Of a stretch of 35,872 nucleotides of DNA, positions 1 to 35,872 are shown one piece after another. Both the position numbers and the translations under genes were made by a program. Positions within the stretch are counted from its first letter, which is position 1, and each line of letters starts with the position of its first letter. The notes beneath the pieces are model-generated. The model ran no database searches. It was not told where the DNA came from and saw only the letters and a list, made by a program, of their open reading frames with translations. The stretch is from a virus. The stretch spans positions 1-35,872 of IMG/VR virus record IMGVR_UViG_3300042508_000497; one strand, written 5' to 3'.

Positions 1-127
1 TGAACCACTTTCTAAAACTTGCCATCTCTGGCTCTGCTTCTCCGCCGTGCTGATTGTAGGCGCTGATCGTCAGAGTCATCGGTGAGGCCCAGTTTGCCGC
101 CCACTCAAACCAGCGCAGGCAGTCTGG
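1..127. repeat. Terminal direct repeat, left copy (contig overlap)
   Basis: These 127 bases are identical to 35746-35872. An exact overlap of 127 nt is the typical sign of a circular genome assembled with a 127-mer graph, although a physically terminally redundant linear molecule cannot be excluded. A glycosyltransferase reading frame continues without a break through the join, which supports the closure. Unit genome length is 35,745 bp. Confidence 0.95.
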
Positions 128-412
128 GCTAGGCACGGTATCGTCCTCTAGGTGCACATGAAAATCGCTGTTACGAAATCCCGTTTCCATACAGTAGCGG
201 ATCGTCGCCCCGCAGCCCATGTGCTCGACCGGGCTAAGCGTGGTCAGGCCCATCTGCTTAGCAATTTCTACAAGCTCGTCGGTTTTATCCGAACGATCTA
301 ACACGCAGACAATGTCGTATTCGCCCACCCCGTCGCAGGCTGAAAGCGCTCGCAGGGTTTGCGTAAAATAGTCAGGCCGATTATAGCCCGACACGGTCAA
401 AGTTTTGTTCAC
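1..412 (-). CDS. GT-A type glycosyltransferase, N-terminal part (gene continues at 35745-35483)
   Basis: The gene starts with GTG at 412, in a GTGA overlap with the stop of the preceding glycosyltransferase (TGA at 409-411). The frame stays open to the window start and joins exactly in frame to 35745-35483, giving a protein of about 224 aa. The N-terminus (MNKTLTVSGYNRPDYF) is typical of GT2-like enzymes; the nucleotide-sugar site is suggested by LEDDTVPSPDC around residue 90, an acidic DXD-like motif after a hydrophobic strand. The second half has a WGWATW motif and SRIQNIG, both seen in phage and capsule glycosyltransferases. Inference: it transfers a sugar onto a virion protein or a host glycan; the acceptor is unknown. 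It is the middle gene of a three-gene cassette placed between capsid and connector genes. Confidence 0.85.
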   Translation of the reverse strand, partial: MNKTLTVSGYNRPDYFTQTLRALSACDGVGEYDIVCVLDRSDKTDELVEIAKQMGLTTLSPVEHMGCGATIRYCMETGFRNSDFHVHLEDDTVPSPDCLRWFEWAANWASPMTLTISAYNQHGGEAEPEMASFRKWF

Positions 413-2550
413 CCCTTTAAAAGCGCATAGGCCGCTAGGTTACCGCCGGTGCCTTTATTATTTTGCAGGGCATCTTCGCCTAGCCCCTCCGGCCTAATGC
501 GCAGGCCGTTGGTACGGTTTAAATCTGGCGTGTTGCAGACTAGAGTTGCGATGCCGTTGGCCCGCAAGGCGTGACTCATAACAAAATCGTCCGCCATGAA
601 ACTGGCACGCTCTTTAGGGCTAAGCGCAACAAACTGCTTAGCGGTCATCGCCGGCCACAGCTCTGCCTTAGGCATGTCCTGGCGTCGGCAAGTCACCCCG
701 GCAAATCCTTCAAGAATCTCGGCCGCGCCAAGATGGTCGGGGGCGATGGCATAGCCAGTCTTGCCCGTCATAAAAAATCCGCAGATGCCTAACGCCGTCT
801 TTGTTTTGTTTTTTAGCTCGTCGGCGAGCACCTGCAAAAGTGTGGGGCCGTAAAGAATGTCGTCGTCTAGCCAGACCAGCTGCGCTTCGGGATCGGCCTC
901 AGATTCCATCAGCCCGACAAACTTGGTCGCTGGGCCGTAATCTTGTGTCCTGTGAATTTCTAATTTACCAGAATCGGCCAGCGCTTGTAGCTCTTTAGGT
1001 ATATCGCCAAAGCGTTCCCCAGTCCGTGCCAGCTTATCGGGCACCGACAAAATAATCCGATCTGCCGGGCGGTTTTGGCGCAGCAGACTTTGAATTGTCG
1101 GAAGTATCTTATGGATTCGGGTAGGAGTAGTCGTGAGTCCCACCACTACTTTGCCCACCCTATCGACTGGGCTAGGCAGTAAAACGGCGGCGGCTGGAAC
1201 AGTCCCGGCAGATAGCAGATCTACGTCCCAGCGCAGCGGCGGGCAGATTGTATCTGCCGCACATTTTACAAAGAGCACGATGCCACCCAGCGCTTTTGCG
1301 GTGGCCTCCTCTGCATCTTTTACAATGTGTATGCGTTTGCCGGCAATCTCAGTACCAGGGTCGGTTATAAATAAAGCCTGTATGGCTGCTGGATTGTCCG
1401 AGGTATCGACAAAGAATTTATGCAATCTAAAGCAATCCATGAATGGCCCGTTAAATACCATGGTGATTTGCCCCCAGTTTTGACGGAAAGATTCACGCAC
1501 GCAGCGATCGGCGTCTGCGGTTTGGCCGACGGCTCGTAAGCACTGTTCGATAAGCATTTTGGGCAGGTGTCCGTACCACTTGGCGTCCAAGTTCCAGATC
1601 ACGCCCTGCGGCCTAGGCAACATTTCCACTAGGTTTAAAAGCCTGACGGCTTCGCTAAAATTACCCTCATCGATAAGCACGCTGGCCAGATGGCCGTAAG
1701 CCTCTCGGCGTGTCGGGCAAAGTGTAATCCCCCTGCCCAAGTATTTTCGTTTTTTTACATGATCGGCGCACATCACGCCAGCCATGCAGTAGAGCTGGTA
1801 GCGTTCTGTTTCGCCTAGGTCTGGATGCTCTAGCCCTAAAAGAGTAGGGCCGATCGATTCCTGATATGCGCCGCGCAGATATCCCTCTTGGGCTAGATAG
1901 TAAAGATTCATGCCCGTATGCTGTAAGAGAGTGCCGAGAATACGCTTGTTGCGTTCGCTGCTATTTTTCTTGCAGGTGTTCGGGGCGTGAATGACTACGA
2001 GGTGATCCGCCAATCCCACCGCCATGTTGGGCACTGACTTTACCCTTTCGTGCACGGCCCGTTCCCAGATGGCGGGCAAGCTGCCGTCAGGTTGGCGCCG
2101 GAAAATTCTTTCTCTGCGATTGTCCCGCATTCCGCTGTTCTGCACGTCGTACCGGGTTACAAGGATCTCCCAGCCCTTCTCCTGCGCCTCCCGCTGTTCG
2201 ACTGCGTCCCGGTGTAGCTTCGCCTGCCCTGGGTCAAGCAAGTCGTCAGAATCAAACCAGACGACATATTTGCCCGTCGCTAGGCTAAAGGCTTTGTTGC
2301 GAGCGGCAGCAAAATGATCGATGTGGGGCCAGTCGGCGTGTTCGGGTGCGTTCAGATACTCTCCCCAGACCAAAGCCTCGCCAGCGGCCTCCTGTGCGCA
2401 AATACGCACACCCTGCGCATCATTTTTACCGCAAGCCGACACGCAGACGACTTCGTCCCATAGGCCGGCGGTGCACTTAATTAAACGGGCAACTAGTTCC
2501 CCTTCGTTGGGGCCGACGATAATAGCTAGGGAGACAAGGGGGGTATTCAT
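409..2550 (-). CDS. Two-domain glycosyltransferase with TPR-like linker
   Basis: About 713 aa. The frame is open up to 2598, but ATG at 2550 (MNTPLVSLA) is preferred because the upstream codons would lie inside the hairpin at 2569-2596 and the family sequence begins here. Residues 1-200 form a GT2-type domain with AAARNKAF (about 82-89) and the DXD-like WFDSDD (about 99-103). Residues 230-370 look like TPR-type helical repeats. A second catalytic domain follows, with GLTTTPTR (about 471-478), DYGPATKF (537-544) and the acidic WLDDDI (about 560-565). Two intact acidic motifs suggest two transfer activities in one chain. It is the first gene after the major capsid gene and is coupled to the next glycosyltransferase by GTGA. 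Such genes in phages can glycosylate virion proteins or alter host surface sugars; the sequence does not say which. Confidence 0.85.
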   Translation of the reverse strand: MNTPLVSLAIIVGPNEGELVARLIKCTAGLWDEVVCVSACGKNDAQGVRICAQEAAGEALVWGEYLNAPEHADWPHIDHFAAARNKAFSLATGKYVVWFDSDDLLDPGQAKLHRDAVEQREAQEKGWEILVTRYDVQNSGMRDNRRERIFRRQPDGSLPAIWERAVHERVKSVPNMAVGLADHLVVIHAPNTCKKNSSERNKRILGTLLQHTGMNLYYLAQEGYLRGAYQESIGPTLLGLEHPDLGETERYQLYCMAGVMCADHVKKRKYLGRGITLCPTRREAYGHLASVLIDEGNFSEAVRLLNLVEMLPRPQGVIWNLDAKWYGHLPKMLIEQCLRAVGQTADADRCVRESFRQNWGQITMVFNGPFMDCFRLHKFFVDTSDNPAAIQALFITDPGTEIAGKRIHIVKDAEEATAKALGGIVLFVKCAADTICPPLRWDVDLLSAGTVPAAAVLLPSPVDRVGKVVVGLTTTPTRIHKILPTIQSLLRQNRPADRIILSVPDKLARTGERFGDIPKELQALADSGKLEIHRTQDYGPATKFVGLMESEADPEAQLVWLDDDILYGPTLLQVLADELKNKTKTALGICGFFMTGKTGYAIAPDHLGAAEILEGFAGVTCRRQDMPKAELWPAMTAKQFVALSPKERASFMADDFVMSHALRANGIATLVCNTPDLNRTNGLRIRPEGLGEDALQNNKGTGGNLAAYALLKG

Positions 2551-2568
2551 ATTTTTTAGGTTGGGAAA

Positions 2569-2596
2569 GCCCGGTGCACCCCCCGATGCACCGGGC
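2569..2596 (-). terminator. Perfect 10-bp stem hairpin after the major capsid gene
   Basis: Bases 2569-2578 (GCCCGGTGCA) pair perfectly with 2587-2596 across an 8-nt loop. It lies 20 nt past the capsid stop codon and before the glycosyltransferase ATG at 2550. No long U-run follows on the minus strand (only TTT), so it may be a partial terminator, or a 3' stabilising structure that keeps capsid transcript high relative to the cassette downstream. Confidence 0.6.
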
Positions 2597-2616
2597 AACC
2601 CAGATGATTCTCTAAC

Positions 2617-3492
2617 TTAGACCAAGCGAACCAGTGAGGCTGTCGATCCACGGCCGCAGCCGTAGAGCAAGATGTAGGAACGGTTACGGGTTCCGAGGGT
2701 CGGGTTGTAGAACTCGCGCATTTGCAAGCTCAGGCCAGACACGGGTTCCGTGACGTTTTCTACGCTGCCAGGGTAATCGCTGGGCACTTCGGGCAGACGG
2801 GCCGCCACGAGAAGCGCTTCCTGTTGGGCCGCGAAGCCTTTGCTGATCGCGGAAGGGAGCGAAGGATAACTGAACACTTCGATGCCGTTCACGATTCCAA
2901 CTGAGCCGGTGCGGATTGCGTCACCTTGGATCTGGGCGTTTGCCACGATCGAGGAGTCGTTGAGCAAGCTGGCTTTGTTGTTCGGGCTAACAATTGCGTA
3001 GCGGCTGGCGCTAGGCACTTTGTTGCTATCCAGCGTTACACCCATCGAAACGATGGAGCGGTAGCTGAGAACGTCCGCCGCCACGGTCATCGTGGAGGTG
3101 TAGGACGCGGCGCTGATCGTGCCGAGCAAGGTGTCGACCATCTGTTTGCCCAAGGCGTGTGCGGCCGAGGCGGCAAAGCGCTCGATCAAGTTGATCGAGG
3201 AGCTGGCTGCTTCGTCGTCATTGATTGCCACGGTGCTATGAACAAGGTTGTTCAAGGTCACGATGCAATCAGTCTGCGTGCGGTCACCCGCGACGTAGCC
3301 GTTGGATGTGCTGTAGGCTACGGCAGTCGCCGCAGTTACTAGATGAGTGGTGATGATGTCGCCTTTACGAGCGGAGGCGTCACTGAAGTCCGAGTAAGCG
3401 GACGTGAGGAAAGGAAACTGCTCAACCAGCAACGCAAGCGCGCGCTGAGAAACAATTTTCCCATTTGATACTGATGCTAATGTGTTTGCCAT
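2617..3492 (-). CDS. Major capsid protein
   Basis: 291 aa. Identified mainly by position: it follows the protease-scaffold gene, and portal and terminase genes lie upstream in lambda-like order. The protein has alternating beta and helical stretches without signal peptide or membrane segments, and the size suits a HK97-fold shell protein. There is a good ribosome binding site (AGAAGGA, about 8 nt before ATG at 3492), fitting high expression. A strong hairpin follows the gene. No separate decoration protein gene is present between protease and capsid (only 21 nt). No motif proves the assignment, so a family search of the fold is still the deciding test. Confidence 0.8.
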   Translation of the reverse strand: MANTLASVSNGKIVSQRALALLVEQFPFLTSAYSDFSDASARKGDIITTHLVTAATAVAYSTSNGYVAGDRTQTDCIVTLNNLVHSTVAINDDEAASSSINLIERFAASAAHALGKQMVDTLLGTISAASYTSTMTVAADVLSYRSIVSMGVTLDSNKVPSASRYAIVSPNNKASLLNDSSIVANAQIQGDAIRTGSVGIVNGIEVFSYPSLPSAISKGFAAQQEALLVAARLPEVPSDYPGSVENVTEPVSGLSLQMREFYNPTLGTRNRSYILLYGCGRGSTASLVRLV

Positions 3493-3513
3493 ATTTCTAT
3501 CCTTCTTTCTTGG

Positions 3514-4398
3514 TTATCGTGCGAGCGTGTTTAGTTTTTGATAAATCGCGGCCGCACGACCGGGATTTTTTTCCTCGTTGAATTGCTTCAGCAACTCAGC
3601 GCGGGAAAGCACTGGGGCCACTACTTCAAGGGGTTTAGTTCCCTTGCTGGCTTCTAAATCAATTTTGAGACGGGCAAGCTCGTTGTTTAAGGCAACGATC
3701 TTGGGGTTCTCGGAAAGTTCGGCAGCAACTTCGGCCACGACTTCTGGGGCGGCTTCGGTTACAGCGGGCTCAGCGGCTACGGGAGCTTCCTCGACCACGG
3801 CTTCAAACTTGGCGGCAAATTTGCCGACGAGTTCGTCGATGCGGGCGGAGAGAGCGGCGATGGCCAGCTCGGCATTAAACGCCGGGGCCGCCGGTGCTGC
3901 GGGCGCGGTTTCGATAACCGGCGCTGATTCCTTTACGGTTGTATCCATATTAAGCGTTTTGAGTGTGTCAACTCGTGCCGAGTAAACGCCTGTCGGGTTG
4001 GCCGCTGGAGTGGTCACGAGGTCGACCGAGTAAAGAGTGTTAACGTCGGCCAGCTGCGTGCCATCCTCAGCCACACGCGGAACGCCAGAGAAGCTGATCG
4101 AAAAACCGATCTGGCCCGGCAGGGTGCTTAGTAGCTCGCTAAAATAGGCAAAGCCATCATGGCTTTCCAGCAGGGTCAGATCCGCACGGACGCGGCCGCC
4201 GTCTAAGCTAAAGTTCTCTAGGTATCCGATAATGTTTGAAACGCTAGAGCTGTGATCGGAAAGTACCTTAATTTGCCCCAGCTCATTGCCGGCCCGGACA
4301 ACTTGCTCTAGGGTGTCGGCGTCGATAGTCATGCCGTGGCCTAAAGCGGGGCCAGCGGTGATGACGGAAATTCCCTTAAATAGTTTTATTGAAGCCAT
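3514..4398 (-). CDS. Prohead protease fused to a scaffold-like C-terminus
   Basis: 294 aa. Residues 1-145 match the pattern of the phage prohead serine protease families: a histidine in VLSDHSSS (near 48), a beta-rich core, the serine motif FSISFSG (near 100) and the SVDLVTTPAAN strand that often closes the domain. Residues 155-294 are rich in Ala, Glu and Pro and then form a coiled-coil-like helix, as expected for an internal scaffold. This resembles lambda C/Nu3, where the scaffold is the C-terminal part of the protease. A methionine at about residue 151 (MDTTVKESAP, position 3948) could start a scaffold-only product, but no ribosome binding site is visible there. Its place directly before the capsid gene supports the role. 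Confidence 0.85.
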   Translation of the reverse strand: MASIKLFKGISVITAGPALGHGMTIDADTLEQVVRAGNELGQIKVLSDHSSSVSNIIGYLENFSLDGGRVRADLTLLESHDGFAYFSELLSTLPGQIGFSISFSGVPRVAEDGTQLADVNTLYSVDLVTTPAANPTGVYSARVDTLKTLNMDTTVKESAPVIETAPAAPAAPAFNAELAIAALSARIDELVGKFAAKFEAVVEEAPVAAEPAVTEAAPEVVAEVAAELSENPKIVALNNELARLKIDLEASKGTKPLEVVAPVLSRAELLKQFNEEKNPGRAAAIYQKLNTLAR

Positions 4399-4425
4399 GC
4401 CCGCGCATGGCGTGTCAAATTAGTC

Positions 4426-4659
4426 TTACTCTGCTGGTGGAATAAAGTGGGTGTTAGTTTTATGCAGTTCGGTAAGGATCTGATTTGTACTATTTTCGGT
4501 GCGAACCGTTGAGCTTAAAATCTCTTTAACGTCCTTTTCTATTCGCTCTGCTGCGTTAGATATTTGAAAGACAAACACGGGCAAAAGCAAAAGAAGGACG
4601 CCCAGAACAATAAGAACAATAAGAAGTATAGTCCCGCCAATTACTCCAAAGCCTTCCAT
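4426..4659 (-). CDS. Small membrane-anchored protein with helical tail
   Basis: 77 aa, not recognised. Residues 5-33 form one long hydrophobic segment very rich in Ile, Leu and Val (GGTILLIVLIVLGVLLLLLP). The rest is a charged helix (about 36-70) that could form a coiled coil. The layout resembles DUF948-like proteins by eye only. It sits between portal and protease, an unusual place for a membrane protein; it may be a moron acting on the host membrane rather than a virion part. Its ribosome binding site lies in the loop of the hairpin at 4664-4690. Confidence 0.7.
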   Translation of the reverse strand: MEGFGVIGGTILLIVLIVLGVLLLLLPVFVFQISNAAERIEKDVKEILSSTVRTENSTNQILTELHKTNTHFIPPAE

Positions 4660-4663
4660 TCAG

Positions 4664-4690
4664 TAAGCCTGCTCCTATGCGGCAGGCTTA
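4664..4690 (-). promoter_or_regulatory. Hairpin presenting a ribosome binding site in its loop
   Basis: TAAGCCTGC (4664-4672) pairs perfectly with 4682-4690. The 9-nt loop reads CGCATAGGA on the minus strand, so the AGGAG sequence for the membrane protein gene (ATG at 4659) is at the loop/stem edge. It lies in the 36-nt gap after the portal stop and could be a weak terminator or a translational control element. No U-run follows. Confidence 0.45.
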
Positions 4691-4695
4691 ATCAA

Positions 4696-6336
4696 CTACT
4701 TTCTCTTTTTGGGTTTTGCCTTCGGCCGGTATTTGCCGATGCCTAAAGCAGAGACGACCATGTCCTGCTCGGCTTTGGTCAGCTTAAAGTCAGCATCGTC
4801 GCGCATGGTAAAGCTATCGGTGGTAGGGGTGGGTTCAGGTGCAGTCTCCGGCTCGGCCATAGTCAGGTGCACGGTCGCCTCCCCTGCCTCTAGTGCTGGT
4901 GTGACGGTGGCGTCTTGGGCCGGCGGTATACTCGGCGGAGTGACAGCTGCGGTTGGCGCTGGCGAGTTAGTGAAAATCTGCACTGCGGTGGTATCGATTC
5001 CAGCGGCTTCACATTGCGTTTTAATGTAAATAGATTCGGCAATTTTCTGGTTTACAGCGGTTTGCCAGTCTTGGCCTTTTGAGGCGTAAATTTGGGCCAT
5101 CGAGGTCAGGCCCATCTTCAAATCTTCCCGGTCAGCTGCAGAATCGCGACCGGCGTCTATGGTCGCTTTTGCTGGCGTGTGATACTCGGCCGCCCACCAC
5201 ATCGTCATTCCCCTGGGTGGGGTTAGCTCACCACGTTTAATCGCTTTGGCTAGCGCCCACTTTCTGATCCTAGAAATAAATTGCGTTACCACTGTCTGTG
5301 CCACCTCATCAAACCGGCGCTGTGCTTGGCCAAGAATAAGGCGAGTGTTAGGCCCGCTTAGTGTCGATGGATCCCACATCATCGCATACGGCAGGCCGAG
5401 GGTTTGAGCGATGGCCTTTAAATACTGATCCATGTGGGTTTGCAGATTCTGGCTAGGCCGATCATTTTTAATCTCTCTCAATACTTTACCCATCGGCACA
5501 TTGAGCAACGCACCGCCGCCAAAGATTTTGTCAGTAGTTAAGTTGTAGTCGTCTGTTTCGGTCGGGTTAAAAAAGCCGGGGCCGCTGTTGGTGGTAGACT
5601 CTAAAGCTAGCCCAATCTGCCCAGCTCTTTTTAGCGCAAGCATTTCTGTCTCAAGAATTTCCGATCTATCGAGGCAAGTGTTAATGCAAGATGCCAGCTT
5701 GCTAATTGATCGCACTTCATCAGCCCGATCGCGTTCTGCCAGCAAGATCAAATCATTTGCCTGCACTTCAGTAAATTTCTCGCCGTCGTTACCCGTGCGA
5801 ATGTAGTAGCTAAGCGGCCTGCCGTTTTTGTTCAGTCGCACTCCGTCAAAAATGTTTGTCTCTGTGCCTAGGTAGGTCGGCGTTTCGCAGCGGTGCCCTT
5901 CAACCAACTGGATAAGCGGATAGCCGTCACCGTTATCAGTTAGCAACGCAAAAATTTCATTATCCCGTAACATGGTGCGGGTGGCCACCTGCTGCATGGT
6001 GTTCCAGTCCAAAATTCCCCTTACGTCGCAGCTGCCGCTCCACATATCAAACCACGCTTCGGCGTCTGTGTTCCATGCTTCGTCACTGGTACGGGATTGC
6101 GCTTTAATGCCGGAGCCAATCGTGTTGCGGGTAATAGTGTCGATTGCGCCGCGAATGGTCGGATCGTTATAGCAAAGCCAGCGGGCGAGCGATGAGATGG
6201 CCTGCCGTGATGCGGCGCTAACGTCCAGCCGTGTATCGCCTAGCTGTGCTTCGACAAACCGACGCTTACGAGTGTCGGGGCCGACCGCTCGGATCATGCG
6301 GCTCCAAGTCGTGATAATCTTTGAACCTAGGCCCAT
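4696..6336 (-). CDS. Portal protein (lambda gpB family)
   Basis: 546 aa, a normal length for the lambda-type portal family. Recognisable features are the N-terminal RKRRFVEAQ and LARWLCYNDP region, the NTIGSGI motif near residue 70, the central core with GHRCETP and GVRLNKNGRPLSYYI, and the region LGLPYAMMWDPSTLSGPNTR, which matches the conserved clip/stem part of this family. The last 100 residues are low-complexity Pro/Ala/Thr and end in a basic tail. The portal forms the ring at the capsid vertex through which DNA enters and to which the connector binds. It starts 1 nt after the small connector gene ends and is followed by the membrane protein and protease-scaffold genes. Confidence 0.95.
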   Translation of the reverse strand: MGLGSKIITTWSRMIRAVGPDTRKRRFVEAQLGDTRLDVSAASRQAISSLARWLCYNDPTIRGAIDTITRNTIGSGIKAQSRTSDEAWNTDAEAWFDMWSGSCDVRGILDWNTMQQVATRTMLRDNEIFALLTDNGDGYPLIQLVEGHRCETPTYLGTETNIFDGVRLNKNGRPLSYYIRTGNDGEKFTEVQANDLILLAERDRADEVRSISKLASCINTCLDRSEILETEMLALKRAGQIGLALESTTNSGPGFFNPTETDDYNLTTDKIFGGGALLNVPMGKVLREIKNDRPSQNLQTHMDQYLKAIAQTLGLPYAMMWDPSTLSGPNTRLILGQAQRRFDEVAQTVVTQFISRIRKWALAKAIKRGELTPPRGMTMWWAAEYHTPAKATIDAGRDSAADREDLKMGLTSMAQIYASKGQDWQTAVNQKIAESIYIKTQCEAAGIDTTAVQIFTNSPAPTAAVTPPSIPPAQDATVTPALEAGEATVHLTMAEPETAPEPTPTTDSFTMRDDADFKLTKAEQDMVVSALGIGKYRPKAKPKKRK

Positions 6337-6337
6337 A

Positions 6338-6667
6338 TTAGTATCCGACCGAAAATGGTTTTTCTACGAAACGCGGATAAGTCACTAGGGTCTGATCGCC
6401 CGTAAAGATTGCCGTCACCTCTGCGTCGGTCTTGCCGCTAACCAAGCGCCAGCCGTCTAGCGCCGCTTTGGCCACCTCCACCGGCGTGATGCCAGAGGTG
6501 ACTTGGTAGTTAAAAGATTTGCCAGCAACGCTTGCCGAAATCATTGTGCGCCCGCCATTTTGAAAGACGGTGGCTTGACCAGCTGCGATTGCTTCCAAGG
6601 CAAGGACAAGAGCCTGAGCGTTTTTAGACGCCTGAATCCAGAGAGAAAAAAGGAGAGCACGATCCAC
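6338..6667 (-). CDS. Small head-tail connector-like protein (gpW position)
   Basis: 109 aa, starting with GTG at 6667, 22 nt after the terminase stop. It lies exactly between large terminase and portal, where lambda has gpW. Helices at residues 1-28 and a short beta hairpin near 40-55 (GRTMISASVAGKSFNY) followed by another helix are roughly compatible with a gpW-like fold, but the protein is longer than gpW (68 aa) and no signature is decisive. The function is therefore assigned by position and should be read as probable. Confidence 0.6.
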   Translation of the reverse strand: MDRALLFSLWIQASKNAQALVLALEAIAAGQATVFQNGGRTMISASVAGKSFNYQVTSGITPVEVAKAALDGWRLVSGKTDAEVTAIFTGDQTLVTYPRFVEKPFSVGY

Positions 6668-6689
6668 GACTCCGTTGTAATCGTGTCAA

Positions 6690-8429
6690 TCACGCCTTTG
6701 CCTCTGGGGCCATAGCTGCCTCGGCTTGAATTACTTTACCCCATACCGCCAGCCCAGCTAGGTAGGTTTCGCAGTCGTATAAGTGATCCTGCCTACCTTT
6801 GATTCTAATCCACTCATAAAGATCTTTGCCCGTTTTGCGGTTTATTCGATGAGCCTTGCGATGGCTGGCCATGTGCTCTCGGTACTCCGGGCTAACGTCG
6901 TGCGCCACTTCCCACATCGGCCCCTGCCCTCGGCGTAACCACGCCAGCAAATCCTGACACGACGGAGAGCTTAAGAGGAGCAGGCGGCATCCTGCGTCGG
7001 TCGGTTGGTCGGAGCTGTGCACGCTTTTCATTCGACCGCCCACGCCTTCAATATAGAAAAACTGCCGCTCCTCTCCCTTAATGGCTACCCAGCCGTAACG
7101 TGCTGCAATCCTGTAGGTGTCTTGCGTTTCGTAGCCAGAGTCAATGCAGGTATGGATATTTTTTACGCCAAGCTCTTGCAAGGATTGGGCGATATCCTCA
7201 ATCGTTCGCCGGCGGCCTTCCTCAATCAAACGGCTCGATCCATCCCTGGCAAACGCTCTGACGACAAACCAGAACTCGTCGATCTGCCTATCGATTGCGG
7301 CTAGCTTAATGTGATCGGTTTCCCAGAGCTGCTTCTTGCCAAACGCACCTGGCGGTATGTTTGTTAAATCGTCGTCATCAAATTGATCCTCCCACGGCAT
7401 CGCACTCCATCCGTTCACCCACCCCTGCAACCCGTGTAGATAATGCTTTTCTGTAAGAAACTTTTTTGCGCAATCTGCAAAGGTAATCGTGGGGCTGTAC
7501 CAGCTGGGCAGTCGAAAAGAGCGCCGGCCCGTTTCCGCGCTGTTGTTCGCCGCCACCCACTTGCCCTGCTCGATCGCCTTGCGCCGGTGACTTTCCGTCC
7601 ACTTGGCGTCGCACTTCGGGCAGTAGTAGGCAGCCGTTTCAGAGACTCGCTTCATGTCCCACTTACCGTCCTCGGCTCTTGCCGTTTCGTCCCAGCGTAT
7701 CTGACCGAACTCCATCGCCTGAAACTCGCCGCAGGAATGGCACGGCACGTGGTAAGTTTCTTGGCTGCCCGCCTGATAGTTGATCCAGATGTCGCCGGTG
7801 TTCAACGTCGGCGTGCTCGTCAGCACGTGCTTACGCTGCGGAAACGCCTTAGTGCGCTCTAAGGCTAGCGAGTAAGCGGCTGCGTCTTTTTCGGATGGCG
7901 CGGCAAAAGAATCCAGCTCATCCAAAACGGCTAAGCAAATCGGGCGCGAGGAAAGATTGGCCGGGCTGTTTGATCCCACCAAAGAAAGCGTCATAGTCGC
8001 AAACTGCATCTCGAGGATCTTTAGGTCGTCCATGTCCTGCGGGAATAGTTGCTTTACTGGCCTGCACTTTTCAAATATGGGAGTTAGTCGCGTCTCGCTA
8101 TAAGAGCGGGCTAAGTCTGCGTTAGGCATAACCAGCAGCGCTGGCGCTGGGTCGTTTGCAATTCGGTAGGCTAACCACACTGCCAGCGTAAGCGTCTTGC
8201 CTGTTTGCGATCCCCAGCAAAGGGTGACGGTGTGAACGCCCGGATCGGCCAGCGCTTCCAGTACGCCCCGCACGTAAGGCGTCCACGTCGTGCTGTAAAG
8301 TCCGGGGCGAGCAGTCAGCCGGCTATCGAGCTGGATGTTGCGCTCTGCCCACTGAATCACCCCTGGCGGCTTCTCGTAGTGCCACCGCTGTCGTGCTCGG
8401 CGTCGCAGCTCGGTCTGCGCCTTTGTCAC
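6690..8429 (-). CDS. Terminase large subunit, GpA family
   Basis: 579 aa. ATPase: Walker A WGSQTGKT (residues 72-79), Walker B LAVLDELD (166-173). Two CxxC pairs (CHSC at 230-233, CPKC at 270-273) form the zinc-ribbon-like insert of the lambda gpA family. The nuclease domain follows, with acidic residues in KLAAIDRQ (about D380), TCIDSGYE (about D430) and LYDCETY near the C-terminus. The enzyme cuts concatemeric DNA and pumps it into the prohead. The GTG start at 8429 overlaps the small terminase stop as GTGA. Phages with GpA-type terminase often package from a cos site, which bears on the repeat array upstream of the small terminase gene. Confidence 0.96.
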   Translation of the reverse strand: MTKAQTELRRRARQRWHYEKPPGVIQWAERNIQLDSRLTARPGLYSTTWTPYVRGVLEALADPGVHTVTLCWGSQTGKTLTLAVWLAYRIANDPAPALLVMPNADLARSYSETRLTPIFEKCRPVKQLFPQDMDDLKILEMQFATMTLSLVGSNSPANLSSRPICLAVLDELDSFAAPSEKDAAAYSLALERTKAFPQRKHVLTSTPTLNTGDIWINYQAGSQETYHVPCHSCGEFQAMEFGQIRWDETARAEDGKWDMKRVSETAAYYCPKCDAKWTESHRRKAIEQGKWVAANNSAETGRRSFRLPSWYSPTITFADCAKKFLTEKHYLHGLQGWVNGWSAMPWEDQFDDDDLTNIPPGAFGKKQLWETDHIKLAAIDRQIDEFWFVVRAFARDGSSRLIEEGRRRTIEDIAQSLQELGVKNIHTCIDSGYETQDTYRIAARYGWVAIKGEERQFFYIEGVGGRMKSVHSSDQPTDAGCRLLLLSSPSCQDLLAWLRRGQGPMWEVAHDVSPEYREHMASHRKAHRINRKTGKDLYEWIRIKGRQDHLYDCETYLAGLAVWGKVIQAEAAMAPEAKA

Positions 8430-8914
8430 AGCGCGGCCTCGACCTGCCGCATAATTTGGCCCACCTCGTTCTCGACGTCTGCCTCAACCTCTGCCGCTGG
8501 CTTGTTAGCGCAGATGGGGGCAAGCCGCTTGGCCATTCCTTTAAGTAGCGGGATGAGTGCGTTATCCCTTGCGGCCAGTACCTTGTCGGCCTCATCCACC
8601 GGCACCATCGTGCCCTCTGCTTGATCGATGTCCGGCCTGTCGCCCTTCATTCTGCGCAACGCCTCGACCAGCTTTGTGTAGTTACTAATCAGCTCAGAGC
8701 GGTCGGCCCGTGTGTCGTCCTTTGCCGACTCACCTAGGCTCGCTGCCAGATCCTCAAGCCTCTGGATCTCCACGTCCAGCCCGCCACCTTTTGCCCTTAT
8801 CAGCGGAGCGGTCGTCGCAGGCTTGGCGGCCGCTAGGTCGCGGTACGTCTGAGCACGCGACTTGCCCGTCGCCTTCATGGCCGCTCGCACTCGGTGGTTA
8901 GGATCTCTGCCCAT
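8426..8914 (-). CDS. Terminase small subunit (putative)
   Basis: 162 aa. It lies directly upstream of the large terminase with a GTGA overlap. Residues 1-30 (MGRDPNHRVRAAMKATGKSR) suit a winged-helix DNA-binding head; residues 50-110 are helical and charged, as expected for an oligomerisation part; the C-terminus is acidic. The small subunit would recognise the packaging site. The ATG at 8914 has no obvious Shine-Dalgarno sequence. The 196-bp gap upstream holds the 24-bp spaced repeats, the likeliest binding target. Assignment rests on context more than on sequence signature. Confidence 0.75.
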   Translation of the reverse strand: MGRDPNHRVRAAMKATGKSRAQTYRDLAAAKPATTAPLIRAKGGGLDVEIQRLEDLAASLGESAKDDTRADRSELISNYTKLVEALRRMKGDRPDIDQAEGTMVPVDEADKVLAARDNALIPLLKGMAKRLAPICANKPAAEVEADVENEVGQIMRQVEAAL

Positions 8915-8978
8915 GATACACTAATTGTTAGAGGCTATACTTAAGTAATTTACGGCAGTCGTTTCCACCGCGATGTTT
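8915..8978. promoter_or_regulatory. AT-rich spacer with perfect palindrome before the small terminase gene
   Basis: The gap between the small terminase ATG and the repeat array is AT-rich from about 8917 to 8951 and contains the perfect 10-bp palindrome TACTTAAGTA (8938-8947). No clear -35/-10 pair was found. It could be an unwinding element beside iterons, part of a cos site, or the promoter region of the head genes. Confidence 0.4.
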
Positions 8979-9119
8979 CTACTCAAGGAGACTCCTTGTG
9001 TCGGAGAAAAAATCCTACTCAAGAGATTTTGACGTGTCCTACTCAAGAGAAAAACCTGTGCCCTACTCAAGAGAATCTGCGCCTCTCTACTCAAGGGATT
9101 TTGTGTCTGCCTACTCAAG
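8979..9119. repeat. Iteron-like array: six CTACTCAAG cores, five spaced exactly 24 bp
   Basis: CTACTCAAG occurs at 8979, 9015, 9039, 9063, 9087 and 9111. The last five are spaced exactly 24 bp; the first is 36 bp from the second. Four copies extend to CTACTCAAGAG, and each core holds the small dyad CTC-AA-GAG or a variant. The 12-nt spacers differ but share T-rich and GTGTC-like pieces. The first copy runs into the near-perfect palindrome CAAGGAG-A-CTCCTTG (8984-8998). The sixth copy supplies the TAG stop of the gene at 9111-9575. In lambda the small terminase binds repeated R sites (cosB) at this position, so cosB or another packaging site is the leading idea; a replication origin is the alternative. 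Confidence 0.9.
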
Positions 9120-9575
9120 AGCGGCCTCCTTAATCTCTCTGTACTTTATAGCGATTGGCTCAGCGTATCGCATGAACTCTTGCTTAGTTTCTTTTGACCA
9201 GGCTTGATGTTTGCTTCTGTTGGCGAACCATTGGCTAACCTTGATCAGCGGCCACATGAACGGCTTGCGCTCACTTGGTACGCTAGTCGTTATGGGGTCT
9301 GGCAGCATCTCTGCCCAGAGCATGACCTGTCTAACTACACTAGGCTCGCCTGTGCTTAGCTTGTGTTGGTGTGCAGCGACTCTTTCTAGTCGCTTGCCTT
9401 GTTCGTCAGTAAGGCCAGCTGTATCTAATAGCTTGGCTATGTCTTGGCCGGATGCTCTGGCCTCTGCGATAATAACGCCTGCCTTAGCTGCTAGTCCTAT
9501 GACTTCGCCTACCGCTTCTAAGGTGTGCTGACGCTTGTTAGCTAACTCTTTGACTACTTGTTTTAATGTTTGCAT
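9111..9575 (-). CDS. Helical protein of unknown function
   Basis: 154 aa, not recognised. It is mostly helical and charged with no signal peptide or membrane segment. Notable stretches are LEAVGEVIGLAAKAG (residues 19-33), LTDEQGKRLERVAAHQHKL (55-73) and a Trp-rich C-terminal half (FMWPLIKVSQWFAN). The ATG at 9575 overlaps the stop of the HTH gene by 13 nt, so both are in one operon. The TAG stop lies inside the sixth copy of the repeat array. Position between replication and packaging genes suggests a DNA-metabolism or packaging-linked role; this is inference only. Confidence 0.7.
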   Translation of the reverse strand: MQTLKQVVKELANKRQHTLEAVGEVIGLAAKAGVIIAEARASGQDIAKLLDTAGLTDEQGKRLERVAAHQHKLSTGEPSVVRQVMLWAEMLPDPITTSVPSERKPFMWPLIKVSQWFANRSKHQAWSKETKQEFMRYAEPIAIKYREIKEAALE

Positions 9576-10042
9576 TTCATACCTTTCATTAGTGCGGCAC
9601 TGTTAAATTTAGGCGTTTCACGACGCCGCTTGTCGTGATGCTTCCTTGCTCGTAAGTCGTATGCCTCACGGGCCTTTTGGCTTTTCTGTGATCGCACTGG
9701 TAAGCCCAGCCGATCGGTAACTCCCATAACTCTCTTGCTGAACGCCTGCTTAGTTATTTTATGCTGCTTGGCTAGCTGCGTCATAGATGCAGTCGACCTG
9801 TTTAGCACCACTGAGAGAACGCTTTGCTCTAACGTGTCGGTCATGTTTTGTACTGCAGGATGCTCAGGCGCTTTTGTTATAAGGTAGTTAAAGACCTGTG
9901 CCGTTAGGGCTACGGACGAAGTGGTGACAGTAATCCGCAACTCAGAACACGCTTCCCAGATTAGATCTACTATGCCGTCGATCCGCTTGCTCACATGGGT
10001 AGTACCGCATGGCAGCCGTTCAATTACTTCTTGGTCTATCAT
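9563..10042 (-). CDS. HTH DNA-binding protein
   Basis: 159 aa. A helix-turn-helix is visible at about residues 85-115 (MTQLAKQHKITKQAFSKRV), of the sigma-70 region 4/LuxR-like kind where a short helix, a turn and a recognition helix follow each other. The C-terminus is strongly basic (RARKHHDKRRRE), consistent with DNA contact. The gene follows a 120-bp gap full of repeats and a hairpin, the obvious candidate target. It could be a regulator of late or packaging genes, or an origin-binding protein acting with the primase-helicase upstream. Confidence 0.7.
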   Translation of the reverse strand: MIDQEVIERLPCGTTHVSKRIDGIVDLIWEACSELRITVTTSSVALTAQVFNYLITKAPEHPAVQNMTDTLEQSVLSVVLNRSTASMTQLAKQHKITKQAFSKRVMGVTDRLGLPVRSQKSQKAREAYDLRARKHHDKRRRETPKFNSAALMKGMKCKH

Positions 10043-10162
10043 AATTCACCCCCAAGTTGTTTAATCGCCCCCAACCACCACCCCCAAGATCCCCTTAAGA
10101 GGGGGGATCTTGATGGTAGTGGTATCAAGTTAATTTGGGTGACCACCAAGTTAATTTGGGGG
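10043..10162. promoter_or_regulatory. Repeat- and hairpin-rich intergenic region after the primase-helicase
   Basis: This 120-bp gap holds no gene. CAAGTTAATTTGGG occurs twice (10126-10139 and 10147-10160, 21 bp apart). CCCCCAA occurs three times (10049, 10068, 10081), and its complement TTGGGGG at 10156-10162. A perfect 10-bp stem, CAAGATCCCC (10085-10094) with 10103-10112, has an 8-nt loop. On minus-strand RNA the single CCCCCAA near the start can pair with any of three TTGGGGG segments later, so alternative folds are possible. Candidate roles are origin iterons, an operator for the HTH protein, or an attenuator. No U-run follows the hairpin. Confidence 0.7.
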
Positions 10163-12127
10163 TTAAAAAGGCTGCTCAATTTGGGCCTCCTTTAATCTGT
10201 ATTTTCCGTCAACTTCACAGATGACTCCGGCTTCCTTAGCGTTAGCGATATATCGGCCTGCAGTATTCTCGGCCTTATCAGTGTGAGATTGTACCCATCT
10301 TACTAATTGAGCCCAAGTGCAAGGCATAACGTTACACTTTGACCAGTTAACTGCATCAGGCTTTGGCCCTGGTCTTTTCTTTTCAGGGGCGTCACCCTCC
10401 ATCCAAGCCAACCCTACTTGCGAATGCTTTAAGTGGACACACGGCTGAACGTTAGACGCTATGAAATCGCTCGCAGTGCGGTTAGGACGCAACCCAGACC
10501 GCTTTCCGCGCTTGGTCACCTCTAGCTTGTAGGTGTACGTACCTTCCTCATCCTGACCGCAAGGCGCCAAGGTTAATACGCTCCGCGCCCAGTTCGTCAG
10601 CTCGCTAGATCCAAATCCGCTGTAGGCTTTATCGTGTCCCTGATAGCCACTGCCGTCCCGCGTCGGCTTAGGCGTGTGGTGCATCAGCATCCATGCAAAC
10701 CCACCGGCCAGCGCAAGGGGGTTAAGCAAATTACGAAGGAATCCGCCGGCCGTCTCTTGGCTGGATAGATCGCCACCGATAAATGCGAGCAAAGGATCTA
10801 CCCAGGCTAAGTGCGGCTTATGCCTTTCAGCCAATCTACGCATCCGATCGACAAACCGTTCGCCCGTAGAGGTGCAGTCACGCACGATCACTATGTTTTC
10901 TTTAACCATTTGCAGCTCCTCTGGCGTTAAATCTAACGCCTTGAGAATACCCTGCAGCGCCTCTGCCACGTCGCCCTCATCGTTCTCGGCCTGCACGATG
11001 AGCGACTTAAGCGGCTTGCCATGTGGCGATATGCCAAACAGCTCACGACCGCACGCCCAAGTGATCGCGGCCTGCAAGCACAGCACGCTCTTACCCAGCC
11101 CGCTACTACCCACCCACAGCGCCGATCCACCACGGCAGATCCACCGCTTGCCTAGCAGCTGCGTTGGATCGCAATCCTCTTTGAAGTTTACTAGATCCTC
11201 CCACTTATACGGCTCAGGCAAATCCCCATACATCGTGCGCTCTTGCCATTCGATGTAAGTCAGCGTTGGTGCTCCACACTCGACCAACTCCTGCTGCTGG
11301 CCAGTAGCGGTGCGCATAGCCCCTGGCAACCGAGACAACCGGCCGGCGTCCTTGTTGGCAGAGTCAGGCTTCGAGTGCTCCAAGTGCTTGTAAATAAAAT
11401 CTACACGCTCGGCAAACTCCTTGGCATTGGCCGCCCTCACGTCCACCCACGCATGCAGGCTCCGGGCACCGCTCTTAATGATCGACGACGTAGGCAATCC
11501 ACTGCGCTTAATAATGGCCCACTGCTCTTGGAGCGTGCTTTCATCAAACTCGATTAGACAGTGGCGAAACTTGGTGATCGATTCGGCTTTGCGGTTCTTA
11601 CCGTTGTTCGCGTTAATCGACACGTATACGCCCACTGCATCGCCTTGCCACGTTGCCAACCCGTCGCCTTTAAACAGCTCCAGCCATTCCTCGCGGGTGC
11701 GAGTCTCGCCCGCACCGTCCGGCCGCTCGCGGTCGCCGTCCTTAATTGATCGGCAGATATTGATACTATCACCCACGTCGAAACAGGTTGTTAGAAACTT
11801 GTCGACCGGCCCGCTCTCCACGCTGATCGGCATGGGTGGCACAGGCAGATCCTCACGAACGATCGCCCCGTTTTGATAGGCATACTTGGCTTTAGGCCGC
11901 CACGCCTCCCTAGCTGGCTTGCTGTAAGCGGATTTTACGGCCGCCACGCATTCATTCTGCGTTAGCCCATTCTTAAAGCCCCAGATCTCGGCCTCTGACT
12001 CCGCATCAAACTGCGACAAGCCTTGGTCACGGAATTGCAGCGCCATACGGAATAGCTGATTGTTGCGCTCACCTTCCGGCGCCCCGTTGTGGTAAACGGC
12101 CTCGGTGGCTGGGGGCAGTGCAATCAT
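10163..12127 (-). CDS. Primase-helicase (AEP-like primase domain plus RecA-like helicase)
   Basis: 654 aa. Residues 20-70 resemble a PriCT-type helical domain. Residues 185-290 look like an archaeo-eukaryotic primase core: HCLIEFDE (acidic, about 189-196), SGARSLHAW with the S-x-H motif (about 219-227) and GRLSRLPGAMR (262-272). Residues 330-550 form a RecA-like ATPase of the RepA/AAA_25 kind, with Walker A GSSGLGKS (340-347), Walker B HLAWVDP (about 439-445) and MHHTPKP (482-488). The C-terminus (about 600-650) resembles a winged helix. It should unwind DNA and make primers at the phage origin. ATG at 12127 overlaps the preceding stop as ATGA. A repeat-rich gap follows. Confidence 0.88.
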   Translation of the reverse strand: MIALPPATEAVYHNGAPEGERNNQLFRMALQFRDQGLSQFDAESEAEIWGFKNGLTQNECVAAVKSAYSKPAREAWRPKAKYAYQNGAIVREDLPVPPMPISVESGPVDKFLTTCFDVGDSINICRSIKDGDRERPDGAGETRTREEWLELFKGDGLATWQGDAVGVYVSINANNGKNRKAESITKFRHCLIEFDESTLQEQWAIIKRSGLPTSSIIKSGARSLHAWVDVRAANAKEFAERVDFIYKHLEHSKPDSANKDAGRLSRLPGAMRTATGQQQELVECGAPTLTYIEWQERTMYGDLPEPYKWEDLVNFKEDCDPTQLLGKRWICRGGSALWVGSSGLGKSVLCLQAAITWACGRELFGISPHGKPLKSLIVQAENDEGDVAEALQGILKALDLTPEELQMVKENIVIVRDCTSTGERFVDRMRRLAERHKPHLAWVDPLLAFIGGDLSSQETAGGFLRNLLNPLALAGGFAWMLMHHTPKPTRDGSGYQGHDKAYSGFGSSELTNWARSVLTLAPCGQDEEGTYTYKLEVTKRGKRSGLRPNRTASDFIASNVQPCVHLKHSQVGLAWMEGDAPEKKRPGPKPDAVNWSKCNVMPCTWAQLVRWVQSHTDKAENTAGRYIANAKEAGVICEVDGKYRLKEAQIEQPF

Positions 12128-12315
12128 TTTTTGGCAAACCCTTCCAGCGCCTTGACGATGACGTACTCGATCACCGCTTCGGGGTCTTTCTTTAGCTGCT
12201 TCAGCCCAAATGCGTGGAGAGCCTTTGCCGTTTTGGCGTCATAGGTTACGTCGACCAGAATCTGCTTGGGCGCAGGCCGTGATTTACCAAAAGTGATTTT
12301 GCCTAGGTGTTTCAT
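12124..12315 (-). CDS. Small hypothetical protein
   Basis: 63 aa, not recognised. The N-terminal third is basic with a beta-like stretch (KQILVDVTYDAKT), followed by two helices (AKALHAFGLKQLKKD and AVIEYVIVKALEGFAKK). This order of strand then two helices loosely recalls small ribbon-helix-helix-like or nucleic-acid-binding proteins but is not decisive. It overlaps both neighbours by 4 nt (ATGA on each side), which supports it as a real, translationally coupled gene just before the primase-helicase. Confidence 0.7.
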   Translation of the reverse strand: MKHLGKITFGKSRPAPKQILVDVTYDAKTAKALHAFGLKQLKKDPEAVIEYVIVKALEGFAKK

Positions 12316-12491
12316 TTGCGTTTTCTCCTTTTTTTGCGGGGTTTGACCTCTTTCCAGACGTTAAAATCTTTGTCGCACTCAACCGACCAAAGCATCAGTT
12401 TCTGATAGAGCGATCCGGCCAAGCCCCAGCGGCACAAAGTCCTGCTAACCAGATCTCCTAACCAATATAAGAGCCACGACAACGCCCTCAT
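12312..12491 (-). CDS. Small amphipathic protein with very basic tail
   Basis: 59 aa. The N-terminus is hydrophobic and Trp/Leu-rich (MRALSWLLYWLGDLVSR), the centre holds YQKLMLWSVECD, and the end is strongly basic (KPRKKRRKRK). Short phage proteins with a Y-x-x-LM-x-WS pattern followed by a Trp are common near replication genes, but their function is not known to me. ATG at 12491 overlaps the upstream stop as ATGA, and the stop overlaps the next start in the same way. Confidence 0.75.
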   Translation of the reverse strand: MRALSWLLYWLGDLVSRTLCRWGLAGSLYQKLMLWSVECDKDFNVWKEVKPRKKRRKRK

Positions 12492-12664
12492 TTTTTCTTC
12501 TCCGCGTCTCGCATCTGGTACGTCTGCGCCCGCTTCAGCAGCTCCTTGGCTATGTGCAGCGCCATATCCAGCCGACTGCGTGCTATGACCAACCGGCCGT
12601 CGATCAGGCTTTTCTTTGCCCGCTCAAGGATTTCGATTTGCCAGGTTAAACGCTTTACGCTCAC
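12488..12664 (-). CDS. Small helical hypothetical protein
   Basis: 58 aa. GTG at 12664 overlaps the upstream TGA as GTGA, so the longer open frame upstream is ignored. The protein is one charged helix-rich unit (LTWQIEILERAKKSLIDG, then a second helix) ending in Glu/Lys. Not recognised. Support is the coupling on both sides and the codon pattern shared with its neighbours. Confidence 0.65.
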   Translation of the reverse strand: MSVKRLTWQIEILERAKKSLIDGRLVIARSRLDMALHIAKELLKRAQTYQMRDAEKKK

Positions 12665-12789
12665 CACTGCCCCATTCCCCAGCGCATGCGATTGGCGCGG
12701 GCCTCTCGCACGCAGTTGGCGTACTGCTCCGGCGTGTAGGTGCCGATGATGCGTCCAGAGAACATGGCTAGGAGATCCTGCAGGCTCAC
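12661..12789 (-). CDS. Very small hypothetical protein
   Basis: 42 aa. GTG at 12789 overlaps the upstream TGA as GTGA; the stop overlaps the next GTG in the same way. The sequence starts MSLQDLLAMFSGRIIGTYTP and ends in an Arg/Trp-rich stretch (RMRWGMGQW). Not recognised. It is supported only by the unbroken chain of 4-nt overlaps. Confidence 0.55.
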   Translation of the reverse strand: MSLQDLLAMFSGRIIGTYTPEQYANCVREARANRMRWGMGQW

Positions 12790-13025
12790 AGCACCGCCTT
12801 TGGCAACGGCCCTGCCAGTTTCCACACGTACTTTTTGCGGTCGTATTCCAGCGGGTAACCAAAGAAATCCCGCAGCAGATCCATGTCCCGCTGGATCGTT
12901 TTGTAACTGCATTCAAGCTCGGCCCCCAACCTGTAAGTGCTGGGTAGGGTCAGATTGCGTCGCAACTTGCCGACGATCACGCCCAGCCGCCGGAACGTAG
13001 GCCGTGTATCACCACGCTTTTTCAC
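12786..13025 (-). CDS. Small winged-helix (DeoR/WYL-type HTH) DNA-binding protein
   Basis: 79 aa from GTG at 13025, in a GTGA overlap with the upstream stop. Residues 10-75 match the HTH head of WYL/DeoR-type regulators: LGAELECSYKTIQRDMDLLR is the turn and recognition helix, and FFGYPLEYDRKKYVW is the wing. The WYL sensor domain is missing, so this is a stand-alone DNA-binding unit. It may regulate the early operon. No target is obvious. Confidence 0.75.
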   Translation of the reverse strand: MKKRGDTRPTFRRLGVIVGKLRRNLTLPSTYRLGAELECSYKTIQRDMDLLRDFFGYPLEYDRKKYVWKLAGPLPKAVL

Positions 13026-13438
13026 CTGCACACCTCCACCGTCGCCACCTTGGGCAACCGCATCGCGTTGAACTGCTTTTCGCTTGCGGCAAACACGTCC
13101 ACCACGGGCAACTTTCCACCGCTCGCCTTCTTGCTCTTTACTGCCGTGCCAGTATCCACGGCCACCCACTCCCGCTTGCCGTTTAGGATGCGGATCTTGC
13201 TCCACAGCGGAATGATGTCGGGATCGACGGCGCAGTGACGGCCAGCACGCAAACGTGTCCCAGTGCTGGATTGGTAGCGACTGCTCCACTCATCTTCACC
13301 CGGCCAGTAGCCAGTAATCCGCACCTTAATTTTCTTAACGTCGATCTTCTTGGCGATCGGGCGCAAATCGATCAGTGCGTTGCCTAGTTTACTGGTGCTG
13401 AACCCAAACAGCGCAAGGATAGAAAGCAGCATTCTCAT
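13022..13438 (-). CDS. Secreted 3D-domain protein (possible peptidoglycan-active)
   Basis: 138 aa. Residues 1-22 look like a signal peptide (MRMLLSILALFGFS). The rest resembles the 3D domain, a double-psi beta barrel seen in MltA, YabE and related lytic transglycosylases: AVDPDIIPLWS (70-80), WVAVDTGTAV (91-100) and PVVDVFAA (111-118) carry the conserved Asp residues (about 72, 95 and 114). The protein would leave the cytoplasm and act on cell wall. It sits in the early operon between a helical micro-protein and an HTH protein, far from the lysis cassette, and is coupled by ATGA and GTGA. A role in wall remodelling or superinfection exclusion is possible. Confidence 0.75.
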   Translation of the reverse strand: MRMLLSILALFGFSTSKLGNALIDLRPIAKKIDVKKIKVRITGYWPGEDEWSSRYQSSTGTRLRAGRHCAVDPDIIPLWSKIRILNGKREWVAVDTGTAVKSKKASGGKLPVVDVFAASEKQFNAMRLPKVATVEVCR

Positions 13439-13587
13439 AACCCGCTCCTTATCCGATCGATCAGATCGTTTTCGCGTGCCTCGCTAGCCGCCAGCGCTGC
13501 CTTGGCCTCCGCTAACTGCCGGGCAAGCGATCGCACGCGGTTAAGCAACTGGTCGTGGGTGGTTTCCTCTGGCAGTACCTCAATCAT
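13435..13587 (-). CDS. Small coiled-coil protein
   Basis: 50 aa. ATG at 13587 is chosen because GAGG lies 6 nt upstream (GAGGTGCAGA before the ATG), and it overlaps the exonuclease stop by 8 nt. From residue 12 to the end it is one predicted helix with heptad-like Leu/Ala/Ile spacing (LLNRVRSLARQLAEAKAALA). Not recognised. It may be a partner or oligomerising protein. Confidence 0.7.
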   Translation of the reverse strand: MIEVLPEETTHDQLLNRVRSLARQLAEAKAALAASEARENDLIDRIRSGL

Positions 13588-14350
13588 TCTGCACCTCACG
13601 CGGGTCGTACTTTTTAAGCCAGCGCCACACTTTGCAGATAGACGTAAACGCATCAAACGCCTGGGCAACTTGCTCGGCGGTGTAGCGGATCTCCTGCAGC
13701 TGGCCGGTGACTGGATCGATCAGAATGTTTCGGCAAGCCATCCCCTCGTCCGTGAAAGCGTACACATAGGCACTAAGCTGAAGCAGATCGGTTTCGTAGC
13801 CTGCCGCCTTGCCGTTCTTAAATTTGCGTGTCTTAAAATCTACCACCTCAATCACTCCGTGGATGTCGGCGATTAGATCCACTCGCCCTGCGTAGCCTTC
13901 CGCCTCGTTGACTAAGACAGACTCGCTTTCATGCACCTTAGTCACGCAACACTCACGCCATTCTTTTAGGCCCGCATAGTGCTCCTCGTAGCCTTTCACG
14001 AGCTCACCCGGCTCCTCTCCATTGATTATGATTTCAGCCAAGGAATGCACGTGAGTTCCGCGGGCAGCTGCGGCCTCAGTTTCTTTTCTGCTGTCCAGCA
14101 CTGCTCGCTTGGCAAAATCGGCCAGCGATTCGCCCTCAATATGTGGCAGGGTTAGCGATGAGGACATCGCCTGCTCCACTTGCCAATTTATCAGCCCAGT
14201 CTTTTGCGGGCCTGCTGCCGCCAAGATTGTGGTCACGGACGGAAACGCCCGCACCTTGCGGGCAGATCGCAGATCGCCGTGGCACGACTCACCAGACCTT
14301 AGGTAGTAGTGCGCCGATTCCGTTTTAGCGGTGACGATGATAGGCGCCAT
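13580..14350 (-). CDS. PD-(D/E)XK exonuclease, Cas4/RecB-like
   Basis: 256 aa. The N-terminus has FPSVTTIL (about 36-43), often seen in phage exonucleases of this type. The catalytic core shows GTHVHSLAE (about 98-106, the metal-binding His/Glu), GYAGRVDLI (about 152-160, with the key Asp), EVVDFKT (168-174, the E-x-x-D-x-K motif) and QLSAY (191-195). It should degrade one strand of dsDNA to produce recombination substrate. ATG at 14350 is chosen because the stop of the micro-ORF upstream overlaps it (TGATG) and AAGG lies 8 nt before. A putative ssDNA-binding protein is encoded upstream, as in other phage recombination pairs. Confidence 0.85.
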   Translation of the reverse strand: MAPIIVTAKTESAHYYLRSGESCHGDLRSARKVRAFPSVTTILAAAGPQKTGLINWQVEQAMSSSLTLPHIEGESLADFAKRAVLDSRKETEAAAARGTHVHSLAEIIINGEEPGELVKGYEEHYAGLKEWRECCVTKVHESESVLVNEAEGYAGRVDLIADIHGVIEVVDFKTRKFKNGKAAGYETDLLQLSAYVYAFTDEGMACRNILIDPVTGQLQEIRYTAEQVAQAFDAFTSICKVWRWLKKYDPREVQND

Positions 14351-14445
14351 CAGTTCCACCTTCCGATTGCGTGCATCAGTTGCAGGCCCAGCGCGACGGC
14401 TACCAGCGGCAGCATTATTTGAATTACGATTGTTAGGATTTCCAT
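14350..14445 (-). CDS. 31-aa membrane micro-protein
   Basis: ATG at 14445, stop TGA at 14350-14352 overlapping the exonuclease ATG. The peptide is MEILTIVIQIMLPLVAVALG followed by a short tail, so almost all of it is one membrane helix. Not recognised. Support is the overlap and the fit of the frame in an otherwise empty gap; it could still be a leader peptide for the exonuclease. Confidence 0.5.
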   Translation of the reverse strand: MEILTIVIQIMLPLVAVALGLQLMHAIGRWN

Positions 14446-14461
14446 AAAATCTTTCTGGCCA

Positions 14462-14480
14462 GGGTGGGAATTGCCCACCC
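14462..14480 (-). terminator. GC-rich hairpin after the ssDNA-binding-like gene
   Basis: GGGTGGG (14462-14468) pairs with 14474-14480 across a 5-nt loop; outer TGGC/GCCA pairs extend it past a small internal loop. It lies 11 nt after the stop at 14492 and before the next start at 14445. The following minus-strand bases (AGAAAGATTTT) are only moderately T-rich, so attenuation is more likely than full termination. Confidence 0.5.
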
Positions 14481-14491
14481 CAGCCAAATGG

Positions 14492-14968
14492 CTAGAACGG
14501 GACGGGGTTGCCGTCGTGATCTAACTCGGTTGAGGTTGTTGCGCCGTTGCGGTTTATTTTCCGCACGAACGCCTTATCCACGGTCACTTTCTTTGCGCCG
14601 GCTGGCAGTACTGCCTGCACGTTCGCGTAGGTAGATCCGTCACGCTCCACATGCACCACCAGAATCGTGCACGGCTTACCGATGAGCGTTTCCAGATCCA
14701 GATTTTGCGGTGGCGCTTTCTTGGCGTAGGATTTCAAATCCTTAAAGAGCGCTGACTTTTCGTGCAGGCTCAAGCCATAACGCCTGCCGATGGTAAACGG
14801 ACGGCCGTCCTCCATCTTATCAGCGCTTTGCCACACCAAGCGGATCTGGTGTTTTTTTCCATACTGCGTTTCTACTTCGCCCAGATCCTCAACGTCGCAG
14901 AACACTGCGTCGTGACTACCTTCGGGCATTGGGGTGTATGAGCCACCCCTACTAGCTACTATTGGCAT
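14492..14968 (-). CDS. Putative phage single-stranded DNA-binding protein
   Basis: 158 aa. It begins MPIVASRGGSYTPMPEGSHD and continues with GEVETQYGKKHQIRLVWQ, SLHEKSALFKDLKSYAKK, LIGKPCTILVVH and STYANVQAVLPAG. This order of motifs is one I associate with phage proteins encoded beside RecB-like exonucleases and annotated as ssDNA-binding; the beta-rich middle suits an OB fold. The C-terminus (ELDHDGNPVPF) is acidic and ends in Phe, as in many SSBs. It has an AAGGAA ribosome binding site. Function would be coating ssDNA in recombination or replication. Family name not certain. Confidence 0.65.
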   Translation of the reverse strand: MPIVASRGGSYTPMPEGSHDAVFCDVEDLGEVETQYGKKHQIRLVWQSADKMEDGRPFTIGRRYGLSLHEKSALFKDLKSYAKKAPPQNLDLETLIGKPCTILVVHVERDGSTYANVQAVLPAGAKKVTVDKAFVRKINRNGATTSTELDHDGNPVPF

Positions 14969-15013
14969 ACTAGGATTTCCTTTCTTTGTTTTGGTTTCTT
15001 GGTTTTGCTTTGA

Positions 15014-15220
15014 CTATTCGTCATCGCAAAAATCGTTGTTCCTGTGCGGTTGGTTTAGGGTTTGAAATTCACGATCGGCTAAGTGCCACGCGATCTCGTG
15101 TTTGCGGGCTAGATCCTTGGCTTGCTGCACCTCGCCACGGTTCAGCGCCTTGACCACTCGCTCGGCTGAGTTGCGACAAGCCAGCACCTCGATATTTTCA
15201 ATTAGGCGAAACTCACTCAC
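15014..15220 (-). CDS. Small hypothetical protein, acidic C-terminus
   Basis: 68 aa from GTG at 15220, which overlaps the stop of the 39-aa gene; a GGAGG lies upstream. The body is helical (AERVVKALNRGEVQQAKDLARKHE) and the end is polar/acidic (NNDFCDDE). Not recognised. Upstream in the chain is the Vsr-like nuclease, downstream the ssDNA-binding-like gene. Confidence 0.6.
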   Translation of the reverse strand: MSEFRLIENIEVLACRNSAERVVKALNRGEVQQAKDLARKHEIAWHLADREFQTLNQPHRNNDFCDDE

Positions 15221-15332
15221 TGCTCTCGTCCTCCTCAATGCGTGCTGACTCCCTCTCGTCTAATTCGTAGTGCACCTTTAACGCTGCCTTTTCCATTTCG
15301 GCTTCTTCCCCGGGCGTGTGATTGATAATCAT
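15213..15332 (-). CDS. 39-aa acidic micro-protein
   Basis: ATG at 15332 overlaps the nuclease stop as ATGA and has GAAGGAG directly upstream. The peptide begins MIINHTPGEEAEMEKAALKV and is rich in Glu and Asp to its end. Not recognised; it might be a DNA mimic or merely a coupling peptide. Stop TGA overlaps the next GTG region. Confidence 0.55.
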   Translation of the reverse strand: MIINHTPGEEAEMEKAALKVHYELDERESARIEEDESSE

Positions 15333-15661
15333 TTTTTCTCCTTCATCGACAGGCGGAACGATTTAGCGGTCATCGCAACGGCTTCCTGCGTGATGCACTT
15401 GGTTGTGAATCGCCAGATGCGCCAGCCCAGGTCGGCAGCTGCTCGATATTTTTCGCAGTCCTTGACCATCCCCATCCCGCGGCCGTGACGGCCGCCAAAC
15501 GGTAGAAACGCACCACCGTCTAGCTCGATTGCGCAGCGGGCGGATTTGCAGGCAAAGTCGAATCGCCATTTGCGGGTAGGGTGAAAGGTGTGCTCGGCCA
15601 CTAGCTCCGGCCCGCCGGCTACTTTCCAAAGCAGGACAAACTTGGCGGCTAGGGCGCTCAC
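15329..15661 (-). CDS. PD-(D/E)XK nuclease of the Vsr/DUF559 type
   Basis: 110 aa from GTG at 15661 (GTGA overlap). The centre carries the expected order: an Glu in AEHTF (about 23), KWRFDFAC with Asp 35, AIELDGG with Glu 46 and Asp 48, and a basic KYRAAADLGWRIWRF segment (71-85) that closes the fold. This matches Vsr-like or DUF559-like single-domain endonucleases. It may nick or cut DNA at mismatches, junctions or recombination intermediates. Distinct from the larger Cas4/RecB-like exonuclease encoded about 1 kb further on. Confidence 0.75.
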   Translation of the reverse strand: MSALAAKFVLLWKVAGGPELVAEHTFHPTRKWRFDFACKSARCAIELDGGAFLPFGGRHGRGMGMVKDCEKYRAAADLGWRIWRFTTKCITQEAVAMTAKSFRLSMKEKK

Positions 15662-15924
15662 AAATTTGCCCCCTGCTTTTCGATTAGTCCTTTTAAAATA
15701 TCTTCAATGCGTTCTAGGCGATTGCGTAGATCGCGATGCTTTGTCTGCAGATCAATGAGCGCAGTGGTCTGGGATAGCTGAGCTGACCCGTAGCTTTGGC
15801 TGGCGGTAGCTGGCAACACGCCCTCTTTTTCTAGGTCGCGCACAGTAGCCGCAGGCGGATAGAACGCCCCGGCCACGCCGCCTTGGTTGGGTGCGGGGGC
15901 ACCCGATCCATTAGCGTAAATCAC
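15658..15924 (-). CDS. Small protein with C-terminal coiled coil
   Basis: 88 aa. GTG at 15924 is preferred over GTG at 15930 because GGAG lies 5 nt upstream and the start then overlaps the previous stop as GTGA. Residues 1-30 are Gly/Ala/Pro-rich; residues 50-85 form a helix with heptad spacing (LQTKHRDLRNRLERIEDILK). Not recognised. Confidence 0.65.
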   Translation of the reverse strand: MIYANGSGAPAPNQGGVAGAFYPPAATVRDLEKEGVLPATASQSYGSAQLSQTTALIDLQTKHRDLRNRLERIEDILKGLIEKQGANL

Positions 15925-16082
15925 AGCCACTCCTTTAAATGTTTCCTAACCACATCGACCACCCAGCAGAGAGTCAGCAGACAAACCACAAGCCCACCGA
16001 TCCCAGCCCCAACAAACAACGCCCACCCGACAATAAAGCCGGACAGTTGCGATAGATCCCGCATTAGCTCCCAAGAAATCAT
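15921..16082 (-). CDS. Small membrane protein
   Basis: 53 aa. ATG at 16082 overlaps the upstream stop as ATGA. Residues 15-47 are hydrophobic and long enough for one long or two short membrane helices (GFIVGWALFVGAGIGGLVVC). The ends are charged (MISWELMRD, RKHLKEWL). Not recognised. It may be exported early and act at the inner membrane. Confidence 0.65.
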   Translation of the reverse strand: MISWELMRDLSQLSGFIVGWALFVGAGIGGLVVCLLTLCWVVDVVRKHLKEWL

Positions 16083-16321
16083 CGCTGGGCGCTCCACATT
16101 CGGGCGACGGAGGGGTTAGGGTGGTAAGCAGGCTCCGCCGTGTACCCGCCGCGAATTAAAAAGGAATTTTGCTGGTAATGCTTTAGCTTAGATTCAGTTG
16201 CTACAGCCGCGTTACCATCTCGGCGTAAGTCGTTGTAGTGATAAGCCTCGGACGGGGTGGGATTTGAACCCACGGTACAATTACCTGATTTGATTTGATT
16301 GATTATAATTTGGGGAGTCAT
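16079..16321 (-). CDS. First gene of the early operon, crosses the attP core
   Basis: 80 aa from ATG at 16321, not recognised. The C-terminal 55 residues (GNAAVATESKLKHYQQNSF and what follows, with Tyr/Asn/Pro) look like a compact conserved unit. The stop overlaps the next ATG as ATGA, which supports it as real. The tRNA-like attP core (16249-16273) falls inside codons 17-25, so integration would cut off the first 16 codons. A GTG at 16271-16273, within the core, could restore a start in the prophage. No ribosome binding site precedes ATG 16321. Confidence 0.6.
   Translation of the reverse strand: MTPQIIINQIKSGNCTVGSNPTPSEAYHYNDLRRDGNAAVATESKLKHYQQNSFLIRGGYTAEPAYHPNPSVARMWSAQR
16249..16273 (-). 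other. attP: attP core: 3' end of a tRNA gene (tRNA-Ser-like)
   Basis: Read on the minus strand, bases 16273-16257 form a complete T-arm (stem GTGGG, loop TTCAAAT, stem CCCAC), then seven acceptor bases CCCGTCC and a G at the discriminator position. The rest of a tRNA (D-arm, anticodon arm) is absent. Such 3'-tRNA fragments next to an integrase are the usual crossover site of tRNA-targeting phages. A G discriminator and GTACC just before the T-arm, like a long variable arm, suggest tRNA-Ser. The integrase ATG is about 90 bp away. The real crossover segment may be longer than marked. Confidence 0.85.
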
Positions 16322-16350
16322 TGTATATTATTGCGCTAAACTGCCCAAAT

Positions 16351-16364
16351 GTTACCTTTGTAAC
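16351..16364. promoter_or_regulatory. Short inverted repeat at the integrase start
   Basis: GTTAC (16351-16355) and GTAAC (16360-16364) are inverted around CTTT, ending 1 nt before the integrase ATG. It may be an operator or an integrase arm-type site; a 5-bp stem could also be chance. It is in the 44-bp gap between the two divergent starts at 16321 and 16366, which must hold or adjoin both promoters. Confidence 0.3.
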
Positions 16365-16365
16365 T

Positions 16366-17463
16366 ATGGCCTATTCCTACATTAAGAAAGGCAATCCGTG
16401 GTTTTACATTCGTTTTAAAGACCCAACTGGAAAATGGCGTAGCAAAAGCACCCGCTACCGAATCGACAATACTCTGCATCGCGCAAAGGCAACGGCTGAC
16501 GCAGCTCGACTTGGCGTTAACGAAAAGCAAAAAGATTGTGGCCACGACTGGGTTGATGATTTGATTGAAAATCACCCCGTTTGCCCTCTGACAAAAGTTT
16601 ATTACAAAAATTCGTGGCGTCATCTGGCGAGATTTATTAGTGAGAAAAAGATTAGTCTGCAAGCGTTTTCTGCAAATGATTGTGAGATTTATTTGCGATG
16701 GCGCCAAAGCCTTCCCCGCACCTCCGGCGGCAAGGCTGGACGCAACCAAGCCTGCCAAGATCTGAAGATTCTTAAATGGATTCACCGCCAAGGCCGACTG
16801 CTGGGCAAAATGGACTCCGTTGCCCTTTTGGATTACAGAATTAAAAGGGGGCCGATAGCCCGCGTTAAACCTGTCTTTTCGGACAATGAGATTAAAATCA
16901 CCCGGAAAGCTCTCGCTGTGGATGGCGTGCCCGAATGGATGCGAGTCAGCTTTGAGATTGCCTTGGCTACCGGCTGCCGACTTCGTGAAACACAGATCCC
17001 GCTTGAGTGCGTGGATCTGAAGAATCGCGTCCTTACCTTTCCCTGCCCCAAGGGTGGCACCGGCAAATCCTTCTCCATTCCTATCCCGGCCGCCATCGAA
17101 CCCATGCTGGCTAGAATGAAGGCCGAGGGCCGCCAGATTACTTGTGAAGTTCCCCGCACGCGAGCTTCGCTTTGCTGGCGTAGGCTCTTGGATATTTGCG
17201 GGCTTAAAAGGCATTGCTTCCATTCCCTTCGGGTAACCCGAGTGACGAGACTGCGGCTTTCAGGCTGTTCTCAATCTGTCGCCATGAGACTTGTGAACCA
17301 CTCCTCGACGCTAGTGCATGAGCTTTACCAACGGCACTGCGTAGACGATCTGCGGAACGCGGTGAATTTAGGCCAGTCTGCATCAGCCTCCACTGATCAA
17401 AGTCAGACGGAATTACCTTACCCGCAAGCATCGGAAAGCCTGTCAGTTCCCGCATTTGCCTAA
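16366..17463 (+). CDS. int: Tyrosine recombinase (integrase)
   Basis: 365 aa from ATG at 16366 (MAYSYIKKGNPWFY). The frame is open further upstream, but family members begin like this. Residues 1-60 suit the arm-binding domain, 75-165 the SAM-like core-binding domain, and 170-330 the catalytic domain. Catalytic residues: Arg 205 in ATGCRLRE, Lys 229 in PCPKGGTG, His 286 and Arg 289 in HSLR, His 312 in NHSS, and the nucleophile Tyr 321 in ELYQRH. All are present, so it should be active. It would join attP to a host tRNA gene. It is one of only two plus-strand genes, and its last 260 nt are antisense to an HTH frame. Confidence 0.95.
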   Translation: MAYSYIKKGNPWFYIRFKDPTGKWRSKSTRYRIDNTLHRAKATADAARLGVNEKQKDCGHDWVDDLIENHPVCPLTKVYYKNSWRHLARFISEKKISLQAFSANDCEIYLRWRQSLPRTSGGKAGRNQACQDLKILKWIHRQGRLLGKMDSVALLDYRIKRGPIARVKPVFSDNEIKITRKALAVDGVPEWMRVSFEIALATGCRLRETQIPLECVDLKNRVLTFPCPKGGTGKSFSIPIPAAIEPMLARMKAEGRQITCEVPRTRASLCWRRLLDICGLKRHCFHSLRVTRVTRLRLSGCSQSVAMRLVNHSSTLVHELYQRHCVDDLRNAVNLGQSASASTDQSQTELPYPQASESLSVPAFA

Positions 17464-17569
17464 TCCGCACATAGCCGAGGCCGTAAGCGGCACCTAATTG
17501 GCGTAGTGAAAGAGCTCGGTTCTCCTGGCGGAGTTTCATGGCCGTATCGTTGAGACGCACTGAGCTCAT
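17204..17569 (-). CDS. MerR/AlpA-like HTH protein antisense to the integrase end
   Basis: 121 aa from ATG at 17569, 6 nt after the stop of the RHH gene. Residues 12-60 look like a MerR/terminase-type winged helix: RALSLRQLGAAYGLGYVRIR is the HTH and KVIPSDFDQWRL resembles the wing and Trp end seen in excisionase and AlpA-like heads. The rest (helical, Ser/Arg-rich) is less convincing and lies opposite the integrase coding sequence. It could be an excisionase or second regulator. The 3' half may not be conserved, and there is no clear ribosome binding site, so the gene could be shorter or false. Confidence 0.5.
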   Translation of the reverse strand: MSSVRLNDTAMKLRQENRALSLRQLGAAYGLGYVRIRQMRELTGFPMLAGKVIPSDFDQWRLMQTGLNSPRSADRLRSAVGKAHALASRSGSQVSWRQIENSLKAAVSSLGLPEGNGSNAF

Positions 17570-17575
17570 CAATGT

Positions 17576-17737
17576 CTAGCTTTGCTCTCCCGCCGCTCTT
17601 GCGAGCAGTTGGGTAATGAGCTGAGAAAGTGACAACCGACGAATAGCGGCCAATTTTTGTGACGCCTTTTTCACTCTAACCGGAAGAACAATGTTGGTCT
17701 TTTCAGACTTTAAACCGCTGAGTGGTCGGCGAGGCAT
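17576..17737 (-). CDS. Ribbon-helix-helix regulator, minus-strand partner
   Basis: 53 aa. Pattern of a CopG/Arc-type repressor: a beta strand KTNIVLPV (about 13-20), helix A RVKKASQKLAAIRR and helix B LSLSQLITQLLARAAG. ATG at 17737 has AAAGG 4 nt upstream. It faces another RHH gene across about 105 bp that hold repeated TACGC/GCGTA sites; one of those sites overlaps its own start codon. By analogy with cI/cro-like switches, one RHH protein may favour lysogeny and the other lysis. Which does which is not visible. Confidence 0.8.
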   Translation of the reverse strand: MPRRPLSGLKSEKTNIVLPVRVKKASQKLAAIRRLSLSQLITQLLARAAGEQS

Positions 17738-17832
17738 ACGCCTTTGCTACGCATACACGGCGTATTAGCAATACTTTTCTTTTGGTCATTAACTTTTCTT
17801 TTTAAACTTGAATGCGTATTTATTACGCATAC
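17734..17832. promoter_or_regulatory. Operator cluster between divergent RHH genes
   Basis: Five TACGC/GCGTA half-sites: 17737-17741 (+), 17748-17752 (+), 17760-17764 (-), 17814-17818 (-), 17824-17828 (+). TACGCATAC is identical at 17748 and 17824. ATGCGTA-TTTAT-TACGCAT (17812-17830) is a perfect 7-bp inverted repeat. A possible rightward promoter is TTGAAT (17808) with TACAAT (17830), 16 bp apart, so that operator lies inside the promoter. These are the expected targets of the RHH proteins, which bind short repeated half-sites. Confidence 0.75.
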
Positions 17833-17842
17833 AATGACCCTA

Positions 17843-17986
17843 ATGAAAAAGGTCAAAACTAACCTTACTATTGACCCAAAAGTGAAACGCAACGGCGAGC
17901 GAATGGCCAAGAAGGGTGGATTAAGTTTATCTGCCTTTATCACCACTCTGCTCGTCAAGGAGCTGGCAAAAGAAAATAGACGCTAG
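17843..17986 (+). CDS. Ribbon-helix-helix regulator, plus-strand partner
   Basis: 47 aa from ATG at 17843 (50 aa if ATG at 17834 is used). RHH pattern: strand KTNLTID, helix A PKVKRNGERMAKKGG, helix B LSLSAFITTLLVKEL. The predicted promoter TTGAAT-TACAAT would start RNA at about 17842, giving a leaderless or nearly leaderless message from ATG 17843; no ribosome binding site is seen. Its own promoter holds a perfect inverted repeat, so autoregulation is likely. Its TAG stop sits in CTAG and overlaps the TAG of the convergent gene at 17983. Confidence 0.8.
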   Translation: MKKVKTNLTIDPKVKRNGERMAKKGGLSLSAFITTLLVKELAKENRR

Positions 17987-18270
17987 CTTTTGCGTGTTTT
18001 AATAGGAGTAAGCCGATAATGCGGCACCCTGCGGCAATGCCCTACTTTACTGCCCCGGTCGCATATTTTGATCCTAATCGAAAACACTTTTCTCTCTGCC
18101 CCACCAGATTTGATCATTCGCGTTAAGACCTTGTTTGTGTAGACCGGCGTTTTACCCCACAGCTTTGCAATATCAATTTTCGTAAACCATCCCGGCGGCA
18201 CCACCTCCTCCCGATCCCCGGCCACATAGGCGTCTAGGGCAGCCGCCCAATCTACACCGGGTATCGCCAT
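17983..18270 (-). CDS. Small winged-helix-like protein, last gene of the late operon
   Basis: 95 aa. ATG at 18270 (MAIPGVDWAAALDAYVAG) is chosen because GGAGG stands 4 nt upstream, although the frame is open further. Residues 30-60 (WFTKIDIAKLWGKTPVYTNK) look like an HTH, followed by a basic region (RKVFSIRIK) that may be a wing. It overlaps the metallophosphoesterase stop by 19 nt. It may regulate the neighbouring lysogeny region. Not recognised as a known family. Confidence 0.7.
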   Translation of the reverse strand: MAIPGVDWAAALDAYVAGDREEVVPPGWFTKIDIAKLWGKTPVYTNKVLTRMIKSGGAERKVFSIRIKICDRGSKVGHCRRVPHYRLTPIKTRKS

Positions 18271-18998
18271 ACGCCTCCTACTGGGGTTAGCACGTTCACC
18301 GTACACCCTTCCCCGCTCTCTGCGTACTCGCCCCACGCCACTCCGTGCTGCCACCTCGTAACCGATCGCTGGCGCCTAGCATAGTGCATGCTTGGAATAT
18401 CGGCTAGGCAACCGATTGACCAGCCGACGGGTGCTCCGAAACTACGTCCCGCAGTTCGATCTATTCTGTGCAGATGCCCCATAACGATAGGCTTCTGAAC
18501 CATCTCCACGTGATCACGCACTGCGCTAGATTCTGAAAACATATATCCATGGCCAAATGCCGTTCCACCCAGAATGCGCCAGCCTTTCTCAATATCGTAA
18601 GGTACATATTGCGCTTTCAAATCTTTGCAGGTGTTGTGGATCTCGCTAAGTGCAGACGTGCAACAGTGCGCTACGATGGCGCTGGGAGAGTATTGCAACG
18701 CTGTTAGACGATGCTCGTGATTCCCTTGGAAAATCCAGTTAGCGCCTAGTTCTCGAAGAAAATTAAGCCCAGCGTCAAAGTCCTCACGGATTGAGGATGT
18801 GCGCTCGGGCGAGTCTGGGTCTTTTCTGGCACTGCCCATCAGCCCGGATAGATCCACGAAATCGCCCAAGTGCAGCGTCATATCCGGCTGCCACCGGCGC
18901 TTCATTTCAATAGCGGCCTTGCAGGCAGCCGCATTCGCCAGGTGACCGTGTGAGCAGCTGACCGCCAGCCACTTTTTCCATTTGCGGATTACCTTCAC
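18252..18998 (-). CDS. Calcineurin-like metallophosphoesterase with altered first motif
   Basis: 248 aa from GTG at 18998 (GTGA overlap). The metallophosphoesterase motifs are present in order: HLGDFVD (43-49), FQGNHEHR (90-97), AFGHGY (147-152) and MGHLHR (173-178). The first motif, normally D-x-H, reads SCSHGH, so the metal-binding Asp is replaced by Cys 15 while His 17 stays. It may still bind metal or be weakly active. Phage enzymes of this kind act on nucleic acids, cyclic nucleotides or protein phosphates; the substrate is not visible. It is in a late accessory block with a MazG-like gene. Confidence 0.85.
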   Translation of the reverse strand: MKVIRKWKKWLAVSCSHGHLANAAACKAAIEMKRRWQPDMTLHLGDFVDLSGLMGSARKDPDSPERTSSIREDFDAGLNFLRELGANWIFQGNHEHRLTALQYSPSAIVAHCCTSALSEIHNTCKDLKAQYVPYDIEKGWRILGGTAFGHGYMFSESSAVRDHVEMVQKPIVMGHLHRIDRTAGRSFGAPVGWSIGCLADIPSMHYARRQRSVTRWQHGVAWGEYAESGEGCTVNVLTPVGGVWRYPV

Positions 18999-19318
18999 TT
19001 TTTGTCGACTGCGCTAGGGAATCCTTCGAGCACAGCGAGAATCTGACGGCAGCTCTCCCTGCTGGACGATGCCGCCACGCTCTCGTCACTCGCACCCAGC
19101 AAAGCCAGATCGGCAATTACCGAAAGCTGCATGCGTAAAGTGTGTAGATACGTGCATAGGTCTAAGCATTCCTCCCACGCATCCTTCCACACGGGCCTGC
19201 GCCACAGCGCTCCCCCGTGCTCCTCTTGGCCCCGGCGATATTTGGCTGATACGTCCTTCACTAGATCCGACAAGATGCCAGCCAAGTGCTTCTCGTGTTC
19301 GGGCGACATCTGGCTCAC
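18995..19318 (-). CDS. MazG-like nucleotide pyrophosphohydrolase family protein
   Basis: 107 aa, ATG at 19318 overlapping the endolysin stop (ATGA). The stretch KYRRGQEEHGGALWRRPVWK followed by WEECLDLCTYLHTLRMQL (about residues 25-65) matches the layout of phage MazG-like proteins: a helix, a Gly-rich loop, then the metal-binding E-x-x-(D/E) helix. The E-C-L-D version retains acidic residues. Such enzymes hydrolyse (d)NTPs or alarmones to monophosphates. It is encoded late, next to a metallophosphoesterase, which fits nucleotide salvage or defence evasion. Only one clear acidic pair is visible, so activity is uncertain. Confidence 0.6.
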   Translation of the reverse strand: MSQMSPEHEKHLAGILSDLVKDVSAKYRRGQEEHGGALWRRPVWKDAWEECLDLCTYLHTLRMQLSVIADLALLGASDESVAASSSRESCRQILAVLEGFPSAVDKK

Positions 19319-19833
19319 CGGCTACTCCACGGCCGATTGCTAACTAAGCTAGTGGCCTTCGTTTTTTGCGGTATGTCCTTGGCCCTTACTTGTTCCACAG
19401 GGTTGCGTGGAATGTCACGCCATGTCTTGTATGTACTGGTTTGCAGATGGCCTGTCTCCCAGCTGATGCCGGCCAGCCCAAAGCTCAGCCCTACATGCTC
19501 GCCTAGGCGAAACGCAGTTTCATCGTCCCAATTTGCGACCCATAGATCCGCATTCTTTGCCGTCCTTTTTAACGGCACCCAGTCGAACGCTAGCCCGTAA
19601 TTATGATAACTTTCCCCTGGTCTAGCCTTGGTCACGATCTTGCCCTTGCTTGTCCTGCCTTTTTGATAGAGCGCCGACTGCTCCTCCATTGTGCGGCGGC
19701 CGCAGTAGATCAGCGGCTCGATCCGGCTAGTGACCATTTCGTTGACCCAACCCCTGACCTGTTTCTGAAAGCCGACGTCTAGTGTACCAATCGCCCGCAT
19801 AGTGCGGGAGCCGGCCTCAGTTAGCGTAGTCAC
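19315..19833 (-). CDS. Endolysin: M15-type L-alanyl-D-glutamate endopeptidase
   Basis: 172 aa from GTG at 19833 (GTGA overlap with the lipoprotein stop). Peptidase M15 motifs: SYHNYGLAFD (75-84, zinc ligands His 77 and Asp 84) and WETGHLQ (125-131, His 129). RRTMEEQSALYQKGR (46-60) is also typical of phage T5 and Listeria endolysins of this group. There is no signal peptide, so it needs the holin to reach the wall. The last 35 residues (PRNPVEQVRAKD onward) are an unassigned basic tail. It cuts peptide links in peptidoglycan at lysis. Confidence 0.95.
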   Translation of the reverse strand: MTTLTEAGSRTMRAIGTLDVGFQKQVRGWVNEMVTSRIEPLIYCGRRTMEEQSALYQKGRTSKGKIVTKARPGESYHNYGLAFDWVPLKRTAKNADLWVANWDDETAFRLGEHVGLSFGLAGISWETGHLQTSTYKTWRDIPRNPVEQVRAKDIPQKTKATSLVSNRPWSSR

Positions 19834-20075
19834 TGCCTCGCTCGCTCGCGTTCAGTTTCTGCCAAGCTGTCAGAAAGCGCTTTGAGCGATTCCGCAAACA
19901 AGTCTCGATAAGCCTGTGGGCAGGGTGGGTTGGTGCGTTCGGCTTTGTCCCAGGCGTAGATGAAGTAGCTGATGCTGTCCGGGCTAGGCGGCGGGCCGTC
20001 CTGCGTTTGCGTCGAGGCACAGCTGCAGAGCGCCAGAGCGCTAATCAGTAGGAGGGCGTTTAGTCCACCACGCAT
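19830..20075 (-). CDS. Phage lipoprotein (outer spanin candidate)
   Basis: 81 aa. The signal and lipobox are MRGGLNALLLISALALCSCAS, with the modified Cys likely at 17 or 19 (ALCSC). The mature part starts Ser/Pro-rich (QTQDGPPPSPDS) and ends in a charged helix. It is encoded directly before the endolysin and its start overlaps the upstream membrane gene by 35 nt, an arrangement that recalls overlapping Rz/Rz1 genes. The mature protein is longer and less Pro-rich than most Rz1, so the role is likely but unproven. Confidence 0.75.
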   Translation of the reverse strand: MRGGLNALLLISALALCSCASTQTQDGPPPSPDSISYFIYAWDKAERTNPPCPQAYRDLFAESLKALSDSLAETERERARQ

Positions 20076-20208
20076 CTATATCTCTCTGCCGCCTGCGTCG
20101 CTCTAGCTCTATGGCTTCCCAGTTACGTTGTAGGGGCGATTTGCGTTTTAAGAACCACAGTACGATCCCAGTTATCCCGCCCAGCGCCGTTAAGATTCCG
20201 GCGATCAT
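20041..20208 (-). CDS. Small single-span membrane protein (inner spanin or holin partner)
   Basis: 55 aa, ATG at 20208. Residues 3-20 form a membrane helix (AGILTALGGITGIVLWFL), then a strongly charged, Arg-rich helix (NWEAIELERRRRQRDID). The stop lies inside the lipoprotein gene. N-terminal anchor plus helical tail is the plan of an inner spanin, but the many positive charges right after the helix (KRK) favour a cytoplasmic tail, against that reading. Too short to decide. Confidence 0.65.
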   Translation of the reverse strand: MIAGILTALGGITGIVLWFLKRKSPLQRNWEAIELERRRRQRDIDAWWTKRPPTD

Positions 20209-20214
20209 GGGCGA

Positions 20215-20379
20215 CTACTTTCTCGAGAATTTACTGAGAAAATCAACTACGGCTTGCAGGCTTTTCTCCGGCTGGTCGCCAGGGATGAGAGAGGCGACTG
20301 CGATGGCGGCGACAAGCACGGCCGAGAGGGCGCCGAGATACGACTGCCAGTTATTGAGTATGTTATTGAGTATGTCCAT
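20215..20379 (-). CDS. Small holin-like membrane protein
   Basis: 54 aa, ATG at 20379. One membrane helix at about 14-33 (YLGALSAVLVAAIAVASLIP) is followed by GDQPEKSLQAVVDFLSKFSRK. The Ile-Pro-Gly-Asp/Glu-Gln-Pro-Glu sequence after the helix and the ending FSRK recur in small phage membrane proteins of lysis cassettes. It may be a holin or antiholin working with the XhlA-like protein encoded just upstream. Confidence 0.7.
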   Translation of the reverse strand: MDILNNILNNWQSYLGALSAVLVAAIAVASLIPGDQPEKSLQAVVDFLSKFSRK

Positions 20380-20395
20380 GCCAGCAGACGAGGTG

Positions 20396-20656
20396 TCAAA
20401 AGCTGAGCCGGCGCTTAATCAGTTCCCAGATCGTGCTGAACACTGCGCCAGATACTAACGCCACTAGCCACAGCTTCGTCTTAATCGTGTGGGCGTCGCG
20501 CTCCATGTTGGTTAGGCGGCCGTGGTACTCGCCTAGGCTGGCTTGGGAGCGTTCCAGTAAATCTAAAATTACCGACTGGCGGGTTTCGATCCGGGCTATT
20601 GATTCTCGGACTAGAGCTAGTCGTTCGCTCAGCTCCGCTACTTGATCTGCACTCAC
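20396..20656 (-). CDS. XhlA-like holin or holin-associated protein
   Basis: 86 aa from GTG at 20656 (GTGA overlap with the previous stop). Residues 4-60 form a coiled coil (ELSERLALVRESIARIETR and on), then one C-terminal membrane helix (KLWLVALVSGAVFSTIWELI) and a basic end KRRLSF. This matches the haemolysin XhlA-like family found beside phage endolysins. It would take part in timed opening of the inner membrane. Confidence 0.8.
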   Translation of the reverse strand: MSADQVAELSERLALVRESIARIETRQSVILDLLERSQASLGEYHGRLTNMERDAHTIKTKLWLVALVSGAVFSTIWELIKRRLSF

Positions 20657-20826
20657 TTCCACCAATCTGCTGAGTCGTTAGACACTAACTTTGTGATGGC
20701 CTTTCTTGCTTCTAGTAAGCTCGTAGTAAGATAGACCGCCGGCTTGCCGTCGATATAGCCTAGGGAGATGAAGCCCTCGTCTAATAGATACTGCAGGGCT
20801 TTACATGCTTGCTCGTCTTTGCTCAT
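20653..20826 (-). CDS. 57-aa hypothetical protein in the lysis cassette
   Basis: ATG at 20826 overlaps the lipoprotein stop as ATGA, and the TGA at 20653-20655 overlaps the next GTG. The sequence MSKDEQACKALQYLLDEGFI followed by IDGKPAVYLTTSLLEARKAI looks like a small mixed helix-strand domain without signal or membrane segment. Not recognised. The double overlap is strong support that it is translated. Confidence 0.75.
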   Translation of the reverse strand: MSKDEQACKALQYLLDEGFISLGYIDGKPAVYLTTSLLEARKAITKLVSNDSADWWK

Positions 20827-20948
20827 TTGCTAGGTGTCTTGCCCGCGTCCTCGGCGGCTTGCATCATATCGTAATTCGGCAGTCCTGTGTTCTCAACTGG
20901 CCGTGGGGAGCAGGAGCAGAGGCAGAGGGTGAGGAGGAGGAGGGGCAT
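20823..20948 (-). CDS. Small lipoprotein (second outer-spanin-like candidate)
   Basis: 41 aa. ATG at 20948 begins MPLLLLTLCLCSCSPRP, a short lipoprotein signal with the lipobox near LCSC; the frame upstream is ignored because it runs into the tail-fibre gene. The mature part is about 25 aa, Pro-containing and ends in a helix (MMQAAEDAGKTPSK). It starts 1 nt after the fibre stop. Its small size resembles Rz1-type proteins, so the cassette may carry two lipoproteins. Confidence 0.65.
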   Translation of the reverse strand: MPLLLLTLCLCSCSPRPVENTGLPNYDMMQAAEDAGKTPSK

Positions 20949-20949
20949 T

Positions 20950-21882
20950 TTAGGCAACCACAAGTCCGAGGAATGGGACTTTGCATCGCCAATCATTTCC
21001 TGCTGATGCATTAGACGCAATTCCCACTACTGCCGATTGATTTGTTGGAAGACCAGCAGTTAGCGATGGAGCGTGGCCAGAATTTCCATTAGATAGCGAT
21101 GGGTTTACAACATTGTCATAAGCAAAAACCCCAACCCCCCCGCGATATTGTGAAAAAGACCCAGTTTTTTCTCCAAATAAAAGACTGTTAACCATTGATG
21201 TGCCGTTATCGCCCTGCACAATAGTTGCAAAAGTATTGTTATTAAAGTTTCTTGAACATCCAAACCCAACCCAACACATTCCTGTGGGTAGAGTTATGTT
21301 TGAATCAAAGTTTGTAATTACATTTGAAGTTGATGGCAATATAGCACAATCAATTAATTTATTTTTTGGAAGAAGATTGCTTGCGTCGTAATCATAAATT
21401 GAACAACCTATAAACTCGCGCGCGGTAATTGTTCCTGACGCAGAACCAGTCCCAGCCGTAACCGCAAAAGTAAATGTATCCGCTGTTGGTGCTGTTAGGA
21501 CTAATTTCGTGCCATTGTAAATTGATGGCGTAGCTCCAGCTATTCTTATTCTGTCACCAGCTACAAATCCGTGGGCCGTTGAAGTTGCGGTGGCAGTGCC
21601 AGCACTTTCAGTAATTGATGTAATGGTTTTTGTGGTTGCTGTGTTTGCCGTGAATGCTAGTGAAACTCCGCTAATAGTTGTGGGTTTTGATATGAAAAAT
21701 CTATAAAAGAAGATTGCCCTAACACCAAAACCAACAATTCCAGTCGCATCAAATCGTGAGTTTGTTACTGGCAAAATACATAGTGATCCAGTCCCATCGT
21801 AGAAGGATGGGTTGATGTATCCAATCTGATCTGGATTGCCAAAAGGCCCAGTAGATTGGAGCGTGGCTTTAGTAAGAGGCAT
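20950..21882 (-). CDS. Distal tail or fibre-tip protein with Ig/FCCH-like insert
   Basis: 310 aa. ATG at 21882 has a strong TAGGAG binding site. Residues 86-153 form a domain often seen in phage fibres (ubiquitin-E1 FCCH-like): TITSITESAGTATATSTAHG, then FVAGDRIRIAG, YNGTKLVL, and a Gly/Ser end. The rest is beta-rich, with many Asn, Ser and Gly and few charges, like a fibre tip or receptor-binding head. It is the last structural gene before lysis, where host-range proteins often sit. Local base composition is more AT-rich than that of the neighbouring genes, which may indicate recent exchange. Confidence 0.75.
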   Translation of the reverse strand: MPLTKATLQSTGPFGNPDQIGYINPSFYDGTGSLCILPVTNSRFDATGIVGFGVRAIFFYRFFISKPTTISGVSLAFTANTATTKTITSITESAGTATATSTAHGFVAGDRIRIAGATPSIYNGTKLVLTAPTADTFTFAVTAGTGSASGTITAREFIGCSIYDYDASNLLPKNKLIDCAILPSTSNVITNFDSNITLPTGMCWVGFGCSRNFNNNTFATIVQGDNGTSMVNSLLFGEKTGSFSQYRGGVGVFAYDNVVNPSLSNGNSGHAPSLTAGLPTNQSAVVGIASNASAGNDWRCKVPFLGLVVA

Positions 21883-21891
21883 CGCCTACTC

Positions 21892-23217
21892 CTAACTGAC
21901 TTGCGTCACCCGCGCCGTTCCCGCCGTCGCAAATACGGCCGAGTGGGTGATCGTCGTCTGATGATTTGGCACTTCGTAATAATCCCCTGCCGATAGGCGC
22001 ACCTGATACTGCACGGTGGTGCACGTGGCCCCCACGCAGACATGAAGGTTACCCGCCCCCTCGTTAAAAATCGTCAGCACTTCCCTTGTCGCATTGAAAG
22101 AGGCCAGCACGGTAGAGGCGGTGGTGCTGGTAAAGTTAGAGGTAGTTACCGCAGTGCCTTGCAGGGCGAATGTGTTTGCGGTGACTGAACCAGCAATCGT
22201 GACCGTGTTGCCGACTGTGACTGTGCCAGAGATGGGCAAAGCATCATTATCGTTGATATATGTGCCGATCCCACTGCGAACTGCGCCGGTGATGTCATTA
22301 ACTGCGTTATCTGCCCAGAATGTAGTTATATTATCGCCAAGATTTCCGATTGAGACTGTCCCACTAATTGCAGGGAGCGAGGCGATGGTCACCGAATTGC
22401 CAACTGTGACTGTCCCTCGAATCACCCCGAAAGTGACAGTTGAATCACTCGCATCTACCTTCATTGCACCACCAGCCGACACATGAACGATGTGTTCTAC
22501 TTGATTCGCCCCATATTGATGGCCTCCAATCTTAATAAAGTTTGTCGAAGTTGGCGTGTTCCCATCCGTGCCAACTGAGTTATTTAGACCAGTTATATTT
22601 GAAGCAGAGACAATCGCTTGGCCAAAGGTAACCGCTTGCGAGGCGGGGAAGTTTCCAATAGTGACGCTATTTCCTACTGTAACAGAGGAGATCGAGACTG
22701 GAACCGTGCCAGAAATGCTGGCCGTGACTGACCCAATCTGTGCCGTGCCTGCGACTAACGCGGGCAGAGTAGTTAGAGATACCGGTTGTGTGCCCTGAAA
22801 AAATGTTCCGCTTACTGGGACAGTTCCGCTGATGCTAGCTGTCACGCTTCCAATCTGTGCCGTGCCAGCCGCAAGGGCCGGCAGTGAACTAACCGTAACC
22901 GTCGTGCTAGTCAGCGTCACTCCGTGAGTGGGGACGGATGCCAATGAAACGGCTTGCGTGGCGGGAAGGTTTGAGATGCTAACTGCGGAAAATGTGACGG
23001 CCTGTGAGGCTGGAAAGTTGCTGACGGTGACGGTGCCAGTAATTGCCGCCCCTACTGTTACGGTAACGTTTTCCAGCGCACTCAGGCTGTTCGCGTCCAG
23101 CGCCACGGTGACGGTGTTGGCTACGGTAACGGTCGATGAAAATGCCCCAGAAATAACGGGTGCGGATAGTGTAACGACGGTGGGCGTTTCGGTAATCTGT
23201 AGATAAATATCGCTCAT
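21892..23217 (-). CDS. Repetitive beta-rich tail fibre protein
   Basis: 441 aa. Almost the whole chain is built of short repeats of the type TVTVSNFPASQAV or GTVTVGNSVTI, with Thr/Val/Ser in alternation, which points to a beta-helix or extended triple-stranded fibre. The last 90 residues (TVLASFNATREVLTIFNEG onward) are a distinct globular-looking beta domain. No charge clusters and no membrane segments. It follows a small tail protein by ATGA overlap. Similar Val/Thr repeats with NFPA are common in phage fibre shafts; function is adsorption by inference. Confidence 0.8.
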   Translation of the reverse strand: MSDIYLQITETPTVVTLSAPVISGAFSSTVTVANTVTVALDANSLSALENVTVTVGAAITGTVTVSNFPASQAVTFSAVSISNLPATQAVSLASVPTHGVTLTSTTVTVSSLPALAAGTAQIGSVTASISGTVPVSGTFFQGTQPVSLTTLPALVAGTAQIGSVTASISGTVPVSISSVTVGNSVTIGNFPASQAVTFGQAIVSASNITGLNNSVGTDGNTPTSTNFIKIGGHQYGANQVEHIVHVSAGGAMKVDASDSTVTFGVIRGTVTVGNSVTIASLPAISGTVSIGNLGDNITTFWADNAVNDITGAVRSGIGTYINDNDALPISGTVTVGNTVTIAGSVTANTFALQGTAVTTSNFTSTTASTVLASFNATREVLTIFNEGAGNLHVCVGATCTTVQYQVRLSAGDYYEVPNHQTTITHSAVFATAGTARVTQVS

Positions 23218-23549
23218 GGTATTGTAATCCTTGGGGATAGTGTCACCACGCCTTCTAGCAATCGGGTGGCGATGCCAGCGCTAGTGACTTGGACTAGGTC
23301 ATACTTCGCCCCGCTGGTAGGCACGAGCAAGCTGGCGGCCGAGGTGACGGTGAGGCGCACTTGACCCCCGGCGGCTGATACCACGCTGGTCGCAATCTGC
23401 GTAACTACCGTGCCCCCTGGCATCTGGCGGATCTGGGCGGAGAACGTGCGGCTAGTCAGATCTATGGCCCCCTGGGTGGCGGTGGTAAGGAACAAATCTC
23501 GCGTCCAGTCCGTCCCCTGCTCAATCGTGATGTCGTAGGAGGCGGCCAT
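23214..23549 (-). CDS. Small tail protein, BppU N-terminal-like
   Basis: 111 aa. Layout: IEQGTDWTRDLFLTTATQG, DLTSRTFSAQIRQ, then two further strands and YDLVQVT near the end. This is the order of the short baseplate/fibre attachment domain of BppU type. Residues in the C-terminal part of the NHL protein encoded next follow a similar plan (TIRQGDAHDLAVFF, LCIREK), so the two may be related attachment domains. ATG at 23549 overlaps the stop of the NHL gene (TAATG). Confidence 0.7.
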   Translation of the reverse strand: MAASYDITIEQGTDWTRDLFLTTATQGAIDLTSRTFSAQIRQMPGGTVVTQIATSVVSAAGGQVRLTVTSAASLLVPTSGAKYDLVQVTSAGIATRLLEGVVTLSPRITIP

Positions 23550-25846
23550 TATACGTCCGATATTTCCCGTTCAATTTCTGGAACGATATTCACGGTGAAT
23601 GGTTTGGAGCTGTAGACCTTGCCTCCGTAGATCCACTCGACTTCGCCTATGGCTGGGATAGCGTCAGAGTTATCGGCTACGCCATTAAACGCGACAAAGC
23701 GTTGGAGTGAATCGTTATCAGCGGTAAAGGTAATTTGATAGTAGGGATCGAACCCGCCAAAGTCCGCAGGGGTAAAGGCGGTGGTTTCCAGAATAACGGG
23801 ACGCCGATTTGTTTTTTCGCGAATGCAAAGTTTTAGGGCGGAAGGAGCCATGAGGATGGCGGCCCCGGCTGGATCGGTGAAGAAAACGGCGAGGTCGTGG
23901 GCGTCGCCCTGGCGAATGGTTAGAACGGCGCCATTCCCCTTTGCGCTTGTGACGGCACGGGTACGGGCATCGATCTGTAAATCGGTCAGCTCCCAGCGCA
24001 GATCTAGCCAAGCAAACTGCTTTTCCACGATGACGAGTGATTGCGTGACGGTAGAGGCAGCAGAGTAAGCGGTAGATCCCGCCTGTGCTGCCACGATGTT
24101 GGTCACGCCAGGTGTTACGGGTGTGCAGATATTGCCCACGATCGTAGCCACGTTCGTCACTGTTGATGTAAAAGTAACGGGCAATCCAGAGGATGCGGTA
24201 GCAACAAGAGCAAAAGATCCGTTTGATCGGGCGTTGGCTTGAGCGACGCTGGTAGCGTCAGCAAAAGATAGGCTGGTGCTGGTGGCGATAAGCGAGGCGG
24301 CGGAGTACACGTCTTTTAATGACGCAACCCGGCGAGGAGAAAGAGAGGCAAAGGCAATCGTCTGAGCGATGGGCGCAGTAGTAGCGGTGAGCACTTGGGT
24401 AACGGTAGCGGCCGCCAGGTAGTTAACGTCGCCTGCTTGGGTGGCCGAGATGGTGGTAGTGCCAGCGCCGATAGGGGAAATTGAAAAGCCAGACACTGTG
24501 GCGACCGCGGTGTTGCTAGAGGAAAGGGCGACGGTGAGATTTGCAGTGGAGGTAGGCGCTACGACAAAAGCGCCCGAGCCAACAAACTTGCTGGGGATAG
24601 AGGCAAAGGTGATCGTTTGGGCGGCTTTAGAAATGGTGACTACCCCGCTAGTTGTACCGTAATAGAAATTATCCACGACGCTGGCGGTGACTACATAAGA
24701 GCCAGCGGTGACGGGCGCTGAGAGGCTGGCGGCCGTGCCTGTGTAAGTTAGCTCTAGGGCTAAGCCAGACGGGGAGACAGTGGTGGTGGGGGCCTGAGGA
24801 GATCCAGTATAGGTTTTAGATAGGTCAGAAAGAGTGACCGTCGCAGGTGCAGAGGCAACAGTATTGCGGATGATGTGGTTACCAGAATCCGCCACAAAAA
24901 CATTTCCTGCCGTATCTAAGGCCACGCCGGCTGGGTTTGAAAACCTAGCGGCAGAACCAAGACCGTTATTGGAGCCAGTGTTTCCTGCTAGTCCAGCCTC
25001 TGTAGTTACTAACCCTGCACTAGTTACCTTGCGAATAGTTAAGTTACCGGTGTCTGTCACAAAAACATTTCCTGCGGTATCGACGGCCACGTCACGAGGA
25101 AAAACAAACCTAGCGGCGGAGCCAGTAGCGTCGGTTGAGCCAAAAGAACCTGCGCTTCCAGCTAGGGTAGTTACTACGCCAGCGCTGGTTACTTTGCGGA
25201 TTGTGTGGTTGCCATTATCCGCCACAAAAATATTTCCTGCGGTATCGACGGCAACGCCGATAGGTTGTTTAAACCTAGCGGCGGAGCCAGTGGCGTCGGT
25301 AGAGCCAGAACTGCCAGCTGTTCCTGCTAGGGTAGTTACTACGCCAGCGCTAGTTACTTTGCGGATAAGATGATTAGTATAATCGCCCACAAAAACATTT
25401 CCTGCCGTATCTACAGTAACTCCCCAAGGATTTTTAAACCTAGCGGCTGACCCAGTAGCGTCGGTTGAGCCAAAAGAACCTGCGCTTCCAGCTAGTGTAG
25501 TTACAACTCCTGCGCTGGTTACTTTGCGGATTGTGTGGTTACTGAAATCCGCCACAAAAACATTTCCTGCGGTATCGACGGCCACGCCGACAGGTTGTTT
25601 AAACCTAGCGGCGGAGCCAGTGGCGTCGGTAGAGCCAGAACTGCCAGCTGTTCCTGCTAGTGTCGTCACCACTCCTGCACTAGTTACTTTGCGGATAGTG
25701 TGGTTGTTAGTATCCGCCACAAAAACATTACCTGCGGTATCAACGGATACGCCGAAAGGATTATTAAACCTAGCGGCTGAGCCAGTAGCGTCTGTACTGC
25801 CGCTAGATCCTGCGACGCCAGCTAATGTTCCAAAATATAAGCTCAC
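23549..25846 (-). CDS. NHL-propeller/Ig-like tail adhesin
   Basis: 765 aa from GTG at 25846 (GTGA). Residues 1-335 hold six NHL repeats of 55 aa (consensus FxxPxGVxVDTAGNVFVAD, then HTIRKVTSAGVVTT), enough for a six-bladed beta propeller. Residues 337-410 fit an MBG domain (LSKTYTGSPQAPTTTVSPSG). Next come two bacterial Ig-like repeats (QTITFASIPSKF; QTIAFASLSPRR). The C-terminal 125 residues resemble a BppU-type baseplate attachment domain. NHL propellers bind proteins, sugars or nucleic acids in other systems; in a phage tail the likely job is receptor binding. The 165-bp repeats may let blade number change. Confidence 0.85.
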   Translation of the reverse strand: MSLYFGTLAGVAGSSGSTDATGSAARFNNPFGVSVDTAGNVFVADTNNHTIRKVTSAGVVTTLAGTAGSSGSTDATGSAARFKQPVGVAVDTAGNVFVADFSNHTIRKVTSAGVVTTLAGSAGSFGSTDATGSAARFKNPWGVTVDTAGNVFVGDYTNHLIRKVTSAGVVTTLAGTAGSSGSTDATGSAARFKQPIGVAVDTAGNIFVADNGNHTIRKVTSAGVVTTLAGSAGSFGSTDATGSAARFVFPRDVAVDTAGNVFVTDTGNLTIRKVTSAGLVTTEAGLAGNTGSNNGLGSAARFSNPAGVALDTAGNVFVADSGNHIIRNTVASAPATVTLSDLSKTYTGSPQAPTTTVSPSGLALELTYTGTAASLSAPVTAGSYVVTASVVDNFYYGTTSGVVTISKAAQTITFASIPSKFVGSGAFVVAPTSTANLTVALSSSNTAVATVSGFSISPIGAGTTTISATQAGDVNYLAAATVTQVLTATTAPIAQTIAFASLSPRRVASLKDVYSAASLIATSTSLSFADATSVAQANARSNGSFALVATASSGLPVTFTSTVTNVATIVGNICTPVTPGVTNIVAAQAGSTAYSAASTVTQSLVIVEKQFAWLDLRWELTDLQIDARTRAVTSAKGNGAVLTIRQGDAHDLAVFFTDPAGAAILMAPSALKLCIREKTNRRPVILETTAFTPADFGGFDPYYQITFTADNDSLQRFVAFNGVADNSDAIPAIGEVEWIYGGKVYSSKPFTVNIVPEIEREISDV
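24850..25846. repeat. Six tandem 165-bp repeats encoding NHL blades
   Basis: The word AAACCTAGCG or a close variant recurs at 24941, 25106, 25271, 25436, 25601 and 25766, exactly 165 bp apart. The units are highly similar, with differences grouped at the blade-specific residues. The outermost unit (24850-25000) is the most diverged. Such similar tandem units can recombine, so blade copy number could vary between phages. Confidence 0.9.
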
Positions 25847-28200
25847 GAGATTGTCACCTTCACTTCACCGCCAATCGTGTCATTCTCAACGCCCTTTAAG
25901 GAGTAGCCCACCCATCCGCGTGCGTCGTCTGCGGTATTCGCAATATCAAAGTTCATCAAGCGGGCTCGAAGAATAAAGCTGGCCCCAGCGGGCGTGCCGA
26001 TGGTGCTCTCATACGTGCCATAAAGATTTTTATCCGCGGTGATGACTATATTTTCACCACTTAAAGAACGTGTTAAGCGCACGCCGAGAATGTGCGGTGC
26101 CAGCGTTTGTGTAAGCATGACCCGGTGATCGAGTAATTTATCTTGGTTGTAGTCTGCGCTAGAGATGTTCATGCCTTGGACGGCTGGGCTAGTCACCTCG
26201 CTCAAATTGGCCGCATCAATAACCACGCGCCACTGTGCGTCTGTCTTAGCCAGCATTTGTAGAATAAGGCCGAACTTAACTTCTAGGGTGCGGCCGACGC
26301 GGAATTGGTTGGCGTTTACGGGTACGCGAAAAAGCTCTACTTCGTAGGGCACGGGATAGTAGGTTTTATTAGTGCCGTCCTGACGGCCTTGGTAGATCCG
26401 GCCTTCGTCGTAGATAACGATCCCGCTGGGTGGCACGGTATCGCCAGAAATGTAGCCCATAGGCGCCAGCTCAATCCCGCCCGAGTAGATGTAAGCGCCG
26501 GAGGCGGTGGGTGCGGTAAGGATATTGGAATTATTTGCCTCACCAGAGAATGATCGCAGCAAGCTCGGGCCACGGATGGGTAGCTTACTCTGATCAATGC
26601 CGTTATCGCCCCAAGCGCCCTCAATATCCTGCGTAAAGAGAACCTCGGCGTGGGCGGGGATAGTCATGGTAAGCGGTTTAGTGTCTACGCCTGATTGGTT
26701 AATCACTCCTACGCCGTTAGGAAGAACATTCTCTAGGGTGACTAAACGTGTGCCTATTGCGTTCAACGTGTCCTGTAAATCTACCACTTGCGCAATGGTG
26801 TGTGTGTGCGCCTGAAATGCGCTTGTCGGCCCTGCGCTAGAAATCATGACCGCCCAGCCAGGAGTTGTTGTGGCGGATCCTTTGTTGGTGACGATGACCG
26901 ATTGAGATGTAACTGTCTGGACGCTGTAGGAAACGGTGTTTGCCAAAAGGTAACCACTAGAATAATTCTCGCGAACCGTAAGATGAATCGCCTCTGTACC
27001 AAGATTGTGGGCGATCGTCCATGGGCCGGTGCCTGTGACGACTGCGGTAAAGCTCTGAATGCCGGTAATGACTTGGTCGGTGGTAAAGGGAATGTAGTTG
27101 ACCGGCTGCGGAGGATTGAGCCAGTTAATCTGCTGCGCCGCTTCTAGTCCTGTCCAAGCGCCGTCGGCCTGCACCGTCATGTCCTGCTGGAACACGGTGA
27201 CGTATTTTACGTCAGGCGTGGGCACTGATCCGTAGTTAATTCCTACTTCACAAGTCAGTGGGTGGGTAACTTCAAAATCACCACGCAACGCCGCCAGCAT
27301 TCCTTGGGTGTTCAGATCTAGGTCAAAGGTAATATCGCCCTGCGGGCTGACGGGCACGGCTACGGTCAGCAAGTCGTGAGTTGCGCCAGACATAGATCCA
27401 GCAAACTCGATATTTGCGACAAAACTTTCTGGGTTGGTTACTAAGAAAGTTTCCCCTGCCCCGACGGTAATAGCAGAGGCCATGAGCGCGGCCTCTATTT
27501 CAGTCGCCCCGTCATCTTTGCTAAGTAGGGCGGTGCGGGCAGTGCCCCGATATATCTGATAGGTGGTATTAAACGCAGGCGGGATGTAGAGCCGCTGCAC
27601 CTCGTTCACCCGCGTGCCAGTCGTAGGATCGGAAAAGCCGGTGACTACACGGGTAATCGTAGGAGCTGGCGGAACGATCAGCCCAAAAGCGCTGGTGTAG
27701 GCCAACGGCGACTGCATGGGCCGCAGCTCTTGGTAAAAACTGTTGTTAGCGCTGTAGCTGGTTACCCGGACAAACGACTGCGGCTGCAGCTCATTTTGCA
27801 CGATGGTAATGCCAGAGGTGGCCACCCACGCAGATTTACGTTCGACTAGGTAACTGCCCTGATCCTCTATGACCGACCAGCCGGTAGCGGCTGAGATGCT
27901 GTTGAGGACGGCGGCCACGCTGGCGGCGGTAGATCCAAAAGTAATAACGCTAGAAGTGACTGAATTGACCAGCACTTTAAAGCTGCCAGCGGTCGGCGCT
28001 ACATCGACAGGGCCGTAGCTAAGCCGAGCGGAATAAATGGATGGGGCGGTAACCGTGGTAATGTTGTTAGCGGTTTCGGTCAGCCTGACGGCCAAGGTAA
28101 AAAGATCGCCCTGCACTACCTTGGGTAGCGTAATGCTACCTGGCTCAATCGTGTATGAGGCGGTCTTTTGCGAAATGTTGCCGAATACTAGAGTAGCCAT
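25843..28200 (-). CDS. Large tail/baseplate or receptor-binding protein
   Basis: 785 aa. Beta-rich throughout. Residues 1-60 resemble the attachment domain seen in the next genes (VQGDLFTLAVRLTE). In the middle, residues 440-500 have AHTHTIAQVVDLQDTLNAIG followed by TRLVTLENVLP, a trimeric coiled-coil-like neck of phage fibres; the HNLGTEAIHLTVREN part just before it is also found in fibre proteins. The remaining 280 residues (from PLTMTIPAHAEV) are beta-rich and hold the probable host-contact part. First of four large distal genes, after the baseplate-like genes. Start ATG 28200. Confidence 0.75.
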   Translation of the reverse strand: MATLVFGNISQKTASYTIEPGSITLPKVVQGDLFTLAVRLTETANNITTVTAPSIYSARLSYGPVDVAPTAGSFKVLVNSVTSSVITFGSTAASVAAVLNSISAATGWSVIEDQGSYLVERKSAWVATSGITIVQNELQPQSFVRVTSYSANNSFYQELRPMQSPLAYTSAFGLIVPPAPTITRVVTGFSDPTTGTRVNEVQRLYIPPAFNTTYQIYRGTARTALLSKDDGATEIEAALMASAITVGAGETFLVTNPESFVANIEFAGSMSGATHDLLTVAVPVSPQGDITFDLDLNTQGMLAALRGDFEVTHPLTCEVGINYGSVPTPDVKYVTVFQQDMTVQADGAWTGLEAAQQINWLNPPQPVNYIPFTTDQVITGIQSFTAVVTGTGPWTIAHNLGTEAIHLTVRENYSSGYLLANTVSYSVQTVTSQSVIVTNKGSATTTPGWAVMISSAGPTSAFQAHTHTIAQVVDLQDTLNAIGTRLVTLENVLPNGVGVINQSGVDTKPLTMTIPAHAEVLFTQDIEGAWGDNGIDQSKLPIRGPSLLRSFSGEANNSNILTAPTASGAYIYSGGIELAPMGYISGDTVPPSGIVIYDEGRIYQGRQDGTNKTYYPVPYEVELFRVPVNANQFRVGRTLEVKFGLILQMLAKTDAQWRVVIDAANLSEVTSPAVQGMNISSADYNQDKLLDHRVMLTQTLAPHILGVRLTRSLSGENIVITADKNLYGTYESTIGTPAGASFILRARLMNFDIANTADDARGWVGYSLKGVENDTIGGEVKVTIS

Positions 28201-28202
28201 GG

Positions 28203-28397
28203 TTACTTGGCGGGAGGCGTGTCAATCCCCGTCACTTGCTCTGTCAGGCCCTTAAAAAACGCTGGGTCAAACTGCAGGGCAAAAGGTATAGGATACCAAG
28301 GGCCAGGATCGGTAAGGGCTACGACGCCGAGCTGTCGCAGCTTGCGATTCTGCTCGATAATCTTTTTACGGCGTTCGGCTGATTTGTCTAAGCTCAT
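28203..28397 (-). CDS. Small tail-region hypothetical protein
   Basis: 64 aa, ATG at 28397 in an ATGA overlap. The first 22 residues are a basic helix (MSLDKSAERRKKIIEQNRKL) and the rest is rich in Pro and Phe (GPWYPIPFALQFDPAFF). Not recognised. Its place among baseplate genes suggests a small structural or assembly role. Confidence 0.65.
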   Translation of the reverse strand: MSLDKSAERRKKIIEQNRKLRQLGVVALTDPGPWYPIPFALQFDPAFFKGLTEQVTGIDTPPAK

Positions 28398-29425
28398 ACA
28401 GCAATAAACTTTCCGTTCAGTTTGCGTTGCTGGTAAAAGTCTAAGGCGGCCTGGGCAAAGAAGTTATTTTCCGCAAGAATGTAATCTATAATCGGTTGGG
28501 CCAATCCTGCCGCCAGCGGCAGGACAAGACGCAGCGGGACAAACTCAGCCCGCCTTTCAATCTGCTGGGTGGCGTGGATAAGGTTGTGGTGGCAGTTGTA
28601 TTTTATGTAAGGCTGCCAGCTTTCTAAGTTGCTGGGATCAAGCAACGGCAGCTGCGGTGAAAGCAGATAAAACGTGGAGAGATGCAGCTGATCGGTAGCC
28701 GTATCAATAAACCTCTCAAAAAGTAAATCGGCAAAAATTAAGGCTGGCTCTAGGGCAATAAATTTAGGCGTAGATGTAACGCTTGCCTCTCTGTCAGGCG
28801 GAACAAAGAAGCCTGGGTTTATGCTGACTAAAGTTGTATCAACTATTGCTGCTGAAATTGAGACATTATTGGTCAGTCCTACTCGCGGCTGGTTTAGGAC
28901 AACATCGCAGGCTTTTAGTAGCCTCTGTGTTTCGGCTGGCTGACCAAGCAAATTAGTATTTGCGTCAGCTACTCCAAGGCGTTTAAAGAAATCTGGCACT
29001 TTTTCAAAAACTCCTGTGACGCTGCCAGAGTCCGCATCGCCAGAAATAGAGTCTGGGCTGCCGTCCGATCCTATGCTGCGGAAAGACATTTTTAGCTCAG
29101 CATCCTCGTCTAAATATATTTTTACGATGTCGCCATCTTTGGGGGTGGGCTTTTTGTTCGTGACTGCATCTAGCCTAATCCTTTCCCGCGCCTCAAAGGT
29201 GGCGTTTCCGTAGGGCATTTTTATAAACGCAGGCACGCCGTTCACCACGCCAGGCGTAATAATGCCATGCCAATCCCCGCCCTTGCCGTTTTTTTGCTTA
29301 CGCCACACTGGGCGAATTTGCCACGGGTGCGGCCGGGCGCTTGGCGGGGTATAGTCAAAGCGTACTGGCAGGTACTGCTCCGCCTTCCGCAACAAGCTAT
29401 TCCAAAATTTTGCTGGGTATTTCAC
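28394..29425 (-). CDS. Tail/baseplate-region protein, unassigned
   Basis: 343 aa, ATG at 29425 (ATGA). Not recognised. It begins with a basic helical part (MKYPAKFWNSLLRKAEQYLP), contains HPWQIRPVWRKQ and a beta-rich middle (KIYLDEDAELKMSF), and ends in a helical region. A His/Asn-rich stretch (YNCHHNLIHATQQIERR) is near the C-terminus. Position between tape measure and large fibres fits a baseplate hub or adaptor. Confidence 0.65.
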   Translation of the reverse strand: MKYPAKFWNSLLRKAEQYLPVRFDYTPPSARPHPWQIRPVWRKQKNGKGGDWHGIITPGVVNGVPAFIKMPYGNATFEARERIRLDAVTNKKPTPKDGDIVKIYLDEDAELKMSFRSIGSDGSPDSISGDADSGSVTGVFEKVPDFFKRLGVADANTNLLGQPAETQRLLKACDVVLNQPRVGLTNNVSISAAIVDTTLVSINPGFFVPPDREASVTSTPKFIALEPALIFADLLFERFIDTATDQLHLSTFYLLSPQLPLLDPSNLESWQPYIKYNCHHNLIHATQQIERRAEFVPLRLVLPLAAGLAQPIIDYILAENNFFAQAALDFYQQRKLNGKFIAV

Positions 29426-30012
29426 GCGGGCCAGTAGATCACCCGGTGCGATCCGTTGTGGAGGTAGGCCCGCACTTGAAGGTTGTGCGAGACAAATTGC
29501 ACGAACCGATTGCTACGCATAAATGCCAGAGGGATCAGGCCGGTAATTGTTTTGTCGGCAGTAGAATAATCGGCACTTCCCCCGCGCAAAATCCTTTCGG
29601 GCTTTTCGGCTACGATTTCGGAAGATTCTAATTTAAAGTCTTTATCAAAAACAACTTTGACGCAAATGACTATGGGGCGATCTTCTGGCAATTTTGCCGG
29701 CGGGGCGGGCACCCCGTCAGGATCGACAATCTCCTGCAGTTGGCCGTTGCTGGGTTTAATCTTGGGCAGCTTGCCGTTAATGTAACCCTCGCCCACGCTG
29801 AAAAATCTTGTTCCGCTAAGCCGAACGGCTAGCGGCGTGGTAATTGTCGGTGGCCGATCCACCATGGAAACTAAAGTGCCGTTGGGTGTGGTGTTGACTA
29901 AAACGCGATCATCGACAGAGGCCAACCGCTGCGAATCGATCCAAGCGACTAGCTTGCGAAACTTGGGCAAAATCTTTTCGCCAGATTTTGCCTCAATCTC
30001 AGCCGGGATCAT
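29422..30012 (-). CDS. Tail-region protein, unassigned
   Basis: 196 aa, ATG at 30012 (ATGA). The first 30 residues are charged and helical; the rest is beta-like with PNGTLVSMVDRPPTI and VICVKVVFDKDFKLES. The last 20 residues (LQVRAYLHNGSHRVIYWPA) look like a terminal beta hairpin. Not recognised; probably a baseplate component given the neighbours and coupling. Confidence 0.65.
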   Translation of the reverse strand: MIPAEIEAKSGEKILPKFRKLVAWIDSQRLASVDDRVLVNTTPNGTLVSMVDRPPTITTPLAVRLSGTRFFSVGEGYINGKLPKIKPSNGQLQEIVDPDGVPAPPAKLPEDRPIVICVKVVFDKDFKLESSEIVAEKPERILRGGSADYSTADKTITGLIPLAFMRSNRFVQFVSHNLQVRAYLHNGSHRVIYWPA

Positions 30013-30791
30013 TGGGCACCAGGGACAGTGCCCGTTTCGTACATCCCGTCAGCCACACCCTTTGCGTCTAGCAGCACATACTCCTGCACTACCTGCCACG
30101 CCTCGCCTTGACGGCTGACGGCCGGAGCCTGCATCATCCAACGGCGGGGTATCTCCTTGCCGTCCTTGTCCTTTTCGCCCTTGGGGATGGGAATGCCGGC
30201 TGGTAGTTTGGTCACAACCCTGCCTGCCGTGTCCCAAATGTTTGCGTTTACGTTTTTTGTATAGTAGCTGTGGCGAAGGGTTAGGGTAATTTCTTTGTAT
30301 CTGGTAACTCCAAACATAGGGTTTGGGATAGGTGTGCCCGTGCCAAGGCCCCCACCTGAAGTTGGGGTGTAAGTGGGTGGCCATTGGGCTTTACTGTCAG
30401 AATTGATGTAGCCCCCAAAGTCTTGAATTAGCTTATCAATTCTGGGGTGCAGCTCAATCGGCTTACTTTCAAAAGAGCAAAACATTTCAAACGTCCCCTT
30501 AACCCCATTCTGCAGCCATACGGTTGTGCCAGTGCCAGAGGTGTCGGTCTGCGCCTCGTACTGCACCGTCTGCTCGTAGGCCGTCTCGTTAATCTTAGTG
30601 TAGTTAATTGCCGTAGCCGAATAGCCCGTTAATTCGGGCGCAGTTTCTAATTGCGATGCGTCAGTAACAAAATACTTTTTCGTGACAGTAGTCTTGCCTC
30701 TAGCGTCGACTCCGCCCCCGGTGCCCAGCATTTCGACGCCGGTATGTGCAGTGCCGCCGCTACCACTGCCATAGCTAGACCCGCGAGCCAT
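30009..30791 (-). CDS. Distal-tail-like protein, first gene after the tape measure
   Basis: 260 aa. ATG at 30791 shares its A with the TAA of the tape measure gene. The first 25 residues are Gly/Ser-rich (MARGSSYGSGSGGTAH); the rest is beta-rich (KKYFVTDASQ, ITLTLRHSYYTK) with a late positive segment (EIPRRWMMQAPA). In siphophages the gene after the tape measure usually encodes the distal tail protein, so this is the best guess; no motif confirms it. Confidence 0.65.
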   Translation of the reverse strand: MARGSSYGSGSGGTAHTGVEMLGTGGGVDARGKTTVTKKYFVTDASQLETAPELTGYSATAINYTKINETAYEQTVQYEAQTDTSGTGTTVWLQNGVKGTFEMFCSFESKPIELHPRIDKLIQDFGGYINSDSKAQWPPTYTPTSGGGLGTGTPIPNPMFGVTRYKEITLTLRHSYYTKNVNANIWDTAGRVVTKLPAGIPIPKGEKDKDGKEIPRRWMMQAPAVSRQGEAWQVVQEYVLLDAKGVADGMYETGTVPGAQ

Positions 30792-32194
30792 TATGAGAAT
30801 ACCCCCGCGTTCGCGATTAGCTTGTCTAGCTTGTCCATAATTCCTTTTAAATCCGGTGGGTTTTCTAGTTTCACGGGTTGGGTGCGTTGTGCCTCGGTAG
30901 TGGATGGGATGTCACGGAGCTCGCTGGCAGTAGGTAAAGCGCCCACTACCGACTCTGTGGCGGCTTTTGCCCGGTTAAATGATTCCTCGCCAAAACCACG
31001 GTTGCGCAAATCACGCTCTTTGGCTTGCTGCAAATCCAGCTGCGCTTTACGAGCTTCTGCAGTGTCCTCCGCGCTGCCGCTGGCTCGTGCAGTTTCAGCG
31101 GCTGTTCTGGCTCTATTTTCCAGTAGCTTCATTTCAGCGGCAGGGCCAGAGATCTGCGCTTCCAGATCCTCAATTTGCGGGATCAGTTCGGCCTTCCTGC
31201 GCTCATGTTCTTCTGCCCGCTGCAAGCTGCGTTGGGCGTACTTTTCCTCAATATCCTGCTTCATCTTTTCGGCCAGTTCTTTGCTAGATATTGTGGCCTC
31301 AATCATTTTTAACTCATGGCGTGCTGCTGCTTTTTCCGACTGCTCAAACGTTTTCTGCTCCTCCTCCAACTTCTTTTGATCGACCACCTCTTTTTCCATA
31401 CCCGCCCGCAGCTTGCGCTCGTCCAACACGGCTTTCTTTAGTTTTTCTGTTTTTTCAAACATGCGATCTAGGGCAGACATATCCCCTGTTAAAAACTCAA
31501 GAGGATTATCCCGAATTGCTTTAGCCAGCTCAATAATGTTAGCCGTGCCAACAGCCGCCAACTGACCGACTGAATTTTGAAATTGCCTTAAAGTAACATT
31601 GGCGGCGTCTAGGCTAGCAACCATAGCGTCAGACATTACTGCGCTGGCGTTGCCTAATTTAGTATACTCCTCCGTTGTCATGCGAAGAATAGGCAGAAAG
31701 CGCTGGTAATCTTTAGCAAGTAATTCGTTTACTGTTTTTAGTTCTTCACTGGCTAGTGCGCCCGAGCTAACTGCCTCACGCAATTTATTGAACAATTCTT
31801 CGGGGTTTAGCCGAACCAAGTCCTGTCCCGTAACTCCAATTTTCGCAAATGTTTGGGCTAGCTCAGTGTTACCGCCTGCCGCGTCTTGAGCGGCTTTGCC
31901 TAGCTTACCTAGCTTGCTGCCTATTTCCTCAATAGATAAGTTTGCTGTGACGCCTACGGCCGCTAGGCGCTGGATGCTTTCTGCGCTTACGTTAAAGGCG
32001 TCTGATACGTCCTGCAGTTGTCCTGCTTTTGCCAATATGTTGTCGATGCCTGCGACAAGGCCCGCAAGGCCGCCGCCGATCCCGACTAATCCTAGGGCAG
32101 ATTTGGCAAAAGAGCCGATGTCTTTTTCTAGGCCACGCAGGCCAGTCATAGCTCCGGCTTTATTTAGTACGACATCGATTGCTAGTTTGGCCAT
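30791..32194 (-). CDS. Tape measure protein
   Basis: 467 aa. Residues 1-75 resemble the N-terminus of many tape measure proteins: strand, a hydrophobic segment (FAKSALGLVGIGGGLAGLVA) and QLQDVSDAFNVSAESIQRLA. The middle is almost wholly helical and coiled-coil prone (240-380, rich in Glu, Lys, Ala). It ends in a short helix (LDKLIANAGVFS). Tail length scales with this protein, at about 1.5 angstrom per residue, so a tail near 70 nm is expected. Gene order (chaperone-like gene, then this gene, then distal tail) agrees. Confidence 0.9.
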   Translation of the reverse strand: MAKLAIDVVLNKAGAMTGLRGLEKDIGSFAKSALGLVGIGGGLAGLVAGIDNILAKAGQLQDVSDAFNVSAESIQRLAAVGVTANLSIEEIGSKLGKLGKAAQDAAGGNTELAQTFAKIGVTGQDLVRLNPEELFNKLREAVSSGALASEELKTVNELLAKDYQRFLPILRMTTEEYTKLGNASAVMSDAMVASLDAANVTLRQFQNSVGQLAAVGTANIIELAKAIRDNPLEFLTGDMSALDRMFEKTEKLKKAVLDERKLRAGMEKEVVDQKKLEEEQKTFEQSEKAAARHELKMIEATISSKELAEKMKQDIEEKYAQRSLQRAEEHERRKAELIPQIEDLEAQISGPAAEMKLLENRARTAAETARASGSAEDTAEARKAQLDLQQAKERDLRNRGFGEESFNRAKAATESVVGALPTASELRDIPSTTEAQRTQPVKLENPPDLKGIMDKLDKLIANAGVFS

Positions 32195-32197
32195 GAC

Positions 32198-33043
32198 TTA
32201 AAATCCAGAGGCTTTTAGGTCTGCCCCAAATGCACTATCTAAAGCCCGTTTCATCTTTTCTGCCTGAATGTCAATAGCCCTCTGTGCCTGTGCATCTGTC
32301 AGACAATTACTTACCCACGGCACGTGGTTTATCATTCTGATTAACCCGGTAAAAAAGTTGCCCGACTGATCTAGCACTGTGCCCGTAGCTCGGTTGCCAG
32401 CGTGACGCTTTACCCAGGCGGGCACAGCTTGCTGCTCGGCGCCCTCTACATTTGTCCCCATTCTGCCTCTGGTACCCCCAAGCTGCATGGCGCAGGCGGC
32501 CCAGCCGCCCTTTGCAATGCCCACCCTTTTTTGTATTTCTTTAACGTATTGGCGTAGCGGGATTCTATCGTTTGTAATTAAGAGCGGTTCTTGGCGGGTG
32601 CTCATCCTCGGTCTTTTGGGAATTGGCCTCAGCGCCTGCTTATGGGCCGTAGAACTCATCGTGCCCACCTTTGCTTGCATCAGTCCTGGCACACGCAAGC
32701 GCACCAACAGATTTCTCGCTAAATCAAAATCGCCTTTACGCATCATAGCGACAAAAGCGCGACCTGCTCCGATGCCCTGTTTTTCTATTGTCTGGAATAT
32801 ATCGCTAGGCGTTTTTATTGCTTTGCGTATGTCCCTAGCCACAGCTCCTTCCCCTTGATTCTTGGCGCTGTCTTGCTGGCCGCCTACTGCCTTAGTGCCT
32901 CCAAAGGGTTGCGTTTGAAAAGCAAGGTTTACAGCCATTAATCTGGCCTGCGCCCGCATGACTTGTGCTGGCGTTTTGGTTTTATAAAAACGCAGCAAGG
33001 CTTGCTGCAGTTCCCGATCGTCTATGGTGATTTTCTCAATCAC
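32198..33043 (-). CDS. HK97-gp10-like or minor tail protein (tentative)
   Basis: 281 aa from GTG at 33043 (GTGA). The C-terminal half has KRVGIAKGGWAACAMQLGG, then VPAWVKRHAGN, a pattern I have seen in phage proteins annotated as minor tail or HK97-gp10-like. The first 100 residues are helical and basic, with QTQPFGGTKAVGGQQDSAKN. It sits directly before the tape measure, so a tail assembly role is likely. It is too long for a typical tail chaperone and shares no slippery frameshift site with its upstream neighbour. Confidence 0.6.
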   Translation of the reverse strand: MIEKITIDDRELQQALLRFYKTKTPAQVMRAQARLMAVNLAFQTQPFGGTKAVGGQQDSAKNQGEGAVARDIRKAIKTPSDIFQTIEKQGIGAGRAFVAMMRKGDFDLARNLLVRLRVPGLMQAKVGTMSSTAHKQALRPIPKRPRMSTRQEPLLITNDRIPLRQYVKEIQKRVGIAKGGWAACAMQLGGTRGRMGTNVEGAEQQAVPAWVKRHAGNRATGTVLDQSGNFFTGLIRMINHVPWVSNCLTDAQAQRAIDIQAEKMKRALDSAFGADLKASGF

Positions 33044-33603
33044 TTCCCTGCTCTCCGCGCCCGAACAGTCTCAATCGCCAGCAGTTCGCCTTCGCTCAGC
33101 AGATCCACGCTCGATCCTCGCTGCATGGCAAAGCCCACGTGGTACCAGTACGCCTGCCCGATCGGCATGTTCCAAACGTACTCTGCGCTCCAACCCGTAG
33201 ATCCGCACACCCCCGTGACGATGGCCAGCGCCCAGGGCAGGCCCGTAGGCTCACGGCCACCGCTCTTGCTGCGCTCCGGCTGCCAGAGCTGAGGCAGCGC
33301 ATTAAAGTCGTCTAGGTAAACGTTAAATTTAGCAGTCTCGATTAAAAATTTGCACCGCCAACTTTTAAACCAGTTGCGGTAGAAAGTGCGATCAGACAGG
33401 TCGGGCAATCGCGGGAAGTCTGTGCGACAAATGTTTACCGCAAGGCGCAAGTCTTTTGCCGTAGGGAAACTGCCGCCAATAAAGTAAGGAGATTGAGCGA
33501 CCTCAAGATTAAACATGTGCCACAAGCTCAGTGGCCGTAGCGGCAGGCCGAGCACGCAGTGATCTGCGCGGTTTAGGAAAGACTCGGCAAAGTGGCGATT
33601 CAT
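33040..33603 (-). CDS. Putative tail assembly chaperone
   Basis: 187 aa, ATG at 33603 with AAGGCGAG upstream. Helix-rich and Trp-rich; the C-terminus has WSAEYVWNMPIGQAYWYHVG and then SSVDLLSEGE, close to the pattern at the end of many tail chaperones (W-x-M/L-P followed by a short helix). Two genes before the tape measure is the normal place. Not proven. Confidence 0.6.
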   Translation of the reverse strand: MNRHFAESFLNRADHCVLGLPLRPLSLWHMFNLEVAQSPYFIGGSFPTAKDLRLAVNICRTDFPRLPDLSDRTFYRNWFKSWRCKFLIETAKFNVYLDDFNALPQLWQPERSKSGGREPTGLPWALAIVTGVCGSTGWSAEYVWNMPIGQAYWYHVGFAMQRGSSVDLLSEGELLAIETVRARRAGK

Positions 33604-33621
33604 CGCCCGCTCGCCTTTAGA

Positions 33622-33942
33622 CTAACTCTGCAAAGAGCTGGAAGGGTTATAAACGCCGGTCACGCTAACCTTCACAACATCGCCAACCGTTTTCGTAAGA
33701 TTCTCACTCGTTTTTACAAAGGTGTTGCTGTCGATTGCGAATGTTGCCGGCACGGACACGCCAGAGCTGATCCCCTCGATCGACACATTGAAGCGGGGAT
33801 TGTAGTAGGTGGTGACAGTGGGGGCGGTGTTGGCTGTGCCGGGATCAATCACGATCTCAGTCAGTTCGCCCGTGATCGTCATGGAAATAAATTCCTCAAT
33901 TCCGGTAATGCTGGTAACTCCTGTAAATCCTTTGTAGGGCAT
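33622..33942 (-). CDS. Tail tube-like protein (putative)
   Basis: 106 aa. Beta-rich and Thr/Val/Ser-rich: SMTITGELTEIVI, RFNVSIEGISSGVSV, DVVKVSVTGVYNPS. No helices of note. It has AAGGAAAT upstream of ATG 33942. In size and position (between tail terminator-like and chaperone-like genes) it is one of two candidates for the tail tube subunit; the other is the 88-aa gene just upstream. Confidence 0.55.
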   Translation of the reverse strand: MPYKGFTGVTSITGIEEFISMTITGELTEIVIDPGTANTAPTVTTYYNPRFNVSIEGISSGVSVPATFAIDSNTFVKTSENLTKTVGDVVKVSVTGVYNPSSSLQS

Positions 33943-33954
33943 AAATTTATTTCC

Positions 33955-34221
33955 TTACGCGATGGTCGAGAACGTTACGGCAGTGTTAGTCAGCCGGGCA
34001 AAATCTGTGTTCGACAGACGCAGCTCTTGGCGAAAGGTTCCGGCAGTAGCGACTGCTGGGAAGGCGAAGCTGTTGGGCAGGGTCTCAGTAACGGTTTCGA
34101 TTCTTTTGTATTTTTTAATGTGCTTAACAATCGTGCCGTCAGTACCCGTTATAAATACGTACTCCTCATTATTGTTAATGTTTTGCGAGATGCCTGCGGT
34201 TACTCCATACGTCATAGCCAT
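33955..34221 (-). CDS. Small structural protein, unassigned
   Basis: 88 aa, ATG at 34221 with AAGGA upstream. It begins MAMTYGVTAGISQNINNNEE and continues with beta-like segments (YVFITGTDGTIVKHIKKYKR). Not recognised. It lies between tail terminator-like and tail tube-like genes and is likely a tail or connector subunit. Confidence 0.6.
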   Translation of the reverse strand: MAMTYGVTAGISQNINNNEEYVFITGTDGTIVKHIKKYKRIETVTETLPNSFAFPAVATAGTFRQELRLSNTDFARLTNTAVTFSTIA

Positions 34222-34240
34222 ATTGCTTTTTCCTTACGTG

Positions 34241-34639
34241 TCAACTGGGCACGACAAAGGCGGTAAACTTTACCGAATCTTCCATCACCTTATCGTTAGA
34301 TCCGGTGCTCTCCTCGCCCAAATACCCGCCCATCAGAGTTGCGCCGGCTATGGTAGTTACGGCTGCCAGCTGGGTATTGAGCCAGTCAAAGGCTGAACGA
34401 TGAGCTGTGACTGTGCTGGCCACCTCTAGTGGCGTCATAATAGTGCAGGTAAAGGTTACTTTTCGGGTGGTTGCTAAACTGCCCTCAATTACCGGCACGC
34501 TAGATTCAGCGTGTACCACGGCCGCAGGTAGCTGCAGATCGGTAATCCTGTGCCCTGCTTGAACGTATAGCCCAGCGGGTTTACTGGCTGTGGATAGGTA
34601 GGCGGCCAAGCCGTCCTCTGCTGCAAGCCTCAAACTCAT
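34241..34639 (-). CDS. Tail terminator-like protein (putative)
   Basis: 132 aa, ATG at 34639 overlapping the previous stop (ATGA). It starts with a helix (MSLRLAAEDGLAAYLS), followed by alternating strands (KVTFTCTIMTPLE) and a helix (HRSAFDWLNTQLAAV). The plan helix-strands-helix-strands and the position after the head-tail joining protein resemble gpU-like tail terminators. No unique motif. Confidence 0.6.
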   Translation of the reverse strand: MSLRLAAEDGLAAYLSTASKPAGLYVQAGHRITDLQLPAAVVHAESSVPVIEGSLATTRKVTFTCTIMTPLEVASTVTAHRSAFDWLNTQLAAVTTIAGATLMGGYLGEESTGSNDKVMEDSVKFTAFVVPS

Positions 34640-34956
34640 CGCACATCCTCTGGATCTGCCAGGATGAGAGTCGTCACCCCCTGATCAGATTGTACGCCGG
34701 TAAGTCTTTTAGGCGATCCGCCTACCGTCACGATGGTCATCAGCTTGGGCAAGCTGACGGCGCTGGTTAGGCAAACAAACTCGGCATTTTGCGGGTTTAC
34801 AAACCCGCCCATGCCCAGCTCGGCCGTTTGTTCGTTAGGGGTGTAGACGCCCCGGACGGGCAGACCGCTAACAGTGGCGGTAGTCGGATTGGCGGAAATC
34901 ATGTCGATCACGCCAGTAGTCATAAGGGTTTGGAGTTCGGTCACGGTTGGGAGCAA
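34636..34956 (-). CDS. Head-tail joining protein (putative)
   Basis: 106 aa from TTG at 34956, or 95 aa from ATG at 34923; neither has a clear ribosome binding site. The C-terminal part (KLMTIVTVGGSPKRLTGVQS, then TTLILADPEDVR) looks like the end of gpFII-type joining proteins, a small beta barrel. It is the first structural gene after the glycosyltransferase/methyltransferase cassette and so the expected follower of the capsid gene in lambda-like order. Confidence 0.6.
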   Translation of the reverse strand: MLPTVTELQTLMTTGVIDMISANPTTATVSGLPVRGVYTPNEQTAELGMGGFVNPQNAEFVCLTSAVSLPKLMTIVTVGGSPKRLTGVQSDQGVTTLILADPEDVR

Positions 34957-35498
34957 GTTGTCAAAGTTGGTTCAGCCGGAAGTTTTTTGGCGTAGACGAT
35001 AAACACGTCTGGGCAGTCTCCCTGCTGGTCAATGCGGTAGATGGTCATGGCTTGTCTATCTATCCAGTTGCATATTTTGCGATGTGTTGCGTCACCGTGT
35101 GTCTCGATTGCGACTGCTTCAAGGCTGGGCAACGCACTTTCAATGGCGGCCAAGTGCTCCTCGGCCCCCTCTATATCGCTTTTAATATGGGTAATTGAGT
35201 GAGCTGTGATCCAGTCACAGATCTGGGCTGGGCTATCTATTGACGCTTTTAAAAAATGAGCGCCTAGCTCATGAGTTAGCAGCGCGATGTCCGCGTTGTT
35301 TTGATCGATGCCGAGGTAAAATGCAGGCTTCTGTCCTAGGTAAAAGTATGGCGTGCCAAGACGATCCGCCCGTAGTGGCTCGTCCCAAAAAGCACAGCCC
35401 AGATCTAGGACTCTGCTTTGACTGTCCACGGGCATGTGCGCCCAGTGGATCGACGGGTTCTCGTCGCATACCCTGCCGCGCTCTATATTATTATCCAT
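34941..35498 (-). CDS. FkbM-type SAM-dependent methyltransferase
   Basis: 185 aa from ATG at 35498 (AAGAGAACACG upstream), overlapping the glycosyltransferase stop by 16 nt. SAM-binding motif I is VLDLGCAFW; FYLGIDQNN follows as motif II; IKSDIEGAEEHL is the FkbM signature, and SLEAVAIETHGD the next strand. Enzymes of this family O-methylate sugars or other small molecules, so it may methylate a sugar added by the two glycosyltransferases. Third gene of the inserted cassette; its stop overlaps the joining protein start if TTG 34956 is used. Confidence 0.85.
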   Translation of the reverse strand: MDNNIERGRVCDENPSIHWAHMPVDSQSRVLDLGCAFWDEPLRADRLGTPYFYLGQKPAFYLGIDQNNADIALLTHELGAHFLKASIDSPAQICDWITAHSITHIKSDIEGAEEHLAAIESALPSLEAVAIETHGDATHRKICNWIDRQAMTIYRIDQQGDCPDVFIVYAKKLPAEPTLTTCSQP

Positions 35499-35872
35499 CG
35501 TGTTCTCTTTTCTTGTGCTGTGGCCACGCGGGTGGCGTGATGATTTTCTTGGTGAAATTCTGCGCTCGGACAAAAAGCGCCCCGCGTTGCCCCTATGTTT
35601 TGGATGCGACTAACTCGCGGATATAGTTCCCCCATGGCCAGCTCGGATCGAATGCGCTGGATGCCTCCGTCCCAAAAAGAGTTATCCCACCTAGGCGCCA
35701 AATACTTTTCCCAATGGCTACGCCAAGTGGCCCAGCCCCACGGGCTGAACCACTTTCTAAAACTTGCCATCTCTGGCTCTGCTTCTCCGCCGTGCTGATT
35801 GTAGGCGCTGATCGTCAGAGTCATCGGTGAGGCCCAGTTTGCCGCCCACTCAAACCAGCGCAGGCAGTCTGG
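35483..35872 (-). CDS. Glycosyltransferase, C-terminal part (starts at 412 on the closed genome)
   Basis: This is the continuation of the gene that begins at 412; 35746-35872 repeats 1-127. Stop TAG is at 35483-35485. The segment contains the WGWATW and EKYLAPRWD region, then ELYPRVSRIQNIGATRG and SAEFHQENH near the end, which match the C-terminal part of a family of phage and bacterial glycosyltransferases. The methyltransferase starts 16 nt inside its end. See the entry at 1-412 for the catalytic half. Confidence 0.85.
   Translation of the reverse strand, partial: PDCLRWFEWAANWASPMTLTISAYNQHGGEAEPEMASFRKWFSPWGWATWRSHWEKYLAPRWDNSFWDGGIQRIRSELAMGELYPRVSRIQNIGATRGAFCPSAEFHQENHHATRVATAQEKRTRWIII
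35746..35872. repeat. Terminal direct repeat, right copy
   Basis: Identical to 1-127. It should be removed once when the genome is closed. Confidence 0.95.

Follow-up and report, generated by a model that had tools for sequence, protein, structure and literature searches.

The window analyzed here is the whole 35,872-nucleotide stretch of the virus record IMGVR_UViG_3300042508_000497 (IMG/VR). The two termini of the window (1–127 and 35746–35872) are exact direct repeats of 127 bp, from which the contig is judged to be a circular assembly with a length of ~35,745 bp, a form that fits phages with joined cohesive ends or concatemeric DNA. Nearly all genes of the window lie on the minus strand. 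In coding direction, the locus runs from a primase/helicase-like gene (10163–12127) through two genes, named gY and gX here, to the genes of the small (TerS) and large (TerL) terminase subunits (table 1). The TerS gene, with its start codon at 8914, overlaps the start of the TerL gene by 4 bp. The flanking genes are separated by 196 bp (from 8914 to 9111), as stated in an earlier reading made from the sequence alone, but the accompanying statement that the genes otherwise overlap holds only roughly, given intergenic gaps of ~120–130 bp at 10043–10162 and 14360–14491. That reading also assigned the large terminase to the GpA type, in agreement with the Pfam matches.

Six exact copies of the core CTACTCAAG start at positions 8979, 9015, 9039, 9063, 9087, and 9111, and no further exact copies occur elsewhere in the window. 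Five of the cores follow one another at an exact 24-bp pitch, and a spacing of 36 bp (24 + 12) separates the first core from the second. This arrangement, which had been noticed from the sequence alone, was recovered by an exact match search and compared with shuffled sequences: exact-period runs of 9-mers reach a length of five in the window and at most two in 100 dinucleotide-preserving shuffles. Read on the coding strand, the CTTGAGTAG array (24-bp pitch) is followed by the 36-bp step with its A/T tract, AGGAGTCTCCT, the last core, 10 bp, the cut site cosN GTGGAAACGACT, 11 bp, CTTAAGTAT, and the TerS start. The core at 9111–9119 also provides the stop codon of gX. No RNA family match and no terminator were found at the locus. 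Other contigs with a pair of CTACTCAAG cores lack the cosN of this phage and mostly show no similar arrangement; they were taken as chance or unrelated repeats. A separate, large tandem repeat (165 bp, 5.7 copies) occupies positions 24864–25796 inside the minus-strand gene at 23549–25846.

Table 1. Features at the packaging locus, in window coordinates.
Feature	Position	Strand	Remarks
Large terminase (TerL), GpA family	6690..8429	-	PF05876 4.9e-64, PF20454 7e-16
Small terminase (TerS)	8426..8914	-	Type I HTH-like N-terminal domain; C-terminal domain common to Nu1-like (PHROG 57) relatives
TerS-side TTGAGT-type site, CTTAAGTAT (CTTGAGTG/A in most relatives)	8937..8945	-	11 bp after cosN
cosN GTGGAAACGACT, 12-bp cohesive-end sequence, staggered cut	8957..8968	-	Contig ends of relatives
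cosN-proximal core CTTGAGTAG	8979..8987	-	10 bp from cosN throughout the main array clade
cosQ-like element AGGAGTCTCCT	8986..8996	-	28 bp before cosN
A/T-rich tract within the 36-bp step, between cosN-proximal core and remaining array	8998..9014	-	
Five-core array, 24-bp pitch (9015, 9039, 9063, 9087, 9111)	9015..9119	-	Relatives have 3–6 cores and an invariable final step of 36 bp
gX, conserved gene of unknown function, right virion end	9111..9575	-	Stop codon within the outermost core
gY, HTH-like protein, alternative candidate ligand of the array	9563..10042	-	Recognition-helix type follows the right-flank module

Related loci were retrieved from IMG/VR with the large terminase, gX, and the primase as queries, and the true contig ends of the relatives (143 ends) were mapped onto the window. 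Twelve ends fell exactly at 8957, on contigs that run up through the array, and ten exactly at 8968, on contigs that run down into terS-terL; all other positions received at most two ends each (chance <1e-25). With diverged relatives included, the homologous element coincides with the start of 25 contigs and the end of 26, giving 51 flush ends. Among the array relatives, contigs terminating at cosN stop 22 bp past the last core. One contig (3300022746_000041; 33,246 bp) carries the same 12-mer, GTTGCGACGACT, at both ends, flush with its cosN homolog. Because the contig ends pile up flush at this place and have 12 bp in common, cosN is located at 8957–8968, between the array and the small-terminase gene. 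The sequence-only reading had expected the cut above 9119, inside or near the gene at 9111–9575; the contig ends place it at 8957/8968 instead. Assemblies broken by repeats were considered as a cause of the contig ends and rejected, as about half of the flush-ended phages carry no array and break at the same place. The cohesive-end sequence varies among relatives (GTGGAAACGACT, GTGGCGACGACT, ATGGCAAAGACN, GTGCTTGCAACT, and others) and its position is constant. Only weak dyad symmetry spans cosN (4 of 18 pairs exact), and it was not counted as evidence. A terminal sequence common to both ends is the signature of end-repaired (filled-in) 5' overhangs, as 3' overhangs are removed (PMC5557969); since the 12 bp occur on both contig ends, the cohesive ends are probably 12 nt long with 5' polarity.

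Several features of this site are those of a lambda-type cos. The relatives' contig ends reveal fixed ends with a short complementary sequence at one place, the site adjoins a GpA-family large terminase (PF05876/PF20454), and a Nu1-type TerS, recognizable by the C-terminal domain common to PHROG 57 matches, is encoded beside cosN. The locus is almost certainly the cos, or packaging site, of a siphovirus-like phage of the lambda type with a GpA terminase.

The TerS proteins of the relatives fall into two types, type I with an MGR/MAR... N-terminus and type II with a Nu1-like N-terminus (MTQTELAKEWGVSQPYVAKLVKRG), whereas the C-terminal half is common to both. No family match was obtained for the type I N-terminal domain itself. 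Type II proteins match PHROG 57 (terminase small subunit) and, because the two types share the C-terminal half, the window gene at 8426–8914 is confirmed as TerS. The AlphaFold model of TerS is poor (pLDDT 62), and the placement of a helix-turn-helix at residues 7–16/20–29 is only indicative. The closest TerL relatives among phage records are at most 32% identical, no DNA-level relatives of the window and no relatives of the gX protein were found in these records, and a sequence search of solved structures gave no match. Matches of TerS in the phage records were discarded as tape-measure coincidences.

A single TTGAGT-type site lies between cosN and terS, in place of the several R sites and the bend of lambda cosB. 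Among 83 contigs containing both cosN and TerS, a site of this type ~11 bp past cosN was present in 76/76 with type I TerS and in 0/7 with type II. Because its presence tracks the type of the TerS N-terminus, this site is probably the best candidate for the TerS recognition (R) site, or cosB, although site and TerS gene are only about 20–40 bp apart and linkage alone could yield the co-segregation. The site is altered in two diverged type I relatives (L254 and L255, contigs from the genome collection). In phages with type II TerS (L023, L094, L110, L119, and L069), ~790–1050 bp separate cosN from TerS. The L023 insert is an opposite-strand gene (3602–4300, minus) that looks HNH-endonuclease-like by eye and has no Pfam match; a homing-type gene may thus be located at cos and move along when TerS domains are swapped.

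On the array side of cosN, 49 of the 52 distinct right flanks, array-less ones included, contain the family consensus AGRARWCTYYT at −28, −29, −32, or −33; the consensus was drawn from the same flanks in which it was counted, so that the fixed position is the informative part. The motif GGGTCCT, which we take to be cosQ of lambda, begins at −30 of the lambda right end (NC_001416). By analogy, the AGRARWCTYYT element appears to occupy the place of lambda cosQ, matching it in position and only loosely in sequence. cosQ is needed for the termination of lambda packaging (PMC4669245).

The geometry of the array is constant in 39 related contigs (24-bp steps, a final 36-bp step, then 10 bp to cosN) while the copy number ranges from three to six cores. 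The sequence-only reading had suggested aligning relatives in search of conserved cores with drifting spacers, and this pattern was found: across 48 distinct units, columns 1–8 of the core have an entropy of 0–0.5 bit and spacer columns reach 1.9 bits. In L023 (3470–3560) an exact copy of the cosN-proximal core stands at its usual place in reverse orientation (CTACTCAAG), as though both orientations were functional (compare L251 and L236). The DNA pattern could in principle be a by-product of a repetitive peptide, as 24 and 36 are divisible by three and one frame is open across the array (a 65-aa ORF at 8921–9118). This is extremely improbable, as the cores are invariant at synonymous positions whereas the spacers vary freely, and the ORF gave no family match. 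Furthermore, the frame in which the core supplies the gX stop codon differs among relatives, which points to selection on the DNA and not on the peptide.

A second explanation, that the array is a replication origin with iterons for an initiator, draws on the iteron-like spacing, the A/T tract within the 36-bp step, and the proximity of AT-rich DNA, the primase/helicase-like gene, and an HTH-like gene. We consider an origin improbable: the cosN-proximal core stays 10 bp from the cut and the final step stays at 36 bp while the copy number varies, the core nearest to the cut overlaps the cosQ-like element, and in other relatives the position of the array beside cosN is filled by unrelated short modules. 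In addition, the windowed GC skew follows a smooth course without a turning point at the array, and neither gX nor gY gave an initiator family match. The origin, which the sequence-only reading had kept as its alternative, is thus disfavored by the fixed register of array and cut. In two array-less phages (L035, positions 4095–4622, and L176), a different inserted gene was observed between gX and the cut.

The preferred interpretation in the sequence-only reading was that the array is the cosB-like dock of the terminase. The packaging-site part of this claim stands, as contig ends are flush at cosN; the array as a terminase dock was not established, because near-identical terminases occur without the array and type II TerS proteins occur with it. 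One relative (L004), whose TerL, TerS, and gX are 99–100% identical, has lost the array; the array is missing from many other type I phages and is present with type II TerS in L094, L110, and L023. A GpA terminase, repeats beside cos, and the heptamer CTTGAGT in both the array cores and the TerS-side site would all suit an array that TerS requires as a cosB dock and a cut within or close to the 9111–9575 gene. Yet the cut falls on the other side of the array and the TerS-linked site sits on the TerS side, which makes such a cosB quite unlikely. It is likely, judged from these comparisons, that the array is a functional accessory of cos, a lineage-specific subsite that is not an essential TerS dock.

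Since the CTTGAGT heptamer is common to the array cores and the TerS-side site, TerS is a plausible ligand of the array, with a chance somewhat below even. The variant TTAAGT occurs in 0/72 array cores and in 6/54 TerS-side sites (P = 0.005); because it never appears in array cores, the cores and the TerS-side site may be read by partly different proteins. A ligand outside the terminase would be gY or its neighbor gX, in which case the array would belong to a packaging-accessory or end-protection complex at the right end. The predicted recognition helix of gY differs between array phages and phages with a AAGGAATCTTTT module; it reads KQAFSKRV in every array phage and KQA(V/I)SKK in nearly all module-B phages, whichever the TerS type. 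Array and gY are also parts of a single block right of cosN, and this block recombines as a whole relative to the TerS block (L094, L110, and L023). However, ~1 kb of linkage and shared ancestry explain the correlation equally well, the same helix type occurs without the array in L004, L012, L013, L090, and L035, and gY was modeled with low confidence (pLDDT 62), so that binding by gY or gX appears doubtful. Equally doubtful is a combined extension in which the array is a fourth kind of cos subsite, with cosQ-side sites read by gY rather than TerS, and in which right-hand cos modules are swapped whole, TerS and its site are swapped as left-hand modules, and cosN is the recombination joint.

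A model for the array as cos accessory can be proposed on this basis. The terminase would introduce nicks staggered by 12 bp at 8957–8968, producing virion DNA with 12-nt cohesive ends, a left end with terS-terL, and a right end with primase-gY-gX-array. In lambda, TerS on cosB anchors TerL, and cosQ and cosN serve termination (PMC9026076, PMC4669245). By analogy, TerS would bind the TerS-side site, TerL would nick cosN, and the terS-terL end would be packaged first. The end that arrives last would then carry the array, whose position relative to the cut is fixed, as a set of extra binding sites behind the cosQ-like element. There the array would most likely help to hold or recruit the terminase at the cos reached when a round of packaging ends, and it might slow or hold the motor or hand the terminase over to the next genome. 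It would act by binding TerS through the CTTGAGT heptamer, or by binding a second phage protein.

Public assemblies alone were sufficient to place, to the base, the DNA ends of a large lineage of uncultured phages that has no relative above ~32% terminase identity in the searched phage records, and flush contig ends in metagenome collections offer a general and cheap route to cos sites. The lineage forms a natural cos series in which the TerS domain with its site, the cosN sequence, and the right-hand module vary nearly independently, so that the division of labor among subsites becomes testable. This pattern suggests that cosN is a joint at which packaging specificity is reshuffled. Our search, which covered part of the literature, found no amplified cosQ-side array that is exchanged separately from the TerS site.

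Cos sites of the lambda type are well known. In lambda, 21, and N15 (cosQ-cosN-cosB), cosN likewise lies just upstream of terS-terL and the large terminase is of the GpA family. The site described here resembles them in its 12-nt cohesive ends (probably 5', as judged from sequence), in the TerS-linked site on the TerS side, and in the cosQ-like element ~29 bp away on the other side. The lambda-type TerS is modular and its DNA-binding domain can be swapped (PMC9026076, PMC4669245), a property that this lineage has in common with lambda-type phages. The sequences of cosN and its flanks are unrelated to those of lambda. In lambda, the array R3-IHF-R2-R1 occupies the TerS side and R3 covers bp 50–65 (PMC9026076), whereas here one short site lies on the TerS side at bp 24–32 and the multi-copy array is found across cosN, on the cosQ side, where the A/T tract has a place comparable to that of the bend separating lambda R3 from R2. 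The "simple cosB" of N15 contains a single R3 rather than three recognition sites (PMC4669245) and is similar in having one TerS-side recognition site, but the site is closer to cosN here and N15, by its description, has no comparable cosQ-side array. HK97 cos also has a short TerS site near the cut, at positions 15–29 (PMC10370121), a location similar to bp 24–32 of this cos; it differs by its 10-nt 3' overhangs and circular TerS, whereas the 12 bp found here on both contig ends fit 5' overhangs.

Follow-up and report, generated by a model that had tools for sequence, protein, structure and literature searches.

A divergent pair of ribbon-helix-helix genes around conserved operators is a probable lysogeny switch in a family of environmental phages

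The window analyzed here is the 35,872-bp virus record IMGVR_UViG_3300042508_000497, taken at its whole length. It carries terminase, portal- and capsid-like genes, primase/helicase, lysis genes, and a tyrosine integrase, and its genes are almost all encoded on the minus strand. Only two clearly depart from this, the integrase (positions 16366 to 17463, plus strand; PHROG 1 integrase, E = 4.5e-28) and a small ribbon-helix-helix (RHH) gene, RHHp (17843 to 17986, plus strand, 47 amino acids). RHHp points away from a second small RHH gene, RHHm (17576 to 17737, minus strand, 53 amino acids), across 105 bp, an arrangement already described in the initial annotation. RHHm leads a minus-strand operon and is followed by HTHm (17204 to 17572, minus strand), a winged-helix gene of 122 amino acids. 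An attachment core (16250 to 16275, minus strand; GGACGGGGTGGGATTTGAACCCACGG on the plus strand) resembles the 3′ end of a minus-strand tRNA gene. Elsewhere in the window (9015 to 9121), the gap between the terminase small subunit gene and the gene that follows holds five copies of CTACTCAAGAG at a period of exactly 24 bp. Two related contigs (G394 and G396) have similar arrays at the same place, several relatives have 23-bp-spaced repeats of another motif, and the CTACTCAAGAG array may represent packaging or replication iterons.

Searches of environmental phage contigs recovered 65 loci with RHHp as the query and 75 with the integrase, and in most of them RHHp, RHHm, and HTHm all stand beside the integrase. 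Among named phages, the integrase query had no match and the RHHp query no useful match. Genome scans returned a single close bacterial integrase relative, on a contig that stops short of the switch position. This integrase, 54% identical to that of the window, is encoded in a Verrucomicrobia metagenome-assembled genome contig (L148), together with further frames resembling early genes of the window. The initial annotation drew its comparison with lambda-like phages; by its closest gene matches, the phage is not a lambda relative. The phages of this family are temperate, and Verrucomicrobiota bacteria are their probable hosts.

Both small proteins had been taken for RHH proteins from their sequence, and profile comparisons bear this out. 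RHHp matches PHROG 582 (Arc-like repressor, E = 3.6e-5), and a combined RHHp and RHHm profile finds a solved CopG-family RHH protein (E = 7e-4). The RHHp profile recovers RHHm in 22 of 24 genomes (E = 1e-7 to 1e-11), and the RHHm profile recovers RHHp in the reciprocal search. Because each profile finds the other gene, the two are, by sequence comparison, homologous members of one RHH (MetJ/Arc/CopG) family. An AlphaFold2 monomer model of RHHm places helices at residues 20 to 32 and 37 to 48 as the two helices of the RHH fold (pLDDT 77); Arc is the best Foldseek match of this model and nearly all other top matches are RHH proteins, with none of the E-values significant for so short a chain. 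Conservation of one frame alone, named beforehand as counting against a paired switch, was not what we found: both frames are under purifying selection, with a median dN/dS of 0.12 for RHHm and 0.07 for RHHp (0.09 for the integrase as a yardstick), and RHHm is conserved in the relatives that retain the module. The search in related phages that had been proposed as a check likewise recovered both the pair and its sites, and operator letters could be compared across 53 distinct sequences.

An orphan antitoxin-like or copy-number regulator pair of the CcdA/DUF6364/CopG type, engaged in plain autoregulation with no role in lysogeny, would fit the Pfam matches of RHHp and RHHm to CcdA, DUF6364, and CopG-type RHH families, all of them weak and below the curated cutoffs. 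A chromosomal match of the same profile (locus L284) lies, by eye, near VapC-like toxin genes. We nevertheless regard this explanation as highly improbable: none of the phages examined has a toxin-like gene beside the pair, four relatives described below have lost the pair along with the integrase, and simple autoregulation needs no two divergent homologues with common sites.

The stretch between the genes holds five TACGC/GCGTA words (at 17737, 17748, 17760, 17814, and 17824), as the initial annotation had counted, where 0.19 would be expected in 106 bp (Poisson probability, ∼2e-6); nowhere else in the window do at least four such words cluster. Written as 6-bp units (TACGCR/YGCGTA), they start at 17737, 17748, and 17759 and at 17813 and 17824, with a step of exactly 11 bp within each cluster. 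Half-site A (TACGCC, 17737 to 17742, plus strand) lies over the RHHm start codon, as had been claimed, and begins on the complement of its ATG. Half-site B (TACGCA, 17748 to 17753, plus strand) follows 11 bp from A in the same orientation, and half-site C (GGCGTA, 17759 to 17764, minus strand) lies 11 bp from B in the opposite orientation, over a putative minus-strand −10 element. Half-site D (TGCGTA, 17813 to 17818, minus strand) and half-site E (TACGCA, 17824 to 17829, plus strand), 11 bp apart, are the arms of a perfect inverted repeat, TGCGTA-N5-TACGCA (17813 to 17829), located between the −35 and −10 of the plus-strand promoter; the repeat was correctly placed in the initial annotation and is the only perfect copy in the window. 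The identical words that had been pointed out are also real, since TACGCATAC occurs twice in the window, both times in this intergenic region (17748 and 17824).

Conservation is concentrated on these sites. Mean identity over the 53 distinct related sequences is 97.7% in the half-site columns, 19 of the 25 being invariant, compared with 80.6% at other intergenic positions, and none of 20,000 random placements matched the conservation of the half-sites. Positions 17737 to 17742 (A) and 17748 to 17752 (B) are invariant, as are 17761, 17762, and 17764 in C (17760 and 17763 being kept in 45 to 46 sequences) and 17815, 17816, and 17818 in D (17814 and 17817 in 51 to 52). The inverted repeat, or a variant with the same spacing, is present in 51 of the 53; its spacer varies (TTTAT, ATAAA, or TAAAT), while the arms and the length are mostly kept. 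The 11-bp step, one helical turn, is found in all four sequence types of the region (I, Ib, II, and III). Every comparative test made thus supports half-sites A to E as conserved operators. The full array was found nowhere else in the window, and no second operator array was seen in the genome. Pairs of half-sites spaced by 11 bp in several genomes were rejected as further operators, as they fall in a glycosyltransferase coding region and track its codons; likewise, allowing three mismatches to the inverted repeat gave 15 matches in the window, no more than chance predicts (15.2). Looping between the two clusters was also set aside as an essential feature, for the distance between them is mostly constant yet ∼19 bp shorter in one relative.

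The two clusters coincide with candidate promoters on either side. A promoter scan identified P(+) at 17808 to 17835 on the plus strand (TTGAAT-16 nt-TACAAT, 9 of 12 consensus letters), which is conserved in relatives and is the only plus-strand promoter-like site that the scan found within 14.9 to 18.7 kb. Its −35 (TTGAAT, 17808 to 17813) shares one base with the inverted repeat and its −10 (TACAAT) lies at 17830 to 17835, so that D-E fills the gap between the two. On the other side, A-B-C spans the stretch from the putative P(−) −10 (GCTAAT, 17764 to 17769, minus strand) to the RHHm start codon. This −10 was read by eye from the alignment and went undetected in the promoter scan; GACAAT replaces it in some relatives, the −35 is weak, and P(−) is a poor match to the consensus. 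An in-frame ATG lies inside the P(+) −10 at 17834, and the predicted RHHp start codon (ATG, 17843) falls only 6 to 8 nt past the −10 in all 53 sequences, for which reason the mRNA is expected to be leaderless. In lambda, the leaderless cI mRNA originates from PRM. The RHHp mRNA is predicted to be leaderless like that of lambda cI, which is named among leaderless mRNAs (PMC9031893).

Behind RHHm, the final 260 bp of HTHm are antisense to the 3′ end of the integrase gene. Residues 2 to 67 of HTHm are under purifying selection (dN/dS, 0.16 to 0.25) and residues 68 to 122 are not; within the coding overlap (17204 to 17463), the HTHm side is constrained at residues 38 to 67 and unconstrained at 68 to 122. 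We therefore rejected HTHm as a conserved protein of 122 amino acids, as its last 55 residues are unconstrained and merely mirror the integrase. The HTHm model (pLDDT, ∼87 to 90 over residues 11 to 60) weakly resembles the phage Pukovnik Xis (Z score, 5.2) and the RdfS excisionase (4.9) in VIA-align comparisons, scores that are tied with those of a terminase-related (viral DNA-packaging protein) domain, Rex, and MerR. The Foldseek search gave no significant match, and the window HTHm has no family match at the thresholds used. From its modeled fold, HTHm is a probable excisionase. The 26-bp attachment core is nearly invariant in an alignment of 60 sequences and also occurs, with one difference, beside the L148 integrase; ARAGORN found no complete tRNA there, as expected of a partial copy. 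An inverted repeat (TGTTACC..TTGTAAC, 16347 to 16365) just 5′ of the integrase ATG is also well conserved in that alignment. The attachment core separates the switch and the integrase from the early operon, so in an integrated prophage P(−) would not lead into the replication genes, and circular DNA would be needed for its transcript to arrive at the early genes. Once integrated, the phage would have these genes immediately downstream of a host tRNA gene and severed from P(−). This placement possibly provides integration-dependent control.

Such a layout raises the idea that the pair governs integration and excision alone, by setting the level of the excisionase-like gene, with the lytic genes silenced in some other way, for instance by their physical separation from P(−) after integration. 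The modeled winged-helix protein behind RHHm with its weak matches to known excisionases, the antisense overlap of this operon with the integrase gene, the attachment core that parts it from the early operon, and the restriction of the operators to the RHHm operon would all suit that idea. We consider it unlikely, however, because the excisionase assignment depends on fold matches tied with other winged helices and because of a second RHH pair found in a bacterial chromosome. An RHH profile search of 387 Verrucomicrobiota genomes yielded a single further clear case, a prophage located at tRNA-Arg in genome G083 with a divergent RHH pair (locus L281, 9105 to 9594, both strands) whose genes are 79 bp apart, with one TGCGCA site towards each gene. 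This pair stands between the integrase at tRNA-Arg, towards which the plus-strand RHH gene is directed, and a RecT/nuclease operon; the minus-strand RHH gene is followed on the same strand by some frames and then by RecT and a PDDEXK nuclease, as expected downstream of an early lytic promoter. A place between integrase and recombination genes is the usual position of a repressor/Cro switch. On the far side of the prophage, no direct repeat of the tRNA end was found in the stretches examined, and a 12.5-kb repeat at both ends of the contig is probably an assembly overlap. Two other chromosomal matches (G130 and G338) were rejected as relatives of the switch because they lack a convincing divergent partner; the latter lies near VapC-like genes.

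In some phages, the switch cassette has been replaced. Six phages (L085, L086, L096, L106, L107, and L126) carry this replacement, which we designate type II, and two of these were compared with the window gene by gene. The neighbors are 90 to 92% (integrase), 82 to 89% (winged-helix gene), and 87 to 90% (phosphoesterase) identical; the switch proteins are ∼58% (RHHm) and 43 to 48% (RHHp) identical. The type II half-site reads TGCGCA instead of TACGCA in both clusters with the 11-bp step retained, and both type II proteins have TN(I/L)YL in the predicted DNA-contacting strand in place of TN(I/L)(T/V)(I/L), a parallel change. Exchange of both proteins along with their sites, while the flanks stay conserved, has the look of a heteroimmune cassette swap. 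In types Ib and III, RHHm is altered more than RHHp and A-B-C more than D-E, which hints that A-B-C tracks RHHm, with few independent changes behind the pattern. Immediately after RHHp, two type II phages (L086 from 6694 and L096 from 6691) have an additional plus-strand frame whose start resembles a signal peptide; the window has no such frame.

The module has also been lost. In three relatives (G002 to G004, with contigs 87 to 93% identical to each other), most of the integrase, the attachment core, HTHm, RHHm, the operators, and RHHp are gone, and the remaining early and lysis genes under comparison are undamaged; G005 has a separate deletion from within the integrase to within RHHp. These two separate deletion classes drop the RHH pair along with integrase function. 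In loci L254, L256, and L258 (records G002 to G004), a 190-bp integrase remnant is seen between the early and lysis genes. Because the deletion phages lack P(−) yet keep their early genes intact, P(−) is not indispensable for them. We propose that G002 to G005 are lytic deletion derivatives like mycobacteriophage D29, in which natural loss of the repressor region gave a lytic descendant of a temperate parent (PMC5712189). Unlike in these phages, the D29 repressor is of the helix-turn-helix (HTH) type and the integration apparatus is kept; the integrase is broken in G002 to G005, and the attachment core is also gone in G002 to G004.

Taken as a whole, the evidence makes it likely that two homologous RHH proteins form the lysogeny switch of a temperate phage family and that this stretch is its immunity region; the position beside the integrase and attachment core counts in favor. 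Several observations count against this reading. One phage (L127/L208) keeps the integrase and attachment core with no RHH pair at the switch position, and in L208 (5965 to 7330) neither the pair nor HTHm is found behind the integrase. RHHp and RHHm are too small for a RecA-type self-cleavage domain, P(−) is a poor consensus promoter and is dispensable in the deletion phages, and the attachment core intervenes between the switch and the early operon. Within the lysogeny-switch reading, RHHp, at the CI-like position, would be the lysogenic repressor, made from a leaderless mRNA, and RHHm, at the Cro-like position, the lytic-side repressor and first gene of the operon with HTHm. Transcription from P(−) would produce RHHm and HTHm before continuing antisense across the integrase gene. 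Dimers of RHHp or of RHHm would insert β-ribbons into TACGC half-sites one helical turn apart, and neighboring half-sites would be bound cooperatively. Occupation of A-B-C would block P(−) and that of D-E would block P(+), so that whichever protein leads would silence the gene of the other. DNA binding by the two proteins, their mutual repression, and their CI-like and Cro-like roles are predicted from sequence and arrangement.

In Salmonella phage P22, the genes of the small RHH repressors Mnt and Arc diverge from a common operator region, and Arc works through half-sites that are paired at a distance of about one helical turn. Mnt represses arc and ant, and Arc inhibits mnt; the pair controls the antirepressor gene ant and merely tunes the primary C2/Cro region (PMC11016777). 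The present module resembles this immI region in having operators flanked by two divergent RHH repressor genes; moreover, Arc is the best structural match of RHHm, and family members match the PHROG Arc-like repressor. By the same precedent, the RHH pair could be a secondary immunity module that tunes a separate primary repressor elsewhere in the genome, and other winged-helix or HTH-like frames do exist in the window (12786 to 13289, HTH_11, E = 4e-4; and 17983 to 18354, very weak). Relatives of both frames persist, though, in the G002-type phages without integrase and attachment core, so the frames are not specific to lysogeny. Neither a CI/Cro pair nor an antirepressor-like domain was found; Pfam and PHROGs searches of the early genes detected no CI/Cro-type HTH pair, a scope in which a very divergent HTH repressor could escape. 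The type II swap, in addition, exchanges the region as it would an immunity cassette. A secondary role is therefore unlikely in our estimation. Unlike the P22 pair, a secondary region with ant as its target beside an HTH-type primary switch, the module has a winged-helix gene downstream and adjoins the integrase and attachment core, and its similarity to Arc/Mnt is at the fold level only. We do not class it as immI because it lacks ant and the searches turned up no separate HTH immunity region.

With lambda CI/Cro, the region would share divergently transcribed repressors, common operators, heteroimmune cassette swaps, and lytic derivatives upon loss. It differs in having RHH proteins, expected by analogy to bind through a β-ribbon, where lambda has the HTH proteins CI and Cro; in the lack of a cleavage or oligomerization domain; and in half-sites grouped three plus two at 11-bp steps, where lambda has three 17-bp operators. 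A precedent for an RHH protein of the 50-amino-acid scale as the main lysogeny regulator of a virus is F55 of SSV1, a 55-amino-acid protein that maintains lysogeny by binding 11-nt sites repeated in its own promoter and in early promoters (PMC9608457). F55 is, however, a single RHH regulator of an archaeal virus without a divergent RHH partner and has sites in several promoters, whereas the phage sites are confined to a single region. The module would thus work by its anatomy like lambda CI/Cro with RHH proteins, while by its components it appears closest to P22 Mnt/Arc.

A stronger version of the lysogeny-switch reading, to which we give even chances, holds that the pair is the sole primary lysis-lysogeny switch, in which two RHH repressors of one ancestry compete for the same 11-bp-phased half-sites and superinfection immunity types come about when both proteins and the half-site letters are exchanged together. 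It includes our inference that the pair is the only immunity system of these phages. As far as we know, HTH repressors underlie the primary lysogeny switches that have been well studied in bacterial phages, and P22 Mnt/Arc is the one well-studied divergent RHH pair, an accessory module. The literature searched, outside which most subscription journals lay, contained no report of a primary phage switch of two RHH proteins. The remark in the initial annotation that a switch with two RHH partners is unusual consequently holds in part: P22 immI is a precedent for the pair itself, and what sets the present pair apart is that it is apparently the only switch in its genomes, that its versions look heteroimmune, and that the repressor mRNA is predicted to be leaderless.

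If the lysogeny-switch reading is true, these phages carry a complete and compact RHH/RHH switch with natural heteroimmune variants, and the switch design would have been reached with another fold; if the pair is also the sole primary switch, the CI/Cro fold would not be essential to a lambda-like switch. The region would then offer a test system of ∼410 bp for how homologous repressors share operators without confusion. The analysis also provides a likely function for a gene pair present in about 65 environmental phage contigs from a poorly studied host phylum.
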